From Bacteroidota bacterium (lineage in GTDB: Bacteria > Bacteroidota > Bacteroidia > UKL13-3): a stretch of DNA of 63,152 nucleotides. Below the pieces are notes generated by a model that did not search any database, had not been told where the DNA came from, and was given only the letters and a program-made list of their open reading frames with translations. Both the position numbers and the translations under genes were made by a program. Shown piece by piece: positions 1 through 63,152 of this stretch; the stretch's first letter is position 1; every line of letters starts with the position of its first letter. The DNA lies in NCBI GenBank assembly GCA_013298895.1, contig JAAFJM010000019.1, forward strand, positions 1 through 63,152, in the 5' to 3' direction.

Positions 1-91
1 CTGAAGTTACTTTATCCTCGTCCTTTGAACATGATGTAAATATAGCAGCCACTAATGATAATGCTGCTATTGATTTAATTAAATTTTTCAT
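1..91 (-). CDS. Lipoprotein, N-terminal fragment (cut by window edge)
   Basis: Reading the minus strand from an ATG at 89-91 gives about 30 residues before the window ends. They form a lysine-containing start (MKNLIK), a hydrophobic core and a lipobox ending FTSC, followed by the acidic run SKDEDK. This is a textbook type II signal peptide, so the product is predicted to be lipidated on Cys22. The mature protein lies outside the window and its function cannot be told. It lies 77 bp downstream of the PUR-family gene on the same strand and may have its own promoter. Confidence 0.75.
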   Translation of the reverse strand, partial: MKNLIKSIAALSLVAAIFTSCSKDEDKVTS

Positions 92-168
92 TCTTATATT
101 ATTGTTTTTAGTTTATTGCAAATTAAAGGTTTATTGATAACTGTTACAAGTAATTTTTTGTTATTAAA

Positions 169-471
169 TTAGTTTTCAGTTCTATAATCGTCTCTTGTAA
201 ATTCATCAAAATTATATTCTGGCATAAGTTCAGTTTTTACATAATTTACTGTATCAACTAATGCCTCAGTAAATTTATTAAAATCCTCTTTATACAAAAA
301 TATTTTATGCTTAATAAATGTTCCGTCTTCAAAGCGTTTTTTACTTTCGGTAATTGTAATAAAATAATCATTAGCTTTGGTAGATTTTACATCAAAAAAA
401 TAGGTTCTTTTTCCAGCTCTAATTTTTTTTGAGTATATTTCTTGGTTATCTCTTTTCTCGAAATCGTCCAT
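169..471 (-). CDS. PUR family DNA/RNA-binding protein (DUF3276)
   Basis: The 100-residue product matches the short PUR-domain proteins (DUF3276) found across Bacteroidota. Visible hallmarks are the stretch KKIRAGKRTYFFDVKST near residues 15-31, then YFITITESKKRF and KHKIFLYKEDFNKF, which fit the beta-beta-beta-beta-alpha PUR repeat. Family members bind single-stranded nucleic acid; the cellular role in Bacteroidota is poorly defined. The length is full for the family. The 95-bp gap to the ABC exporter gene suggests it is transcribed separately from the polysaccharide locus and is core-genome flank. Confidence 0.85.
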   Translation of the reverse strand: MDDFEKRDNQEIYSKKIRAGKRTYFFDVKSTKANDYFITITESKKRFEDGTFIKHKIFLYKEDFNKFTEALVDTVNYVKTELMPEYNFDEFTRDDYRTEN

Positions 472-566
472 ATTATTCTTTAATTTTTACTCGTTTTAAA
501 TCTTTCGCAAAATAGCCACACAAGTATAGTTTGCAAAAATTTTTGTTAACACTTTTTACTCATTTT

Positions 567-2345
567 TTAATCTTTTACAATACTATTTGTATTCAACTGA
601 TTTTTATAGAGTTCATTATATTTTTTATTGAGTGTTATTAATTCATGGTGAGTACCTTGTTCTACTAAATTACCGTTTTCAAAAAATAAAATATGGTCGG
701 CATTTTTAGCACTTGATACCCTTTGACTAATAATAATGATGGTTTTATTTTGTTTTTCTTTATAAATATTTTCTAAAATACTTGTTTCTGTTTTGGTGTC
801 TAATGCACTCAAACTATCATCAAAAATTAATATTTCCGGATTCTTTACAAAAGCTCTTGCAACGGCTGTTCTTTGTTTTTGTCCACCCGAAAGTGTAACA
901 CCTCGTTCACCAATTACTGTTTCAAATTGATTTGGCATTCGTAATATATTTTCTGTTAAACTTGCTTTATCGCTTGCTTGTTCCACTTGTTCTTTTGTTT
1001 TCAAATCATTTTTTTTCAGACCAAATTCTATGTTATTTTTTATAGAATCGCTAAATAAAAATACGTCCTGAGGTACATAACCTACCTGATCTCGGTAAGC
1101 ATTGATATTTAATTTTTTTATGTTTACATTGTCAATTAAAACCTCTCCACTATTTGCATCTATCATACGCAATAACAATTGAGTAATGGTAGTTTTACCA
1201 CTTCCTGTATTTCCTAAAATGGCTAATGTTTGACCTTTATTTATTTTAAATGAAACATGGTTTAAAGCAGGATAATTTTTTTCGAAATAAGTAAAACTTA
1301 CATCTTTAAATTCTATTGATTCTTCAAATTTAAATGGATTTAAATTGCTATTTTTTATCGTGGCTTCGGTATTTAAAAATTGGTTTATTCTTGCCTGACT
1401 TGCTGATGCTCTTTGAACTAATGAACTTACCCAACCTAAAGATGTAACTGGCCATGTTAGCATACCTACATACATTATAAATTCGGGAATAATGCCGATT
1501 TGTTCTTTTCCTTCTGCTACCAATAATCCCCCTACAAAAATTACAATTAAGGTGCTTAATCCTGTTAAAAAGAAAAGGGTTGGAAAAAACAATGATTCAA
1601 CTTTTGCAAGTTTTAATTGTTTTTCTTTGTAATCTAACGATTGTGATAATAAATCGTCCTCAAATTGTTTTTCAATGCCAAATGATTTAATCACTCGAAT
1701 GCCTGAAAAACTTTGCTGAACAAAACTGGTTAAATCACTTAATTTTGATTGGATAGCATCACTGCGCTTTTCAATTAAATTATTTACATAAAATATGGTA
1801 ATCGAAAGTATAGGTAATGGAATTAAGGTGTACCAAGTTAACATTGCGTTTGTTTGGAACATGGCATAAATGGTAATGCTACAAGTTACAATTAAGTTTA
1901 CCGTATACATTAGTGCAGGACCAATATACATGCGCACTCTACTAACATCTTCACTTATACGATTCATTAAATCACCTGTTTGATTTTTACGGTAAAATTC
2001 CATGTCAAGGGTTTGGTATTTTTCGTAAATTTCGTTTTTTAAATCATACTCAATTAACCTACTCATTACAACCAATGTTTGGCGCATAAAATACATGAAT
2101 AAACCACGTAAAAGCGAAAAGCCAAGTATTAATATTGAAAAGTAAAATAGCTTATCATATAAACTCTGATTTTCGGAGGTGCTATTTACCTGTTTTAAAG
2201 CATCGGCTACCAAATTAGTGGCCTCGCGTATGTATTTAGCAGGGAAAATTTGAAAAATACTAGCTATGATAACCGAAATAATTCCAGCTAATAAACGCCA
2301 TTTGTATTTTACAAAATATTTATTTAAGGTGCTTAGTTCTTTCAA
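567..2345 (-). CDS. ABC exporter, fused membrane and ATPase domains
   Basis: This 592-residue half-transporter has a six-helix type-1 exporter domain (about residues 15-310) and a nucleotide-binding domain. Walker A is GNTGSGKT (378-385), the signature is LSGGQ (485-489) and Walker B is ILIFDDSLSALD (505-516). The residue after the Walker B aspartate is Asp rather than Glu, and the H-loop reads SQR instead of the usual SHR, so two catalytic positions are atypical. It belongs to the MsbA/MdlB-like group of lipid or drug exporters. It starts 2 bp after the YdcF-like gene, so it may be the last gene of the polysaccharide operon. A lipid-linked substrate is possible but unproven. Confidence 0.85.
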   Translation of the reverse strand: MKELSTLNKYFVKYKWRLLAGIISVIIASIFQIFPAKYIREATNLVADALKQVNSTSENQSLYDKLFYFSILILGFSLLRGLFMYFMRQTLVVMSRLIEYDLKNEIYEKYQTLDMEFYRKNQTGDLMNRISEDVSRVRMYIGPALMYTVNLIVTCSITIYAMFQTNAMLTWYTLIPLPILSITIFYVNNLIEKRSDAIQSKLSDLTSFVQQSFSGIRVIKSFGIEKQFEDDLLSQSLDYKEKQLKLAKVESLFFPTLFFLTGLSTLIVIFVGGLLVAEGKEQIGIIPEFIMYVGMLTWPVTSLGWVSSLVQRASASQARINQFLNTEATIKNSNLNPFKFEESIEFKDVSFTYFEKNYPALNHVSFKINKGQTLAILGNTGSGKTTITQLLLRMIDANSGEVLIDNVNIKKLNINAYRDQVGYVPQDVFLFSDSIKNNIEFGLKKNDLKTKEQVEQASDKASLTENILRMPNQFETVIGERGVTLSGGQKQRTAVARAFVKNPEILIFDDSLSALDTKTETSILENIYKEKQNKTIIIISQRVSSAKNADHILFFENGNLVEQGTHHELITLNKKYNELYKNQLNTNSIVKD

Positions 2346-2347
2346 TT

Positions 2348-3109
2348 TTAATTAATTATTTTATATCTTAAAATACCAATATATTCATGAATGGCAAATT
2401 CTGTTTGTTTGATGCTACTCCAGCTTGGCAAAGCGGGGTAATATTTTAAATTTTTAACCAAAAAATCACAAGGTGCAGGTATTACATTACATCCCATTTT
2501 TTCAAACAGGTACACTGCTCGTTTCATGTGATTTGCGCTGGTTACTAGTATGAGTTTTTTATTGCCTATTAGTTTGTAAGTCTCATCAGCTTCCGATTTT
2601 GTATTGTGTGGTATTTCGCTTAAAATTTGTTTGGATGTATCGGAAGTTAAACTTCTATAAGCACTTTCATAAATACTTGCTTCAGTATATTTTTCATTAA
2701 ATGGCTTGCCTCCAGAAAATATCAATTTGGCATTTGTATTTATTTTTTTTAACCTAATTCCTTCTACTAATCTTAATAATGATGATGCACCTAATTGACT
2801 TGTTGTTGGCATATTTTCAGCATCATTGTATCCACCACCAAGTATGATGATGTACTCAGCTTCTTTTATAGTATTTGTATCTGTTAAGCAAACAAAATCA
2901 TTTTCTAAACTATTAACAAAAATTCCTGCAATTGGTTGCATTGTTATTAATACAAAAAATATAAAAGTGCCTGTGAAAATATATTTAATTTTCGGTGTTA
3001 CGGTATTTTTTAATAAATGAAAAACAAACCAACTGCTTATTAGGGTTAAGATGGATAATGGAAAAATGAGCGCAGTTAATATTTTTTTTAAAATAATTTT
3101 TTTAAGCAT
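2348..3109 (-). CDS. YdcF/ElyC-like membrane protein (DUF218)
   Basis: The 253-residue protein has two N-terminal membrane segments (about residues 10-30 and 40-62) followed by a DUF218 domain. Typical motifs are IIILGGGY near residue 88, FSGGKP, the acidic ETYKL segment and LVTSANHMKRA near residue 190. Relatives (ElyC, SanA, YdcF) are linked to envelope integrity and lipid-carrier metabolism in Enterobacteria. The gene lies 2 bp before the ABC exporter and 5 bp after the GT2 gene, within the terminal membrane-protein cluster of the polysaccharide locus. The precise function is unknown. Confidence 0.8.
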   Translation of the reverse strand: MLKKIILKKILTALIFPLSILTLISSWFVFHLLKNTVTPKIKYIFTGTFIFFVLITMQPIAGIFVNSLENDFVCLTDTNTIKEAEYIIILGGGYNDAENMPTTSQLGASSLLRLVEGIRLKKINTNAKLIFSGGKPFNEKYTEASIYESAYRSLTSDTSKQILSEIPHNTKSEADETYKLIGNKKLILVTSANHMKRAVYLFEKMGCNVIPAPCDFLVKNLKYYPALPSWSSIKQTEFAIHEYIGILRYKIIN

Positions 3110-3114
3110 AGCAA

Positions 3115-3867
3115 CTATTTTAAAGTAATGAATTGGTTTAATTTTAAAATATATTTCGCAGCAATTTTGAACATGTTACTTTTTAATCCATTTAATTTAC
3201 ATGCTTTAATTACTTCCGGATTAATAATGAATAAATTGGTAAAAATACTACTTGTACTTTTGCCTCCTTTTTTCATATAAACCATTAATAGAGGCAAATA
3301 TTTAAATTTAATTTTGTGTTTCCACAAAAACCTTAACATTAGTTCAAAGTCTCCAGCAATTTTAAAGCTAGCATCATAAAAACCTAATTGGAGAAACAAC
3401 TTTTTTTTACAATAAAATGAAGGGTGTGGTGGCATTACACCCCATTTGAATAGGCTTATTTTGAAATTAGAAGATGAATAATAACGTGATATCTTATCAT
3501 CATTATTAGCAAAAGCAATGTCTCCAATAATACAGTCTAAATCTGCCTTTTTATTAAATTCGTTAACTATTTTTTCAATAATAAAATTATCAGCAAATCT
3601 ATCATCAGCATTTAAACTACCAATAATATCACCAGTTGCTAGTTTTATTCCTTTATTTAATCCATCATAAAACCCATTATCAGATTCAGACAAAACCAAT
3701 TGAATATTTGAGTTGTATTTTTTTATAATGTCTAACGTTCCATCAGTTGATTTTGCGTCAATAATTATATATTCAATGTTTTGATACGATTGATTGATTA
3801 CTGATTGAATCGTTCTTTCAATGGTATCGACATTATTTAATACAACAGTAATTATGGATACTTTCAA
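3115..3867 (-). CDS. Glycosyltransferase family 2
   Basis: The 250-residue protein has the GT-A fold signature of GT2: VSIITVVLNN at the N terminus, the run VINQSYQNIEYIIIDAKSTDGT, and LNADDRF near residue 89 supplying the metal-binding DxD-type site. The WcaA/colanic-type pattern continues with CKKKLFLQLGFYDASFKIAGDFELMLR. It should add a sugar from a nucleotide donor to the lipid-linked repeat unit at the cytoplasmic face. It is the only GT2 in the locus; the other transferases are GT4-like. Donor and acceptor cannot be read from the sequence. Confidence 0.88.
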   Translation of the reverse strand: MKVSIITVVLNNVDTIERTIQSVINQSYQNIEYIIIDAKSTDGTLDIIKKYNSNIQLVLSESDNGFYDGLNKGIKLATGDIIGSLNADDRFADNFIIEKIVNEFNKKADLDCIIGDIAFANNDDKISRYYSSSNFKISLFKWGVMPPHPSFYCKKKLFLQLGFYDASFKIAGDFELMLRFLWKHKIKFKYLPLLMVYMKKGGKSTSSIFTNLFIINPEVIKACKLNGLKSNMFKIAAKYILKLNQFITLK

Positions 3868-3872
3868 CTTTA

Positions 3873-5549
3873 CTATTTATTATAATGAATAAATTTGAAA
3901 CCATCATTTATAGAATTAGTTCTTAAACTAATTCTATACCCATAGTTTTTGTATATAATTTCATCGTAACCTTGAGAGAGGCATGGCAATGAAACATTCC
4001 AACAATACATGTTATTTTGCGGATGGAAATATTGGTTTCCATTAATAGTTATGGTATCTATTTTCTCAAAAGTATATTGAGGTTTTGGTATAAAAAGTTG
4101 CTTACTATCTATTTTGTTAAATTGACCTAAATGATTACTTGTTGAATTTACTTTTATATTGATACTCCAAAAAGCAGGAATTAGCATGGCTAATAGAATA
4201 ATTATGTGAAAATAATGCAATTTATGTTTAACAAATTTTACTATCCAATATTTATTAACTAAGTAAATAATCAATGCCAAAAAGTATAATAACATAGGCA
4301 ATGCAAATCGATATTGAGGAGCAAATAAAAACCAAAGGATAAGGCTTAAAATGATTATTACTTGTAAGATAAAAATATTCTTTTGAATTTTATTTTTAAT
4401 AAATAAATAAAATACTAAGAAAGTACTTACTATAAAAGTTAACCCTATAATTTGATTAATTAACCCTTTACTACTTGGTCGTGTTAGTAATGTTTTGAGT
4501 AAATCCCATTGAGAAATATTTTGCAATTGATTGATTTCATTTGGATTTAAACTATTCGAAAAAGACCAGCTTTTAACTCCATTGGTAAAGAAACCTATTA
4601 TACTTTCAGGTGTCCTCCAATCAACATTAAATGCAAATATTTTATAGGGGTATAATGGATATCCTGTTTGGTAAACATTTTTAATTAAGCTGATTCCAAT
4701 AATTGAAATAGCCAATATTACAAGTTGCTTATTTTGTTTAACCACATTTTTTTGAAAAACAGCAAACAGCGCTAATATAGAAATAGCAATCGCTGATATT
4801 TTTATAGAATAACAAAATGCTGCTAGTACAATTATCAAAGCATAGTATTGTTTATTATTACTATTTGCAATAAATATTTGAAACCCAATTATGGTAAAAA
4901 TGATGATAGCAAAATCAGGATTGGGTGCACTACAAAAAGGTAAGCTAATTAATAACGCTAGTAAATATTGGGTGTAAAACAATATATTAATTGGTTTATT
5001 ATTTCTAGTTTCCAACATAAATATCGTAAATACTAGAAGTAATAAACCATTGATATCATTTAAATTAATGGTGTTTGTTACACTGTATAATGCTTGAAAT
5101 ATGTGCCACGAAGAGCTTAAACCAAGTGATAAGTGTAAATTGGAAATGCCATGTATAAAACCATATTCTTGAAGCCATTTTATGGTTTGAATATAATACA
5201 AACCATCATCGTTGATATTAGAAAATCCACTTGAATAGTAGGAAAAAACAATTACACTTAAACTTAAAATGATGATGTTTTTTGTGTTATTAAATACAGC
5301 ATTATTACTTGTAATTTCTTTTCTATAATTTATTAAAACTATTATAGAGATGATTTGAAGTATTAAGAAGTAAAAATAATTTATAGGTAGAAAAAAGGAA
5401 GCTACACTAGTTAAGGTTGTAATAACAATAATACCCAGTATAGTTACAATACTGAATGAGTGCTTAATTTTAAATAATTTATTACTAAGCCAACCAATGG
5501 TGTAACAATTTAAAATTATAATTAACCAATTAATAATAATGCTAATCAT
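3873..5549 (-). CDS. Polytopic membrane protein, LIC_10190-like
   Basis: The 558-residue product has around a dozen hydrophobic helices (residues 1-465) and a short C-terminal soluble tail containing YCWNVSLPC near residue 523. This tail resembles the conserved C-terminal CW-LPC motif I associate with the LIC_10190 membrane family. The architecture is like a GT-C or polymerase-type protein of envelope glycan assembly, but no catalytic motif is secure. It overlaps the exosortase-associated gene by 8 bp, so the two are translationally linked. It could process or transfer a lipid-linked glycan; this is an inference from context only. Confidence 0.6.
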   Translation of the reverse strand: MISIIINWLIIILNCYTIGWLSNKLFKIKHSFSIVTILGIIVITTLTSVASFFLPINYFYFLILQIISIIVLINYRKEITSNNAVFNNTKNIIILSLSVIVFSYYSSGFSNINDDGLYYIQTIKWLQEYGFIHGISNLHLSLGLSSSWHIFQALYSVTNTINLNDINGLLLLVFTIFMLETRNNKPINILFYTQYLLALLISLPFCSAPNPDFAIIIFTIIGFQIFIANSNNKQYYALIIVLAAFCYSIKISAIAISILALFAVFQKNVVKQNKQLVILAISIIGISLIKNVYQTGYPLYPYKIFAFNVDWRTPESIIGFFTNGVKSWSFSNSLNPNEINQLQNISQWDLLKTLLTRPSSKGLINQIIGLTFIVSTFLVFYLFIKNKIQKNIFILQVIIILSLILWFLFAPQYRFALPMLLYFLALIIYLVNKYWIVKFVKHKLHYFHIIILLAMLIPAFWSINIKVNSTSNHLGQFNKIDSKQLFIPKPQYTFEKIDTITINGNQYFHPQNNMYCWNVSLPCLSQGYDEIIYKNYGYRISLRTNSINDGFKFIHYNK

Positions 5550-5970
5550 TGAATGTTGTTTTTCTAATGGTTACTAACCAAGCCAATAATGCAATTCCAA
5601 TTAATGGACTAAAAAGAAAAGGGTTCAATACCTTATGCCAGTTTAATAATAGCGCATGTTGAGTATAGCACATAACCATATCGATTATATAAATGAATAA
5701 TGCAATGGCTATATAAATCAATTTATTGGCAACATTTATTTTATAAAGTTTAATTATTAAATTAATAGATAACAAATTTAAGGCAAGCCTAAATAATTTA
5801 CTCAACGCAAATGCACTGAATTCAACACAATCAGGGTTAAAAGTATAAAAACTACACGCACTAAATTTAAATATGAGTATATTGAAGTTTTGAAACAAAA
5901 AATCAAGAATAAAAATTACGAATATGGGAATTATTTTACCACCCCAAATGATTTTTTTATTGGCTAACAT
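5542..5970 (-). CDS. Exosortase F-associated membrane protein
   Basis: A small four-helix membrane protein (about 142 residues) directly downstream of XrtF. Its position, size and repeated hydrophobic segments match the conserved neighbour of XrtF described in Bacteroidota (TIGR04127 type). I prefer the internal ATG at 5970: it gives a 14-bp overlap with the XrtF gene, and an AAGGAAA stretch sits just before it. The longer reading frame from 6003 would add 11 residues and overlap by 47 bp. The role is unknown; co-occurrence suggests a subunit or chaperone of the exosortase. Confidence 0.65.
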   Translation of the reverse strand: MLANKKIIWGGKIIPIFVIFILDFLFQNFNILIFKFSACSFYTFNPDCVEFSAFALSKLFRLALNLLSINLIIKLYKINVANKLIYIAIALFIYIIDMVMCYTQHALLLNWHKVLNPFLFSPLIGIALLAWLVTIRKTTFND

Positions 5971-6472
5971 TTTCCTTTTTATTAAAAAATTTAACCCAAA
6001 CAATCATCAATACAAATGTTATGAAATATAATATAATGGGGAAAATATAGGTGTGAAATAAGTCGAAAAATTGAGGAGTACTAATTTTTATTTCAACTAA
6101 AATATATAGCCTTATAATGTTAATAATAAAAAGAATGGCTAATGATATTGGAATGAATTTTAAGTATTTTGATAAGTCACTTTTAAATGCAATAATAAAA
6201 CTTAATAGTGTATTGAAAACAGCAATTCCATTACATCCTTCTGCAATATTAACCAATCCTTTTTCCTTTAAACTAATCAATACGGCTGGCTTAAATAATA
6301 ATATTGATAAGTTAAATTTTGTAAAAATCTTACAAAAAATAATTGAAGTATATAAAGTAATAAAATCGGGTTTTGGAGCATAAAGCCAAAGTACCCATTG
6401 ATATATTCCATTAAGTAGTATATAGCTTAATGTAAAAAGTAAAATAAATTGAACCGCTTTCTTATTTTGCAT
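5957..6472 (-). CDS. xrtF: Exosortase family protein XrtF
   Basis: The 171-residue integral membrane protein carries the exosortase active-site signature: Cys80 in AEGCNGIAVF, Arg121 in IIRLYIL and His140 in DLFHTYIFP, each at the edge of a predicted helix. Exosortases are transpeptidase-like enzymes that cleave C-terminal sorting tags and couple proteins to envelope glycans or lipids. The length suits the short XrtF type. It lies 4 bp after the WbpE-like gene, at the 3' end of the polysaccharide locus. No protein in this window has an obvious sorting tag, so its substrate is not visible. Confidence 0.88.
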   Translation of the reverse strand: MQNKKAVQFILLFTLSYILLNGIYQWVLWLYAPKPDFITLYTSIIFCKIFTKFNLSILLFKPAVLISLKEKGLVNIAEGCNGIAVFNTLLSFIIAFKSDLSKYLKFIPISLAILFIINIIRLYILVEIKISTPQFFDLFHTYIFPIILYFITFVLMIVWVKFFNKKENVSQ

Positions 6473-6476
6473 TTAA

Positions 6477-7601
6477 TTATTGTAAAATAGTATTTATACT
6501 TTGCGCAATATATTCAATTTGATTTTCATTCATTTCGGTATGAATAGGAAGAGAAATAACTGTTTTACACAATTCTTCTGAAACAGGTAAACTACCAATT
6601 TTATGAGCTAAATTGAATGCTTTTTGCATGTGCAGTGCAATTGGATAATAAACCATTGTAGGTATATTAAGTTTCAATAATTCACTTTTTAGGTTATCTC
6701 TTTCAGTAGCATTTACTTGAATAGTATATTGATGGAAAACGTGTGTACTACTTGCGCTTCTTTTAGGTATTTTAATTTTAGGGTTATTTCCTAATAGTTT
6801 ATCATACAAATCAGCTACTTGGTTTCTTGCTTTTTCGTAATTTGATAATTCATTTAATTTTACATTCAATATAGCTGCTTGAATGGTATCAAGTCGGGAG
6901 TTCACCCCTATAATATCATGTACATATTTTTGAGATTGCCCATGGTTACAAATCATGGTAATTTTTTTTGCTAAATTATCATCATTAGTCATCAATGCAC
7001 CACCATCACCAAAGCAACCTAAGTTTTTTGAAGGAAAAAAGGAGGTGATACCTATGGTACCAATTGTACCCGCTTTTTTGGTAATATTATTTCTAAAAGT
7101 GTATGATGCACCTAATGCTTGCGCATTATCCTCGATAATGAATAAATTGTATTTTTGTGCTAATAATTTAATTTCATCCATGTTAGCACATTGACCAAAT
7201 AAATGAACGGGTACAATTGCTTTGGTATTAATAGTTATTTTTTCTTCTATAAGTTTTGTGTCAATGCAAAATGTTTCGTTATCTACATCAATCAAAATAG
7301 GGGTTAATCCTAACAATGAAATTACTTCGGCAGTAGCAACATAAGTAAAAGCAGGTACCATAATTTCGTCACCTGGTTTTAAATTTAATACCATCATTGC
7401 AATTTGCAAGGCATCTGTTCCATTTGCACAAGAAATTACATGTTTTATATTTAAGTAGGAAGCTAAATTTTTTTCAAATAGTTGTACTTGAGTTCCCTTA
7501 ATAAAACTCGATTCGTCAATAACATTTTGTATAGCTTTATCTACAAGAGGCTTTATTTTATCATATTGCCCTTTAAGATCTACCATTTGAATTTTTAACA
7601 T
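6477..7601 (-). CDS. wbpE: DegT/DnrJ/EryC1 aminotransferase, WbpE type
   Basis: The 374-residue fold-type I PLP enzyme shows CANGTDALQIAM (58-69), the aspartate of IIEDNAQALGA (155-165) and the PLP lysine K192 in FFPSKNLGCFGDGG. The sequence style (MVDLKGQYDKIK at the start, SFFPSKNLG) is that of WbpE/WlbC, which aminates C3 of UDP-GlcNAc(3-keto)A. The two genes upstream are WbpB-like and WbpD-like, giving the canonical trio for UDP-2,3-diacetamido-2,3-dideoxy-glucuronic acid. The required UDP-GlcNAcA could come from the dehydrogenase at 48960-50234. It is separated from wbpD by 35 bp. Confidence 0.85.
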   Translation of the reverse strand: MLKIQMVDLKGQYDKIKPLVDKAIQNVIDESSFIKGTQVQLFEKNLASYLNIKHVISCANGTDALQIAMMVLNLKPGDEIMVPAFTYVATAEVISLLGLTPILIDVDNETFCIDTKLIEEKITINTKAIVPVHLFGQCANMDEIKLLAQKYNLFIIEDNAQALGASYTFRNNITKKAGTIGTIGITSFFPSKNLGCFGDGGALMTNDDNLAKKITMICNHGQSQKYVHDIIGVNSRLDTIQAAILNVKLNELSNYEKARNQVADLYDKLLGNNPKIKIPKRSASSTHVFHQYTIQVNATERDNLKSELLKLNIPTMVYYPIALHMQKAFNLAHKIGSLPVSEELCKTVISLPIHTEMNENQIEYIAQSINTILQ

Positions 7602-7636
7602 AAAATTATCTATCGGTCTTGCTCTAGGTAAAATTG

Positions 7637-8212
7637 TTATTTTACTCGTTTAACAATTCCGTCTTTTAGTTCATATTCTTGTTTGGTTTCTTTGCAAATG
7701 CCAAGTCCATTGTTATCAAAATGAAGGCGATCGCCATATTCACTAACCCATCCAATTTGTTTTGCAGGGTTGCCAATAACCAATGCAAATGCTTTAACAG
7801 ATTTAGTAACCACAGTTCCTGCTCCAATTAAGGCATATTCATTAATTGTATTTCCACAAATAATGGTGGCATTGGCCCCAATAGAAGCTCCTTTTTTTAC
7901 TACCGTTTGAAGGTACTCGTTTTTTCTTACTACCGCACTTCTCGGATTTATTACATTTGTAAATACCATTGATGGGCCAAGAAATACATCATCTTCGCAG
8001 GTAACACCTGTATATATCGAAACATTATTTTGAACTTTTACATTTTTACCAAGAACTACATTTGGCGATATAACAACATTTTGTCCAATATTACAATTAT
8101 CACCTATAATTGAATTTGACATGATATGAGAAAAATGCCAAATCTTGACGCCATTTCCGATAGAACAGTTATTATCAATTACGGCAGTTTCATGAGCAAA
8201 ATAGGAATCCAT
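7637..8212 (-). CDS. wbpD: UDP-amino-sugar N-acetyltransferase, WbpD type
   Basis: The 191-residue protein is a left-handed beta-helix acyltransferase built of hexapeptide repeats from about residue 12 to 150. It contains WHFSHIM near residue 25, the WbpD/WlbB hallmark, and NVINPRSAVVRKNEYLQTVVKKGASIGANATI in the middle, like those enzymes. Family members acetylate the 3-amino group of UDP-GlcNAc3NA using acetyl-CoA. It sits between the WbpB- and WbpE-like genes, separated from the former by 10 bp, which strongly supports the assignment. Confidence 0.87.
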   Translation of the reverse strand: MDSYFAHETAVIDNNCSIGNGVKIWHFSHIMSNSIIGDNCNIGQNVVISPNVVLGKNVKVQNNVSIYTGVTCEDDVFLGPSMVFTNVINPRSAVVRKNEYLQTVVKKGASIGANATIICGNTINEYALIGAGTVVTKSVKAFALVIGNPAKQIGWVSEYGDRLHFDNNGLGICKETKQEYELKDGIVKRVK

Positions 8213-8222
8213 ATTTTCTTTC

Positions 8223-9239
8223 TTATAAGTTGTTTAAGTTTCTTAGAAGATATATTTGTTCTATCATCTGAACTACTTTCATTCCTTCTATTGCAGTGGT
8301 TTTAATTCCTTCTTTTTTATTGATGGTATTGATTACATTTTTGATAACGTACTCATGATTGGCTGCACTGCCTTTATATTTCCCATAATCATTTGGTGGA
8401 TTGGTTGGATTTATTGTTGGCATTTCATAATCTTTTATTTCACAATGGAGTACCTTTTCCATGTATTGCCCACCTATTTTTATACTGCCAAATTCGGCTA
8501 AAATGGTTATGCTACTTTCTATGTTTTTATTGTAAGCTGAGGTGCTATAATTAATGGAACCAACTCCACCATTTAATAATGAAAAACTTATGCTTCCACT
8601 ATCTTCAAATTCTATGGTGTTTTTGTGGTTAAAATTATAAAAATTTGCAGCGATATTATGTATATCACCAAATATCCAATACAAGGTATCTACAAAATGG
8701 CTAAACTGAGTGAACAATGTTCCACCATCCAAATTAAGTTTACCCTTCCAACCATTGAGGTTATAATAGTTTTCATCCCTATTCCAAATACAATTTATTT
8801 GAACATTGTATATTGAGCCAAGTACATTACTTGAAACAATTTCTTTTAACCAAATCGATGGGGGAGAGTACCTATTTTGCATCACACAAAATACATTTTT
8901 ATTTACTTCCTTTGATTTTTCAATAACAGAATTGCATTCTTCAGTAGTTAATCCCATGGGCTTTTCAATAACCACATGCATGTTATTTTCTAAGCATTTG
9001 ATTGCTTGTTGGCAATGCAAGTAATTAGGAGTTGCTATACACATAACATCTACCTCAATATCACTTGCAATAAAATCACTTAAACTATCAAATATCGGTA
9101 GATTATATTCCTTGATTTCATTGCTAGGTTTAATTTCAATGAACGCAATCAGTTCTGCATCTGCATTAGATAAAATAATATCGGCATGGCGTTTACCAAT
9201 ATGTCCTAAACCTATGATTGCAAATTTTATTTTCGACAT
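8223..9239 (-). CDS. wbpB: Gfo/Idh/MocA oxidoreductase, WbpB type
   Basis: The N-terminal Rossmann motif is AIIGLGHIGKRHADII, followed by EKPMGLTTEEC with the catalytic-region lysine. Members of this branch (WbpB/WlbA) oxidise the C3 hydroxyl of UDP-GlcNAcA as the first step toward UDP-GlcNAc3NAcA. The frame is open to an ATG at 9275, but I choose the ATG at 9239: it places the Rossmann strand five residues from the start as usual. The skipped 36 bp overlap an A/T-rich inverted repeat (9249-9285) that looks like a weak terminator. The order WbpB, WbpD, WbpE is conserved in known loci. Confidence 0.82.
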   Translation of the reverse strand: MSKIKFAIIGLGHIGKRHADIILSNADAELIAFIEIKPSNEIKEYNLPIFDSLSDFIASDIEVDVMCIATPNYLHCQQAIKCLENNMHVVIEKPMGLTTEECNSVIEKSKEVNKNVFCVMQNRYSPPSIWLKEIVSSNVLGSIYNVQINCIWNRDENYYNLNGWKGKLNLDGGTLFTQFSHFVDTLYWIFGDIHNIAANFYNFNHKNTIEFEDSGSISFSLLNGGVGSINYSTSAYNKNIESSITILAEFGSIKIGGQYMEKVLHCEIKDYEMPTINPTNPPNDYGKYKGSAANHEYVIKNVINTINKKEGIKTTAIEGMKVVQMIEQIYLLRNLNNL

Positions 9240-9248
9240 TGATTTTAC

Positions 9249-9285
9249 AAAAAAAGGAACAGAATATTTTTCCATTCCTTTTTTT
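9249..9285 (-). terminator. Weak hairpin between aminotransferase and WbpB-like gene
   Basis: An 11-bp perfect inverted repeat (9249-9259 pairs with 9275-9285) has the form AAAAAAAGGAA, a 15-nt loop, then TTCCTTTTTTT. Read on the minus strand it lies just after the aminotransferase gene and ends in seven T residues. The stem has only two G-C pairs, so as a terminator it would be weak. It may attenuate or process the transcript before the WbpB/D/E trio. Confidence 0.4.
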
Positions 9286-9302
9286 ATTATTTAATTGATA
9301 TT

Positions 9303-10439
9303 TTACTTACTTAGAATATTTTTTACTGTTTTAACTACTAATTGATGTTCAGCTTTAGTTAAATTACTGCCAGATGGTAAGCATAACCCTTGTTCAAAAA
9401 GTTTTTCTGATACATTATTTCCGTAATATGGATATTGTTTAAAAATGGGTTGCATATGCATAGGTTTCCACAACGGACGACTTTCGATATTTTCTTTTTC
9501 AAGTGCTATTCTAATATCTTCTCTTGTAATACCATTTGTATGTAATGGGTTAACTAGTATTGTGCTTAACCAACGGTTACTGTAGTAGCCTGCAGGTTCA
9601 GATATAAAAGTAATTCCACTTATTCCGCTTAAATGTTGATTATACAATTCAAAATTCATGCGTCTTTGGTTTACCCTGTCTTGCAAAACAGTCATTTGTC
9701 CTCTTCCAATTGCTGCGCAAACATTACTCATTCGATAATTATAGCCTATTTGAGAGTGTTGGTAATGAGGTGCTGAATCTCGAGCTTGTGTAGCTAAAAA
9801 ACGAGCCTTATTTATATATTCTTCATTATTCGAAATTAAGGCTCCACCACCACTAGTGGTAATAATTTTGTTTCCATTAAATGATAACACACCTAAATTG
9901 CCAAAAGTACCACATGCTTTCTCGTTTATTTTTGAGCCTAATCCTTCTGCAGCATCTTCTATAATTGGAATTCCAAATTCATTAGCAATGGCTAATATTT
10001 CGTTCATTTTAGCGGGCATACCATATAAATGAACAGGTATAATGGCTTTTGGCTTTTTACCTTTACTTATTCTATCCTCAATTGCTTTTCTTAATTGAAT
10101 TGGACACATATTCCAAGTTTCTTCTTCCGAATCAACAAAAATAGGTGTTGCACCTTGATAAACTATTGGATTTGCAGATGCTGAAAAGGTAAAGCTTTGA
10201 CAAATTACCTCATCGCCTGCTTTTACATCTAATAAAATTAATGCTAAATGAATAGCTGCTGTACCTGCACTTAACGCTGCTGCATTTTCTGATTGAGTAA
10301 AGTTACATAAATCTTTTTCAAAACCATCAACATGGGGGCCTAAAGGCGCAATCCAATTGGTATCAAAAGCATCTTTTACATACTCAAACTCTTTTCCACA
10401 CATATGTGGTGATGAAAGCCAAATTTTCGGTTTTGTCAT
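9303..10439 (-). CDS. DegT family aminotransferase, PglE type
   Basis: The 378-residue PLP enzyme starts with KIWLSSPHMCGKEFEYV, typical of the PglE/PerA-like branch that aminates C4 of 4-keto-6-deoxy-HexNAc nucleotides. Key points are SAGTAAIHLAL (57-67), IIEDAAEGLGS (159-169) and the PLP lysine K191 in LSFNGNKIITT. A PglD-like acyltransferase lies next upstream across a 481-bp gap. No dedicated PglF dehydratase is present, so the 4-keto substrate may come from the LegB-like enzyme at 43275 or from outside the window. The likely product is UDP-2-acetamido-4-amino-2,4,6-trideoxyglucose. Confidence 0.83.
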   Translation of the reverse strand: MTKPKIWLSSPHMCGKEFEYVKDAFDTNWIAPLGPHVDGFEKDLCNFTQSENAAALSAGTAAIHLALILLDVKAGDEVICQSFTFSASANPIVYQGATPIFVDSEEETWNMCPIQLRKAIEDRISKGKKPKAIIPVHLYGMPAKMNEILAIANEFGIPIIEDAAEGLGSKINEKACGTFGNLGVLSFNGNKIITTSGGGALISNNEEYINKARFLATQARDSAPHYQHSQIGYNYRMSNVCAAIGRGQMTVLQDRVNQRRMNFELYNQHLSGISGITFISEPAGYYSNRWLSTILVNPLHTNGITREDIRIALEKENIESRPLWKPMHMQPIFKQYPYYGNNVSEKLFEQGLCLPSGSNLTKAEHQLVVKTVKNILSK

Positions 10440-10920
10440 TTAGATTTTTTAATTTTAACGTACAATATTAATAACAATTGGTCATATTACAAATATGCTA
10501 AAGTTAACTTGTTAAGTAAAATGAGTATTTGTGTAGTTAATTTACTTAGTATTTAATTTTTTGATTTTATGTATTCAAACAATTTATTCTTAAGAATATC
10601 CAATAAGAAATAACTGCATAATACATGAGGGGAATTTTATTGGGAAAATAGCGAAAAAAAAGCAAGAGTCTATTAAAAATAAAATAGCTCAAAAGTTAGC
10701 TTTGTGCTAAAATGTTGGTAGTATTAAATTAAAAAAGGTGAAACGATTTTTACCAACAATGAAATGATATTTTGTGAAATAGTTTCTAGTACATAATGTG
10801 TAGTCAATGATGCGCAAATGGGTAATTGAAATGATTTTACCTACACATTACTAATCAACAAATATTCAATTTATAAGGAAACAGGATTTTTTTTAAATTA
10901 ATTGTTAGAACGTAAAATAA
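10440..10920. other. 481-bp non-coding gap with inverted repeats
   Basis: No gene is supported here on either strand. The stretch separates the acyl module from the PglE-like gene. It contains two inverted repeats: TGTTGGTA at 10713-10720 with TACCAACA at 10751-10758, and a 10-bp pair at 10794-10803 and 10841-10850. The second encloses a smaller GGTAA/TTACC pair. A TAGCTTTG sequence at 10697-10704 fits the Bacteroidota -7 box on the plus strand. Promoters for the PglE-like gene probably lie here, but none is clear on the minus strand. Confidence 0.5.
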
Positions 10921-11517
10921 TTATACAATTCTACCTGGAACACCAATAACGGTGCTATTATCAGGAATGTTTTTGGTAACCACTGCCCCAGCACCAATTT
11001 TACACCATTTTCCAATTGTTAAATTAGGTAAAATCACTGCTCCAGAACCAATCAATGTTCCTTCACCAATTTTTACATTACCCGAAATATGCACTCCAAA
11101 CATGATAGAAACGAAATTTTCTATTATTGCATCATGACCAATTGTACTATTAATGTTTATGATTACATGGTCACCAATATTAATATCAACTGTTAGCACA
11201 ACTCCTTTACAAATAATATTTCCATTACCAATCTTGTTGCTATAATGTATTTTTAAGTTTGGGTGAATAATATTTACAAACTCAAATTTATTATTTTGTT
11301 TAATTTGTTTTCTGATTTTTGTGTCAGCTACAGCAATAATAACATTGCTGTTGGGTTCAATAATTTTATATAAAGGTAAATTTTTAAATTTGTTATCAAG
11401 TTTAAAATCATCAACAAACCCTAATACATTGATTTCATTGGCTAACATTTCTTCAATAAGCCAGAGAGTTTCTTTGCCCATTCCTCCTGCACCATATATC
11501 CAAACTGATTTTTGCAT
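10921..11517 (-). CDS. PglD/NeuD-like acyltransferase (first of three)
   Basis: The 198-residue protein has the PglD architecture: an N-terminal Rossmann-like nucleotide-sugar site ([17 protein letters not shown]), then a left-handed beta-helix from about residue 85 with the catalytic histidine in [10 protein letters not shown]. Family members transfer an acyl group, usually acetyl, to the 4-amino group of a UDP-trideoxy-hexose. It is the last gene of the acyl-building module, 5 bp after the preceding gene. Here the donor could be the unusual acyl-ACP made by that module rather than acetyl-CoA. That is inference; the fold itself is clear. Confidence 0.85.
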
Positions 11518-11522
11518 GTTAT

Positions 11523-11975
11523 TTATTTGAGAAATTCGTTTATATCTTCAAGTGTAATAATAATGGAATTATACTGAAACTTCAGGAATTTAATATTTTT
11601 AATATTTTTCAACATTTGCGAAAATTTTTTAATTATAAAGCAGAATTTGGAAAAATTATTTTGTTCACAAAATGATAAATGAACAACTTTAATATTAGTC
11701 AATTCTTTTACATAAATTAAAACACCGATTAACTTACTTTCTTTTTCTTTATCTAAAATAAATAATGTTTGTTGGTTTATATTTTGAGTACTTAACCGGA
11801 TTGTGATTAATTCGTTTTCAGATATAATAATTGGTTTACCATAAATCTCAATTGCATTTAAAATTTTTGTTTGATATCTGCTTTGATTAGAATTAAAAAA
11901 AAAGAGTTCTTGCAATTCTTCTCTCGCAGTCTCACTTATGTATGGTGAAAAAATATAATCGTATTCAAGAAGCAT
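11523..11975 (-). CDS. Uncharacterised protein of the acyl module
   Basis: I do not recognise this 150-residue protein. It is rich in Ile, Lys, Asn and Phe, has no signal peptide or membrane helix, and its centre ([21 protein letters not shown]) followed by a hydrophobic strand recalls the beta4-beta5 region of GNAT folds, though no acetyl-CoA loop is visible. Its start overlaps the stop of the MBL-fold gene in a TAATG arrangement, so the two are translationally coupled. It could be a degenerate GNAT or an accessory factor for the acyl transfer. Confidence 0.6.
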
Positions 11976-12580
11976 TATTCCATTTTATTACCATATTTTT
12001 GAATTGCAAAATGTCCAGGACAAATAATTGTTTGAGGGGTAATTTTTGATTTTATTTTTTCTAAACTTAATTTACTCGCTTCTTTATTTCCTCCTTTTAA
12101 TTTAGTTACTACATCATTATTTGGAATATAAGAATCGCCAGTAAAAAGGTAATCACCCACTTTAAAAGATAAACATCCTGAATTATGTCCAGGGGTTTCA
12201 ATAACTTCTAAACAAATATTTGGAAATAGGTTTAGTTTATCATTTTCTTTTAAAAAGGAATATTTATCTCCTTCAAAAATTATAGGCGTTTCGTGATAAA
12301 AAGATAAATTCATTTTAGCAGAATAAAGACCTTCAATGGTATGAGGGGATGCATAAATTTGGCAATTGGGAAATTTATTAACCAATTTATTTATTCCATA
12401 AATATGGTCATAGTGATAGTGAGTTAAGAAAACACCATTAATTCTTTTATTATCAGCAATTTGTTCCATAACCCCTTCAAAATTACCTATATCCACTAAC
12501 CATACATAATCTTCAATTGGGTTAGAGATTATGTATGTATTAGAGGTAAATGAAGGGTGAACAATTTGTTGAACAATCAT
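11975..12580 (-). CDS. MBL-fold metallohydrolase
   Basis: The 201-residue protein is a metallo-beta-lactamase-fold hydrolase of glyoxalase II-like size. Metal ligands are visible in THYHYDH (His54, His56, Asp58, His59), TPGHNSG, LFTGDSY and a final PGH. It has no signal peptide, so it acts in the cytoplasm. It lies 6 bp after an acyl carrier protein gene and next to two reductases and a ketosynthase. A plausible job is hydrolysis of an acyl thioester, as editing thioesterase or product release. A glyoxalase-type role is the alternative. Confidence 0.82.
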   Translation of the reverse strand: MIVQQIVHPSFTSNTYIISNPIEDYVWLVDIGNFEGVMEQIADNKRINGVFLTHYHYDHIYGINKLVNKFPNCQIYASPHTIEGLYSAKMNLSFYHETPIIFEGDKYSFLKENDKLNLFPNICLEVIETPGHNSGCLSFKVGDYLFTGDSYIPNNDVVTKLKGGNKEASKLSLEKIKSKITPQTIICPGHFAIQKYGNKME

Positions 12581-12586
12581 TTTGTA

Positions 12587-12805
12587 TTAGCCCATAAAGT
12601 CTAGAATATCTTTCACGGTTACAAAATTTCTTATTTGCTCACCAGTCAGTTTCTTATTAAACTCTTCATCACAAACTACAATTAAAGTTAATTTAGCCAT
12701 TGAATCGTATTCAGCAACTTCTGATAATTGTGTGTTTTCTGTTAATGTTCCGCCATCAATTTCTAATGAGTCTTCGATTAGCGCAATTTTTTCTTGATTT
12801 GTCAT
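12587..12805 (-). CDS. Acyl carrier protein (second of two)
   Basis: This 72-residue protein has the size, charge and helical pattern of an acyl carrier protein. The phosphopantetheine serine is Ser35 in AEYDSMAKL, and the acidic region following helix II continues with VVCDEEFNKKLT. It would carry thioester intermediates for the ketosynthase, reductases and ligase of the same cluster. The motif is DSM rather than the DSL of housekeeping AcpP, fitting a specialised carrier. Phosphopantetheinyl transferase is not encoded in the window. Confidence 0.85.
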   Translation of the reverse strand: MTNQEKIALIEDSLEIDGGTLTENTQLSEVAEYDSMAKLTLIVVCDEEFNKKLTGEQIRNFVTVKDILDFMG

Positions 12806-12832
12806 AATATTTATTTTTAACTTGTTATAATT

Positions 12833-13585
12833 TTAAGATGATAAATACCCACCATCTACAGGGAGTGAAATTCCTGTAATAAATTTAGATGCAGGGCTAA
12901 GTAGAAAAGCAATTGCATTAGCTACATCAACTGCTTCACCTAGTCCCAAATATTGTCTATTTAATACATTATCAACTCCTCCATTCATATTTAATAAATT
13001 TGCATATTCGGGTGTATTAATTTGAGCTGGAACAACAGTGTTTAATCTAATGTTTTTTGGAGCCAACTCTTTGGATAGGCACCTAACAGCTGATTCAACC
13101 GCAGCTTTTGATGCAGCATAGGCAGTAACGCTAACACCACCAGCTTGTGCAGCAATTGAAGATACACCTACTATACTTAAACCACTATTAAAATTTCCTT
13201 TTTTTGTAATACATCTTACAATTTCAATAAATGAACCAAAGTTAATATCCATAAGATTTCTTATTTCTTTAGGTGTTAATAAAGAAATAGGTCTTCTTGA
13301 TCGAACGCCAACACAGTTTACAAATCCATCAATTTTACCACCTATGTTTATTATTTCCTTTATTTTACTTTCAATATTTTCAAGGTTGGCTAGGTTGTAA
13401 CAAAAATAATGATGACCTCCACCACTTAATAATTCCATTGTGTTTATCAATTTTTCTTCATTAGTAGCTAATAATATTAACTTAGCACCTAGGTTACTTA
13501 ACAAAATGGCAGTTGCTTGCCCAATTCCTGCGGAAGCACCAGTAATTAATATTACTTTGTCTTCAAAAGATATTAAATGTTTCAT
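12833..13585 (-). CDS. SDR family reductase, FabG-like
   Basis: The 250-residue short-chain dehydrogenase has the cofactor motif TGASAGIG (15-22), a VSS serine pair near residue 142 and the catalytic pair Tyr156 and Lys160 in YAASKAAV. The C terminus ends ISLPVDGGYLSS as in FabG-type enzymes. In this setting it most likely reduces a beta-ketoacyl-ACP to the 3-hydroxyacyl form. It abuts the second SDR gene with no gap. Two reductases suggest two different reduction steps or stereochemistries. Confidence 0.87.
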   Translation of the reverse strand: MKHLISFEDKVILITGASAGIGQATAILLSNLGAKLILLATNEEKLINTMELLSGGGHHYFCYNLANLENIESKIKEIINIGGKIDGFVNCVGVRSRRPISLLTPKEIRNLMDINFGSFIEIVRCITKKGNFNSGLSIVGVSSIAAQAGGVSVTAYAASKAAVESAVRCLSKELAPKNIRLNTVVPAQINTPEYANLLNMNGGVDNVLNRQYLGLGEAVDVANAIAFLLSPASKFITGISLPVDGGYLSS

Positions 13586-14341
13586 TTATAAAGAATATCC
13601 TCCATCATGAAGTATTGCAGTTCCTGTTATAGTTTTTGTTAAATCACTCAATAAAAAACAAACAGTATTTGCAATTTCATTAGGTTCAATAACTCCGAGT
13701 ATTTGTTTCGCAAAATCTTCATTCTTACTTAACTCCATATTATCTTGAATGAAGTCAAGTTTCATGTCTGATGTTACCCAACCTTTAAGAATTGAATTAA
13801 CACGTATTTTTTTATCACTTAATTCTGAAGCCATACCCCTAACGGAAGCGTCTAAAGCTGCTTTTGAGGCCGAATAAGCTATTTTTGATTTAAGACCTTT
13901 AATGCTACTTACAGATGAAATGGCAACAATACTACCTCCATTGTTAAAACAACCTTTTTTTGTTATACACCTAGCAATCTCCACAAAGGAATACAAATTG
14001 TCGTTCATCATGTCGTGAATGAATGAATTTTTTGTTAATTGGAGTGGGCGAACCCCTCCTTTGCCTCCGCAAAATACTAATCCATCAAATGGTCCATATA
14101 AAGTATTTAAGTGTTTTATTCCTTTCTCAATCTCTTGATTATTATATATATTAAAACAGTTAAAGGCCAATTTATTTAAATTGTATTTATTGGCTATATT
14201 AACTAATTTTTCCTCAACATGATCAAGCATTACAACAAAAGCACTAAGTCCTAGTAATTGATTTACAATAGCTTCACCTGTTTCTGAAGATGCACCAACG
14301 ACTAAAATTTTTTTGTTGGTTAAATCCATTGTGTTAATCAT
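13586..14341 (-). CDS. SDR family oxidoreductase (second)
   Basis: The 251-residue SDR has a variant glycine motif, GASSETG (16-22), where the usual form is GxxxGxG with glycine two residues before the last; here that place is Glu-Thr. The active site is otherwise intact: Ser142-Ser143 and Tyr156/Lys160 in YSASKAAL. It is a divergent paralogue of the adjacent SDR, sharing the phrase EIARCITKKG against EIVRCITKKG in its neighbour, consistent with duplication. Likely role is reduction of another ketoacyl intermediate. An ATG at codon 5 is an alternative start. Confidence 0.85.
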   Translation of the reverse strand: MINTMDLTNKKILVVGASSETGEAIVNQLLGLSAFVVMLDHVEEKLVNIANKYNLNKLAFNCFNIYNNQEIEKGIKHLNTLYGPFDGLVFCGGKGGVRPLQLTKNSFIHDMMNDNLYSFVEIARCITKKGCFNNGGSIVAISSVSSIKGLKSKIAYSASKAALDASVRGMASELSDKKIRVNSILKGWVTSDMKLDFIQDNMELSKNEDFAKQILGVIEPNEIANTVCFLLSDLTKTITGTAILHDGGYSL

Positions 14342-14346
14342 AAGGT

Positions 14347-14577
14347 TTAATTACTATTTTTTAGTTTTAGTACTAAGTTCATAATTGATTCTGCTGAATT
14401 GAAGTTTTCTGGTTTCAGCTCAGTTACTCTTATTGCTATGTTATATTCATCGTTTAACTCCGAAATTATACTCACAATATCAAATGAGTCTAATAAACCA
14501 TCATCAATTAATTTTTTTTCGTTTTCAAAATTTACGTCAGGTCTAATACCTTCTAATATTTCTAATAATTTTTCCAT
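14347..14577 (-). CDS. Acyl carrier protein (first of two)
   Basis: The 76-residue protein is an acyl carrier protein with the phosphopantetheine serine Ser31 in LLDSFDIVSI, and an acidic helix II and III pattern typical of carriers paired with DltA-like or NRPS-like ligases. It is the second carrier in the module, 5 bp upstream of the SDR genes, and it clearly differs in sequence from the carrier at 12587. One may serve the ligase and the other the ketosynthase. Function as a carrier is secure; its acyl load is not. Confidence 0.85.
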   Translation of the reverse strand: MEKLLEILEGIRPDVNFENEKKLIDDGLLDSFDIVSIISELNDEYNIAIRVTELKPENFNSAESIMNLVLKLKNSN

Positions 14578-14581
14578 TTTT

Positions 14582-15388
14582 TTAAAGTTTTATAATCGAA
14601 GTAGTCGATTTATTTGTATAAACAAACCCAAACTTACTGTATAGTGATTGAGCCGCAATATTATCGTCAATCACCCAAAGTTGGTATCTTGAATTGTCAT
14701 TTAATTTATTGTCTTCAATATATTTACTTACTAAAAGATTCGCAATTCCATTTCCTCTGTAATTTAAGTCAATTGCTATATGTCCAAGCCAAATAATATT
14801 ATTTTTCAATTCAAACTGAAGTGCACCACAAAAAGTTTGATTTATATATGCGCAAATAATGTTTTTTTTATTTATTAGTGCAATAATTTCATCTAAAGTC
14901 AATAAATCACCAGTATATTTATCAAGAGAAGTTTCGAATAAATTTTTAACATAATTTGCTTCATCAATTGTATCAGCATATTTTAGTTGAACTGAAGCGT
15001 TTTTTGTTTCAAATTGTTTTATTTTACCATATGTTAACGAAAGATTATCTCTTGTTAAATGTTGTTTAAAACCATTTTTATCCCAAAATAATATTAAATC
15101 ATTCGGTTTATTATTTGGCCCTCTGTAAACAATTTCCATTACAATAGGTTTGTTTGAAGTAATTGTAATATCTTCATCTAAGTTATTTATGAAAAAATAT
15201 AGTTGGAAAAAGCTATCTTTTTCAACCAATAAATACATATTTGATAAACCTTCATGATAAAATAGTTTACCTTCACTAATTAATTGACGATAGGTTTCAG
15301 CAAGGAAATAATTATTAGTTTGGGTATTTTTTAAAAAATATTTTTCAAAAAATAAGTCTAAAGTATCTATGCTATTAACTTTATTCAT
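14582..15388 (-). CDS. GNAT N-acyltransferase with N-terminal extension
   Basis: This 268-residue protein has an N-terminal region (about 1-130) of unknown type and a C-terminal GNAT domain. The acetyl-CoA loop is RGNGIANLL (211-219), preceded by HIAIDLNYRGNG and followed by DNIAAQSLYSKFGF, all standard GNAT features. It lies between the ligase and a carrier protein gene, so its acyl donor could be an acyl-ACP rather than acetyl-CoA. It is a candidate for placing the unusual acyl group on an amino sugar or amino acid. Confidence 0.82.
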   Translation of the reverse strand: MNKVNSIDTLDLFFEKYFLKNTQTNNYFLAETYRQLISEGKLFYHEGLSNMYLLVEKDSFFQLYFFINNLDEDITITSNKPIVMEIVYRGPNNKPNDLILFWDKNGFKQHLTRDNLSLTYGKIKQFETKNASVQLKYADTIDEANYVKNLFETSLDKYTGDLLTLDEIIALINKKNIICAYINQTFCGALQFELKNNIIWLGHIAIDLNYRGNGIANLLVSKYIEDNKLNDNSRYQLWVIDDNIAAQSLYSKFGFVYTNKSTTSIIKL

Positions 15389-15396
15389 TTAACTTT

Positions 15397-16926
15397 TTAA
15401 TTAATTTCTCCATTTTTATATTGATTTTTCAATAATGTTCTATCAATTTTACCATTTAAGTTATAAGGTAGTTCTTCCATTTTAATAATGGTATTGGGGT
15501 ACATATATTTCGGGATTCTATCCTTTATTTGGTTAATAATATATTTATTATCGGCTTCTTTACCTTGGAAAATAGTAATTATTTTTTGTTTCTCATGATC
15601 ATAAAAACAAAATGAGGCGTCAATTTTTTCCAATGAATTAATTAAAATTTCTATTTCACCTAATTCTACTCTTTGACCCATGTGTTTTACTTGATTATCC
15701 TTTCTTGATAAAAACATGACTTCTCCTTTATCATTGTACCTAGCTAAGTCACCTGTTCTGTAAATTGCTTCTGGATAATGTGGGTTAAGTGGATTTTGAC
15801 AAAATGCCTCATTAGTTTTTTCAGGATTATTATAATATCCAAGTGCCAAACAACACCCTCTAACACATATTTCACCTATTTCATCACCTTTAACAGGAAT
15901 ATTTTCATTGTTTAATAAAATAATTTCAGTGTTTTTAAAAGAAATACCTATTGGTAATACCTCGTCATCAGCAAAAGGTTTTTCAATTTTATAATAAGTA
16001 CATACTGAAGTTATTTCTGTGGGGCCATATAAATTCACGAATACCGTATTTGGTAATACCTTTCTCCAATAGTTAAGTACTTTGTTGTGCATTACCTCCC
16101 CTGAAAACATCACTTTGTTTAGATAGGTTGGTTTTATTGAATCAAAAGCATTTGAATTAGCAACAAGTGCTATTGCCGCGGCAGACCACAGTATAGAATT
16201 TATCTTATGATTATTTAAAAATTCAACTAAACTTGCTTGAAACAAAAATGCAGATTTAGGAATCAAATACATAGTTGCACCACATTTAAGTGTGCAGTAA
16301 ATATCTTTAATTGAAGCATCAAAATAAAAAGGATTTTGATTTCCAAATATGCTGTTTTCATCGAAGTTAAAAGTGCTAACCAATACATCTGTCATATCAA
16401 TAACTGATTGATTGCAGGTAATTACTCCTTTGGGTATTCCTGTTGAACCAGAGGTAAAAGTTGCATATAAAGGATCCCTGTCAATTGCTTTTCTTTTAAC
16501 AATTAACAATTTCTCCTCATTTATACTTTCCATTATTGCATCTTCGTATATAATGGTCAGTAATTCAGGAGCAACACTATTGGCAAATGCCAAATCCGAT
16601 TTTAAAACCACTGTAGCAATTGGGTTAAGGGTTTGTAAAATCAATTCGATTCTTAATTTTGGCATTTGAATATCGATAGGAACATAAAAGTTACCACTAT
16701 ATGCCACACCCATGAAAGAAACTAAACTTTCAATATTTCTATCTACAAAAACAACAATTGGTTTCTTAGTTGAATTTTGGGTTTGGTTTAAAATTTGAGT
16801 TCCAATTTTTTTTGCATTCGTTTTTAAATGTTCATATGAAATGCTATTTTTTTCATCTGCAAAAACTATTTTATTTGGAAATTTTTTTTCCGATTCTTCT
16901 AAATATTCAAGTACGTTATAAATCAT
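15397..16926 (-). CDS. AMP-dependent acyl/amino acid ligase (DltA-like)
   Basis: The 509-residue ANL-superfamily enzyme contains the P-loop TFTSGSTGIPKG (156-167), YGPTEITS, YRTGDLARY and the C-terminal catalytic lysine in LNGKIDR near residue 491. Its compact size and overall style resemble D-alanine:carrier ligase DltA and stand-alone NRPS adenylation enzymes. It should activate a carboxylic acid (amino or short hydroxy acid) with ATP and load it onto one of the two carrier proteins here. The substrate is not readable from motifs. It follows the ketosynthase gene by 11 bp. Confidence 0.85.
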   Translation of the reverse strand: MIYNVLEYLEESEKKFPNKIVFADEKNSISYEHLKTNAKKIGTQILNQTQNSTKKPIVVFVDRNIESLVSFMGVAYSGNFYVPIDIQMPKLRIELILQTLNPIATVVLKSDLAFANSVAPELLTIIYEDAIMESINEEKLLIVKRKAIDRDPLYATFTSGSTGIPKGVITCNQSVIDMTDVLVSTFNFDENSIFGNQNPFYFDASIKDIYCTLKCGATMYLIPKSAFLFQASLVEFLNNHKINSILWSAAAIALVANSNAFDSIKPTYLNKVMFSGEVMHNKVLNYWRKVLPNTVFVNLYGPTEITSVCTYYKIEKPFADDEVLPIGISFKNTEIILLNNENIPVKGDEIGEICVRGCCLALGYYNNPEKTNEAFCQNPLNPHYPEAIYRTGDLARYNDKGEVMFLSRKDNQVKHMGQRVELGEIEILINSLEKIDASFCFYDHEKQKIITIFQGKEADNKYIINQIKDRIPKYMYPNTIIKMEELPYNLNGKIDRTLLKNQYKNGEIN

Positions 16927-16937
16927 GGTAATAAATT

Positions 16938-18032
16938 TTATAATTCTCTCATTGAGTTAATTACACCTTCTTCAAAAAAGGTATCATCCTCAATGATTGG
17001 TAATATGTCAGATGTATTGATTTTGGCAGAAAAAGCTCCCCAAGACAATCCAACACCAAAAGCACAAAATAAGGTATTCAATTCTTTTCCTTCTACTTCT
17101 CCAAAGGCATCGCATAAAGTAACAATTGGTGATGCTCCAGAAGTATTACCATATTTACTCAAGGTAAGTGGCATTTTTTCGACAGGTATTTTAAGTTTTT
17201 TAGCTATTTGTTGCAAAATATATAAGTTGGCTTGATGAAAGGCAAAACAATCATAATCATCAACTGTGGTATTAGTTAGTTGCCAAAAATCTTTCATCAA
17301 CCTCGGAATATCGGTAATTGTAAAAGTAAATACAGAAGTACCTTGCATCATTGAATTATGTAAATTTCTTTCAATTCCATCATGGCAAATTTCATTTTCA
17401 TGACTTGCCTCTAAGTTTCGATAGCCTCCAGCAGGAACTATTAAATACTTATATCCGTTTCCATCTGACCTCATTAATGAAACAATTGGAGAGGACTCTT
17501 CTGTTTTTTCGAGTAAAATAGCCACACTTGATTCTCCAATCAGCATAATTGATGCTCTATCCTTAGGATTTGTGGTTTTGCCAGCTGTGTCCCCAACTAT
17601 TAATAGTGCTTTTTTTATATTGGAACTCGACATCATAGAAGCTAATGCCTGAATACCGTATACCATGGCTGAGCAGCCTAAACTAATGTCGAATACCGCT
17701 GTATCAATTGAAAGACCTAAACGTTTATGAATAATAAATGCTGAAGCAGGTCTTCTATAATCGGGGCTATGTGTTCCAAAAACCAATGCACCAATTTCAC
17801 TTCTATCAATATTTTTGTGTTGAATTAGTTTTTCAGCAGCTGTAAATCCTAAGTCAGCTGCAGTTTGATGCTTCGATGTTCTACGAGTTTGCGTTATTCC
17901 TGTCATTAACATGAATTTATCAACTTCATCTGCTCCAAAAACATCCTTAAAGCTTTCTGTTTTTGTAATATTACTAGGCATAGCACAAGCCATTCCTGTA
18001 ATTTTTATATTGTTAAAATTAAATATTGGCAT
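16938..18032 (-). CDS. Ketoacyl-ACP synthase III
   Basis: The 364-residue thiolase-fold enzyme shows a full KAS III triad: Cys120 in SLGCSAMVY, His266 in FAFHQANLY and Asn296 in YGNTSGASP. It is longer than housekeeping FabH (about 320 residues) and belongs to the FabH-like group found inside polysaccharide loci. It would condense an acyl primer with malonyl-ACP in the cytoplasm. Neighbours supply carriers and two ketoreductases, so a 3-hydroxy or 3,5-dihydroxy short-chain acyl product is plausible. It is 2 bp downstream of the acyltransferase gene. Confidence 0.88.
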   Translation of the reverse strand: MPIFNFNNIKITGMACAMPSNITKTESFKDVFGADEVDKFMLMTGITQTRRTSKHQTAADLGFTAAEKLIQHKNIDRSEIGALVFGTHSPDYRRPASAFIIHKRLGLSIDTAVFDISLGCSAMVYGIQALASMMSSSNIKKALLIVGDTAGKTTNPKDRASIMLIGESSVAILLEKTEESSPIVSLMRSDGNGYKYLIVPAGGYRNLEASHENEICHDGIERNLHNSMMQGTSVFTFTITDIPRLMKDFWQLTNTTVDDYDCFAFHQANLYILQQIAKKLKIPVEKMPLTLSKYGNTSGASPIVTLCDAFGEVEGKELNTLFCAFGVGLSWGAFSAKINTSDILPIIEDDTFFEEGVINSMREL

Positions 18033-18034
18033 AA

Positions 18035-18682
18035 CTATATATCGTATTTTTTAGCTGGATTTCCAGCATATAACATTCCATCTTTGGTGTTTCTCATTAC
18101 ATAACAACCAGCGCTAAAACGGGTATTATTCCCAATTTTGATGTTTTGTAAAATGACTGAACCAATTCCAAAAAGATTCAATTCACCAATTGAGGTTCCG
18201 CCCGAGATGCGGGACAAGGGCATAAATACATTAAATGAACCTACTTTTACATCATGGGCTAAAGCTGAAATACTATTGAATTGATTAAAATCGCCTAATT
18301 CAACATCACATGAAAAGGAACAAGCTCGAACTATTACATTTCCTTTGCCCATTTTCAACGTACTTTTATCAGCAAAGAACACTTCTGGGTGAATGATGTT
18401 AGGAAAATTTACTTTGGGATTTTGAATTTTATTAACCAAAAAACTCAATATTCTTGGCACGCCAATAGCAAAAACAATTGAAATTTTATTCTTCCAATCA
18501 TTTAATTCAACCATTCCACCTAATACTTTACCATATTTTGAAATTTCTGTTTCCTTCTTAATTCCATCATCAAAAAAACCAATTAAATTCCATGTAGGAC
18601 TAATATCATTGATTTTATTAATTAAACAAGCAACTTCTTTTCCAAAGCCTCCTGCTCCATAAATTGCTATATCTTGAATCAT
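18035..18682 (-). CDS. PglD/NeuD-like acyltransferase (second of three)
   Basis: The 215-residue protein has the PglD pattern: IAIYGAGGFGKEVACLI at the N terminus for nucleotide-sugar binding, then hexapeptide repeats with the catalytic-type histidine in ALAHDVKVG. It ends with YAGNPAKKY, a common close of this family. It differs from the copies at 10921 and 41476, so three separate sugar acylations are possible. It lies 1 bp from the PIG-L deacetylase gene, suggesting deacetylation of a sugar followed by re-acylation with a different group. Confidence 0.85.
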   Translation of the reverse strand: MIQDIAIYGAGGFGKEVACLINKINDISPTWNLIGFFDDGIKKETEISKYGKVLGGMVELNDWKNKISIVFAIGVPRILSFLVNKIQNPKVNFPNIIHPEVFFADKSTLKMGKGNVIVRACSFSCDVELGDFNQFNSISALAHDVKVGSFNVFMPLSRISGGTSIGELNLFGIGSVILQNIKIGNNTRFSAGCYVMRNTKDGMLYAGNPAKKYDI

Positions 18683-18683
18683 A

Positions 18684-19364
18684 CTAATAAATTGACCTTA
18701 TAAGCATAAACGCTTCTGCTCTTTCAGTTTGAATAGTACATCCCCTATATTTTGCCAAAGCTTCTAAAGATTCTAATGATCTAGATGCAGGGAAGGGCCT
18801 TACTTGGGAATCATAACATTCCATTGCTTTAAGTTTTGAATCAAAGTCTTCTAAAGAAATTTTTTCAAACACGGTTGGTACAAAAACTTCTGATGCATAT
18901 GGGTGTGCCCATTCTGTTTCTGATAAGGTTTCATAAGCATAAATATTTTTAACAAAATAATTTCCAACAGGTCTTGCGGCTACTAGTGCGGCATCAAAAA
19001 TAACTTTGTGGTCATTATGAATATCGCCTCTATGTGGAACATATATTGTATCATACTCATTTTTTTTTAATAATAAATGAAGAGCTTCTGCTATTTTATA
19101 AGCGGGGAATTGATCAAGTACTGGAGCAGGAAAATCTTCAAATAAAACTTCCTTAACGCCTAATATATCATTGGCTTTAACAGCTACAGCTCTTATTTTA
19201 TGAAGTTTTTCTAGGGTGTATCTTTCTGGTATACTTTTGTTAGCATTTGTCATTATGATGACTGATACTTCGTGACCTTCATTTACTTTTTTTCTAATAG
19301 TTCCCCCTACACCCAAAACTTCATCATCCGCGTGTGGGGCTATTACTAAAATTTTATTTTTCAT
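18684..19364 (-). CDS. PIG-L family deacetylase
   Basis: The 226-residue LmbE/PIG-L protein carries the zinc motif APHADDEVLGVGG near the N terminus and the second ligand set in HRGDIHNDH. Members remove N-acetyl groups from GlcNAc-type sugars, nucleotide-linked or lipid-linked. It is a soluble cytoplasmic form without signal peptide. Its place between a GNAT gene and a PglD-like acyltransferase gene supports an acetyl-for-acyl exchange on an amino sugar of the polymer. Substrate identity is inference. Confidence 0.87.
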   Translation of the reverse strand: MKNKILVIAPHADDEVLGVGGTIRKKVNEGHEVSVIIMTNANKSIPERYTLEKLHKIRAVAVKANDILGVKEVLFEDFPAPVLDQFPAYKIAEALHLLLKKNEYDTIYVPHRGDIHNDHKVIFDAALVAARPVGNYFVKNIYAYETLSETEWAHPYASEVFVPTVFEKISLEDFDSKLKAMECYDSQVRPFPASRSLESLEALAKYRGCTIQTERAEAFMLIRSIY

Positions 19365-19373
19365 ATTTTTATA

Positions 19374-20327
19374 TTAATATATATCTGAGTCACCTTGAGA
19401 AAAATACCAATTATTCGTGTTAAAATTTGCTACATCCAAACTAGGTAAACCCATTAAACCGATATATGTAATTGGTAAAGCTGGGGTAAATCCTATTCGC
19501 TCGAGATTCAAATGATCAACATCAAAAAGATTTTTCCATAAGGTAACTCTTTTAAATTTAAGATCGTAAGTTCTAAGAATACTTGAGATGGTACTGTGAA
19601 AATTACTATAGTCATCTAAAAACGATTCAACAATGTTTAAATCATAATAACCTTCAATGTTACTAGGATAAATTTTTGTAACAACTAGTCCTATTAATTC
19701 AGAATTTTTGAATATATTAAATTTCCTATATTTTACTGATGGTTTATCAATATATCTCCAATTTAAATAGGCTAAATTTCTATCCACTTTAACATGGAAG
19801 TCTTTTGTTTTGTTTTTTATAAAAACTACATCCAAATCATCAAACACATGGTATTCTTTTACAATTATTTGGCTAAATTCCTCATTAGTTTTTATTGAAT
19901 TTACATCAATACTTAAAGTATGTAAACTGGTTAAGTTTTTCCAATTTAAACTTTTTATAAAAGTGTAATGTGAATTATTATTAGGAAAACCCCAAACTGC
20001 TTGAAAACCTTCTGCGCTGAGTTCATTATATAATTCATTGGCTAATAATTTAAAAATTCCTTTACCAGTGTATTCAGGATGTGTCATAGTGGCTAAAGAA
20101 TGAGCTGTGTTGATCAACTGGCCAAAACTTTCTAAAACAATAGGCGAAACTGCATAATGACCAATTAATTTGTCTCCATCCCACATTAGTTTTATTTTAT
20201 AATTGCCAGCTGGATTGTTTTTGAATCTCCAATACCAGCTTTCTAATGCAAATTTTTGATTAAACACTTCTTCAAAAAGAGCAATTATTTTGTGTTCATC
20301 ACCATTTTTATAATTTGAAATTTCCAT
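19374..20327 (-). CDS. GNAT family N-acetyltransferase
   Basis: The 317-residue protein has a GNAT domain in its first half, with MTHPEYTGKGIFKLLANEL as the acyl-CoA binding strand-loop-helix and an N-terminal FEEVFNQKFALESWYWRF typical of two-domain Bacteroidota GNATs. The C-terminal half looks like a second, degenerate GNAT-like domain. Such proteins occur in polysaccharide loci, where they may acylate an amino sugar. It follows the initiating transferase gene by 3 bp and precedes the PIG-L gene by 9 bp. Confidence 0.82.
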   Translation of the reverse strand: MEISNYKNGDEHKIIALFEEVFNQKFALESWYWRFKNNPAGNYKIKLMWDGDKLIGHYAVSPIVLESFGQLINTAHSLATMTHPEYTGKGIFKLLANELYNELSAEGFQAVWGFPNNNSHYTFIKSLNWKNLTSLHTLSIDVNSIKTNEEFSQIIVKEYHVFDDLDVVFIKNKTKDFHVKVDRNLAYLNWRYIDKPSVKYRKFNIFKNSELIGLVVTKIYPSNIEGYYDLNIVESFLDDYSNFHSTISSILRTYDLKFKRVTLWKNLFDVDHLNLERIGFTPALPITYIGLMGLPSLDVANFNTNNWYFSQGDSDIY

Positions 20328-20330
20328 ATA

Positions 20331-20909
20331 TTATTTTTTTAAAAACTTTTCTTCACCAAAAATAACTACTAAAAATGATTTTACAATAATTTTAAAATCA
20401 AAATGTAAACTTTGATGCTCATAATAATCCCTATCCATTTTCCATTTTTCAGGCCATGTTAAAAATATTGAACCTGAGACTCCTGCATTACTTGTAATTC
20501 CAGGTTTCACATTGAATCTAAAGTCAGTATCTTCATTTTTATATTTATTGTAAGTTGACAACAAGCAAGGCCTAGGACCTACAATTGACATATCACCAAC
20601 TAAAACGTTGATAATTTGGGGTAATTCATCAATTTTATATCTTCGTAAATAATTTCCAATTCTAGTAATTTCAGCGTCTCCCAAATATGTTTGAGTGGGA
20701 TTATTTCGTACTTTATTGGTCATTGATCTGAATTTAAACACAAAAAAATTTCTTTTTTCGTAACCCATTCGCTCTTGTTTAAAAAAAACTGGACCGCTAG
20801 AATCAATCTTTATTAGAATTGACACAATAATGAACACAGGAGTTAGCATTATTAATAACAATAAAGCGAAAAGAAAATCAAAAATTTGTTTAAAAAATTT
20901 AACGTACAT
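20331..20909 (-). CDS. Initiating phosphoglycosyltransferase, PglC type
   Basis: The 192-residue monotopic transferase has one N-terminal re-entrant hydrophobic helix (FDFLFALLLLIMLTPVF), the basic region FFKQERMGYEKRNFFVFKFRSM, and the catalytic region DELPQIINVLVGDMSIVGPRP. It transfers a phospho-sugar to undecaprenyl phosphate and so starts the repeat unit. The short form without the WbaP N-terminal membrane domain matches PglC, which uses UDP-bacillosamine-type sugars. This fits the PglE- and PglD-like enzymes in the locus. Confidence 0.9.
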   Translation of the reverse strand: MYVKFFKQIFDFLFALLLLIMLTPVFIIVSILIKIDSSGPVFFKQERMGYEKRNFFVFKFRSMTNKVRNNPTQTYLGDAEITRIGNYLRRYKIDELPQIINVLVGDMSIVGPRPCLLSTYNKYKNEDTDFRFNVKPGITSNAGVSGSIFLTWPEKWKMDRDYYEHQSLHFDFKIIVKSFLVVIFGEEKFLKK

Positions 20910-21088
20910 AATTTTATAAAATTGTTTAAGGATATTTTATACTTTATCGAATGGATTAATTATTATTTAAGAATTGAAAATTAATTAGAATTTATATGTT
21001 ATAAAGAAAAAACTTCATAGTAATTATTAATTTTTAAGTTGTATTGTTTCTAATAAATAGATAATAATTCTACTTGAAAATAATTAAA
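20910..21088. other. 179-bp A/T-rich gap
   Basis: This spacer between the GT4 gene and the initiating transferase gene is almost pure A/T with no gene, no clear hairpin and no convincing TAnnTTTG box on the minus strand. It may hold a promoter for the acyl module, but I cannot identify one. Confidence 0.4.
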
Positions 21089-22300
21089 TTAAGTTAAAAT
21101 TTGTTGTAATGTTTCTATATAATTTTTGTAAACTATTTTGTTGTCTCCGAATTTCGAAGTAAAATTTATTGCATTTTTTCTGTAAAGATTTAATAAATCA
21201 TTATCAAATAATTGGACAATATTTTCAGCCAATTTGTTAAAATCCCCAGGTAAATTGTTTAACCCTAAATCATTTTTTTCAATTAATTCACTCATTTCGC
21301 TTTGCAAAGAATTAAGAATTGGTAGACCAGCACCTAAATAGTCAAAAAATTTGTATGTAATTGATTGTGTTGCTCCCTCTGAGTATTGCGCCAACCCAAT
21401 ATCAGAACTAGCATATAACTCAAGTAATTCTGTATGACCAATTCTTCCCAAATAATCAATATTTTTATAATCTTTTTGATAAGATTTTATTAAATCTTCA
21501 TGTCCTCCCAAGCCTGCGAATATAAATTCAGTTTTACCAGGATAATTATCTTCCAACAATTTGGCTGCATTTAAAATACATGGAATATCATAAGAAAGTC
21601 CTAAATTTCCCGCATATACAAGTCTGACTTTAGAATTATTAATTCTTTTATATTTAGACATTTCCTTTTGGTATTTATCTAAATCTACAGAAGGATAAAA
21701 AACGTCATTAATTTGGTTTTTCCGTGATTTAAATTTTTCAGCCCAAAAAATATATTGTTTGGAAATACTAAATATTCCAGATGCATTTTTTATTGCAAAT
21801 TTTACTTGATAATAAAAAGGATACATCAGTATCTTAAAAGGTAAATGTAGCCACTTAGGTACTATTCGTAAAAAAATTTCAGGCCAAGGATCTATAACGT
21901 CAATAACATATGGTATTTTGTTTTTTAAACACCATTTCGACAGTTTATAATTCGTTAAAATAGGTGGTAGCGCACTTACAATTATATCTGGTTTTTCCTG
22001 CGAATTATTAAAAAAGTTAATAATATTTTTTGCATACTCGTAGTGAGAGAATAATCTCCATAGTGACATATTTTTTTTATATGCTGACGATTTTATAAAT
22101 ATAGTTTTATAATTTTCAGAATGTTCTACGGTTGTTTGTTTTTCAAATCTATTCTTTTTTGTAGCATGCCTAAAAGTATTTGAAAAATAAGTTACTTCAT
22201 GTTGAAATTCTGCTGATTTTTGTGCAAGACTGAGAAACCTCATTGGTCTTGTATCGTCAATCTCAGTTGGGTCGTATAAGGATATAATCCAAATTTTCAT
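21089..22300 (-). CDS. Glycosyltransferase family 4 (WbuB-like)
   Basis: The 403-residue GT-B protein has an N-terminal domain with DDTRPMRFLSLAQ and PDIIVSALPP, and a C-terminal donor domain with RLVYAGNLGLSYD and FDYLGAGLPILNS. The style resembles WbuB/FnlN-type enzymes that add L-FucNAc as the second sugar. That suits the UDP-L-FucNAc genes at 29920-33930 and its place beside the initiating transferase, but donor choice is inferred. It starts 1 bp after the SDR epimerase gene. Confidence 0.83.
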   Translation of the reverse strand: MKIWIISLYDPTEIDDTRPMRFLSLAQKSAEFQHEVTYFSNTFRHATKKNRFEKQTTVEHSENYKTIFIKSSAYKKNMSLWRLFSHYEYAKNIINFFNNSQEKPDIIVSALPPILTNYKLSKWCLKNKIPYVIDVIDPWPEIFLRIVPKWLHLPFKILMYPFYYQVKFAIKNASGIFSISKQYIFWAEKFKSRKNQINDVFYPSVDLDKYQKEMSKYKRINNSKVRLVYAGNLGLSYDIPCILNAAKLLEDNYPGKTEFIFAGLGGHEDLIKSYQKDYKNIDYLGRIGHTELLELYASSDIGLAQYSEGATQSITYKFFDYLGAGLPILNSLQSEMSELIEKNDLGLNNLPGDFNKLAENIVQLFDNDLLNLYRKNAINFTSKFGDNKIVYKNYIETLQQILT

Positions 22301-22301
22301 T

Positions 22302-23354
22302 TTATTTATTTCTCTTTATCCAAGCTTCATATATTTCTTCAAAAGTTATCTGAAGAGATTTAGTTATATCCCAATTAGGATAATGATTTTTCATTTTTCT
22401 TAAATCACTATAGTAGCAAATATGATCGCCAATTCTGTTAGTTTCATCATATTTGTATTTCATTGGCTTACCACTTATTTTTGATATGATATCAAAAGCT
22501 TCTACAATGGAGCAAGTATTATCCTTGCCACCTCCTAAATTGTATACTTCAGCTATTCTAGGGGCATTAATAAATTCTTCGATAAATCTTGCTACATCAA
22601 AAGAATGTATATTGTCCCTCACTTGTTTTCCTTTATAACCAAAAACAGTATATTCTCTTTCTTCTAAATTACATTTAACTAAATAACTTAAAAAGCCATG
22701 AAGTTCAACACCTGAGTGACTAGGACCAGTTAAGCATCCTCCTCTTAATACACAAGTTGGCATATTAAAATACCTACCATACTCCTGAACAGAAATATCA
22801 GCAGAAACTTTAGAAGAACCAAATAATGAGTGTTTACATTGATCTATTCTGAATGATTCAGGGATTCCATTTTCATAAGTTTTATCAGCATAGTCCCATC
22901 TTGTTCCTAGTTCCACCATTTCTATTTCATTTGGTGCATCACCATAAACTTTATTAGTTGATAAGTGAACAAATGGAATACTAGTGTTAAACTGGCGTGT
23001 GGCTTCCAGCATATTAAAAGTGCCAACTGCATTAGTATCAAAATCGTCAAATGGAATAGAAGCAGCTCTATCATGACTTGGTTGCGCTGCTGTATGAACT
23101 ATAGCATTTGGTTTAACAGTTTTTATTAATTCAATTACACCATTTCTATCTCTAATATCTAACTCGTGGTGAAAAAAATTTTTTATGGTACTTGACAATC
23201 TATTTTGGTTCCATCTAGTATCTCCATTAGGTCCAAAAAATATTGCTCTTTGGTTATTATCTACACCGTGAATTTCCCATCCTAAATTTGCAAAATGAAT
23301 ACATACTTCAGAACCAATTAAGCCAGAAGAGCCTGTAACTAGTAATTTTTTCAT
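22302..23354 (-). CDS. NAD-dependent epimerase, CDP-paratose 2-epimerase-like
   Basis: The 350-residue extended SDR begins [14 protein letters not shown] and contains [34 protein letters not shown] and [17 protein letters not shown], which together match the CDP-paratose/tyvelose 2-epimerase branch. The catalytic-region serines and Lys are present in [10 protein letters not shown], where the usual Tyr of YxxxK appears replaced by Phe-Gly. No CDP-sugar synthesis genes (RfbF, RfbG) are present, so a different nucleotide sugar is likely used. It is packed between two GT4 genes with gaps of 1 and 3 bp. Confidence 0.78.
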
Positions 23355-23357
23355 AAT

Positions 23358-24452
23358 TTATTTGTTTTGTGTTGCTTCTTTATATATTTTTTTTATTTCT
23401 GTATACATTTTATCCCAAGAAAATCTTTCAGCATTTTTTAATCCTTGTTGAATAATTTGATTTTTAGTAATTTCATTTTCTAGTAATTTAAAGCAATAAT
23501 TTAAATTATCAATGGTTAATTCATTAATAAGTAATGGAGTATCACCAATTACTTCAGGAATTGAACTTTTATTGTATGCAATAACAGGACATCCAGCTTT
23601 TTGAGCTTCTATTATTGGAATACCAAAGCCTTCAAATGAAGAAGGATAAATTAAACATATTGCAGAATTGTATAACAAATTTAATTCACTATTCGAAACA
23701 TTTGACATTACTTCGAATTGATTGGTTTCTAAATAACTTTCTACAAATTTAGCTTCATTTTCACTTAATTGTTTACCTATAATCAATAGATTTTTATTGA
23801 GAATTGATAATGATTCTACAACAAATTTAAAATTTTTATAGTTACTTCTGCTTCCAACGAAAATACAATAGTCATTTTTGTTGAATCTTGATTTTGTTGA
23901 AACATCTATATCAATTATTGGGTAATAATCGTCAGATACTCCGTTGTATATTACTTTTATTTTTTTTAATTCTATCTCAGGGAAGTAATTAATTAAATCA
24001 TTTTTAGTCGAATTAGATATACAAATTAAAAAACTTGCATTCTTAATCGCTCTTTTCATTTGAAATTGATGTGTTTTTCTAATTAACCATATTTTGTAGC
24101 CTTGCCAATCATTTTTAAAATATAGAAAATCATGAACAGTAATGAAATTGATTGCATTTTTGTTTTTCGAAATTCTGTAACTAGAGGAATGAAAAATATA
24201 TGGTTGATGGTAATTAATTTCGGGGTTGAAGTATCTTCTAAAATTAAAAAATAATTTATTTAATTTCATCAGCTTTTTCGAATCAATTTCTATGCTATTT
24301 CGTAATAAATTCTTCTCAAAATTTTTATATTCAATAAACTTAACATCAAAATCATTATCTAAATTAAGTCTTTTTACCAACTCAAACCAAACTACAGAAA
24401 TACCTCCAATTTTTTGAATTGAAAATATAATATTCTCGAGAATTATTTTCAT
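23358..24452 (-). CDS. Glycosyltransferase family 4
   Basis: The 364-residue GT-B protein has ICISNSTKNDLINYF, YCIFVGSRSNYKNF and the GT4 EX7E-type region EGFGIPIIEAQKAGCPVIA. It transfers a sugar from a nucleotide donor with retention, at the cytoplasmic face of the membrane. Its start overlaps the stop of the deacetylase-like gene by 4 bp, indicating coupled translation. The donor and acceptor are unknown. Confidence 0.87.
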   Translation of the reverse strand: MKIILENIIFSIQKIGGISVVWFELVKRLNLDNDFDVKFIEYKNFEKNLLRNSIEIDSKKLMKLNKLFFNFRRYFNPEINYHQPYIFHSSSYRISKNKNAINFITVHDFLYFKNDWQGYKIWLIRKTHQFQMKRAIKNASFLICISNSTKNDLINYFPEIELKKIKVIYNGVSDDYYPIIDIDVSTKSRFNKNDYCIFVGSRSNYKNFKFVVESLSILNKNLLIIGKQLSENEAKFVESYLETNQFEVMSNVSNSELNLLYNSAICLIYPSSFEGFGIPIIEAQKAGCPVIAYNKSSIPEVIGDTPLLINELTIDNLNYCFKLLENEITKNQIIQQGLKNAERFSWDKMYTEIKKIYKEATQNK

Positions 24453-25564
24453 TGCTTTTTATTTGAAATTATATAACCTAAATCGGTAGAAGTCATAAAC
24501 TCAATATTGGGCCATTTTTTTGTTATTTTAGTTAATAACCTTTTGAGTTCTGACAAGCCAAAGTCTGAATTTTTTGAATCTATTGAACCAATATAATTAA
24601 CCCTGTGTGAATTAATTATTGCTGGTTTATTTAGCATAAATGCAGAGTTAATATCATTTATACATGAGTCTACCCAATCAATATTTGAATTACTTGACGG
24701 TTCAAATATACAATTTCTTGTTATTATTATTTGCTTGTGTTTATTAACTTTACCAAGCCAATTTAATTGAAAATTATGAGAACCTTTACCTGTAGGATAT
24801 TTTCTTACCTTGCTTAAAGTTAAAAACTCTACCCCAATTTTTTTAAAACAAATGTCTAAATTTTTCGGACTTTCACGATTAGGTGCAATAAAGTGTGTGG
24901 GGGCATTAACTAATAGATTTGAAAAAATTTTACCAGCATCTTCAATGATTCCTTTTAAACTTTCAAGTTCTTTAGTAGTTTCTGGGTAAAATGCCCCTAA
25001 ATGTTGAGGGGCTAGCGTTCCATTATTATCGGAAAACACACCAATTGATTCATGATTGAATGAATTCAATAAAACTTTATTTCTATTGTTAAGGCCTTTC
25101 ATCCAAGCCTCTATATTTATATGTTCCCTTCCGTGCAAGGCAGGCACAAAAAACTTATTTTCTTTACCAGTATTCCACAATTGCAATACTCGTTCACTAT
25201 TGTTATATCTTTTAGAAGTTTCCTTAATAGTCTCGTAATAATATTCTTTAAAATTATTTGCTCTAATTTTCTCGAAATCAGGATTAGCTACAATACACAT
25301 GGGCGTAAATGTTGCTGGCCTATTGTTAATATCTTTGAAACTAGTTAAAACATCAAATAATTTCTCCAAATCATCATTAGATTCAAAACAATCATATTTA
25401 GAAAAATTTGATAAATCTAAATTCAAGCCTTTGGCTTTCATTTCATCATAATCCTTTTTGCTTTTGGTTCTGATACTTCCCCAATCATCCGATTCAAAAA
25501 TAATTATTTTCCTATCTGTTCTCCAGCCAGGTATGTTACTTAAATTTTTCCTAAAAGTACTCAT
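24449..25564 (-). CDS. Polysaccharide deacetylase-like protein (first paralogue)
   Basis: The 371-residue protein starts with WRTDRKIIIFESDDWGSIR, a NodB-like acidic metal site, followed by LHGREHINIEAW and INSHRVNYIGS. These three segments supply Asp and His ligands as in carbohydrate esterase family 4 folds. No signal peptide is seen, so it would act on a cytoplasmic lipid-linked or nucleotide sugar. It is a clear paralogue of the protein at 28824-29927. Four-bp overlaps on both sides bind it tightly to two GT4 genes. Both deacetylase and O-acyl chemistry have been assigned to such proteins; I only support the fold. Confidence 0.7.
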   Translation of the reverse strand: MSTFRKNLSNIPGWRTDRKIIIFESDDWGSIRTKSKKDYDEMKAKGLNLDLSNFSKYDCFESNDDLEKLFDVLTSFKDINNRPATFTPMCIVANPDFEKIRANNFKEYYYETIKETSKRYNNSERVLQLWNTGKENKFFVPALHGREHINIEAWMKGLNNRNKVLLNSFNHESIGVFSDNNGTLAPQHLGAFYPETTKELESLKGIIEDAGKIFSNLLVNAPTHFIAPNRESPKNLDICFKKIGVEFLTLSKVRKYPTGKGSHNFQLNWLGKVNKHKQIIITRNCIFEPSSNSNIDWVDSCINDINSAFMLNKPAIINSHRVNYIGSIDSKNSDFGLSELKRLLTKITKKWPNIEFMTSTDLGYIISNKKQ

Positions 25565-26628
25565 TGTAAGTTAAAAACGAAAGATTCAAATTTCTTATAG
25601 CTGTTTTCAAGAGTAAATCTTTCACGTACCTTGAATGCTTCTTTTTTTATTTTGTTTCTTAATTCTTCGTTCTCAATAAGTTCTTCCAAAAAATAGCACA
25701 ATTCATTACTATTACCTGGTTCAAACAGGTAACCATTAATTTTGTGATGAATTATTTCCCTAGGACCTGCCACACAATCACTAGCAATACAAGCTAAGGG
25801 AACTGACATAGCCTCTATTAATGAATTAGGAAACCCTTCAAACAAAGAAGGTAGAACGTAAATTGAGGCATTCGATATTTCCTTTGTAAAATCTTTTAAA
25901 TGACCCAAAAAAAGTATATTTTTTTCAAGACCTAAACTATGTGTTAGATTTTTCAAATTTTCTAATTCTGGACCATCTCCAACTAGGGATAAAGTCCAAT
26001 CGTTCTTTTTTTTTATTTTAGAAAAAGCTTCAATTAGTGTTTTATGACCTTTTTCCTTTGAAAGTCTACCAACTGCTATAATATTTTTTCCAGGAGTTAG
26101 TTTTTCCAAATTAAAAGGATTCAGAATGTTTTCGATAACAGCAATTTTTTTTAAATTAAATTTTGATTGCATTATTTTAGCTGCTCTTTCTGTTTGAACA
26201 ATCATTCCAGAGGCAAATCTATAACTTATTTTATTAAATATATTAATAAAATGACCATATCCTTTTTCAGGACCCATTCTGTTGGTAATATATACTTTTT
26301 TATTTAAAAATAACGTTGCCAAAATAACATAAGAATTATACCAATCTCCAAAAGAAATAACCACATCTGGATTGGAGATTTTTACATTTTTCCTAATAAA
26401 GGGTACAAGTTTTGTTGCATAAACAAATTTATTATTTTTATTTCTGTCGATATTTGGCCAAATAATTCTGATATCAGGATGTAATGAAAAAAATATTTCA
26501 GTTTTAAATAAACAAATGATAGTAACCTCATTTCCATTTTTGGCAAATTCATTTGCATAATTTGTCAATGCTCTTTCTTGTCCTCCTCCAGAAAGACCAC
26601 CTCCTATAAAACAAATTTTTTTATTCAT
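25561..26628 (-). CDS. Glycosyltransferase family 4
   Basis: The 355-residue GT-B protein starts with ICFIGGGLSGGGQERAL and contains IIAVGRLSKEKGHKTLIEAF, LSLVGDGPEL and SLFEGFPNSLIEAMSVPLACIA, a complete GT4 signature. This branch often transfers hexoses or N-acetylhexosamines. It lies between the AsnB-like gene (12-bp gap) and the deacetylase-like gene (4-bp overlap). Confidence 0.9.
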   Translation of the reverse strand: MNKKICFIGGGLSGGGQERALTNYANEFAKNGNEVTIICLFKTEIFFSLHPDIRIIWPNIDRNKNNKFVYATKLVPFIRKNVKISNPDVVISFGDWYNSYVILATLFLNKKVYITNRMGPEKGYGHFINIFNKISYRFASGMIVQTERAAKIMQSKFNLKKIAVIENILNPFNLEKLTPGKNIIAVGRLSKEKGHKTLIEAFSKIKKKNDWTLSLVGDGPELENLKNLTHSLGLEKNILFLGHLKDFTKEISNASIYVLPSLFEGFPNSLIEAMSVPLACIASDCVAGPREIIHHKINGYLFEPGNSNELCYFLEELIENEELRNKIKKEAFKVRERFTLENSYKKFESFVFNLQ

Positions 26629-26640
26629 TTTAATAAAACT

Positions 26641-28524
26641 TTATATCATCCACTTATTGTACCACATTTGAAAAGTAAATAATCTCCAAATAAAAGGGGA
26701 GAAATGAAGTTTGTTGTTTTGATAATCTTTTAGTTGATGCTCAATAAATTCTAAATTGAAAATATTAGATTTTTTTAATTGACCAATACTACAATTATCA
26801 TTAAATAAATCTTTTAAATCATTTTTTAACCAGGTATGTATTGGTAAATCAAATCCTATCTTTGGTCTTTCCATTAACTCTTTTCCTAAAATATCATTTA
26901 CTATATCCTTAAAAATAATTTTACTATTTATTCCATCATTTTTAAACTCAATAGGTAATTGAGCTAAAAATTCAGCTAATCTATGATCTATCAGAGGATC
27001 TCTTCCTTCAACTGAATATTTCATAGTTGCCCTGTCTACTTTTTCCAATAATGAAGGTAATGGATTTTTATAATCAATAAGCATCGCAATATCTATTTCA
27101 TTATCAAAGGCAGCAGGGTCAATATCCAAGAATGTTTTTTGACTTGGTATTTCTTGATTAAATATTTGGTTGTTGTAATAACTAGGAATAGTATGTATAG
27201 TTTTATATAAGTTCAACGATTGAATGTTTTTAACATTACTTAATGATTGTGTAATAAATTGTAACTTATATCTCATGTTATTATTAATAATATGATTGAA
27301 TGGTCTATTAAATTGTTTTTTTAAAAAGGGTTTTAGTACATCAGGAATTTTATTTAATAATTTATTGGTATTATGTATTAACTTATAACTGTTATATCCT
27401 CCAAATATCTCATCGCCACCATCGGCCGATATTACCACCTTAACAAATTGGCTTGCAAATTTGCTTACTAACATAGTTGGAATATTTGATACATCTGCAT
27501 TAGGTTCATCGTAATAATATGGTAAATCTTTAATTAATTCTTTGGCATCATCCGAAGTACAATAATATTCATGATGTTCGGTACCTATTTTTTCGGCAAT
27601 TTTTTTAGCAGTTTGAGCTTCGTTTATACCTTCATGAAAACCAATAGTAAAAGTTTTAATTTTTTCTGTTTGATTTTTCTGTAAAATTGCGCAAACACCA
27701 CTACTATCGTATCCACCACTAAGAAAAATTCCAACTGGAACATCAGAAATCATTCTGTAGTTACAAGCAGATTCAAGTAATTCTAATACTTTCTTCTTAG
27801 CATCTAAATAACTTAAATTTAATTTAGGTAATAAATAATAGTCTATTAAATCCCAATATTTAATCTCTGTGGTAATTTTTGATTTTAAATTAAATTTTAA
27901 ATAATGACCAGGTTTTAGTTTGAAACAATTTTTAAAAATGGAATATGGTGCTGGTATGTAACCTAGATTAAAAAAAGTTTGAACAGAGCTAATATCAAGC
28001 TCCTTATTAAAAAAAGGGTGTTTATGAAATGCTTTTAGTTCAGATGCAAAAAGAAAACCAAATTCATTTTCATATAAAAACAATGGCTTTACTCCAGCCC
28101 TATCTCTATATATAATAACTTCTTCACTTTCCTTGTTTAATATGGCAATAATAAACATGCCGATAAATTTATCTACAAATTTTTCGCCCCATTGACTGTA
28201 CGCATGTAAAATTACTTCTGTATCTGTTGTTGATATAAAATAATGTCCAAGTGATAATAACTCTTCCTTTATTTCATTATAATTATAAATTTCACCATTA
28301 AAAACAATCGAATATTGATTAAAGTGCATTGGTTGATGCCCTTTTTCAGAAAGATCTATAATTGATAATCGTGCTTGTGCAAAACCTACCAAACAAGAAT
28401 TTAATTTATAGCATTCATATCCTTTATCGTCAGGTCCTCTGTGACTTAACGTATCGAGCATATTTTTTAAATCTTGATTATTTGATTTGAAGGTAAAATC
28501 AATAAAACCTACTATTCCGCACAT
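26641..28524 (-). CDS. Asparagine synthase-like amidotransferase
   Basis: The 627-residue protein has both halves of a class II amidotransferase: Cys2 in MCGIVGFIDF with the glutaminase domain to about residue 200, and the synthetase domain with the PP-loop FLSGGYDSSG. In polysaccharide loci, relatives such as WbtH and WbpS convert uronic acid carboxyls to uronamides with glutamine and ATP. The locus makes at least two uronic acids (HexNAcA and GlcNAc3NAcA), which are reasonable acceptors. A housekeeping asparagine synthetase is less likely in this context. A 299-bp gap lies upstream, so it may have its own promoter. Confidence 0.85.
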   Translation of the reverse strand: MCGIVGFIDFTFKSNNQDLKNMLDTLSHRGPDDKGYECYKLNSCLVGFAQARLSIIDLSEKGHQPMHFNQYSIVFNGEIYNYNEIKEELLSLGHYFISTTDTEVILHAYSQWGEKFVDKFIGMFIIAILNKESEEVIIYRDRAGVKPLFLYENEFGFLFASELKAFHKHPFFNKELDISSVQTFFNLGYIPAPYSIFKNCFKLKPGHYLKFNLKSKITTEIKYWDLIDYYLLPKLNLSYLDAKKKVLELLESACNYRMISDVPVGIFLSGGYDSSGVCAILQKNQTEKIKTFTIGFHEGINEAQTAKKIAEKIGTEHHEYYCTSDDAKELIKDLPYYYDEPNADVSNIPTMLVSKFASQFVKVVISADGGDEIFGGYNSYKLIHNTNKLLNKIPDVLKPFLKKQFNRPFNHIINNNMRYKLQFITQSLSNVKNIQSLNLYKTIHTIPSYYNNQIFNQEIPSQKTFLDIDPAAFDNEIDIAMLIDYKNPLPSLLEKVDRATMKYSVEGRDPLIDHRLAEFLAQLPIEFKNDGINSKIIFKDIVNDILGKELMERPKIGFDLPIHTWLKNDLKDLFNDNCSIGQLKKSNIFNLEFIEHQLKDYQNNKLHFSPFIWRLFTFQMWYNKWMI

Positions 28525-28823
28525 TAATTTTAGTTTTAATTATTATATTTTAATTATATTATTAAAAAAAGGTATTTTTTGTTATTACTAAGTTGATAAA
28601 TATTCTATTTTATCTACTTAAAAGTTTAAAAGATAAGGTATAGTATGAAGTCCATAAAATTTTTAAGATTTAATTTATTACTTTGCAAATATCAGTTTTA
28701 ATAAGTCATAAAGCTACAAAGTAAATTATACTGAAATTAATTTATATGTTTGGTGTTTATAATGAAAGTCCTCAATTTAAATAGATTTTCCTACAATTTA
28801 AAAGTTAATTTGTGAAATTACTT
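28525..28823. other. 299-bp A/T-rich gap
   Basis: No gene is supported. It separates the asnB-like gene from the second deacetylase-like gene and probably carries a promoter for the downstream minus-strand genes. I find no strict TAnnTTTG box or strong hairpin in it. Confidence 0.4.
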
Positions 28824-29927
28824 TCATAAGAAAGATTTGCAAAACTTAGCAGTATTCATAAATTCGATGTTAGGCCATTTTTTTATAATATTAGTTAATA
28901 ATTTATCAAATTGTTTTAAATTATCATCTCGATTCTTTTGACTAATACCTCCAATAAAGTTAATTCTATGGGTACTTATAATAGCAGGTTTATTCCAAAA
29001 AAAAGCATTACTTATTTCAAATAAAGTTTTATTGAAATCTGAATTATCAATTGATGGTTCAAAACTACAATTACGAATAGTATAGTATTGCTTTAAATCA
29101 TTCACTTCACCAAGATAATGTCGTTTAAACAATCTTTTTTCGTTATTTAATTTTGGCAAAAGTTGATATTTCATTCCTTGTAAGTATTTTATTCCATTAT
29201 AAATCAAAGTTTTATTTAAAGCAGAATTCCATATGAAATTATTTGCAATAAATGATTCAGATTTATACCCAAATAGTTGCTCAAATAGAATTAAGCCACT
29301 TCGAATTGATTCTTCTAAAAAATCATTATTATTTGAATCGAATGTAGCTTGAATACTTTTTTTCATTGAAGGAAATACATCAGTACTTAATCCCCACATA
29401 TTGTTTTCAAAAGCTAATTTAAAAGCTAAATTGTTTTCCTTAAGTAATTGAAACCATAATTCAACATTGACATGTTCTCTTCCATGAAATTGGGGGTAAA
29501 ATATTCCTTTGTTAATACCTAACTTATAATAATCAATTACTTTATCATGATTAGGGTATTTTTTTAATGTCTCAGAAAATGGTTCATAATAGTATTCCTT
29601 AAATTGAGCATTTTTTATTTTTTCAAAATCTGGATTAGCTACCACTGTATTAGCGGTAATTACAGGATGATTTCCTTTCTCATCTTTATATTTTATTAAT
29701 ATTTCAAAAAGATGCTCGATGTCTGAATTAGATTCTAACGAATCGTATTTACAATATACACTTTTATCTAAATTAATCCCTGCTTGTTTTAGTTTAATAA
29801 AAACTTCATTTGAAGGCATTCTTATGCTTCCCCAATCGTCAGATTCAAAAACAATAATTCTTCTATTCGTTTTATATCCTTTGTAGTTTATTAAACTATT
29901 ACTTATAATTTGTGTTAAATTATTCAC
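28824..29927 (-). CDS. Polysaccharide deacetylase-like protein (second paralogue)
   Basis: The 367-residue protein shares its layout with the product of 24449-25564: FESDDWGSIRMPS near residue 28, FHGREHVNVELW, and ISTHRINFIGG near the end, so the putative metal ligands are conserved. It overlaps the UDP-HexNAc 2-epimerase gene by 8 bp. Two copies in one locus suggest that two sugars, or two positions, are modified. No signal peptide or membrane segment is seen. Confidence 0.7.
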   Translation of the reverse strand: MNNLTQIISNSLINYKGYKTNRRIIVFESDDWGSIRMPSNEVFIKLKQAGINLDKSVYCKYDSLESNSDIEHLFEILIKYKDEKGNHPVITANTVVANPDFEKIKNAQFKEYYYEPFSETLKKYPNHDKVIDYYKLGINKGIFYPQFHGREHVNVELWFQLLKENNLAFKLAFENNMWGLSTDVFPSMKKSIQATFDSNNNDFLEESIRSGLILFEQLFGYKSESFIANNFIWNSALNKTLIYNGIKYLQGMKYQLLPKLNNEKRLFKRHYLGEVNDLKQYYTIRNCSFEPSIDNSDFNKTLFEISNAFFWNKPAIISTHRINFIGGISQKNRDDNLKQFDKLLTNIIKKWPNIEFMNTAKFCKSFL

Positions 29928-31086
29928 TCCAAACTACACGCTTAATATAGCTAGTATAACTTAATATTATTCTAACCATTTTATCTGAAACATTTGGCAT
30001 ACTGTAATCATTAATAGGACGGTATATTCTACTTGGGCTATTTTTTTCATGAGCTAATTGAACTAAACCTTGCATAATTCTTTCTTTGTTAAGTCCTACC
30101 ATCATTACTGCAGTTTCCTCCATTGCTTCAGGTCTTTCGTGTGCCTCACGTATATTTAAAGCAGAGAAGTTTAAAATTGAACTTTCTTCAGATATTGTGC
30201 CGCTATCTGATAGTACAGCAAATGAATTAACTTGTAAAGCATTATAATCATTAAAACCCATAGGTTTTAAAAACTGAATTTCAGGTCTCATTGCAATCGC
30301 CTTGCTTTCAATCATGTTACGTGTACGTGGGTGGGTGCTAACTATGATTGGATATTGATATTTTTGTGCAATTTCATTTAAACTTTCCATTAAGTTACCA
30401 AAGTTTTTATCACTACTTATATTTTCTTCTCTATGAGCTGAAACTACAAAATATTTGTTTTTTTCAAGCGATAGATTTTTTAAAATTTCACTTTTGGCAA
30501 TGCTTGTTTTATAGTGGTTTAAAACCTCAAACATAGGGGATCCTGTTTTTATAATTCTATCAGCTGGTAAACCTTCTCTGAGTAAATATTCTCTTGCAAT
30601 GTCGCTATAAGTCAAATTAATATCAGCAATATGATCAACTATTTTTCTATTGGTTTCTTCAGGTACACGTTGGTCAAAACATCTATTTCCTGCTTCCATA
30701 TGAAATATTGGAATATGTCTTTTCTTCGCTGGAATAGCACACAAACAGCTATTTGTATCACCAAGTACCATAAAAGCATCTGGTTTTATTTCTGATAATA
30801 AAGCATCTATTTTTATTAAAATTTGCCCAACCGTTTCAGTAGCTGTAGCTCCTGCTGCATTTAAAAAATAATCTGGTTTGCGTATACCTAAATCGTCAAA
30901 AAATATTTGATTTAACTCGTAATCATAATTTTGACCAGTATGAACTATCAAATGTTCAATGGCAGGCGATTCATCTAATTTTGCCATAACTCGAGATAAT
31001 CTTATTATTTCAGGACGCGTTCCTACAACAGTTACTAGTTTAAGTTTTGTGGTTTGTGGTTTTGTGTTTTTTGTTAAATTATCCAT
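29920..31086 (-). CDS. fnlC: UDP-HexNAc 2-epimerase, FnlC/CapG type
   Basis: The 388-residue non-hydrolysing epimerase has VVGTRPEIIRLSRVM near the N terminus, HMEAGNRCFDQRVPEE, VVSAHREENIS and LSDSGTISEES, all family hallmarks. Within the family, the partner genes decide the substrate: FnlA- and FnlB-like genes lie directly upstream, so it should convert UDP-2-acetamido-2,6-dideoxy-L-talose to UDP-L-FucNAc. It follows fnlB by 89 bp and overlaps the deacetylase-like gene by 8 bp. Confidence 0.88.
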   Translation of the reverse strand: MDNLTKNTKPQTTKLKLVTVVGTRPEIIRLSRVMAKLDESPAIEHLIVHTGQNYDYELNQIFFDDLGIRKPDYFLNAAGATATETVGQILIKIDALLSEIKPDAFMVLGDTNSCLCAIPAKKRHIPIFHMEAGNRCFDQRVPEETNRKIVDHIADINLTYSDIAREYLLREGLPADRIIKTGSPMFEVLNHYKTSIAKSEILKNLSLEKNKYFVVSAHREENISSDKNFGNLMESLNEIAQKYQYPIIVSTHPRTRNMIESKAIAMRPEIQFLKPMGFNDYNALQVNSFAVLSDSGTISEESSILNFSALNIREAHERPEAMEETAVMMVGLNKERIMQGLVQLAHEKNSPSRIYRPINDYSMPNVSDKMVRIILSYTSYIKRVVWSE

Positions 31087-31175
31087 TATTGTGTAATCAA
31101 TATTGTGAAAGTTAATTATTAACTATTTTTTAAGGAAAGACAAAGTGAATCTTATATATTTATTTGAATACCTCG

Positions 31176-32306
31176 TTACACTATTTCAAAAAAAGTATCA
31201 GGGTCTGTTTGATCATAAAATTCGTTTATCCAAAACATGGTATAAAGTTCATCTTCTCCAATATTTTTGATATTGTGTGTAAACCAAATAGGCATATCTA
31301 CATATGCTGGTTCACTGCCATCTAAATAAAAATCAAGGACTTCGTTTGTTCCAATTTGACGTAACTGAATTAACGCTTTTCCTTTTATAACAGCAAAACG
31401 TTCAATTTTACGGGTATGAAAATGATTTCCTCTTGTAATTTGTGGAACAGTGGTTGAGAAAGATACTTGACCCCCAATATTTAATCTTATAATTTCGGTA
31501 AACACACCTCTATAATCAGGATGGCTTGTAAATTTTTTTGGAAAATAATCTTTAATAGGCATGTAACATCTAAAGGTATTAAATAATAAGTAATCCAAAG
31601 GGTTATTTAAAATAGGAATAATACCATTGATTTGATAATCTTGATAATACAAGTTGATTTTATTAAATAAATCTAAAACGGTAATTTCATAATTGTGATT
31701 AATAAATATTGTCTCAGTAAATGATTCTTTTTCGAATCCAATATCAATTAATTTAATTATTTCATTTACAAGTTCTCCAACATAAATTAAATTTATTTGC
31801 CCATTAGAATCAATTTTTGGTTTTTCTCCACGAGCAATTTGATGGCAAAATGTGGCAACTACAGAGTTATAATAAGGATGACCAAATGGACCAAAGACAT
31901 TTGGAATTACTAAACCGCTAAATTTTGCATTGGCATTTTTTGCCCAATCAGTTAATAACTCTCTACCTTCTTTTTTTGATTTACCATATAAGTTATCTCT
32001 CTCCTCTTGTGTTGATGATGAGAATATTACATGTGCTTTTGATTGGGTTTGCTGAAGTGCATTTACCAATTTATTTACCAATCCTACATTGGTTTCGAAA
32101 ATTACATTTGGGTCATTATGCCTATTCATGGCTGCCAAATGGACTATTACATCGCATTGGCTAACAAATTGATTTAACAAATTATCATTTTCAAAATATG
32201 TTTTCTCAAAAGTAATTAACGTATATTTTTCGTTAAATAAATTTAGTGTATTGTATAAATGTTTTCCTACAAAACCTGCTTGTCCTGTTATTCCTACTTT
32301 TAGCAT
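31176..32306 (-). CDS. fnlB: UDP-4-keto sugar reductase with cupin domain, FnlB/CapF
   Basis: The 376-residue bifunctional protein has an N-terminal SDR domain (GITGQAGFVGKHLY) and a C-terminal cupin from about residue 255 with RGNHFHTRKIERFAVI. This two-domain layout is diagnostic of CapF/FnlB, where the cupin does the 3-epimerisation and the SDR reduces C4 with NADPH. It is the second step to UDP-L-FucNAc. A further cupin protein is encoded just upstream at 32472. Length equals the family norm. Confidence 0.9.
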   Translation of the reverse strand: MLKVGITGQAGFVGKHLYNTLNLFNEKYTLITFEKTYFENDNLLNQFVSQCDVIVHLAAMNRHNDPNVIFETNVGLVNKLVNALQQTQSKAHVIFSSSTQEERDNLYGKSKKEGRELLTDWAKNANAKFSGLVIPNVFGPFGHPYYNSVVATFCHQIARGEKPKIDSNGQINLIYVGELVNEIIKLIDIGFEKESFTETIFINHNYEITVLDLFNKINLYYQDYQINGIIPILNNPLDYLLFNTFRCYMPIKDYFPKKFTSHPDYRGVFTEIIRLNIGGQVSFSTTVPQITRGNHFHTRKIERFAVIKGKALIQLRQIGTNEVLDFYLDGSEPAYVDMPIWFTHNIKNIGEDELYTMFWINEFYDQTDPDTFFEIV

Positions 32307-32471
32307 TTAGTGATTGGTGATTTGTAACTTGTAACAAGTATTTGATGATTCGTTACAAGAAAATTGTTATTGGATTGAAAAATTTAGTAAACACAGAAAT
32401 TTTTCATTGTAAAAATTCTAGTTTGTTTATTGGTGACAATTATTTACTAATAGTTATCTAACTTTAAATAA
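32307..32471. other. 165-bp gap with short TTGTAAC repeats
   Basis: The first part carries degenerate repeats of the type gtgatttgtaacttgtaac (around 32308-32370), including inverted TTGTAAC/GTTACAA pieces. No gene is present. Such degenerate repeat spacers recur in this window. Confidence 0.4.
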
Positions 32472-32894
32472 TTACAATTGCCAAGTATTTAAATCAAATT
32501 TTATATTATCTTCAGCTCCTTGGTCAATTGTAAAATTAGAGAATACCATCATTTTGGCATTTTCTGTTTGGGCTTTTATTCCATTTGCATAACCAGGCGG
32601 TATAAATAGAATATTACTTTCTTCTGCTGTAAGAATAATTTTATAAATTGGTAAATTTCTATCTGGGTTTGACCAATCATTAGGTTCAACTAATCCGATT
32701 AAAAAAGTACCATTTACTACATAAAACCATTTGCTTTCTTTTTGATGACCTTGCCATGCTCTTAATGGTTTTGAAATAGTATTTTCAACTGTATAAAAAC
32801 GTTTTACTTCCGACATATCAAATGTGTTAACATGAAATATTTTTCCTCTAGTATCAGCAAAAACACCACCTTTTATGATTTGATAATTTTCCAA
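32472..32894 (-). CDS. Cupin sugar epimerase/isomerase-like protein
   Basis: The 140-residue RmlC-like cupin has RGKIFHVNTFDMSEVKRFY, LRAWQGHQKESKWFYVVNG and LFIPPGYANGIKA, which match the dTDP-4-keto-rhamnose 3,5-epimerase/WxcM-like superfamily. The gene is wedged between fnlA (1-bp gap) and fnlB, where Bacteroidota commonly carry such a cupin. It may assist or replace the CapF cupin epimerisation. A QdtA-like isomerase activity cannot be excluded. Confidence 0.8.
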   Translation of the reverse strand: MENYQIIKGGVFADTRGKIFHVNTFDMSEVKRFYTVENTISKPLRAWQGHQKESKWFYVVNGTFLIGLVEPNDWSNPDRNLPIYKIILTAEESNILFIPPGYANGIKAQTENAKMMVFSNFTIDQGAEDNIKFDLNTWQL

Positions 32895-32895
32895 A

Positions 32896-33930
32896 CTAGT
32901 CGATATATTGGTTAATATTTTGTTCGCCTAACACTTCTTTTCTTATTAAAGGAAGTTTTAATAGTAATTTTTTCATTCCTTCAACTCCCTGTTGAGTAGT
33001 ATTGTGCGAATGGTAATCTTCAATTTTTGAAATATCTTGTTCTCCTTCTGAAAAATATTGAGCATAATTCAAATCGCGGTTATCAGCAGGAATTCTATAA
33101 AATTCTCCCATGTCTTCAGCTTTTATCATCTCTTCCCGAGTACATAAAGTTTCATATAGTTTTTCGCCATGACGAGTTCCAATTATTTTAATTTCATTTT
33201 CAGCATTACATAATTCTTTCATGGCTTGAGCCAAATCTCTGATGGTACCTGCGGGGGCTTTATTTACAAATAAATCACCCGAGTTACCATGTTCAAATGC
33301 AAATAATACTAACTCTACAGCTTCTTCTAATGACATTAGAAAACGAGTCATGTTTGGATCAGTAATTGTTAATGGATTACCATTTTTTATTTGTTTTAAA
33401 AATAAAGGAATTACCGAACCCCTAGAAGCCATAACATTTCCATAACGAGTAAGACAAACAGTTGTATCTGTTAGGTTTCGAGCGGCCGCAATAGCTACTT
33501 TTTCCATTAATGCTTTCGAAATTCCCATTGCATTAATTGGATAAGCTGCCTTATCGGTACTCAAACAAATTACTTTTTTTACTTTATTGGCTGCTGCTGC
33601 ATCAATTACATTTTGTGTTCCAAAAACATTAGTTTTGGTTGCCTCTAGTGGAAAAAACTCGCATGATGGTACTTGTTTTAAAGCAGCTGCGTGGAATACA
33701 TAGTCAACACCTCTCATGGCTCTTTCAATACTTGCATAATCTCTTACATCTCCAATATAGAATTTTAACTTATCATTTTTTAATTGATTACGCATATCGT
33801 CTTGTTTTTTTTCATCGCGAGAGAAAATACGAATTTCACTAAAATTGTCAGTGTGTAAAAATCGGTTTAAAACCGCATTTCCGAATGAGCCTGTACCACC
33901 TGTTATAAGTAATTTTTTATTTTGTATCAT
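32896..33930 (-). CDS. fnlA: UDP-GlcNAc 4,6-dehydratase (5-inverting), FnlA/CapE
   Basis: The 344-residue extended SDR has ITGGTGSFGNAVLNRF, STDKAAYPINAMGISK and RYGNVMASRGSVIP. The active-site Tyr of the usual YxxxK is replaced by Met (MGISK), as in CapE and other dehydratases of this group. The C-terminal part FYRIPADNRDLNYAQYF with a following basic tail also matches CapE. It makes the first intermediate of UDP-L-FucNAc; the next two enzymes are encoded downstream in order. Confidence 0.9.
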   Translation of the reverse strand: MIQNKKLLITGGTGSFGNAVLNRFLHTDNFSEIRIFSRDEKKQDDMRNQLKNDKLKFYIGDVRDYASIERAMRGVDYVFHAAALKQVPSCEFFPLEATKTNVFGTQNVIDAAAANKVKKVICLSTDKAAYPINAMGISKALMEKVAIAAARNLTDTTVCLTRYGNVMASRGSVIPLFLKQIKNGNPLTITDPNMTRFLMSLEEAVELVLFAFEHGNSGDLFVNKAPAGTIRDLAQAMKELCNAENEIKIIGTRHGEKLYETLCTREEMIKAEDMGEFYRIPADNRDLNYAQYFSEGEQDISKIEDYHSHNTTQQGVEGMKKLLLKLPLIRKEVLGEQNINQYID

Positions 33931-33951
33931 TTTGTTGAGTATTATTATTTC

Positions 33952-35163
33952 TTAAAGAGACTTCAAAAATTCATACAATTTATGTGCTTGAATATCTTTG
34001 TTAAAGTGTGTTTGGGCTACCTCTTTACCTTTTATTCCTACTTTTTTTGAAAACTCATCATTGGAAAGTGATCTTTCCATGGCATTAGCAAATGAATCAA
34101 TAGATCCAGGTTCTGCAAAAAAAATTGACTCATTGTTAACCAAATAGTCAGGTATTTCTCCAACTGTAGTGGCACAAACAGGTATTCCAGATGCTAAATA
34201 CTCACCAAGTTTAGTTGGAAATCCTCCTTGTGCTTGTTTAGAGTTAGGACGAGGCAATACAAGTAATTTTGCATTCAATACAATGGACGGTATTTGATTT
34301 CTTTCGAATTCACCTAACCATTTAATTTTACTTTCTAATTGGTATTTTTTTATTAATTCTAAATGGCTTGGCGTGTCATAATTCCATCCGCCAATTAAAT
34401 ACAATTTTAAATCTGGAAATTTGTTATGTATTAGTTTAAATGAATCTATTAAAATATTTACTCCATCTTTTGCATTATCCATTACTCCTACAAATGCTAT
34501 ATATGGTTGTTCAAATTTATTTAAAATTGGCAATAATTGATTGAACCTTTCTAAATCTACTGTCATTGGAAGATGAAGAAACGATGGCTTTGGATTGGAA
34601 AAAATATTATAGTGTTTCAATAAAGTTTTTGTCATTAACGCTAAACCATTCATAATCTGAAAAAAGTGATTTTCAAAAAAAAGTTGACGTTTATTCGATT
34701 TTAGTTTTTGATATTTATTACCTTTATTAAAGTTATGAATATCAGGAAATTCGCTTAACTCCATGAAAATTTTTACGTTTTTATTGGCTTTTTTTAAATA
34801 CCAAACGGATTTAAGAATATCAATGTCATTTTCTGGCCAAACAATACCATTAAATTTTTTTAGATATTTATTAATTTTGTATTTAAGCAATAAAAATAAC
34901 AATTTACTTACTACGTATTTTTGCCATCTTTTTTTCCAAATATTATCTAATAAACTAGTCGATAAATATAGGTAATTTATATTTTTATATTTTCCTGATT
35001 TTCCTAATTCTTGTTTTTCATTTTTAGTTTGGTAGCCATTGGTAAATAAAAACTGTATTTCCACCTCTTCATTTTTCAATCCATCTACAAGCGATATTAA
35101 TCTATTTGCAGATGCCGAATTTGAAAAATAAGGATTATATGTGGTTATAATTATTAAATTCAT
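33952..35163 (-). CDS. Glycosyltransferase family 4
   Basis: The 403-residue GT-B enzyme has TTYNPYFSNSASANRLISL at its N terminus and the donor domain YIAFVGVMDNAKDGVNIL, LYLIGGWNYD and GGFPTKLGEYLASGIPVCAT. It follows the other GT4 gene by 36 bp and leads into fnlA. Donor sugar unknown. Confidence 0.88.
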   Translation of the reverse strand: MNLIIITTYNPYFSNSASANRLISLVDGLKNEEVEIQFLFTNGYQTKNEKQELGKSGKYKNINYLYLSTSLLDNIWKKRWQKYVVSKLLFLLLKYKINKYLKKFNGIVWPENDIDILKSVWYLKKANKNVKIFMELSEFPDIHNFNKGNKYQKLKSNKRQLFFENHFFQIMNGLALMTKTLLKHYNIFSNPKPSFLHLPMTVDLERFNQLLPILNKFEQPYIAFVGVMDNAKDGVNILIDSFKLIHNKFPDLKLYLIGGWNYDTPSHLELIKKYQLESKIKWLGEFERNQIPSIVLNAKLLVLPRPNSKQAQGGFPTKLGEYLASGIPVCATTVGEIPDYLVNNESIFFAEPGSIDSFANAMERSLSNDEFSKKVGIKGKEVAQTHFNKDIQAHKLYEFLKSL

Positions 35164-35199
35164 ATTTTTATTTTATTGAGTTTTAAAAAAATATAATTC

Positions 35200-36462
35200 T
35201 TATATATCAGTTTTTTCAGTAATTATACTGTTATAGATACTTATTAAACCGTTAATAATTAAATTTTTATCATGCCTTTTTAGTGCTTTTTGCCTTGCAA
35301 TTAAACCCATACTAATAGCATTTTGGTAGTTTTCCATTGTTTCCATAATAGCACCAGCCATACTCCATGGGTCTCCATCTTGAACAAGTAGTCCATTTTC
35401 TTTATCAATCAATAATGACGATGTGCCTCCAGAAAATGTTGCTATACAAGGAATGCCAAGAATCATTGCTTCGCAAAGATTGTTAGGGCTGTTTTCAATG
35501 TGAGATGCCATTATAAATATATTAGCTTCACATAGTTTTTCTACTAGTTGTTTTTCTTCTAATTTTCCTAGAAAAATTAATTCATTTTCAGGAAATTTTT
35601 TTAAGCCTAATTTTAATTTAACAGCCTGAACAATAGAATCATTTTTGGTAAGTCCAGCAATCTGCCAACTGAAAGGAATATTTTTATTTTTTAGTATTTG
35701 AGCTACTTGGCAAATAGTTTCAAATCCCTTGTAAAAATTATTTCCAGTTGTAGAGTGTAATATTAATTTATTTCCAATTGTACTATTATTCCATTTTTTT
35801 TCATAAAAAACGTCTCGCAACATTTCATCAGAATGGAAATACATTGCATTTTTGGTCAACGTTTTTGCAATCCTTCTATCCCAATCTGTTCTGCCTAAAA
35901 TATATTTAGTATTTAACAAATTGTTCAACTCCCTTTTTTCCATTTTTTTCATTAATAAATAAGATTGAAAAAAAGTTTTTTTAAGAACATAACGAAGTAA
36001 ATTTATGCTAAAAGGTTTTTCTTTTGAAAATTTTTGTTCAATTCCTGAAAAAAATTTATGCCTGTAAACTGTAATATTACCTTGAATTGACACTGCTACC
36101 GGGATGTTAACTTTTGTAATAATCGAAGCAAATGGATTCTCCGTTCCATGAATATGAATAATATCTGGTTTTACTTCATTTATTATTTCTAAAAATAATT
36201 CAGTATCGGTTTCATTTTCAATTAAATTAAAAATAGAATTTTTTATTGAATTGAATTTCCAATTTTTATGGGCTATTGGATAATAAGTTGTATTTTTATA
36301 CTTAAACGATTTGCTAGCTTTTGGGTAATAAAAGGCCACATGCAAATCAATTTCATTTTGAATAGCTCTATCTAATGATTGAAGCCAACCACCCCCTATC
36401 GTTTTGTTATTGAGGTAATACTCAGAATTTGCTGGGGTATTTGAAAACCATAATACTTTCAT
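35200..36462 (-). CDS. Glycosyltransferase family 4
   Basis: The 420-residue GT-B enzyme has VLWFSNTPAN at the start, IIHIHGTENPFASII in the acceptor domain, and HIENSPNNLCEAMILGIPCIATFSGG as the GT4 donor-site signature. It overlaps the polymerase gene by 4 bp, so the two are coupled. Donor sugar unknown. Confidence 0.88.
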   Translation of the reverse strand: MKVLWFSNTPANSEYYLNNKTIGGGWLQSLDRAIQNEIDLHVAFYYPKASKSFKYKNTTYYPIAHKNWKFNSIKNSIFNLIENETDTELFLEIINEVKPDIIHIHGTENPFASIITKVNIPVAVSIQGNITVYRHKFFSGIEQKFSKEKPFSINLLRYVLKKTFFQSYLLMKKMEKRELNNLLNTKYILGRTDWDRRIAKTLTKNAMYFHSDEMLRDVFYEKKWNNSTIGNKLILHSTTGNNFYKGFETICQVAQILKNKNIPFSWQIAGLTKNDSIVQAVKLKLGLKKFPENELIFLGKLEEKQLVEKLCEANIFIMASHIENSPNNLCEAMILGIPCIATFSGGTSSLLIDKENGLLVQDGDPWSMAGAIMETMENYQNAISMGLIARQKALKRHDKNLIINGLISIYNSIITEKTDI

Positions 36463-37700
36463 TTTAGTCTAAGTTTTTGGATAATATCTAAATCTGACAT
36501 ATTGTTTATTCGTGGCGAATTGCAAACGGCTATTGCCAAAAACACTACCATATATTTGAAGCTTCCGGATGGCAATCCATAACCCATCATATCCACTAAA
36601 TATAGTAATATGAGCAATGCCATTCCTTTTGAGAATAGATTTTTTGATTTAATAAAACCATTAAAGAATGATTTTAAGAAAATGATAAATAGCAATCCAA
36701 CATATATTAATCCACCTTTTAATATGGAATATAAGTACCCATTTTCAATTAAATCTCGTATATTTTCTGTGTCTGATGTACTTAATGTTCTCGAAGTAAA
36801 AACACCATGAAATCCCCTTCCTATTATCCAGTCTTGTGGTGTATTATTAAAATCGTAAAAAAATTCATCTATAATATCTTCTCTACTATCAAATCCGGTT
36901 TCGGTTCTCTCTAAAAAATATGAAAAACTATCAATATTTGAAATTGAAAATAGGAATAATAAAATGAAAATAGTGCCGGTAATTATTGTGTTAGTAAATC
37001 GATTTGATTTAGTAAGTATAGTATTACTAAAACTAAGAAGGTAACTTACCATTAATAATGCTGTTCCAAAATAGAGTACTTTATTTCGCCTCGCTATAAG
37101 CACTGAAACAAAGGTGGCAAAAACAATTATAAAAATAGTACTAATATTAACTCTTTTAGAATGATAATTGCTTGTAAATAACAATATTATTAGCGAAGAT
37201 GGAAAATATACAATTAGTCCTTCAGTACTAAAAGAAAAATCTGAACTTTCTGCATTTAGATTAACAAAATAACTAAAAAAGAAAAAGGAAATAACTAAGT
37301 AAATTAGACTAAATAAAAGGTTAATTTTAAATATTTTTTTTATTTCATCAAGGTCAATTTTAATAAACATTAGCAATGGAAACGAATAAATAATTAGTTC
37401 TTCGCCTATAAATCGTTTCAAATTAACATAATTACCTGCACTGCTAAAAACGTCAGAAATGTTTCTAACAACCATTATTACGACCCAACCCATAAATATA
37501 ACTAGTAGATTTTTATTTAAGAGTTGATCATTGGAATTGTTTTTTACTTCTAATACAATTTTATAAAAAATAAAAAAGGTAATACCATATCTTACTAGCG
37601 CAAGATTTACACCGCTTGCACCTTCTATTGAAATGAGTAGTATGAAAACGTATAAAGAAAGTACAATTTGGTATAAATTTGATTTAGTTTTTTCTTTCAT
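36459..37700 (-). CDS. wzy: O-antigen/capsule polymerase, Wzy-like
   Basis: The 413-residue protein has about eleven membrane helices and a larger periplasmic loop (about residues 265-320) containing DWIIGRGFHGVFTSRT. The pattern GRGxxG in the late loop is typical of Wzy polymerases, which are otherwise poorly conserved. Its gene lies 18 bp from the flippase gene. Polymerases of this class join lipid-linked repeat units at the periplasmic face. Confidence 0.8.
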   Translation of the reverse strand: MKEKTKSNLYQIVLSLYVFILLISIEGASGVNLALVRYGITFFIFYKIVLEVKNNSNDQLLNKNLLVIFMGWVVIMVVRNISDVFSSAGNYVNLKRFIGEELIIYSFPLLMFIKIDLDEIKKIFKINLLFSLIYLVISFFFFSYFVNLNAESSDFSFSTEGLIVYFPSSLIILLFTSNYHSKRVNISTIFIIVFATFVSVLIARRNKVLYFGTALLMVSYLLSFSNTILTKSNRFTNTIITGTIFILLFLFSISNIDSFSYFLERTETGFDSREDIIDEFFYDFNNTPQDWIIGRGFHGVFTSRTLSTSDTENIRDLIENGYLYSILKGGLIYVGLLFIIFLKSFFNGFIKSKNLFSKGMALLILLYLVDMMGYGLPSGSFKYMVVFLAIAVCNSPRINNMSDLDIIQKLRLK

Positions 37701-37718
37701 TTTTAGTTGATTAATGAG

Positions 37719-39167
37719 TTATTTTGTCTTAAAAATAACTGATTTAATGATGTTTTTTATTAAAAAATACTCTGTATTTTTTAATATTTCGCTCCAAAAA
37801 ATTATTAAAATTAAACTTAGCATACTTTGTATAGATAAAACTACAAAACTTGAAAAATTTAAAAATGGTTCAATAAAATAAATTGGGCTTAAGGCTAATA
37901 AAACAAGTTTAACGGCAGGCAATATATCCAAAAATTGTTCTTTTAAACTGTATTTTATAACTTGATTAGAAAAGATAATAACTATAAAGTAAGTAATTAA
38001 TAATGAAATTAATATTCCAATAATCATTGCATAAATTCCTAAATAATAGCCTAAAACTAACGAAGGGATTGATAATAGCACCTTTAGTGTAACAATTTTT
38101 AGGGTTAAATCTGACCTACCTTTAACGTTTAAAATATTTGAATTAATAGAGATAAGTGGTAAAAAAATCCCAACAAAACACAAAAGTTGTAAATAAGGGA
38201 CTGATGGTAACCACTTTACTCCAATTAAAGTTACTATAAATGATTTGGCTACAACTACCAATCCCATTAATAAGATAAAACTTAAGAACGAAGTAGTTCG
38301 TAACATTGTTTTGTAAGTTGATTTTAGTTTATTCTCATCACCTTGAATTTGTGATAAAACAGGATAAGTTACCTGCCTTACAACCGTGTCAATATTATCG
38401 GAAAATAATTTTTGGAAATTATCTGCTCTTGTATAATAACCAAGTACAGCAGTATTGAAAATTTTACCTACCAAAGCATAATACATATTATTATAAATTA
38501 CATGGATTAAACTCCCAAACATAATTTTAGAACCAAAACTAAAGTGTTCCACAATAATTTTAAACTTAAACTTAAATTTTAATTCAAGGTTGGTTCTTTT
38601 TAACCATAAAAGAATTGATGTCACTATTCCTTGAATTAAGCCACTAATTATGATACTCCAAAAAGCATAGCCCCAATATGCCATAATAACAGAAACCAAA
38701 CCAGATACTATTGTGCCAATAAATCCAATTTGAGCAAGTAATTTAAAATCAAGTATTTTTTTTAAATAGATTGAATGGATAGAGCTAGAAGCTCCAATAA
38801 TTAATCCCAAACCGGTTACTCTTATAATATCTACTAATTGTGGTTCATTAAAAAAATCACTAATTAAATTTGAAGTTAAAAATAATATTAAATATAATAA
38901 AAATGCCAATACTATATTGAAAATTAAAATAGATGAATAATCATCAACAGTACAGTTTGTTTTTCGGATTAAAGCATCACTAAATCCACCATCAATAAAC
39001 ACCCTTGATATAGCGATGAAAATGGCTGACATACCAACCAAACCATAGTCTGATGGGGATAAAATGCGAGCTAAAATTATACTAATAAAAAAAGCTAAAA
39101 AATACCTCAATGCGGTATCTATTATACTCCATTTAAAACCTGATATTGTTTTGGATTTTAGTGTCAT
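37719..39167 (-). CDS. wzx: Flippase, Wzx type (MOP superfamily)
   Basis: The 482-residue protein has about 12-14 membrane helices and the N-terminal GFKWSIIDTALRYFLAFFISIILARILSP-type start of the WzxC/MOP group, with LSPSDYGLVGMSAIF following. It should flip the lipid-linked repeat unit across the inner membrane. It is next to the polymerase and completes the Wzx/Wzy pathway together with Wza and Wzc. Confidence 0.92.
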   Translation of the reverse strand: MTLKSKTISGFKWSIIDTALRYFLAFFISIILARILSPSDYGLVGMSAIFIAISRVFIDGGFSDALIRKTNCTVDDYSSILIFNIVLAFLLYLILFLTSNLISDFFNEPQLVDIIRVTGLGLIIGASSSIHSIYLKKILDFKLLAQIGFIGTIVSGLVSVIMAYWGYAFWSIIISGLIQGIVTSILLWLKRTNLELKFKFKFKIIVEHFSFGSKIMFGSLIHVIYNNMYYALVGKIFNTAVLGYYTRADNFQKLFSDNIDTVVRQVTYPVLSQIQGDENKLKSTYKTMLRTTSFLSFILLMGLVVVAKSFIVTLIGVKWLPSVPYLQLLCFVGIFLPLISINSNILNVKGRSDLTLKIVTLKVLLSIPSLVLGYYLGIYAMIIGILISLLITYFIVIIFSNQVIKYSLKEQFLDILPAVKLVLLALSPIYFIEPFLNFSSFVVLSIQSMLSLILIIFWSEILKNTEYFLIKNIIKSVIFKTK

Positions 39168-39173
39168 TGAGAT

Positions 39174-40370
39174 TTAGTTTTCAATAATATTAATAAAGTC
39201 TTTAAAATATCTATTCATTGAAAACTTATCACTGTTTGTAAATGCAAATTTACCCATTGTATTTCTTTTATTACTATCATCTAGTAGGGATATTATTGCA
39301 GTTTGCAATTCTTCTATCATTGTATCCCCTCTATTAACCATAATACTGTAATCAGGTGAAAAAAATTCAGGAATTCCACCACCATTACTTACAATAGTTG
39401 GTTTTCCTATTGCCTGAAATTGGAGATAGGAAGCAGGTGCAACATCCTCGCAAATGGATGGAACAACGCCAATATCTGCAATTGCTAAATAATCGGCAAG
39501 ATCTTCATTGGCAACAAAACCGGTGGAGATGCATTTATCGCCTAATTTTGCTATTAATTCTACTATTCCTTCAACATCTGATACTTTCCCATTTGGTGTT
39601 GATCCAAAATTAGAACCAATACTTCCAATTAAAAGTAAAGTATAATCATCTCTGTTGTTTAACTTAAGAATAGCTTCAAGAAGAACGTTTACACCTTTAC
39701 TAGTCACAATTCTACCTATATAACAAATTACTTTTTTTGAGTCATTTATTCCTAGTTTTTTCTTTAAAACATTAACATGTTCCGTATTAGATTGTCTAAA
39801 AAAATTTATGTCAATTCCAGGGATTAAATTAACAACTTCATTTGATTGGAGGGATTTGTTATTCTCTAAAATCAAGTTAACTAATCGTTGATTATGAACA
39901 ATGATTTTATCACATTTGTGAAAAACATTTACATGAGATAATATTTCTGTGGCTAAATAAAAAACAATCTTATCTTTTTTTACAATTTCAGAAATTGGGT
40001 TAATGTAATCTACATTACCTACAATTAATACTTTATCATATTTTAGTTTTTTAAGAATATCTTGTATTTGTGTAATATGGAAATTATAATGAACTTTTTT
40101 TGGAAATAATTTATTGATGCGTTTATTTAAATTGTTAAATATTCTTTTGAAAATATTGTCATCAAAGTCATGAAATGTGGTATATTTAAATTTTTCTCTT
40201 ACCTTGTAGGTACCAACGTTTTTTTTAGAAATGAGAATAAAATCAACTTCGTTTAGTGCTTCATTTAGACAAATAATTGAATCTATTAGTTGCTCATAGG
40301 CACCACTTTGAATAGCCGGAATAGGTAATACTGATGGGGCAATTATTACAATTTTTTTTCGTTTAGTCAT
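39174..40370 (-). CDS. Glycosyltransferase family 4
   Basis: The 398-residue GT-B protein has AIQSGAYEQLIDSI, VICYIGRIVTSKGVNVLLEA and PSICEDVAPASYLQFQAIGKPTIVS, a GT4-type donor site. The EDVAP segment resembles transferases of spore-coat SpsD-like and WbuB-type groups. It overlaps the nucleotidyltransferase gene by 8 bp, so it may use the sugar that this enzyme activates. Confidence 0.86.
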   Translation of the reverse strand: MTKRKKIVIIAPSVLPIPAIQSGAYEQLIDSIICLNEALNEVDFILISKKNVGTYKVREKFKYTTFHDFDDNIFKRIFNNLNKRINKLFPKKVHYNFHITQIQDILKKLKYDKVLIVGNVDYINPISEIVKKDKIVFYLATEILSHVNVFHKCDKIIVHNQRLVNLILENNKSLQSNEVVNLIPGIDINFFRQSNTEHVNVLKKKLGINDSKKVICYIGRIVTSKGVNVLLEAILKLNNRDDYTLLLIGSIGSNFGSTPNGKVSDVEGIVELIAKLGDKCISTGFVANEDLADYLAIADIGVVPSICEDVAPASYLQFQAIGKPTIVSNGGGIPEFFSPDYSIMVNRGDTMIEELQTAIISLLDDSNKRNTMGKFAFTNSDKFSMNRYFKDFINIIEN

Positions 40371-41409
40371 TGGTGAAAAATTTTAAATATTCTGTCATGG
40401 TTCCCATATCTTTCCACGATTTTTCACTAACAGGAAAAACACCTATTTTACCTTTACGTTGAAGTATTTTTTCAATTAAATGAGTTATATGGAAAAATTC
40501 ATCTTGGGGTATTTCATTTAATAAATGAGGTTCCAAAATATACATCCCACTATTTATTTTGTAGGTTAACTCAGGTTTTTCAATTATTGAAAGCAATTGG
40601 CCATTTTCTGTTGTTTCTAGTGTTCCATACGAAATGGGGAAGTGTTTTAAAGCAGCTACAATGGTAATTTCATTATCGTTAGTTTTATGATAGTTTAAAA
40701 TTTCAGAATAATCTTGTTCAATTAAAATATCGCAGTTACTAACAAAAAAAGTGGAGTTAATTTTATCTTTCAATAAACTTAAACTTCCAGCAGTACCTGA
40801 TGGTGTTTCCTCCCTAAAGCTATTTACATTAAATGGTAGTTTTAAACTTTCGAGATAATATTCTATCAACTCTGCTTTGTAATTTATTGAAACAAAAAAA
40901 TTATTACAACCATGAATTGTGAATCTCTCAAAAATTTCTTCCAACATGGTTTTGCTTCCAATTGGAATCAATGGCTTGGGCAGTACGTTAGTTAATGGTT
41001 TTAATCTAGTTCCGAATCCACCTGCCATAATAACCACAGGTAAATTAAACTGTTCAGGTTCTATAACTTTATTGTCTTTAAAAGCATCATCCCAAAAAAT
41101 CACGTCAATCAATTCATTATTAGGAGTAACTATTGGACACAATTCCATTCTGTTTTCAAACATTAAGGCCTTTATGGTTTCAATTGACATTTCAGGTGTG
41201 GCAACATTGTATTTACCTCTTAAAATATTCTTGATTGGATTATCCAGATTTACATTTTTTATAATAGCACGCTGAATATCACCAATACTTATTAATCCAA
41301 TAAACTTATTGTTATCCATAACAATAAGTAGTTTACTTTCCACTGTGTCCATGTATTTTAGGGCATCAAGGATTGATAAGTTAGGGCTTATATTTATTTT
41401 TTTTTTCAT
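40363..41409 (-). CDS. CBS-domain sugar nucleotidyltransferase, PtmE-like
   Basis: The 348-residue protein has two N-terminal CBS repeats (about 1-115) and a nucleotidyltransferase domain with MAGGFGTRLKPLTNVLPKPL near residue 130 and a SNCDILIEQDY acidic metal site. This fusion is the PtmE/LegX type, which in Campylobacter forms GDP-activated amino sugar for GDP-linked legionaminic acid synthesis. The neighbouring LegB- and LegC-like genes support the assignment. The CBS pair could bind adenine nucleotides as a regulatory signal. Choice of GDP or UDP cannot be read directly. Confidence 0.85.
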   Translation of the reverse strand: MKKKINISPNLSILDALKYMDTVESKLLIVMDNNKFIGLISIGDIQRAIIKNVNLDNPIKNILRGKYNVATPEMSIETIKALMFENRMELCPIVTPNNELIDVIFWDDAFKDNKVIEPEQFNLPVVIMAGGFGTRLKPLTNVLPKPLIPIGSKTMLEEIFERFTIHGCNNFFVSINYKAELIEYYLESLKLPFNVNSFREETPSGTAGSLSLLKDKINSTFFVSNCDILIEQDYSEILNYHKTNDNEITIVAALKHFPISYGTLETTENGQLLSIIEKPELTYKINSGMYILEPHLLNEIPQDEFFHITHLIEKILQRKGKIGVFPVSEKSWKDMGTMTEYLKFFTND

Positions 41410-41475
41410 TGTTAAATTTCATTCAAACTTATAATTCAATTAATGATTTTAAGTTTCTGTATTAAATTTAATATC

Positions 41476-42123
41476 TTATTTGTTTAATGCTTTGGCAGGT
41501 ACCCCAACCATAATTTTATCATTATCAACATTTTTGTTTATCAAAGATGAGGCACCAATAATATTGTTATTCTCAATTGAAATCTGTTGAAGAATTGTAG
41601 AATTAGTTCCAAACAAATTATTTGAACCGACACTAACACTGCCACTTACGTTACATCCTGGATTAAAAACATTATTATTTAATATTTTTGTGTCATGCCC
41701 TACTGTTACATTCAAGTTAAAAATATTAAATGAACCAATTTTTATATCTACTGTAAATACACATCCAGCTGTAATAATATTTCCTTTACCAATCTCTATT
41801 GAGTTTATATCCCCAATAAAATTATTGTGGATTAGATTTGGGAAATTATAATTAGCAAACTTTAGTGATAATTTTTCAATTAATTTAGGTTCACCAACGC
41901 CCATGAATATTAATGTTTCATCATTTGGTAAAACATTATTTAAAAAATAATCTTCATCAATTACAGGTAATTTATTTTTACAAGCTTCAATATCAGTTAT
42001 GATAGGTTTGTAATCAATAAATCCCTTGAATTGATAATTTTCATTTTTTAATATTTGATTTGATAAAAAATAAACTTCTTTTGCAAATCCACCGCATCCT
42101 AATATATAATAATTTTTTTTCAT
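41476..42123 (-). CDS. NeuD/PglD-like acyltransferase (third of three)
   Basis: The 215-residue protein starts YYILGCGGFAKEVYFLS, the nucleotide-sugar loop, and continues as a left-handed beta-helix with the catalytic-type histidine in VTVGHDTKIL. It ends IMVGVPAKALNK. It overlaps the LegC-like aminotransferase gene by 4 bp, so it most likely acylates the 4-amino group made by that enzyme. Confidence 0.86.
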   Translation of the reverse strand: MKKNYYILGCGGFAKEVYFLSNQILKNENYQFKGFIDYKPIITDIEACKNKLPVIDEDYFLNNVLPNDETLIFMGVGEPKLIEKLSLKFANYNFPNLIHNNFIGDINSIEIGKGNIITAGCVFTVDIKIGSFNIFNLNVTVGHDTKILNNNVFNPGCNVSGSVSVGSNNLFGTNSTILQQISIENNNIIGASSLINKNVDNDKIMVGVPAKALNK

Positions 42124-43268
42124 TTTCTAACACTACTTGGTACATTAACTATTCTATCTTCTAAAAATAATGCATTTTTTTGTTCATCTTTTTGGCAATG
42201 AGCATACATAGGAAGTCTAAACATTAACTGCCATATTGGTCTGGTCATTACTTTATTATCGTTAGTTGACTTTAAAAATTGGTCTCTTTCTTCCTTATTT
42301 TCTAATTGAACACACATGAGCCAATAATTTGCCTTAGTATCGGGCGTTTCTGTTCTAAATAAAATTCCTTGTTTTTCGAAAAATGTAAAATATTCTTTAG
42401 CTAATTGTCTTTTATTATTCAAAAATGTATTTAACTGTTCCAATTGCGCACATGCTAAAGCAGCGTTTAAATTAGGCATTCTATAATTATGCCCTAATTC
42501 ATCATGAACATATTCATATGGGTGAGGTATTTTGGCTGTTGTAGTTAGGTATTTACCTTTTTCACCCAAAGCCGTATCGTTAGTTACAATTGCTCCACCA
42601 CCACCACAGGTAACAATTTTATTACCATTAAATGAAAAAACTCCTAATTTACCAAAACTACCGGTGTGTTTTTCTTTATAAGTACTTCCAAGCGATTCTG
42701 CTGCATCTTCTACAATAGGTATCTCCCATTTACTACATATACTAATCAATTCATTTAAATGAACTGGAAAACCAAATGTATGCATAGGAACGCAAGCAGT
42801 TATTTTACGTTGCGTTTTTTTATTGTAACAACCATCTTCACGCATTTCTCCAAATTCTTCTAAAAAGTTTTCAACTGCTATTGCAGAAAGGCCCATTGTA
42901 TCCAAATCAACATCCAAAAAAATGGGATGCGCATTATTGTATGCTATTGCATTTGCAGTAGCAACAAATGTTAATGCTTGGGTTATTACTTCGGTATTTG
43001 GTTTAACACCCGCCAAACGCAATGCTACTTGAAGTGCGGCCGTTCCATTAACTACAGCCACCGCTTTATTAGTTTGAGTAATGCTAGCCATCAATGATTC
43101 AAATTTATCGACATAAGCACCTACTGAACTAACGAAAGTTGAATCAATTGTATCTAATAAATACTTTTTCTCGTTTCCATTAAATATTGGCACATGAAGA
43201 GGAATAAAATCCTTGCTATTGAATACAGACCTTATAAAATCTATTGTATGATCAGTTTTTATATTCAT
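42120..43268 (-). CDS. LegC family aminotransferase
   Basis: The 382-residue PLP enzyme begins with SKDFIPLHVPIFNGNEKKYLLDTIDSTFVSS, the LegC signature start, and has VNGTAALQVALRLAG, IVEDAAESLGS and the PLP lysine K217 in SFNGNKIVTCGGGG. LegC aminates C4 of the 4-keto-6-deoxy HexNAc nucleotide made by LegB. It lies 6 bp from the LegB-like gene. It is only distantly similar to the PglE-like enzyme at 9303, so the locus can form two different 4-amino sugars or the same one twice. Confidence 0.88.
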   Translation of the reverse strand: MNIKTDHTIDFIRSVFNSKDFIPLHVPIFNGNEKKYLLDTIDSTFVSSVGAYVDKFESLMASITQTNKAVAVVNGTAALQVALRLAGVKPNTEVITQALTFVATANAIAYNNAHPIFLDVDLDTMGLSAIAVENFLEEFGEMREDGCYNKKTQRKITACVPMHTFGFPVHLNELISICSKWEIPIVEDAAESLGSTYKEKHTGSFGKLGVFSFNGNKIVTCGGGGAIVTNDTALGEKGKYLTTTAKIPHPYEYVHDELGHNYRMPNLNAALACAQLEQLNTFLNNKRQLAKEYFTFFEKQGILFRTETPDTKANYWLMCVQLENKEERDQFLKSTNDNKVMTRPIWQLMFRLPMYAHCQKDEQKNALFLEDRIVNVPSSVRK

Positions 43269-43274
43269 CTTAAG

Positions 43275-44462
43275 TTACATTTTAGCATCAAGGTATTTAC
43301 CAGTTTCTTTGTGACCAAAATTTGGAATCATTTCAAAGAATAAATCTACAATTTTTTCCTTACTCCAACTACCATTTTGTTTAAGGCTGTTGATAGTATC
43401 AGTAAAGTGAATTAATTTATCATTTTCAATATTGAGTTCATTTTTAATTACCCCTAAGTTTTCAAAGCGCTCCATATCCAGAATTTCGGTACTTGTATAA
43501 AATTCTTCAAAGTCTTTTTCTCCTGTAGTATCGCTAGCTGTAAATAAACATGGCCATTTTCCTTGTTGAGGAAGAGTTAAAATTAAACTACGAGCCTCAT
43601 CTTCTGTATCACATAGGTATGGTTCATATCCTAAACTTTTTAAGTATTTTACTGCTATTTCGGCAAAAGTAATAAGATGTAAACTTTCGCTTAATTTAGG
43701 AAAAAAAACATCTCTATTTTCACCAAAAATACACGACATTAAACATAATTCACCAGATTCTTGAGGAATTACAAAGTATCTTTTAATATCATTAGGGGCT
43801 ACAATTGGTTGTAGTTTTTGAATGCGCTGATTGAAACCGTGTAATAAAGAACCATCCGAGAATGCCACATTTGCAAAACGAGCTGTAGAGATTGTTATGT
43901 CTTTACTTCTGCGCATTAAAAACATTTCCATAATTCTTTTTGAAGCACCCATCATATTTACAGGATTAGCTGCTTTATCGGTAGAAACACAGAAATACTT
44001 TTTAACACCTTTATTTATAGATTGTTGAATAGTTTTATCTGTATTAAAAATATTTACATTAATCATGCGCATTAATGTATAAGGGTCTTTCTCGGAGCGT
44101 ACATGTTTTAAGGCAGATAAATTAAGTACATAATCATATTTGCCATCTGCTTCAATAAATGCATCATACTCATGCGATCCAATATCTAAAGCAAATGTTT
44201 GAAAATCACCATCAATATAGCCAAATGAACTTCTTATATCACGAACCAATTCAACCATATTGTTTTCACTGATATCAACAACATGTAATTTTCTTGGATT
44301 ACGTTTAAAAATTTCTTTTGTAACAGCTTGACCAATAGAACCAGCACCACCAATTACTAAAAATGAAGAAGATGAAACAATTTCTTGAAGTTGCTTTTGA
44401 TTTGAAATTATATCTTTTTCAAAAAGAGGCTTTTTTCTGCCTATAAGGTTTAATATATCCAT
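43275..44462 (-). CDS. Nucleotide-HexNAc 4,6-dehydratase, LegB type
   Basis: The 395-residue soluble extended SDR has LVIGGAGSIGQAVTKEIF, STDKAANPVNMMGASKR (Met in place of the active-site Tyr, Lys retained) and ARFANVAFSDGSLL. The C-terminal 130 residues, with LPQQGKWPCLFTASDTTGEKDFEEFYT, are specific to the LegB group. It removes water from GDP- or UDP-GlcNAc to make the 4-keto-6-deoxy sugar. It lies 3 bp from gmd and 6 bp from the LegC-like gene. Confidence 0.87.
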   Translation of the reverse strand: MDILNLIGRKKPLFEKDIISNQKQLQEIVSSSSFLVIGGAGSIGQAVTKEIFKRNPRKLHVVDISENNMVELVRDIRSSFGYIDGDFQTFALDIGSHEYDAFIEADGKYDYVLNLSALKHVRSEKDPYTLMRMINVNIFNTDKTIQQSINKGVKKYFCVSTDKAANPVNMMGASKRIMEMFLMRRSKDITISTARFANVAFSDGSLLHGFNQRIQKLQPIVAPNDIKRYFVIPQESGELCLMSCIFGENRDVFFPKLSESLHLITFAEIAVKYLKSLGYEPYLCDTEDEARSLILTLPQQGKWPCLFTASDTTGEKDFEEFYTSTEILDMERFENLGVIKNELNIENDKLIHFTDTINSLKQNGSWSKEKIVDLFFEMIPNFGHKETGKYLDAKM

Positions 44463-44465
44463 TAG

Positions 44466-45599
44466 TTATTCAAATTGGCTTAAAACTTTATGACCGGCTT
44501 GTTTTAAGAATAATTCACGCTGCATTAATTTTAAATCAGAATGCATCATGTCTTCTACCAGCATTGATAAATCGTATTTAGGTTTCCAACCTAATTTAGT
44601 TTGACTTTTTGTAGGGTCACCAATCAATAATTCAACCTCTGTAGGGCGAAAGTAACGTGGGTCAACAGCTACTACTTCATCACCTATTTTTAAATTAGTA
44701 TTTAAATTTTTTGAGTTAATAATTTCGGTATTTATATTTTCAACATATCCTACTTCATTCTCATTTTCGCCTCTAAAGGCTATAATTATTCCAACTTCAT
44801 TAAATGCCATTTGAACAAACTTTCTGATTGTAGTAGTTACTCCAGTTGCAATTACATAATCTTCGGGTTTTTCTTGCTGTAAAATTAAATACATTGCTTC
44901 TACATAATCTTTAGCATGTCCCCAATCACGTTGTGCATTTAAATTACCAAGGTATAATTTATCTTGCATGCCTAATACTATTTTACTAGCAGCACGCGTA
45001 ATTTTTCGGGTTACAAATGTTTCGCCACGTAATGGACTTTCGTGGTTAAATAAAATACCGTTACAAGCAAACATATTGTAGGCTTCGCGATAATTTACAG
45101 TAATCCAATAAGCATACATTTTAGCTACTGCATAAGGCGACCGCGGGTAAAAAGGCGTTGTTTCGCTTTGCGGAACAGCTTGAACCAATCCATATAATTC
45201 GGAGGTTGAAGCTTGATAAATTTTTGTTTTATTGGTTAATCCGCAAATTCTAATTGCCTCTAAAATTCGCAAAGTGCCAATTCCATCGGCATTAGCAGTA
45301 TATTCAGGTTCTTCAAAACTTACATGTACATGGCTCATTGCAGCTAAGTTATAAATTTCATCAGGCTGTGTTTCTTGGATAATTCTAATTAAATTACTAC
45401 TGTCTGTTAAATCGCCATAGTGTAATTTTAAGTTTACATTTTTCTCATGTGGGTCTTGATACAAGTGATCGATTCTATCAGTATTAAACAAAGAACTCCT
45501 ACGTTTTATTCCATGCACAAAATACCCTTTTTTTAAGAGAAATTCAGCAAGATAAGCTCCGTCTTGTCCTGTAATTCCTGTTATAAGCGCTACTTTCAT
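44466..45599 (-). CDS. gmd: GDP-mannose 4,6-dehydratase
   Basis: The 377-residue SDR has [41 protein letters not shown], and the catalytic YAVAK in [15 protein letters not shown], with [20 protein letters not shown] following. These are unmistakable Gmd motifs and the length is typical. It converts GDP-D-mannose to the 4-keto-6-deoxy form. The partner fcl lies upstream at 46149, separated by a decayed gene, so the two are not contiguous. Confidence 0.95.
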
Positions 45600-45631
45600 A
45601 TTTTTTTCGTTTTTCGATGTTCGTTTAACTG

Positions 45632-45669
45632 GTTAACTGTTTAAAAGATTGACCATTTAAACAGTTAAC
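45632..45669. repeat. Perfect 14-bp inverted repeat
   Basis: GTTAACTGTTTAAA at 45632-45645 pairs with its exact complement at 45656-45669 around a 10-nt loop. On the plus strand it is followed by TTCTTTTTTT, as in a terminator, but no plus-strand gene precedes it. The right arm overlaps the end of the decayed four-helix gene, and a partial third copy (GTTTAACTG) lies just to the left. Confidence 0.75.
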
Positions 45670-46053
45670 TTCTTTTTTTCAGAGTTTCTTTATTGTTAAT
45701 TTGAAATTTATAAAGTGTATTGAGTTTATTTAAAATAGAGTCTAAATTAATTCTCAATTCAGTATATTTTTCAATGTTTATATAGTTCATATCTAGCGCA
45801 GTATTCAAATGGTCAATTGTCTCCAAAGCTGAGGCATATGAAATATTCGTAAAATGTGCTTGGTCAAAATTAGATGATCTGCCTGAACCTTCAGCAATAT
45901 TGGCTGAAATACTTGCTTATGACCTATTAATTTGACTGGTTAAATCAAATCTTTCTTCGTTTGGAAATAACCTACTCATCATTTTAATTTCTATTTTGAA
46001 TTTTCTAACAAGGATATAAACGTCAAGTTTTCAAATGAATAAATATGGTACAT
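45665..46053 (-). pseudogene. Decayed four-helix-bundle (S23/IVP family) gene
   Basis: On the minus strand an ATG at 46053 gives MYHIYSFENL, after which the frame must shift by one base to continue as LDVYILVRKFKIEIKMMSRLF and NEERFDLTSQINRS. A TAA stop then interrupts, and the same frame resumes as ASISANIAEGSGRSSNFDQ and runs to a stop at 45665. The order matches the intact four-helix-bundle protein at 48505 and its family throughout. One frameshift plus one in-frame stop means it is non-functional. It sits between gmd and fcl. Confidence 0.85.
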
Positions 46054-46148
46054 TTCTTTTTTGTTTGCCTTTTATTTATTTAAATAGTTTGTTTTTTTAG
46101 TAATTTTTATTTCCTAACCGTTCCAACAAATAACCGATTAACCTTTTG

Positions 46149-47099
46149 TCACATTTTAACTTCCTTTACATTATTTACATTTTCTAAAAACCACTGATAA
46201 GTTTGCTCAATTCCTTCTTTTAAATTGATTTGATGTTTCCAACCAAGTTTGTGCATCTTCGTAATGTCCATTAACTTGCGAGGAGTTCCGTCTGGTTTTG
46301 ATGAATCCCAAATAATTTTTCCTTTATGACCAACCGCTTTTTGAATTATTTCGGCCAATTCTTTTATGGTTAAATCAATACCGGTTCCAACATTGTATAA
46401 ATTATCGGGAAGTTTGTTTTCTAGTGCAAATAATACAGCTTTTGCCATATCGTTTACATGTAAAAACTCTCTCATTGGTGTTCCACTCCCCCAAAGTGTA
46501 ACATCACTATTATTATTTAACTTTGCATCATGAAATTTTCTTATCATGGCCGGCAGCACATGAGAAGTTTCTAAATCAAAATTATCAAAAGGACCATAAA
46601 GGTTTGTAGGCATAAGGCTTACAAAGTCTTTATTAAATTGTTTCCTTATGGCTTCACATAGTTTTACTCCTGATATTTTTGCGATGGCATACCATTCGTT
46701 GGTAGATTCTAAACTTGATGTTAGTAAGCAATCTTCTTGCAAAGGTTGTGGTGCTAACTTTGGGTAAATACATGAACTACCCAAGAAAATAAATTTTTTG
46801 CAATTCAACTCGTGGGAGGCACTTATTAAATTATTTTGAATAAGCATATTATCCATTAAAAATTGATAAGGATAATTGTTATTGGCTAAAATACCTCCAA
46901 CTTTAGCTGCTGCATCTATTATTATATCAGGTTTTTCTATTTGAAAATAATTAAATACAGCGATTTGATTTTTTAGGTCAAGTTCTTTGCTCGATTTTCC
47001 TATAATATTATTGTATCCACTGGCATTTAACACTCTAGCAATGGCACTTCCTACCATTCCATTATGGCCAGCAATATATATTTTAGAAGTTTTATTCAA
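46149..47099 (-). CDS. fcl: GDP-L-fucose synthase
   Basis: The 316-residue SDR has IYIAGHNGMVGSAIAR, LGSSCIYPKLAPQPLQED and the catalytic YAIAK in NEWYAIAKISGVKLCEA, followed by LMPTNLYGPFDNFD. These are the fcl/WcaG hallmarks. It epimerises and reduces the Gmd product to GDP-L-fucose with NADPH. The gene is separated from gmd by the decayed four-helix gene (46054-46148 is non-coding spacer). Confidence 0.94.
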   Translation of the reverse strand: MNKTSKIYIAGHNGMVGSAIARVLNASGYNNIIGKSSKELDLKNQIAVFNYFQIEKPDIIIDAAAKVGGILANNNYPYQFLMDNMLIQNNLISASHELNCKKFIFLGSSCIYPKLAPQPLQEDCLLTSSLESTNEWYAIAKISGVKLCEAIRKQFNKDFVSLMPTNLYGPFDNFDLETSHVLPAMIRKFHDAKLNNNSDVTLWGSGTPMREFLHVNDMAKAVLFALENKLPDNLYNVGTGIDLTIKELAEIIQKAVGHKGKIIWDSSKPDGTPRKLMDITKMHKLGWKHQINLKEGIEQTYQWFLENVNNVKEVKM

Positions 47100-47210
47100 A
47101 TTGTTTTATTTAAAAATAGGGTCCTAGCTATGCTTTAATTGACATTGGAGCTAATGTTTTTCAATCTTATTAGATATGTTCGTCAAGTTAATTTTATCGA
47201 TAATTAAATA

Positions 47211-48296
47211 TTAGTATTGTGTCTTGTACCAATCAAAAACAATTTCTAAACCTTTTTGGAAACGAAATTTTGGTTCATAACTTAAGAAATTAGAAATTTT
47301 ATCAATGCTTGCTTTTGAATGCTTGACATCACCTTTTCGTTCAGGTCCATAAATGGGTTTTATTTGTTGACCACTTATTGAATTTAACATTTCAATCATT
47401 TCGTTCAGAGTAACTTGGTCTCCACATGCCATATTAAACACTTCGTGCTTATCTAATTTGTTGATTTGTAGATTTATTGATTTATTGATTTTCGCATCGT
47501 TGCTTAGTTCTGAACCATCCAAACCTCCAAAAGCATTTTCAAATCCAATAAGCATCGCACGAATATTGGCTTGTACTGCATTTTCTACAAAAGTAAAGTC
47601 TCTACTGGTTAATCCATCGCCATTAATGGTAGGTTGCTTACCTTCGATAAATGCTTTACAGAAAATAGGAATTACTGCAGCATAAGGATTATTAGGATTT
47701 TGCTTTGGACCAAAAACATTAAAGTAGCGTAATCCAATGGTATTTAAACCATAAACTTTACTGTATACATCGGCATAAAGCTCATTTACAAGTTTTGTTA
47801 CCGCATATGGTGATAAAGGATTTCCTTCGTTACCTTCTACTTTTGGTAATGTTGCACTATCACCATACGTTGAGGATGAGGCTGCATAAACCATACGTTT
47901 TAAATGAGTAGCGTCTTTAACAGCTGTCAAAATATTTAAAAATCCACCTACATTAACTTCGTTGGAGGTTATCGGATCGGCAATAGAACGAGGAACTGAA
48001 CCAAGTGCAGCTTGATGACTTACAAAGTCCATACCATCAATTGCTTTTTTACAAGTTTCTAAATTCCTTATATCACCAACAATGAATTCGAAATTTGGTA
48101 AGCCCATAAAATCTTTTATATTTTCGAAATAACCATTCGATAAATTATCAAGTACGCGCACATGTCCTGCATTGTATTTTATTAAGTATTCAACAATGTT
48201 GGAACCAATAAATCCCGCACCTCCAGTTACTAAAAATTTGAATTTAGATAAATCTGTGGTGTGGTAGGGTGTGTTATATAATTGGGGATTGAACAT
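47211..48296 (-). CDS. UDP-HexNAc 4-epimerase, WbpP/TviC type
   Basis: The 361-residue extended SDR has FLVTGGAGFIGSNIVEYL, ALGSVPRSIADP and YAVTK as the active site, plus NPYAAVIPIFCKAFIEGKQP, all as in WbpP/TviC. With the TviB-type dehydrogenase upstream it should provide UDP-GalNAcA or UDP-GalNAc. About 33 residues near 252-284 (including INKSINLQINKL) are extra compared with the usual length and are encoded by a short tandem ATTTATTG-type repeat at 47456-47493. The insert lies in a surface loop before the conserved EVFNMACGD. Confidence 0.88.
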   Translation of the reverse strand: MFNPQLYNTPYHTTDLSKFKFLVTGGAGFIGSNIVEYLIKYNAGHVRVLDNLSNGYFENIKDFMGLPNFEFIVGDIRNLETCKKAIDGMDFVSHQAALGSVPRSIADPITSNEVNVGGFLNILTAVKDATHLKRMVYAASSSTYGDSATLPKVEGNEGNPLSPYAVTKLVNELYADVYSKVYGLNTIGLRYFNVFGPKQNPNNPYAAVIPIFCKAFIEGKQPTINGDGLTSRDFTFVENAVQANIRAMLIGFENAFGGLDGSELSNDAKINKSINLQINKLDKHEVFNMACGDQVTLNEMIEMLNSISGQQIKPIYGPERKGDVKHSKASIDKISNFLSYEPKFRFQKGLEIVFDWYKTQY

Positions 48297-48504
48297 TTTT
48301 TTGCTGTTAAATTTTAGAGGGTTTAGCGCTTTGCTGTTTAGGGGTTTATGATTTAGAAGGTTTATTGCTGCGCTGTTTAAAGCTTTACTGTTTAGTGCTT
48401 CGCTGTTTAAAGCTTTGCGGTTTAGAAGGTTTTTGCTTTTTGTTGTTTAGTAATTCGCTATTTAGAATTTAAACTCTCTAAACCTTCTAAACTATATAAA
48501 CTTT
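48297..48504. repeat. Degenerate GCTTTGCTGTTTAG repeat array
   Basis: The spacer is filled with imperfect copies of a unit near gctttgctgtttag, about 15 bp apart, followed by complementary ctaaac pieces. GTTTAGAAGGTTT at 48420-48432 is an exact inverted match to AAACCTTCTAAAC at 48480-48492. Similar units resume at 48859 on the other side of the four-helix gene. There is no gene here. Confidence 0.7.
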
Positions 48505-48858
48505 TTACAGGCTATTCCTCAAACTAGTTATTTTATAAGCAATACTATTAATTTTTTCTCTTAATTCAATTGGTTCTGAATCTGTTATAAATGCTAAATT
48601 ATTTGATATAATTAATCGATTTAGTAATTCAAGTAAACTACTGTACGCTATTTTATAAAAATTTGCTTGATTAGGTTTTGTTGTTCTGCCAGATCCTTCA
48701 GCAATATTAGAGCAAATGGAAATGGCTGCTCTCCTCATTTGGCTGGTTATTTCGAAAATTTCTTCTTTAGGAAATGTACGAGTTATTGCATAAATTGACT
48801 TAACTAAAACTCTAGCTTCTTGCCAAACATTTAACTTTTCGAAGGAATATTGTTTCAT
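48505..48858 (-). CDS. Four-helix-bundle protein (23S IVP family)
   Basis: The 117-residue protein has FEKLNVWQEARVLVKSIY, FPKEEIFEITSQMRRAAISICSNIAEGSGR and a final helical pair, exactly the layout of the S23/four-helix-bundle family (TIGR02436). These genes were first seen in 23S rRNA intervening sequences but are frequent in intergenic positions of Bacteroidota. It is flanked on both sides by degenerate TTTAG repeats and interrupts the sugar genes, so it looks like a passenger. A function in polysaccharide synthesis is not expected. Confidence 0.87.
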   Translation of the reverse strand: MKQYSFEKLNVWQEARVLVKSIYAITRTFPKEEIFEITSQMRRAAISICSNIAEGSGRTTKPNQANFYKIAYSSLLELLNRLIISNNLAFITDSEPIELREKINSIAYKITSLRNSL

Positions 48859-48959
48859 GCTTTGCTGTTTAGTGTTTCACTGTTTAGCATTAAACTCACT
48901 AAACCTACTAAACTCACTAAACTCTCGAAACTAAATTCTCTAAAACCTTTAAACCTTCA
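48859..48959. repeat. Degenerate repeat array, right flank of four-helix gene
   Basis: It starts with gctttgctgtttag copies and continues as actcactaaacc copies, so the same complementary TTTAG/CTAAA units found at 48297-48504 also lie on this side. The gene between is thereby bracketed by related arrays. Confidence 0.65.
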
Positions 48960-50234
48960 CTAAAGACTTCCATCAATCAACGTTCTATCTAACAATCCTT
49001 TTACATCAAAAATTACATGGTTATCATTCAGTAAACTATGGATGTTGATCGATTTGAATTCGTTGTGGCCAACTGCCAAAACAATTGCATCGAATTTGGT
49101 ATTGGGTATTTCTTTTTGGGTTAATAAATTATACTCATGTTTAACCTCTGCAGGCTCCGCCCAAGGATCCACAATTGTTAAATTAACATTGTATGTATTT
49201 AACTCATTAATTATATCGATTACTTTGGTGTTACGAACATCAGGACAATTTTCTTTAAAAGTAAAACCAAGCATCAATACGTTGGCATTTTTAACTTTTA
49301 TGTCCTTTTTAATCATATATTTTATAGTTTCATTTGCTATATAAGCTCCCATGCTGTCATTTAACCTTCGTCCAGCCAAAATAATTTCAGGATGATAGCC
49401 TACTTCTTGTGCTTTTTGAGCTAAATAATATGGATCAACACCAATGCAATGCCCACCAACTAAACCTGGTTTAAATTTTAAAAAATTCCATTTGGTTCCT
49501 GCGGCTTCTAACACATCGTTAGTGCTAATTCCCATTAAATTGAAAATTTTTGATAATTCATTAACAAAAGCAATATTAATATCACGTTGTGAATTCTCGA
49601 TTACTTTTGCTGCTTCTGCCACCTTGATACTGCTAGCTTTATGTGTACCAGCAACTATTATTGTTCTGTATAGTTGATCAACTTTTTCAGCTACTTCGGG
49701 AGTAGATCCCGATGTTACCTTTAAAATTTTGGTTACAGTATGTTCTTTATCTCCAGGATTAATTCTTTCTGGGGAGTATCCTGCAAAAAATTCTAAGTTA
49801 AATTTTAGGCCTGATACTTTTTCTAAAACAGGAATACATTCGTCTTCGGTAACTCCAGGATAAACAGTTGATTCATAAATTACGGTATCACCTTTTTTCA
49901 GTACTTTTCCAACAGTTTCACTTGCTTTGTAAAGTGGTGTTAAGTCTGGTCTATTGTTTTTATCCGTTGGAGTAGGAACAGTAACTATATAATAATTACA
50001 ATCTTTTATTTCATCTAAATTTGTAGTACACTTAAAACTTGCAGTAGCACTATTATTGGCTAATGTTGCTTTTAAATCTACATCAGCTATTTCTAAAGTT
50101 CTATCATGGCCATTGTTTAGTTCATCTACACGATTTTGATTGATATCAAAACCAACTGCGTGTACTTTTTTTCCGAATTCAACTGCTAAAGGCAGGCCAA
50201 CGTATCCAAGGCCAATAATTGCTATTTTATCCAT
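48960..50234 (-). CDS. tviB: UDP-HexNAc 6-dehydrogenase, TviB/WbpO type
   Basis: The 424-residue enzyme has [18 protein letters not shown] at the N terminus, [14 protein letters not shown], the [19 protein letters not shown] helix and the catalytic Cys263 in [13 protein letters not shown]. The [22 protein letters not shown] form is that of TviB/WbpO rather than UDP-glucose dehydrogenase. It oxidises C6 of UDP-GlcNAc or UDP-GalNAc with two NAD+. Its product feeds both the 4-epimerase at 47211 and the WbpB/D/E trio at 6477-9239. A small 7-bp hairpin (50255-50271) lies just before the start. Confidence 0.92.
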
Positions 50235-50254
50235 TTTTTATTAGTTAATAGTTT

Positions 50255-50271
50255 TTAGTACTTTGTACTAA
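50255..50271 (-). promoter_or_regulatory. Small perfect hairpin before the dehydrogenase gene
   Basis: TTAGTAC, a TTT loop and GTACTAA form a 7-bp stem 20 bp upstream of the ATG at 50234. It could occlude or position the start region in the transcript. The stem is short and A/T-rich, so this is a weak call. Confidence 0.3.
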
Positions 50272-50455
50272 CGTTTTTACGCTATGCGTGATTTTGTTTT
50301 TAAGTTTTTTAATTAAACTTTTTCGTTAGCTATCAAACGAATATTAGTTCTTACTAGTTCTGTATAATATTTTTATTTTAATTGAGAACGATTGGTATGT
50401 GCGGTTAGTTATTTGAACCACATTTTATTATTCATAATTAAAACAGTAGTAATTA

Positions 50456-50989
50456 TTAGTTTACTTTCCAAAGTAGTAAATCATGAGGAGAAATTATTTT
50501 ATTCTTTTTAATTGAAAATTCCTGAATTGAATAAAGAACATAACGAATCTTTTTTTTGATGTGTTTTTCAGATTTTTCAATGAGTTTATTGAGGTATTCT
50601 CTATTAATATTTCCTACAAAAACTAAGTCAATTAGTTCGCTATCTATGCCTCTTCCTAAATCACCTATAAGATATACTTCGTTTAAATCTCCTAATTGAT
50701 TAATTACATGAATTAGCAATTGATCTAATCCTGTAAATTTCATTAAAATACTATTTATTTCGGGAAATAATGGGTGCTTAATATTAGCATTGAAAATTTT
50801 TTTGTTGCCATTACTATTACTTAATAATAGTCCTGCCGCTTCTAATTTATTGAGTTCTTGTCTTATGGAATTAGAAGAGTCGCCAAATTCACTTTCTAAA
50901 CTTCTCAAGTAATCACGGTTATTACTATTTAAAAAAAACTTTAGCAATAATTTTATTCTAGTTTTTGATGTAATTAAAGCATCTAGCAT
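50456..50989 (-). CDS. Winged-helix regulator with nucleotidyltransferase-like domain
   Basis: The 177-residue protein has an N-terminal winged helix (about residues 1-70, with SNSIRQELNKLEAAGLL as the recognition region) and a C-terminal domain with LIGDLGRGIDSELIDLV (107-123). The latter resembles a minimal nucleotidyltransferase GS/DxD site in which the acidic residues are shifted or lost, so catalysis is unlikely. Its place between the terminator after wzc and the sugar genes suggests it regulates the locus. The upstream gap carries inverted repeats that could be its operator. Confidence 0.78.
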   Translation of the reverse strand: MLDALITSKTRIKLLLKFFLNSNNRDYLRSLESEFGDSSNSIRQELNKLEAAGLLLSNSNGNKKIFNANIKHPLFPEINSILMKFTGLDQLLIHVINQLGDLNEVYLIGDLGRGIDSELIDLVFVGNINREYLNKLIEKSEKHIKKKIRYVLYSIQEFSIKKNKIISPHDLLLWKVN

Positions 50990-51051
50990 TAAAACAATTT
51001 TGTTAAAATTATAACGAATTAGTGGTTAAATTAAATAGCTTCGCTTGGTGA

Positions 51052-51072
51052 GTCACAATTAATAGTTGTGTC
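51052..51072. promoter_or_regulatory. Imperfect palindrome upstream of regulator
   Basis: GTCACAA and TTGTGTC face each other across 7 bp, with one mismatch, in the gap upstream of the winged-helix gene. This fits a dimeric operator but is short. Confidence 0.3.
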
Positions 51073-51097
51073 AAAACGATTTTGCAAGCAACAATTC

Positions 51098-51126
51098 AAT
51101 ATTGAGTACTTTTATTGCTCAATATT
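51098..51126. promoter_or_regulatory. 9-bp inverted repeat upstream of regulator
   Basis: AATATTGAG at 51098-51106 and CTCAATATT at 51118-51126 form perfect 9-bp arms around 11 nt. It lies about 110 bp upstream of the regulator start, between that gene and the wzc terminator, so it could be an operator or a second RNA hairpin. Confidence 0.4.
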
Positions 51127-51237
51127 AAAGAATGTTATTTATAAAACAAAATATTACAAAAAAATTAATAATCTTATAAAGATGTATAATTGTATGGTAA
51201 CTTTAAGATATAAAAACTTCTTAACTAAATAACATAA

Positions 51238-51268
51238 AAAAAGCTGCTTCAAAATGAAGCAGCTTTTT
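51238..51268 (-). terminator. Rho-independent terminator after wzc
   Basis: The arms 51238-51251 and 51255-51268 are perfectly complementary over 14 bp, with AGCTGCTTC in the core and a 3-nt loop. On the minus strand the stem is followed by a T run. It begins just past the stop of the wzc-like gene (51274) and should end the wza-wzc transcript before the rest of the locus. Confidence 0.85.
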
Positions 51269-51273
51269 CGGTT

Positions 51274-53763
51274 TTACAATCCTACAATTCTTTTCCAGAA
51301 TGATTTTTTAGGCTTTTCAATATCTTCGCCATATGTTCCATAACTAGCATATCCGCCATATCCATATCCATAGCCATAACCATAACCATATCCATAGCCG
51401 TATCCATAACCATTGCCATAACCATATCCATAAACAGGGGCAAAGTTTACATCGTTAAATACTATTCCAATATTTGAATTTTTATCAGTAGTATATAAAT
51501 CGTTAATTAGATTTAAATAGTTTCTACGACTTACTTTTTGGCGAACTATGTATAGATTTAAATCAGCATATTTCATCAAATCTAGTCCATCAGCCACTAA
51601 TCCAATCGGTGGGGTATCTAATAGAATGAAATCATATTTATCTTTCATTAACTCAAGTAAGTTGCTAAATTCTTCACTCATCAATAATTCTGATGGATTA
51701 GGAGGGGTAGGACCGGCAGTAATTACGTCTAATGTTGGTATATTACTTTTTTGAATTATTTGGTCAATAGTTGCTTTACCGATTAAATAATTTGTTAAAC
51801 CAACAGAGTTATTTAAGTTAAAATCTTGGAAAATTTTTGGTTTTCTTAAATCTACACCAATTAGCAATGTTCTTGCACCGCCAATGGCAATAACAGAAGC
51901 TAAATTCATGGAAACAAATGTTTTGCCCTCACCACTTACTGTAGATGTTACTAATATTATTTTTTTATCCTTTTTACTAATCAAATAATTTAAATTACTT
52001 CTTAAATTTCTAAATGATTCTGAAATACTAGCTTTCGGGCTGTTTGCAATAACCAACGCACTATTACTAGTATTGTGTATAATGTTGCCAACTAAAGGAA
52101 TTTTAGTAACAGATTGTAATTGCTGATGATTGATGATAGTATTACTGAAAAACTCAATGATTAAAATAATAATTAGAGGAATAATTAAACCTATAGCTAA
52201 AGCAATCGAATATATTGTTACTGTTTGAGGGTAGATTTTACCAGTCACTATTGTTTTATCAATTACTCTATTATCGGCAGTAACTGAGGCACCTGCAATA
52301 CCTGCTTCGGCTCTTTTTTCAAGTAGGTATGTATATAATTTATCACTTATATTGAATTTTCTATTGATATTCAAAAATTGACGTTCGGTTGTAGGTATAA
52401 TAAGTAATTCTTTTTCGCAAGCACCAATTTGCGATTGAAAGTCTGAAATAATTAATTGTGATTGTTTTTTGATGTTATTTAAATTTTCAATCAAAGACAA
52501 TTTAATATTTTGGATATTTTGATCAATTTCAAAGATAGCAGGATTTGCTTCTTTCATACTATTCTGATAAGTAATTTTTTTGGTATATAGCTCAGCTAAT
52601 TTTAGTATTAACGAATTTAGCAAAGGATCTACAATACCCATAGCACTTGGAGCTATTACTTCTTTAAAATTTTTATTTTTGTAAATATAATCGTATAAAT
52701 AAGAATAGTATTTAAACTTAGATTCTTCAATTGCTTTTTGGTTTTCAATGGTACTTAACTTAGTCATTATTAATCTACCTTCTTCACCTAAATTTACTAT
52801 TTTATTGTTGGCCTTAAAAGCCAATAATCTGCCTTCAACATTTTGTAAAGTATCTCTCAATTCGTTTAATTGAATATCAATAAAGCGTATAGTGTTTTTT
52901 GATATTTGTGCTTTATCATCTAATCCTTGACCAATGTATGTTTTACACAATGCATCAATAAATTCTGCATCTTTTTCAGGGTAATTAGTTTCTTTACTAA
53001 TTTCTACAATAGATGATTGTTTATTAATAGTTTTAACAGCAAAACTATTATTATATTTTTTTAGAAGCGATTCTCTTGTATTTAAAACAAAATAATGTTT
53101 ATTTTCAGTTTCTCCAATTATTTTTTTGTCAAGTAATGTAATTTTAATCTTAAGGTTTTCTAAAACAATGGGTTTAAGTATATTGAAAACTTTTTTATCA
53201 ATAGATCCATTTGCTTCTTTTACAGAATTTTCATTGTATGGAATTAATACTCTACCAGATTTCCCATTAGTGGTTATTTCAACTTGATTATTTGAAAGAA
53301 ATTTCAAGAAAATTGCTACACCATATATTTGAAAATGATTGGTATCTAATTCTACCAAAAAAGGTATATCATTGTACAATTCTACTTTTTTAACTTTACC
53401 TTCACCAAAGTAAGACACGTTAAAGTTTAGATTTTTTAATGTTTCCTCTACTAAAGTTCTTGACTTTAAAATACCGATTTCATTTTCAATATTTTTGCTT
53501 TGCATTAATAAAGATGAACCTTGTAAAAAACTTTCAGCCCCATCAAATGCACCCCTACCTTTGTCTTTAATTAATAAGGATGCCTTTAAAGCATAGCGGG
53601 GAGTTGCGTATCTATTTACCAAAAAAGCTACAGTGCATGCTATAATAATACTCACAATAAAAAAAGGTAAAAAGGCTAAAAACTTACCTAAGATAACTTT
53701 AAAATTCAAATTATTTTCTGCAATATTAGATTGTTGCATATCGTTTTGATTATTATTTTCCAT
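51274..53763 (-). CDS. wzc: Polysaccharide co-polymerase/tyrosine autokinase, Wzc-like
   Basis: The 829-residue protein has membrane helices near 31-50 and 515-540 enclosing a periplasmic Wzz-type domain with coiled-coil, then a cytoplasmic BY-kinase. Walker A is SGEGKT (610-615), Walker A' is LLIGVDLRKPK (633-643) and Walker B is FILLDTPP (712-719). The C-terminal tail (777-808) is an unusual run of Tyr-Gly repeats supplying over a dozen tyrosines for autophosphorylation. It controls chain length and export with the Wza-like protein, encoded 1 bp upstream. Confidence 0.93.
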   Translation of the reverse strand: MENNNQNDMQQSNIAENNLNFKVILGKFLAFLPFFIVSIIIACTVAFLVNRYATPRYALKASLLIKDKGRGAFDGAESFLQGSSLLMQSKNIENEIGILKSRTLVEETLKNLNFNVSYFGEGKVKKVELYNDIPFLVELDTNHFQIYGVAIFLKFLSNNQVEITTNGKSGRVLIPYNENSVKEANGSIDKKVFNILKPIVLENLKIKITLLDKKIIGETENKHYFVLNTRESLLKKYNNSFAVKTINKQSSIVEISKETNYPEKDAEFIDALCKTYIGQGLDDKAQISKNTIRFIDIQLNELRDTLQNVEGRLLAFKANNKIVNLGEEGRLIMTKLSTIENQKAIEESKFKYYSYLYDYIYKNKNFKEVIAPSAMGIVDPLLNSLILKLAELYTKKITYQNSMKEANPAIFEIDQNIQNIKLSLIENLNNIKKQSQLIISDFQSQIGACEKELLIIPTTERQFLNINRKFNISDKLYTYLLEKRAEAGIAGASVTADNRVIDKTIVTGKIYPQTVTIYSIALAIGLIIPLIIILIIEFFSNTIINHQQLQSVTKIPLVGNIIHNTSNSALVIANSPKASISESFRNLRSNLNYLISKKDKKIILVTSTVSGEGKTFVSMNLASVIAIGGARTLLIGVDLRKPKIFQDFNLNNSVGLTNYLIGKATIDQIIQKSNIPTLDVITAGPTPPNPSELLMSEEFSNLLELMKDKYDFILLDTPPIGLVADGLDLMKYADLNLYIVRQKVSRRNYLNLINDLYTTDKNSNIGIVFNDVNFAPVYGYGYGNGYGYGYGYGYGYGYGYGYGGYASYGTYGEDIEKPKKSFWKRIVGL
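51350..51432 (-). repeat. Hexanucleotide repeat encoding the Tyr-Gly tail
   Basis: About 83 bp made of imperfect tandem hexamers of the type ccatat/ccatag (plus strand), each encoding Tyr-Gly in the wzc-like tail. The unit is a multiple of three, so gain or loss keeps the frame and would change the number of tyrosines. Confidence 0.8.
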
Positions 53764-53764
53764 G

Positions 53765-54577
53765 TTAACGAGTTATGATGATATAAGTGTTTAATGCTAA
53801 AACCAAAGTGGTTAATAAAGGGGTGATTGTTTGCAATGAATTTTGGAAATTACTAAAATTACCAATAGAACGTGATTTTAATGGTTCCACATAAATTACA
53901 TCATTAGGTCTTAAAAAATAATAGGGAGTGTTGATAACGTCAGCTTGAGTAATGTCAAGTTTGTAAATCTTAGCACCTTCGGGCATTTGGCGAATTAAAG
54001 TTATATTTCTTCTATTTGCAATTGGTGATAAATCACCTGCTAAACCTAATGCTTCTGTAAGGGTTATTTGGTTGACCATTCCACTATAGCGGCCTGGTCT
54101 GCTGACTTCACCTAAAACAGTAAATGGCATTTCATTTAATTTAATAATTAAATGATAAACTTTAAAATACTTATTTAATTCTGATTCAATTGTTTTTTTT
54201 GCTTCTTCAATAGATAATCCTCCCACTTTTACATTTCCCAAAACTGGTAAGTCAAGTTGGCCCAAGGAATTAATAGTATAACCCGTTAAATAGACCATAT
54301 TACCTATTTGACTTTGAACCTGCATCATTTGTTGCGAACCCATACCGTGCGAAAATGCTTTTGTAACATTTTCATCAGTAGATACTAAACTAATGTACAA
54401 AACATCATTAACTTGTAATTTATATATAGATCTATCTAGTTGATAGCTGCTTTTTGAAGTATCTGTTGGGCTACTAGTTTTTGCATTTTGTAGCAAAATA
54501 TACTTCTTATTTGAAACGCACGAACTCAAAAGAGCTAAGCCAAGAATTCCTATTGAAATTAATTTATTTATTTTCAT
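53765..54577 (-). CDS. wza: Polysaccharide export lipoprotein, Wza-like
   Basis: The 270-residue protein has a lipoprotein signal ending LLSSC (Cys20), a polysaccharide export domain with YKLQVNDVLYISLVS, and an SLBB domain with VLGEVSRPGRYSGMVNQITLTEALGLAG. The C terminus (TLVLALNTYIIITR) is a hydrophobic segment like the short amphipathic helix of Wza-type porins. It forms the outer-membrane channel for the polymer. It is the first gene of the locus; a candidate promoter lies about 70 bp upstream. Confidence 0.92.
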   Translation of the reverse strand: MKINKLISIGILGLALLSSCVSNKKYILLQNAKTSSPTDTSKSSYQLDRSIYKLQVNDVLYISLVSTDENVTKAFSHGMGSQQMMQVQSQIGNMVYLTGYTINSLGQLDLPVLGNVKVGGLSIEEAKKTIESELNKYFKVYHLIIKLNEMPFTVLGEVSRPGRYSGMVNQITLTEALGLAGDLSPIANRRNITLIRQMPEGAKIYKLDITQADVINTPYYFLRPNDVIYVEPLKSRSIGNFSNFQNSLQTITPLLTTLVLALNTYIIITR

Positions 54578-54644
54578 TTTACTTTTTTCCTGTATTGGTT
54601 TGTAAATCTATCTGTTAGTTTTACAACATAATTTTTTAAGTTTG

Positions 54645-54652
54645 CAAATTTA
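54645..54652 (-). promoter_or_regulatory. Candidate -7 box for the wza-wzc operon
   Basis: On the minus strand it reads TAAATTTG, an exact match to the Bacteroidota -7 consensus TAnnTTTG, 68 bp upstream of the wza-like start. A -33 TTG at the normal spacing is not evident, so confidence is limited. Confidence 0.4.
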
Positions 54653-54866
54653 ACTTTTATAACCATATTTAAAAGTTGTTACACAAACTTAATAGATAAA
54701 ATTGGATTAATTGGTTCAGTTAAAATAATTACAAATTGATAATAAGTCTTTTAAGTTATAATAAAACTAGGTTTAATGGATTAAATTCAGGTATGATTAG
54801 ATTTTTATTTTTGATAAAGAAAATCAATATTAATTTGCTCAAATAATAAAGAACTAAAATAATACA

Positions 54867-55625
54867 ATGAATAAAATAGCATTTATAACTGGTGCTTCGG
54901 CAGGAATAGGAGAGGCCACTGCACATATATTGGCTTCAAACGGATATGATTTAATACTGAATGCGCGCAGGAAAGATAGAATTGAAAAATTGGCCATTGA
55001 TTTAAAAAACCAATTTGGGGTTAATTGCCATTGTTTGGTTTTTGATGTGCGCTTACATACAGAAGTAAAAAATGCCTTTGAAAGTTTACCTCCTGAATGG
55101 CAAAATATAGATGTATTGGTTAACAACGCTGGTTTGGCAAGTGGATTAGCACCTATTTTTGATGGAGACTTAAACGATTGGGAAGCTATGATTGATACCA
55201 ATGTTAAAGGATTGTTATATGTTTCTAAATACATACTCCCAATTCTCAAAAACAAAGGTAGTGGACATGTAATTAATATTGGTTCCATAGCAGGTAAAGA
55301 GGTTTATGCCAACGGCAATGTGTATTGTGCTACCAAACATGCAGTAGATGCTTTGAGCAAAGGAATGCGTATTGAGTTAGCTCCTTTTGGTGTGAAAGTA
55401 ACAGCCATACACCCGGGTGCGGTAGAAACTGAGTTTTCTATAGTGAGGTTTCATGGCGATGAAGAAAAAGCCAAGAAAGTATATGAAGGTTTTGAAAATT
55501 TGGTAGCTGCCGATATTGCCGAAGCCATTTGGTTTTGCGTGAACAGGCCATTTAGGGTAAATATTAATGAATTAATTATTATGCCTACCGCCCAGCCCAT
55601 AGCAAGTATTATAAATAGAAAATAA
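54867..55625 (+). CDS. SDR family NAD(P)-dependent oxidoreductase (YdfG-like)
   Basis: The 252-residue classical SDR has TGASAGIGEAT (8-18), NNAGLASG, Ser140 in NIGSIAGKE, and Tyr153 and Lys157 in YCATKHAV. The closest familiar type is YdfG, which reduces serine or 3-hydroxy acids with NADP. It is divergent from the polysaccharide locus and has its own terminator (55649-55683), so it is probably a separate housekeeping or chromosomal flank gene. Product identity beyond SDR is uncertain. Confidence 0.88.
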   Translation: MNKIAFITGASAGIGEATAHILASNGYDLILNARRKDRIEKLAIDLKNQFGVNCHCLVFDVRLHTEVKNAFESLPPEWQNIDVLVNNAGLASGLAPIFDGDLNDWEAMIDTNVKGLLYVSKYILPILKNKGSGHVINIGSIAGKEVYANGNVYCATKHAVDALSKGMRIELAPFGVKVTAIHPGAVETEFSIVRFHGDEEKAKKVYEGFENLVAADIAEAIWFCVNRPFRVNINELIIMPTAQPIASIINRK

Positions 55626-55648
55626 AACTTCATAAACTTTAAAGTATA

Positions 55649-55683
55649 AAAAAGCCCGATTTACATTGTAATTCGGGCTTTTT
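55649..55683 (+). terminator. Rho-independent terminator after the SDR gene
   Basis: AAAAAGCCCGA at 55649-55659 pairs with TCGGGCTTTTT at 55673-55683 around 13 nt and runs into a T-rich tail. It lies 24 bp after the stop codon at 55625. Confidence 0.85.
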
Positions 55684-55697
55684 AGTTTTTTGTGTTC

Positions 55698-55755
55698 AAG
55701 GTTGGTGTCCATTCCTAACCTTTATTTGTCCGAGGTTGGTATCCTTACCAACCTC
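55698..55755. repeat. Pair of REP-like palindromes
   Basis: Two related units stand in tandem. The second (55732-55755) is perfect: GAGGTTGGTA, TCCT loop, TACCAACCTC. The first (55698-55722) has the same centre but shorter arms (AAGGTT/AACCTT). They follow the SDR terminator and resemble dispersed intergenic palindromes. Confidence 0.7.
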
Positions 55756-56099
55756 TAGTTGTGTTTGTGTATTGCAAAATTTTACCATGTACTTCCAAAG
55801 ATTGTGTCCATCCAAAAAAGTAACAAAATATCAACAAAAGGGCTAAATGTCAATTCCTTATTTATCAATTGTTCTTATAACTAGAAACTTATACTATAGT
55901 CTAAGTTTTATACTGTAAGTTCACTTTTAGTCTATGTTTTAAAGCGCGCTTTTAAAATAAGTTGCGGGTTATGGACATTTCTGAAAAAGTTTTATTTTAT
56001 TGCAGATATTTGTTTTAATTTTTTAAATATTAATATTACCTCTGAATTAAGAAGGCTATCTAACTTTGGAAATTATTTAAATTTATTTGTTGATTTATT
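55756..56099. other. Gap before the NUDIX operon
   Basis: No gene is supported. The spacer contains near-direct repeats of tagtctaagtttta and tagtctatgtttta around 55897-55942, and a palindrome AAAGCGCGCTTT near 55940-55955. The candidate promoter of the NUDIX operon is at its right end. Confidence 0.45.
56061..56068 (+). promoter_or_regulatory. Candidate -7 box for the NUDIX-helicase-HNH operon
   Basis: TAACTTTG matches the Bacteroidota -7 consensus exactly and lies 31 bp before the NUDIX start at 56100. There is no clear -33 TTG at the usual spacing. No LexA-box-like palindrome is obvious over it. Confidence 0.45.
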
Positions 56100-56495
56100 A
56101 TGAAAAAAATTGAGGTTGTTGCAGGAATTATTTATTTTGAGAATAAAATTTTATGCGTACAAAGACCCAAGAACAAACTTGCATATATTTCTGAGAAATT
56201 TGAATTTCCCGGAGGGAAAATCGAAAATGATGAAACTCAAATTGTTGCTTTAAAAAGGGAGTTGTTAGAAGAGTTAAATATTTTACCAAATATTCAATCG
56301 TTATTTCTTACTGTTGTTCATGAATATCCGGATTTTGAATTAACAATGCATAGTTATAAATGTGAAGTAAATAATATGGAAATTACGCTTAATGAGCATA
56401 TAGATTATAAATGGTTAACTGTAGAAGAACTAAATAAATTAGATTGGGCAGCTGCTGACATTCCAATAGTCAATAAATTAATAATTAATGAGTAA
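56100..56495 (+). CDS. NUDIX hydrolase (MutT-like)
   Basis: The 131-residue protein has a complete Nudix box at 39-61: G39, E45, and REL-L-EEL from Arg53 to Leu59. Its size and VVAGIIYFENKILCVQR start are those of MutT-type (d)NTP pyrophosphohydrolases. It could clear a modified or signalling nucleotide. Its stop codon overlaps the start of the helicase gene by 8 bp, so it is the first gene of a coupled three-gene operon with a nuclease-helicase and an HNH nuclease. This pairing implies a role in defence or repair rather than general pool cleaning. Confidence 0.9.
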   Translation: MKKIEVVAGIIYFENKILCVQRPKNKLAYISEKFEFPGGKIENDETQIVALKRELLEELNILPNIQSLFLTVVHEYPDFELTMHSYKCEVNNMEITLNEHIDYKWLTVEELNKLDWAAADIPIVNKLIINE

Positions 56496-59400
56496 CCTAA
56501 AAGAAATTTTTAATAATAGCCTACAAACTGGCTATGTTGATAAGACTATTATATCTGATGAAAATTTTCATCCTGAATTACTTGTAAATCAAAAAAATCC
56601 TCCTAAAAAAGTACTGCTAACCTTATTAAAAGAACTTGAAAATTGTGAAGAGTTTTGTTTTTCTGTTGCTTTTGTAACCACGAGCGGTGTTGCCACAATA
56701 ATTAATAAATTACAAGAACTAAATAATCGTAATATTCGAGGTCAAATTTTAGTTTCTCAATATTTAAATTTCTCACAACCTGAAGCGCTTAAAAGATTAT
56801 TACAATTTAAAAATATAGATTTACGTATAACAGTATCAGGTAATGCACATTCAAAAGGCTATATATTTAAAAAAAATAACCATTATAATTTAATTGTTGG
56901 AAGCAGTAATTTAACTGCTCAGGCATTAACAACAAATAAAGAATGGAATATTAAAGTTTCCGCTTTGGATAATAGTGGAATTGTTGAAAAAGTTCTTTCA
57001 GAATTTAAGTCAGATTTTAAAAAAGCAACTCAAGTTACAGTTGAATTTATATCAGCTTATGAGAAAACTTATAAGCAGCAAACACTTTTAAATAAGGAAA
57101 AGATATTTGAAAATTTAATAGAATCCGAAAATACTATCATTCCGAATTCAATGCAGGTTGAAGCATTGAAAAACCTAAACACATTAAGAGTTAACAAAAA
57201 GAACAAAGCTTTAATAATTTCTGCAACAGGAACAGGTAAAACATATTTATCCGCTTTTGATGCCAAAGTATTTAATCCTAAAAAGCTATTGTTTGTTGTA
57301 CATAGGTTAACTATTGCAAAAGATTCTTTAAAGACCTTTAAAAATATTTTCGGGGAGAAAAAAACAATGGGTTTGTATTCTGGTGAAAAAAGAGATTTAG
57401 ATTGCGATTTTGTGTTTTCTACAATTCAAACAATTTCAAAATCAACTCACTTAGAAAATTTCTCAAAGGACCATTTTGATTATATAATCATTGATGAAAC
57501 GCATAGATCAGGTGCTGATTCTTATTTGCGATTAATTAATTATTTTAAACCACAATTTCTTTTAGGAATGACAGCTACCCCTGAGAGAACTGATGGTAAT
57601 GATATTTTCAACCTGTTTGACCATAATATAGCTTATGAAATAAGATTAAATAGGGCTATGGAAGAAGAAATGCTAAGTTCATTTCATTATTATGGTGTAT
57701 CTGATTTGATTATTGAAAACAATAAGTTTGATAAAAAAACTGACTTTAACTTATTAATAGCTAATGAAAGAGTCAATAGAATAATTGAAAAGGCCAATTT
57801 CTATGGAAGTGATAACGGGATAACTCGAGGTTTGGTTTTTTGTTCAAGAAAGGATGAAGCAGTCGAATTATCTGCTTTGTTTAATTTGAATGGATTTAAA
57901 ACTCTAGCCTTAACAGGCGATAGTACAGAGGATGAACGAGCAATAGCAATTGAAAAATTAGAATCCGATAATTTAAAAGAAAAGTTAGATTATATTTTTA
58001 CTGTTGATATTTTCAATGAAGGTATTGATATTCCGAAAATCAATCAAATTATTATGCTTCGTCCTACCGAATCTGTTATAATATTTATTCAGCAATTAGG
58101 CAGAGGTTTGAGGAAAGTGGAAGGAAAAGGCTATTTAACAGTAATTGATTTCATTGGTAATTATGAGAATAACTATTTGATACCAGTTGCATTATATGGT
58201 GATACATCATACAATAAAGATTCTTTAAGGAAGCTAATTACAGAGGGAAGTAGGATGATTCCGGGATCTTCTACAATTAATTTTGATGAAATCACAAAGG
58301 AAAGAATTTTTCAATCTATAGATTCTGCCAATATGCAATTGTTTGCTGATTTGAAAAAGGATTATAATTTGTTGAAATTCAAGTTGGGTAGAATTCCAAT
58401 GATGATGGATTTTATTGAGCATGGTTCTAGAGATCCCTTTTTGTATGTTAATTACGCAAATTCATTTTACAATTTCATAGTTAAAGTGGAAAATGATTTT
58501 GAATCTGATTTATCAATTAATCAGATTAAACTCTTGGAATTATTCTCTAAGGAAATAAATAATTCTAAGCGAATTGAAGAAAGTTATATTCTTAACCAAT
58601 TGATATTAAAAGGAGAACTAAGTATTTTGGAATTTAAAAATTCAATTTTCAATTTATATGGTTATAAACCTAGTCAAGCTACAATTGATTCTTGTATTGT
58701 TAATATCAACTTTTTATTCATTCGGAAAAACGAAAAAGTAATATTTGTCGAAGAAAATTCATTTCAATTTTACAATGAATTCAATGAGAATTTAAAAAAT
58801 AATTTATTTAAAAAATTTCTATTGGATACAATAAATTACTCAATAAAAACTTTTGATAATTTATTCAGTAAAGAATATTACCAAAATGGATTAATTCTTT
58901 ATAATAAATATAGTAGAAAGGATGTTTGTAGATTATTAAATTGGGAAAAAGATATAAGTAGCACTGTATACGGCTACAGAACAAATGATGGAGTAACCCC
59001 TTGTTTTGTTACATATAACAAATCTGATGATATAGAAAGTACAATAAATTATAATGACCATTTCATTAATCAATCCACATTTGCATGGGAATCAAGGTCC
59101 AATAGAAAATTAAATAGTAATGAAATTAAAGGAGTTATTAATTCAGAGCGTATTTTATTGTTTGTAAAAAAAGAGGATGGAGAGGGAACAGATTTTTATT
59201 TTATGGGTGATGTAACAATAATACCTGATTCAATAGAACAAAGTTATATGCCTGTTTCTAATTTACCCGTTGTTCACTTTAAATTTCAACTTAAACAACC
59301 AGTAATTGATAGTATTTACAAGTATATTACAACTAGTAAAAAAGTAAAAACAATTGAACAAGTTTCTTTTAATTATGAAATTATTCCTGATGAAAATATT

Positions 59401-59853
59401 GATAATTCTAAGCAATTCATCCCTTTTTATGATTTTTACGCAGCAGCTGGTTCATTTAGCGAAATGCAATATGAAAAAGATTTTTCTTTAATTGAATTAA
59501 ATGAAAATATAAAAAATAATAAAGATTATTTTGCATGTAGAATAATCGGAGAATCAATGAACCGCATAATTCCAAATGGCTCAATTTGTTTATTTAAATT
59601 ATATACAGGTGGAAGTAGAAATGGAAAGATAGTTTTAGTTGAAAATTTTGATAATCAAGATCAAGATTTCAATTCTGCTTTTACTGTTAAGACTTATTCA
59701 AGTGAAAAAATTGTAACTGAGGAAGGTTGGGAACATAATTCGATTGTTTTAAGACCCAATTCATTTGATACTACTTATAAGAATATAATAATAAATGAAG
59801 AAGACGGCTCTAAAATGAGAGTTGTTGGGGAATTTGTTAAAATTATTAATTAA
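56488..59853 (+). CDS. PLD nuclease/SF2 helicase/DUF3427 protein with C-terminal S24 domain
   Basis: The 1121-residue protein has four parts. A PLD-type nuclease domain (about 30-190) carries HSK at 121-123 and GSSN at 138-141. An SF2 helicase core has ATGTGKT (246-252), DETH (336-339), TATPER (362-367) and QQLGRGLRK (535-543). A DUF3427 region spans about 600-940, with WESRSNRKLNS. A C-terminal S24/LexA-like domain has Ser1023 in GESMNRIIPNG and Lys1068 in FTVKTY. An AAAG site at 985-988 lies 35 residues before Ser1023, the spacing of LexA and UmuD self-cleavage. I infer a DNA-damage-responsive nuclease-helicase. Confidence 0.9.
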   Translation: MSNLKEIFNNSLQTGYVDKTIISDENFHPELLVNQKNPPKKVLLTLLKELENCEEFCFSVAFVTTSGVATIINKLQELNNRNIRGQILVSQYLNFSQPEALKRLLQFKNIDLRITVSGNAHSKGYIFKKNNHYNLIVGSSNLTAQALTTNKEWNIKVSALDNSGIVEKVLSEFKSDFKKATQVTVEFISAYEKTYKQQTLLNKEKIFENLIESENTIIPNSMQVEALKNLNTLRVNKKNKALIISATGTGKTYLSAFDAKVFNPKKLLFVVHRLTIAKDSLKTFKNIFGEKKTMGLYSGEKRDLDCDFVFSTIQTISKSTHLENFSKDHFDYIIIDETHRSGADSYLRLINYFKPQFLLGMTATPERTDGNDIFNLFDHNIAYEIRLNRAMEEEMLSSFHYYGVSDLIIENNKFDKKTDFNLLIANERVNRIIEKANFYGSDNGITRGLVFCSRKDEAVELSALFNLNGFKTLALTGDSTEDERAIAIEKLESDNLKEKLDYIFTVDIFNEGIDIPKINQIIMLRPTESVIIFIQQLGRGLRKVEGKGYLTVIDFIGNYENNYLIPVALYGDTSYNKDSLRKLITEGSRMIPGSSTINFDEITKERIFQSIDSANMQLFADLKKDYNLLKFKLGRIPMMMDFIEHGSRDPFLYVNYANSFYNFIVKVENDFESDLSINQIKLLELFSKEINNSKRIEESYILNQLILKGELSILEFKNSIFNLYGYKPSQATIDSCIVNINFLFIRKNEKVIFVEENSFQFYNEFNENLKNNLFKKFLLDTINYSIKTFDNLFSKEYYQNGLILYNKYSRKDVCRLLNWEKDISSTVYGYRTNDGVTPCFVTYNKSDDIESTINYNDHFINQSTFAWESRSNRKLNSNEIKGVINSERILLFVKKEDGEGTDFYFMGDVTIIPDSIEQSYMPVSNLPVVHFKFQLKQPVIDSIYKYITTSKKVKTIEQVSFNYEIIPDENIDNSKQFIPFYDFYAAAGSFSEMQYEKDFSLIELNENIKNNKDYFACRIIGESMNRIIPNGSICLFKLYTGGSRNGKIVLVENFDNQDQDFNSAFTVKTYSSEKIVTEEGWEHNSIVLRPNSFDTTYKNIIINEEDGSKMRVVGEFVKIIN

Positions 59854-59870
59854 TAGTTTTTTATAAGTCT

Positions 59871-60653
59871 ATGCCTTCAAAAAACCTTTGGACACGTGAG
59901 GAGTTAATTTTGGCTTTCAATCTGTATTTGAAATTGCCATTTGGTAAGATGCATTCGCGCACACCAGAAATTGTGGAGCTTGCTAATTTAATCGGTAGGA
60001 CAGCCAATTCTATAGCAATCAGATTAACTAATTTTGCTGCTTGTGACCCATTTCACCAAAATAGAGGTGTGAAGGGAATGGATGGTGGTAAAAAACAATG
60101 TCAACCTATTTGGGATGAATTTGCTAATAACCGAGAAACACTCATATTTGAAAGTGAACACATACTGGCTGAAAAGGAAAATCAAACCATAGATGATAAA
60201 TTTATTTCCATACTAGACGATATAAAAGACTTAAAAGGTGAAGTAAGGTTAAGGGAAGTAAAAACACGTGTTAATCAAAATTTTTTCAGGCAGTTAGTTT
60301 TAGCAAATTATAGTTCTAAATGTGCCCTAACAGGTATTGATATTCCTGAACTTTTATTTGCTAGTCATATTATACCTTGGTCAAAAAATGAACAAGAAAG
60401 ATTGAATCCTGAAAATGGTATTTGTCTTTCTGCCTTATACGATAAAGCTTTTGATAAAGGCTTGATTGGAATAAATGAAAAGCATGAAGTTATTATTTCT
60501 AAAGATTTGAAACAAAACCAAAACAAGGAATTTTATAAAACTCATTTTTCATGTTTTGAAAATGCCAAAATCAAATTGCCGGAAAAATTCTTACCTAATA
60601 AAACCTTCTTACAATATCATTTAGATGAAATTTTTTCTCTAAGAAATAAGTAA
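59871..60653 (+). CDS. HNH endonuclease
   Basis: The 260-residue protein has an N-terminal helical region (WTREELILAFNLYLKLPFGK, then ELANLIGRTANSIAIRLTNF) and a C-terminal HNH domain with CALTG (151-155), ASHIIPW holding His166, and NPENGICLSALYDKAFDKGLI. This is the HNH_2 type found with restriction and defence genes. It follows the helicase gene by 17 bp on the same strand and is likely co-transcribed. It probably cuts double-stranded DNA; specificity is unknown. Confidence 0.9.
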   Translation: MPSKNLWTREELILAFNLYLKLPFGKMHSRTPEIVELANLIGRTANSIAIRLTNFAACDPFHQNRGVKGMDGGKKQCQPIWDEFANNRETLIFESEHILAEKENQTIDDKFISILDDIKDLKGEVRLREVKTRVNQNFFRQLVLANYSSKCALTGIDIPELLFASHIIPWSKNEQERLNPENGICLSALYDKAFDKGLIGINEKHEVIISKDLKQNQNKEFYKTHFSCFENAKIKLPEKFLPNKTFLQYHLDEIFSLRNK

Positions 60654-60859
60654 AAACTCTCACTTTCAATTCTCAATCACTTTAAAAAATATAGTTTAAC
60701 CACGCCTAAAAAAACTTGTCCTAGTTCAATGTTTGGTTTAAAAAATGGTTGCACCTTTGTAGGGTAAAATAACTGCTACTTATTAAGTAAGAAAAAAGAT
60801 TAACTTACCCAAAAATAGGGCAGTGGTTATAAATTAATTACCAACAAAAATTTACCACA
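60654..60859 (+). promoter_or_regulatory. Gap with candidate promoter for the pirin gene
   Basis: TTTG at 60732-60735 followed by CACCTTTG at 60752-60759 resembles the -33/-7 arrangement of Bacteroidota (the -7 box has C for the first T). The predicted leader is about 95 nt. No hairpin terminator for the HNH gene is evident in the left part. Confidence 0.4.
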
Positions 60860-61582
60860 ATGGAAAATATAATTTTGCATAAAGCCGATACCAGAGGCAA
60901 TGCTGACCACGGATGGCTAAAAAGTAAACATACTTTTAGTTTTGCTAATTACTATAACCCCGATAGAATGCACTTTGGTGTGTTAAGGGTTTTAAACGAT
61001 GACAGTGTAGAGGGTGGAATGGGTTTTGGAACGCACCCCCACGATAATATGGAAATTATTAGTATTCCACTAGAAGGCGATTTACAGCATAAAGACAGCA
61101 TGAACAATGTGGCTGTAATAAAAAGTGGCGATATACAAGTAATGAGTGCCGGAACTGGCATTTACCACAGCGAGTACAATAAGAACCAAGATAAATTGGT
61201 TAAGTTTTTACAAATTTGGGTGTTTCCAAACAAAAAAAATGTAACCCCACGTTACGACCAAATTACACTGAACCTAGCCGATAGGCATAATAATTTACAA
61301 CAAATTCTTTCGCCTAATCAAGACGATGCTGGTGTTTGGATTCACCAAGATGCATGGTTTAGTTTAGGGAAATTCGACCAAGATTTTTCGGTTCAATACC
61401 AAACCAAACGCAAAGAAAATGGAGTATATATATTTGTTCTTAAAGGTGATTTAATAATTAATAATACAACTGTAAATACCAGAGACGGAATTGGAATAAC
61501 CAATACTGAAAACATCGATATCAAAGCGTTAACACAAGATGCTGAAATATTGGTAATGGATGTTCCAATGACAGTAGCTTAG
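60860..61582 (+). CDS. Pirin family protein
   Basis: The 240-residue bicupin has the pirin metal site His59, His61, His103 and Glu105 in THPHDNMEIIS and GIYHSEY, and the N-terminal DTRGNADHGWLKSKHTFSF typical of the group. Bacterial pirins include quercetin-2,3-dioxygenase-like enzymes; the physiological role is usually unknown. It heads a group with YceI and nitroreductase genes, a neighbourhood linked to redox or quinone stress. Full family length. Confidence 0.92.
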   Translation: MENIILHKADTRGNADHGWLKSKHTFSFANYYNPDRMHFGVLRVLNDDSVEGGMGFGTHPHDNMEIISIPLEGDLQHKDSMNNVAVIKSGDIQVMSAGTGIYHSEYNKNQDKLVKFLQIWVFPNKKNVTPRYDQITLNLADRHNNLQQILSPNQDDAGVWIHQDAWFSLGKFDQDFSVQYQTKRKENGVYIFVLKGDLIINNTTVNTRDGIGITNTENIDIKALTQDAEILVMDVPMTVA

Positions 61583-61736
61583 ATTTTAGTTGATGGTTGA
61601 TAGTTGATAGGTAATGGGCAATAGGCAATTGACAATAGACAATTAGCAATAGGCAAAAGATCAATTGCCGTTTGGCTTTAGCCAACGGAAAAAGTAAAAA
61701 ACAATCCAACAATTTAACAATTAAAAAAATAAAATT
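61583..61736. repeat. Degenerate CAATAGGCAATTGACAATAG-type repeat spacer
   Basis: Short imperfect repeats of caatag/caattg and ttgatagttgatag fill 61592-61665. An interrupted hairpin (CCGTT and GGCT against AGCC and AACGG with one bulged T) lies at about 61668-61688. No gene is present. Confidence 0.6.
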
Positions 61737-62270
61737 ATGACAACAACAAAATGGGCATTAGACCCAACACATTCAGAAATTGGCTTTAAAGTAAAACACA
61801 TGATGTTTACTAACGTTTCAGGTAACTTTACTAGTTTTAATGTTACAGCCGAAACCAGTGGTGATGATTTTGCAGGTGCAAAAATCGAATTTACTGCCGA
61901 CACCGCATCAGTTAACACCAACAACGAACAAAGAGATGGTCACTTAAAAAGTGGTGATTTTTTTGATGCAGAAACTTTCCCTAAAATTTCGTTTTCTGCT
62001 ACAAGCTACACACAGGTTAGTGGCAGCGATTACGAATTAGTAGGTAATTTAACCATTAAAGATGTAACTAAATCGGTTAAATTAAATGTAGAAAACGGTG
62101 GTTTAATGAAAGATCCTTGGGGTAATTTAAAAGCTGGTTTTACTATTACTGGTAAAATTAACAGAAATGACTTTGGTTTGGTTTGGAATGCTGCATTAGA
62201 AACAGGTGGCGTATTGGTAAGCGAAGAAGTTAAAATTAATTGCGAAATTCAATTAGTTAAACAAGCATAA
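61737..62270 (+). CDS. YceI family protein
   Basis: The 177-residue protein has WALDPTHSEIGFKVKHMMFTNVSG at the N terminus, RDGHLKSGDFFDAETFPKISF, and GKINRNDFGLVWN near the end, a full YceI lipocalin-like fold. Members bind polyisoprenoid lipids such as quinones. There is no signal peptide, so this copy is cytoplasmic, unlike many relatives. It lies in a row with pirin and nitroreductase genes and abuts the latter with a 1-bp overlap at 62270 (TAATG). Confidence 0.92.
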   Translation: MTTTKWALDPTHSEIGFKVKHMMFTNVSGNFTSFNVTAETSGDDFAGAKIEFTADTASVNTNNEQRDGHLKSGDFFDAETFPKISFSATSYTQVSGSDYELVGNLTIKDVTKSVKLNVENGGLMKDPWGNLKAGFTITGKINRNDFGLVWNAALETGGVLVSEEVKINCEIQLVKQA

Positions 62271-62842
62271 TGAGTGTGTCAAATTCAGAAACAGCCATTA
62301 TTAGCGCCATCAAAAATAGATGGAGTGGGCGTAGTTTTTCGGAACAAGCCATTGCTAAAAATGATTTATTAACCATTATAGAGGCAGGTACTTGGGCTTT
62401 TAGTGCCATGAATGAGCAACCGTGGCAAGTTATTGCAGCGCATAAAGGAACCGAAACTTATGATAAAATTTTGTCGACTTTAATGCCAGGTAATACACCT
62501 TGGGCTCAACATGCAGCAGCATTTATTTTAACCATAACACGTACTACTTTAAGTAAAGATGATACAACCTTAAATGGTAGTGCGGAACACGACTTAGGTG
62601 CTTTTAATGCTACCATGTCCATTCAAGCCAGCGCTATGGGAATTATAACTCATCCTATGGGTGGTTTTGATAGGGCAAAGGCAAAAGAAATATTTAACTT
62701 AACCGATACTCAAAAACCAATGGCTGTTATAGCTTTAGGGTATTTAGATAGTGCAGAAAAATTACCTGAACCCTATAAAACCAGAGAGCTTTCGCCAAGA
62801 GTAAGGAAACCAATAAACGAAATAATTATAGGTCATGAATAA
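62270..62842 (+). CDS. Nitroreductase family protein
   Basis: The 190-residue flavoprotein shows the nitroreductase pattern: KNRWSGRSFSEQAI at the start for FMN phosphate binding, AFSAMNEQPWQV, and the late VIALGYLD with basic C terminus SPRVRKP. It probably reduces quinones or nitro compounds with NAD(P)H and FMN. It overlaps YceI by 1 bp and the next gene by 8 bp, so these are translationally coupled. Confidence 0.9.
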   Translation: MSVSNSETAIISAIKNRWSGRSFSEQAIAKNDLLTIIEAGTWAFSAMNEQPWQVIAAHKGTETYDKILSTLMPGNTPWAQHAAAFILTITRTTLSKDDTTLNGSAEHDLGAFNATMSIQASAMGIITHPMGGFDRAKAKEIFNLTDTQKPMAVIALGYLDSAEKLPEPYKTRELSPRVRKPINEIIIGHE

Positions 62843-63140
62843 ATTAAATATTTTGGTAATTGGCAGACACCCACAAATAACCAAAACCTTGTTTACCTTG
62901 GTAAATAAAATGGAGAATTGTGTAGGTTTTTCGGCTTTAACCGATGAAGATGCCATTAAAATATTTAATGAAAATAATATTGACTTGGTATTATTAAGCA
63001 GTGGCATACCCGAAGAAAGTGAACAACTAATTAGGAGTATCTTCACTGATAAAAACCCTAACATTAAGATAATTCAACATTATGGTGGTGGTAGTGGTTT
63101 GCTTAGTAATGAAATTATGGAGGCTATGTATGTAAAATAG
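62835..63140 (+). CDS. Pseudo-receiver-like small protein
   Basis: The 101-residue protein has the outline of a response-regulator receiver (ILVIGRHPQI at beta1, DLVLLSSGIPE at beta3, IKIIQHYGGG at beta5). The acidic pair after beta1 is replaced by Gly-Arg, the phospho-acceptor Asp by Ser55, and the conserved Lys by Gln-His, so phosphorylation is not expected. It overlaps the nitroreductase gene by 8 bp and may sense or scaffold in the same redox group. The function is unknown. The 12 bases that follow hold nothing recognisable. Confidence 0.65.
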   Translation: MNKLNILVIGRHPQITKTLFTLVNKMENCVGFSALTDEDAIKIFNENNIDLVLLSSGIPEESEQLIRSIFTDKNPNIKIIQHYGGGSGLLSNEIMEAMYVK

Positions 63141-63152
63141 GGGAGTTTCATC

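What the first reader, a model, noticed from the sequence alone, without database searches (positions are those of the whole stretch)
59430..59700. LexA/UmuD-like self-cleaving domain at the end of a nuclease-helicase
The last ~150 residues carry AAAG at 985-988, Ser1023 in GESM and Lys1068 in VKTY. The cleavage glycine lies 35 residues before the serine, matching LexA (Gly85 to Ser119, 34) and UmuD (Gly25 to Ser60, 35). RecA-type filaments could trigger cleavage between Ala987 and Gly988, separating the C-terminal part and activating or inactivating the enzyme. That would make a defence or repair nuclease with an SOS-type switch in the same polypeptide.
Basis: partly seen in the sequence, partly recalled or inferred. 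Interest (0 to 1): 0.85.

Follow-up and report, generated by a model that had tools for sequence, protein, structure and literature searches.

The report
Self-cleaving LexA-type domain on restriction enzymes
A DNA-cutting defence enzyme carries at its tail end the same kind of self-cutting domain that bacteria use to sense DNA damage, and relatives of this tail sit on several other defence enzymes, which suggests a built-in switch tied to DNA damage that has not yet been tested.

Summary
Gene 56488-59853 (+) encodes 1121 aa. Residues 1-948 align end to end with a 953-aa SauUSI-type restriction enzyme structure (7clg); residues about 977-1121 are a true S24 domain (Pfam over cut-off; LexA Z 14.4).

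The same S24 clade is C-terminal on SauUSI (27), Schlafen-group-3 helicases (11, plus 2 with the S24 in a separate ORF), type I HsdR (3) and a type III Res (1). In these 44 domains Ser and Lys are invariant and always 45 apart; Ala/Cys-Gly is kept in 42. They form one clade apart from the sampled stand-alone S24 proteins.

Cleavage would leave a complete SauUSI-like enzyme ending in -AAA. Alanine before the scissile residue is kept in 42 of 44, against 28 of 79 stand-alone S24 proteins; LexA is removed after its cut through latent ClpX signals. I therefore favour a post-translational off-switch (restriction alleviation). Cleavage, trigger and outcome are untested.

The parts
56100..56495 (+). 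Nudix (MutT-like) hydrolase, 131 aa, overlapping the next gene by 8 bases; regular partner of SauUSI relatives with or without S24
   Evidence: Pfam NUDIX_4 9.9e-17; PADLOC PDC-S07 1.2e-45; Nudix box in 35 of 35 scanned; directly upstream in 27 of 27 S24-bearing SauUSI loci
56488..59853 (+). SauUSI-like nuclease-helicase with C-terminal S24 domain, 1121 aa
56488..57057 (+). PLD nuclease domain (residues 1-190), His121 and Lys123 of the HxK motif
   Evidence: PLDc_2 at 67-176; H121 and K123 invariant in the 31 aligned sequences; SauUSI H119 and K121 (PMC7913695 section 24)
57139..58167 (+). SF2 helicase-like ATPase (residues about 218-560)
   Evidence: ResIII 218-367, Helicase_C 444-542; T247-T252 (TGTGKT) invariant in the 31 aligned sequences
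58543..59331 (+). DUF3427 (residues 686-948), in the place of SauUSI's coupler and target-recognition part
   Evidence: PF11907 9.6e-73; alignment to 7clg
59332..59415 (+). variable linker (residues 949-976) between the SauUSI part and S24
   Evidence: pLDDT under 50 at 951-974; linker dN/dS 0.20-1.27 in the 8 of 9 pairs where it could be computed
59416..59850 (+). S24 (LexA/UmuD-type) peptidase domain (residues 977-1121)
   Evidence: Pfam PF00717 over cut-off; fold; conservation
59446..59451 (+). predicted scissile bond Ala987-Gly988
59554..59556 (+). Ser1023, predicted nucleophile
   Evidence: Ser in 44 of 44 fused domains
59689..59691 (+). Lys1068, predicted general base
   Evidence: Lys in 44 of 44, always 45 after the Ser
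59871..60653 (+). HNH endonuclease gene directly downstream; probably a neighbour, not a fixed partner
   Evidence: HNH_2 6.6e-13; similar to a PT-DNA-binding restriction endonuclease model below its cut-off; HNH hit also near SauUSI genes in L035, L056 and L057

Best explanation
It is a SauUSI-type restriction enzyme (PLD nuclease, SF2 motor, DUF3427) with a LexA-type S24 self-cleaving domain on a flexible tether at its C-terminus. Proposed mechanism: (1) the intact enzyme attacks modified foreign DNA; (2) when host DNA is damaged or being cut, RecA filaments on single-stranded DNA bind the S24 domain and make it cut its own chain at Ala987-Gly988 with the Ser1023/Lys1068 dyad; (3) the enzyme part, residues 1-987, now ends in ...YAAA, a C-terminus like that of LexA's cut fragment (recalled) and like this organism's tmRNA tag (...MAA), and is unfolded and degraded by ClpXP. 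The result is a post-translational off-switch, a form of restriction alleviation that needs no new transcription and is written into the enzyme itself. The same module, one S24 clade, has been joined to other predicted NTP-driven restriction motors (type I HsdR, type III Res, Schlafen-group-3 helicases). Shown by computation: domain identity, catalytic set, purifying selection, one clade on at least four host enzymes. Inferred: self-cleavage (about 0.75), RecA as trigger (about 0.5), and turn-off rather than turn-on (about 0.6 if it cleaves).
For: S24 fold and cleavage region. Ser 44/44, Lys 44/44, Ala/Cys-Gly 42/44 over four host enzyme classes. Selection on S24 similar to the enzyme body while the linker is loose. 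The SauUSI part ends where the 953-aa enzyme ends (1-948 on 1-952), and SauUSI, described with four domains and no S24, is active (PMC7913695 abstract and section 24), so the S24 looks like an added regulator; on the enzyme tree the 27 S24-bearing proteins are one clade with 9 S24-less relatives outside (97/94). The residue before the scissile one (P2) is Ala in 42 of 44 fused domains but in 11 of 31 stand-alone S24 proteins of the phylum and 17 of 48 from viral contigs. tmRNA tag of the own genome: GESNFAMAA. Precedent: LexA cleavage reveals latent ClpX signals (PMC10584840, introduction passage; PMC5742171, passages); [quoted passage not shown] The host enzymes scanned all carry a predicted motor domain.
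Against: No cleavage, RecA binding or degradation was measured. Two of 44 fused domains have a changed site: Ala-Ser (L013) and Ala-Thr (L076). An S24 protein can act outside the RecA rule (IrvR, PMC7101444 abstract). EcoKI alleviation in E. coli does not depend on SOS activation (PMC11109961 section 22), so the analogy is of outcome, not of pathway. Degrons beside LexA-like cut sites can need more than two residues: tags of 4 residues from HdiR were inactive, 6 or more worked (PMC5742171 passage), so -AA alone may not suffice. P2=Ala also occurs in about a third of stand-alone S24 proteins and the fused domains share ancestry, so 42/44 is not 42 independent cases. The full-length model is poor in the S24 and motor regions, so docking or inhibition cannot be read from it. 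Published SOS-box motifs: one exact CTAA-N5-TTAG at 56430-56442, 58 bases before the fusion gene and inside the Nudix gene, none between 55488 and 56100; in relatives an exact motif lies within 900 bases upstream in 5 of 27 SauUSI-S24 genes (window included; L019 at the same place) and 2 of 10 Schlafen-type ones, so SOS transcription control is neither shown nor excluded.
Confidence: 0.45

Rival explanations
1. On-switch: the S24 domain holds the nuclease-helicase inactive, and RecA-triggered self-cleavage during infection or plasmid entry releases the active enzyme, as UmuD is activated to UmuD'.
For: The cut would free a complete SauUSI-like chain plus 39 residues. SauUSI shreds DNA and would be dangerous unrestrained (PMC7913695 abstract).
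Against: The freed enzyme would end in -AAA, a possible degron, and P2=Ala is kept in 42 of 44. SauUSI works without such a restraint, and modification-dependence already limits self-damage.
Confidence: 0.25
2. RecA tether: the S24 domain mainly brings the enzyme to RecA-coated or recombining DNA; self-cleavage is a release step or a by-product.
For: LexA, CI and UmuD domains solved bound to RecA filaments are among the closest structural matches (8gms, 8gmu, 8gmt).
Against: A mere binding domain would not need to keep Ser and Lys in 44 of 44 and the scissile pair in 42 of 44.
Confidence: 0.12
3. The S24 domain responds to something other than RecA (phage protein, modified nucleotide, oxidative signal), perhaps with the neighbouring Nudix or MazG-like gene controlling the signal.
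For: IrvR of S. mutans is presented as an exception to the RecA rule (PMC7101444 abstract). SauUSI-S24 and the GIY-YIG/Schlafen-type fusions each have an NTP pyrophosphohydrolase gene directly upstream.
Against: The Nudix partner also lies beside 9 SauUSI genes without an S24 domain found, so it is not tied to the S24.
Confidence: 0.12
4. Passive domain: a dead or purely dimerising S24 remnant.
For: LexA and UmuD domains dimerise (general knowledge); two members have changed cleavage sites.
Against: Ser and Lys 44/44, scissile pair 42/44; S24 dN/dS 0.07-0.22 in the 8 of 9 pairs where it could be computed. SauUSI already dimerises through its nuclease domains (PMC7913695 section 24).
Confidence: 0.06

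Closest known systems
SauUSI (type IV restriction enzyme, S. aureus; PDB 7clg by my reading, deposited as putative helicase)
   Same: Residues 1-948 align with 1-952 of its 953 residues, E 3.6e-226: PLD nuclease, SF2 motor, DUF3427/target-recognition part.
   Different: No S24 domain; it ends where the S24 tether begins here. Target specificity of the window protein is untested.
LexA, UmuD, lambda CI (peptidase family S24)
   Same: Fold, cleavage-site region, Ala-Gly, Ser-Lys; Gly-to-Ser spacing 35.
   Different: No HTH found and not UmuD-sized: the N-terminal part is a restriction enzyme. Separate clade from the stand-alone proteins sampled. Ser-Lys spacing 45 in all 44 fusions.
Non-canonical LexA proteins of Bacteroidetes (PMC8565304, abstract and sections 12 and 13 read)
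   Same: S24 repressors of the same phylum with the full cleavage set; one other S24 open frame of 260 aa is in this genome.
   Different: Those are HTH-S24 transcription repressors; here the S24 would act on the enzyme itself.
ClpXP-dependent restriction alleviation of EcoKI HsdR (PMC4231737 abstract and discussion; PMC11109961 abstract and section 22)
   Same: Proposed outcome: removal of a restriction motor by ClpXP to protect the host chromosome.
   Different: EcoKI's degron is unidentified; no S24 is mentioned in the parts that I read. Here the degron would be uncovered by self-cleavage.

Membership tests
Peptidase family S24 (LexA/UmuD/CI C-terminal domain) | S24 fold | tested here: met
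   Pfam over cut-off; Foldseek places 1-24 all LexA/CI/UmuD; LexA Z 14.4, rmsd 2.3, 119 residues
Peptidase family S24 (LexA/UmuD/CI C-terminal domain) | Ser-Lys dyad | tested here: met
   Ser1023 and Lys1068; 44/44 in the fused family
Peptidase family S24 (LexA/UmuD/CI C-terminal domain) | Ala-Gly or Cys-Gly scissile bond some 35 residues before Ser | tested here: met
   Ala987-Gly988, 35 before Ser1023; 42/44 over the fused family, spacing 33-37
Peptidase family S24 (LexA/UmuD/CI C-terminal domain) | self-cleavage stimulated by RecA filaments | not testable with these tools
   needs purified protein
[quoted passage not shown]
   N-terminal 948 residues are PLD, SF2 helicase and DUF3427; no HTH family among the hits
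SauUSI / mREase_IV | PLD nuclease + SF2 ATPase + DUF3427 in one chain | tested here: met
   (PADLOC mREase_IV 7.2e-234 over 1-948)
SauUSI / mREase_IV | catalytic HxK of the PLD domain and Walker A | tested here: met
   H121, K123 and T247-T252 invariant in the 31 aligned sequences
SauUSI / mREase_IV | cleaves m5C/hm5C DNA with ATP | not testable with these tools
   biochemical property
ClpXP-dependent restriction alleviation | motor subunit degraded by ClpXP after self-attack | not testable with these tools
   only the predicted -AAA end and the tmRNA tag -MAA are shown

The most novel reading that the evidence does not exclude
One lineage of LexA-type self-cleaving domain has become a portable control module bolted to the C-terminus of otherwise different restriction motors (types I, III and IV and GIY-YIG/Schlafen-type nuclease-helicases). 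It gives each a RecA-triggered self-destruct: a direct, transcription-free line from the DNA-damage signal to the defence enzyme, with the ClpXP degron built into the cut site.
Probability: 0.38. Interest if true: 0.88.

Novelty: new variant of a known kind. Interest (0 to 1): 0.74.

Why it matters
How restriction enzymes are stopped from destroying their own damaged chromosome is a standing question; for EcoKI the ClpXP degron in HsdR was sought and not found (PMC4231737). Here restriction motors carry a recognisable sensor-and-cut-site cassette in which single point mutations predict clean phenotypes, so the link between the DNA-damage signal and restriction becomes directly testable. If cleavage is shown, it would extend S24 self-cleavage from repressors and polymerase subunits to nucleases, and offer a transferable switch for controlling restriction enzymes.

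Tried and rejected
Considered and rejected: (a) chance motif matches: rejected by fold and family-wide conservation. (b) A mis-joined or read-through ORF: the 23 other S24-bearing full-length relatives aligned are 63-78% identical to it over their length and carry the same fusion. (c) Signal peptidase I, a related fold: lower in both structural lists. (d) SOS-box control: CTAA-N5-TTAG with one mismatch is near chance in the window (59 found, 51 expected), GGA-N5-TCC 9 found against 5 expected, none near the gene; the one exact CTAA match near the gene is not kept in most relatives. Left open rather than excluded.

Led nowhere: the full-length model (mean pLDDT 66.1, pTM 0.40) does not place the S24 relative to the enzyme. 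The viral-contig scan with alignment A1 gave 1 locus, with one L076 domain only itself, with A3 50 loci, of which L076 and L081 lie in long ORFs (1052 and 1200 aa) and the other 48 in ORFs of 142-259 aa. Plasmids: 1 record of 72,556, a Halomonas (the same record with two other queries). Phages: 25 records of 50,697; the 20 listed are annotated as repressors or regulators, 24-26% identity. The phylum of Clostridium akagii's genome (G296): 0 of 249 genomes at E<=1e-8, with no positive control in that set. Further phyla were not sampled as whole genomes. In the genome searches only the best first-look candidates of each genome were scored.

Rows dropped: of the 38 loci, 24 bear S24, 11 do not (L020, L027, L028, L030, L032-L038) and 3 cannot be told (L021 and L022 run off the contig; L031's frame ends early near residue 830). 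L003 and L004 are the same contigs as L056 and L057 and were counted once in the 44. The enzyme tree left out L032 and L036, which lack the N-terminal part. The domain tree used 31 stand-alone sequences: 20 of 30 PF00717 loci and 11 of 48 viral ones, thinned for near-copies out of the rows that passed the filter. The first P2 count lost 3 of 31 and 15 of 48 rows to that filter and understated Ala; I replaced it.

Papers: searches listed no paper that I recognised as describing an S24 domain fused to a restriction enzyme; the library is open-access PMC only and I saw listings, not the full texts. The main texts of PMC12839542, PMC10853773 and PMC7159879 hold neither S24 nor LexA (term searches).

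Full report
WHAT IS THERE. The ORF at 56488-59853 (+) encodes 1121 residues. Pfam finds PLDc_2, ResIII and Helicase_C, DUF3427 (686-948) and Peptidase_S24 over its cut-off. PADLOC assigns residues 1-948 to mREase_IV (E 7.2e-234). Against the PDB the best match is 7clg, 953 aa, aligned over query 1-948 and target 1-952 (E 3.6e-226). The file calls it a putative helicase; that it is the SauUSI structure of PMC7913695 (abstract and section 24 read) is my reading. So the S24 part begins, after a linker, where that enzyme ends.

THE S24 DOMAIN IS REAL AND COMPLETE. An AlphaFold2 model of residues 956-1121 on 26 sequences has mean pLDDT 75.4. Foldseek against the PDB has only LexA, lambda CI and UmuD in places 1-24. 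VIA-align gives LexA Z 14.4, rmsd 2.3 A over 119 residues, spanning the cleavage-site region. In an alignment of 18 diverse fused domains 14 columns are invariant; they include Ser1023 and Lys1068, and Ala987 and Gly988 are among 12 nearly invariant ones.

THE SAME DOMAIN ON OTHER RESTRICTION MOTORS. A search of the own genome found a second gene with the domain (43% identity): a Schlafen-group-3 helicase protein of 737 aa with a weak, below-cut-off GIY-YIG match. A profile search of 296 genomes of the window's phylum gave 13 matches in 12 genomes, all in open frames of 724-1217 aa. A second draw of 345 genomes (the phylum of G297, evidently the same phylum since the same places return) gave 17 matches in 15 genomes, in frames of 708-1217 aa except one of 246 aa that is part of a Schlafen-type gene split by a stop. 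By Pfam the hosts are SauUSI; Schlafen-group-3 helicase (11 intact; GIY-YIG matched in 10, 8 of them over its cut-off, none in L025's); type I HsdR (L079, L081, L152, with HsdM and HsdS genes beside L079 and HsdS beside L152); and type III Res with its methylase gene upstream (L076). PF00717 is under its cut-off in two of these (L078, L154) although the residues are all there. As a control, PF00717 in 61 genomes of the phylum gave 112 matches, 107 in frames of 315 aa or less; the other five are these fusions. In the own genome there are three S24 matches: one 260-aa frame and the two fusions.

CONSERVATION AND HISTORY. Forty-four fused domains were compared (27 SauUSI, 11 Schlafen-type, 2 Schlafen-type with the S24 in a separate ORF, 3 HsdR, 1 Res): Ser 44/44, Lys 44/44 and always 45 after Ser, Ala/Cys-Gly 42/44 (exceptions Ala-Ser in L013, Ala-Thr in L076). 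A maximum-likelihood tree puts the 44 in one clade (98/94) apart from 20 stand-alone proteins of the phylum and 11 viral-contig ones; its bootstrap had not fully settled, some viral rows are long, and two Schlafen-type rows (L025, L080) fall with HsdR and Res. On a tree of the enzyme part the 27 S24-bearing SauUSI proteins are one clade (97/94), with 9 S24-less relatives outside: one gain is enough for SauUSI. Of nine gene pairs, the eight that could be computed give S24 dN/dS 0.07-0.22, near the enzyme body (0.06-0.18 in nine), while the linker runs 0.20-1.27 (eight); synonymous change is close to saturation in several pairs.

PARTNER GENES. A Nudix gene lies directly upstream in all 27 S24-bearing SauUSI loci and in nine others without an S24 match (L020, L028, L030, L031, L033-L035, L037, L038; L031's frame ends early). 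It was not found at L036, whose gene lacks the first 248 residues, and could not be seen at L027 and L032, which start at the contig edge. So it belongs to SauUSI rather than to S24. Its catalytic box is intact in 35 of 35 scanned. The GIY-YIG/Schlafen-type fusions have a MazG-like gene directly upstream in 11 of 11 loci (L038, L051-L055, L077, L078, L153-L155, the broken L153 included); L025's Schlafen-type gene has none and L080 has one downstream. The MazG motif is present in 13 of 13 genes scanned. Two different NTP pyrophosphohydrolases thus accompany the two main hosts. Idea only: they could remove modified dNTPs that would mark host DNA for attack; the Nudix resembles a pyrimidine dNTP diphosphatase model, and others, below cut-off.

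MECHANISM. SauUSI is active without S24, so the domain is an added regulator. Cleavage would leave a complete enzyme ending -AAA. In LexA, cleavage reveals ClpX signals next to the cut (PMC10584840, passages; PMC5742171, passages). P2 is Ala in 42 of 44 fused domains against 11 of 31 stand-alone proteins of the phylum and 17 of 48 viral-contig proteins; the tmRNA tag of this genome ends -MAA. ClpXP removal of the HsdR motor is the known route of EcoKI restriction alleviation, its degron was not found, and the authors tie alleviation to motor enzymes (PMC4231737 abstract and discussion). The hosts scanned here all carry a predicted motor. Hence the off-switch is favoured. Against it: nothing was measured; short tags beside one LexA-like cut site were inactive; S24 action outside the RecA rule exists (PMC7101444 abstract); EcoKI alleviation is not SOS-dependent (PMC11109961 section 22); and the full-length model is too poor to judge inhibition. 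The on-switch stays a serious rival. SOS control of transcription is open: one exact published motif lies 58 bases before the fusion gene, inside the Nudix gene, and an exact motif occurs within 900 bases upstream in 5 of 27 SauUSI-S24 and 2 of 10 Schlafen-type genes.

NOVELTY. S24 peptidases and SauUSI are known; the searches named under Tried and rejected, in an open-access library only, listed no paper on their fusion. Domain databases may well hold such proteins without comment. I rate it a new variant of a known kind, with a fair chance that the portable-module reading is right.

Noticed in passing
L038 5604-11478; own genome contigs C11 and C45: L038 carries the Nudix + SauUSI pair (no S24) followed at once by the MazG + GIY-YIG/Schlafen + S24 pair; the own genome carries both fusion types on different contigs.
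   Followed up: partly
L079 3122-13912, L152 820-7570, L081 747-6444: The operons with HsdR-S24 also carry an AAA_21 ATPase gene before hsdR, in L152 followed by an HNH gene: a Septu-like pair (recalled name) nested in a type I restriction operon; the matching small gene in L079 and L081 gave no family hit.
   Followed up: partly
L076 1634-6495: A viral-contig record holds a type III Mod-Res pair whose Res ends in S24 with Ala-Thr at the cut site, so possibly a non-cleaving version.
   Followed up: no
L013 716-4165: SauUSI-S24 with Ala-Ser in place of Ala-Gly, Ser and Lys intact: a natural test of a changed cut site.
   Followed up: no
L020 6001-9024: Closest S24-less sister of the S24-bearing SauUSI clade; it has a short tail after DUF3427 without S24.
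   Followed up: no
L025: Record titled Rhizobium sp. Q54 MAG, but its genome groups with the window's phylum in the genome search and holds three S24 fusions: the title is probably wrong.
   Followed up: partly
window 51274-53763 (-): 829-aa exopolysaccharide-type tyrosine kinase (my reading of the sequence) with a long Gly-Tyr repeat near its C-terminus.
   Followed up: no
window 56430-56442: Exact match to the published Bacteroidetes SOS motif CTAA-N5-TTAG inside the Nudix gene, 58 bases before the fusion gene; L019 has one at the same place; 4 exact matches in the whole window.
   Followed up: partly
window 59871-60653 (+): HNH gene 17 bases after the S24 fusion, akin to modification-dependent HNH enzymes; weak HNH hits also near SauUSI in L035, L056 and L057.
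   Followed up: partly
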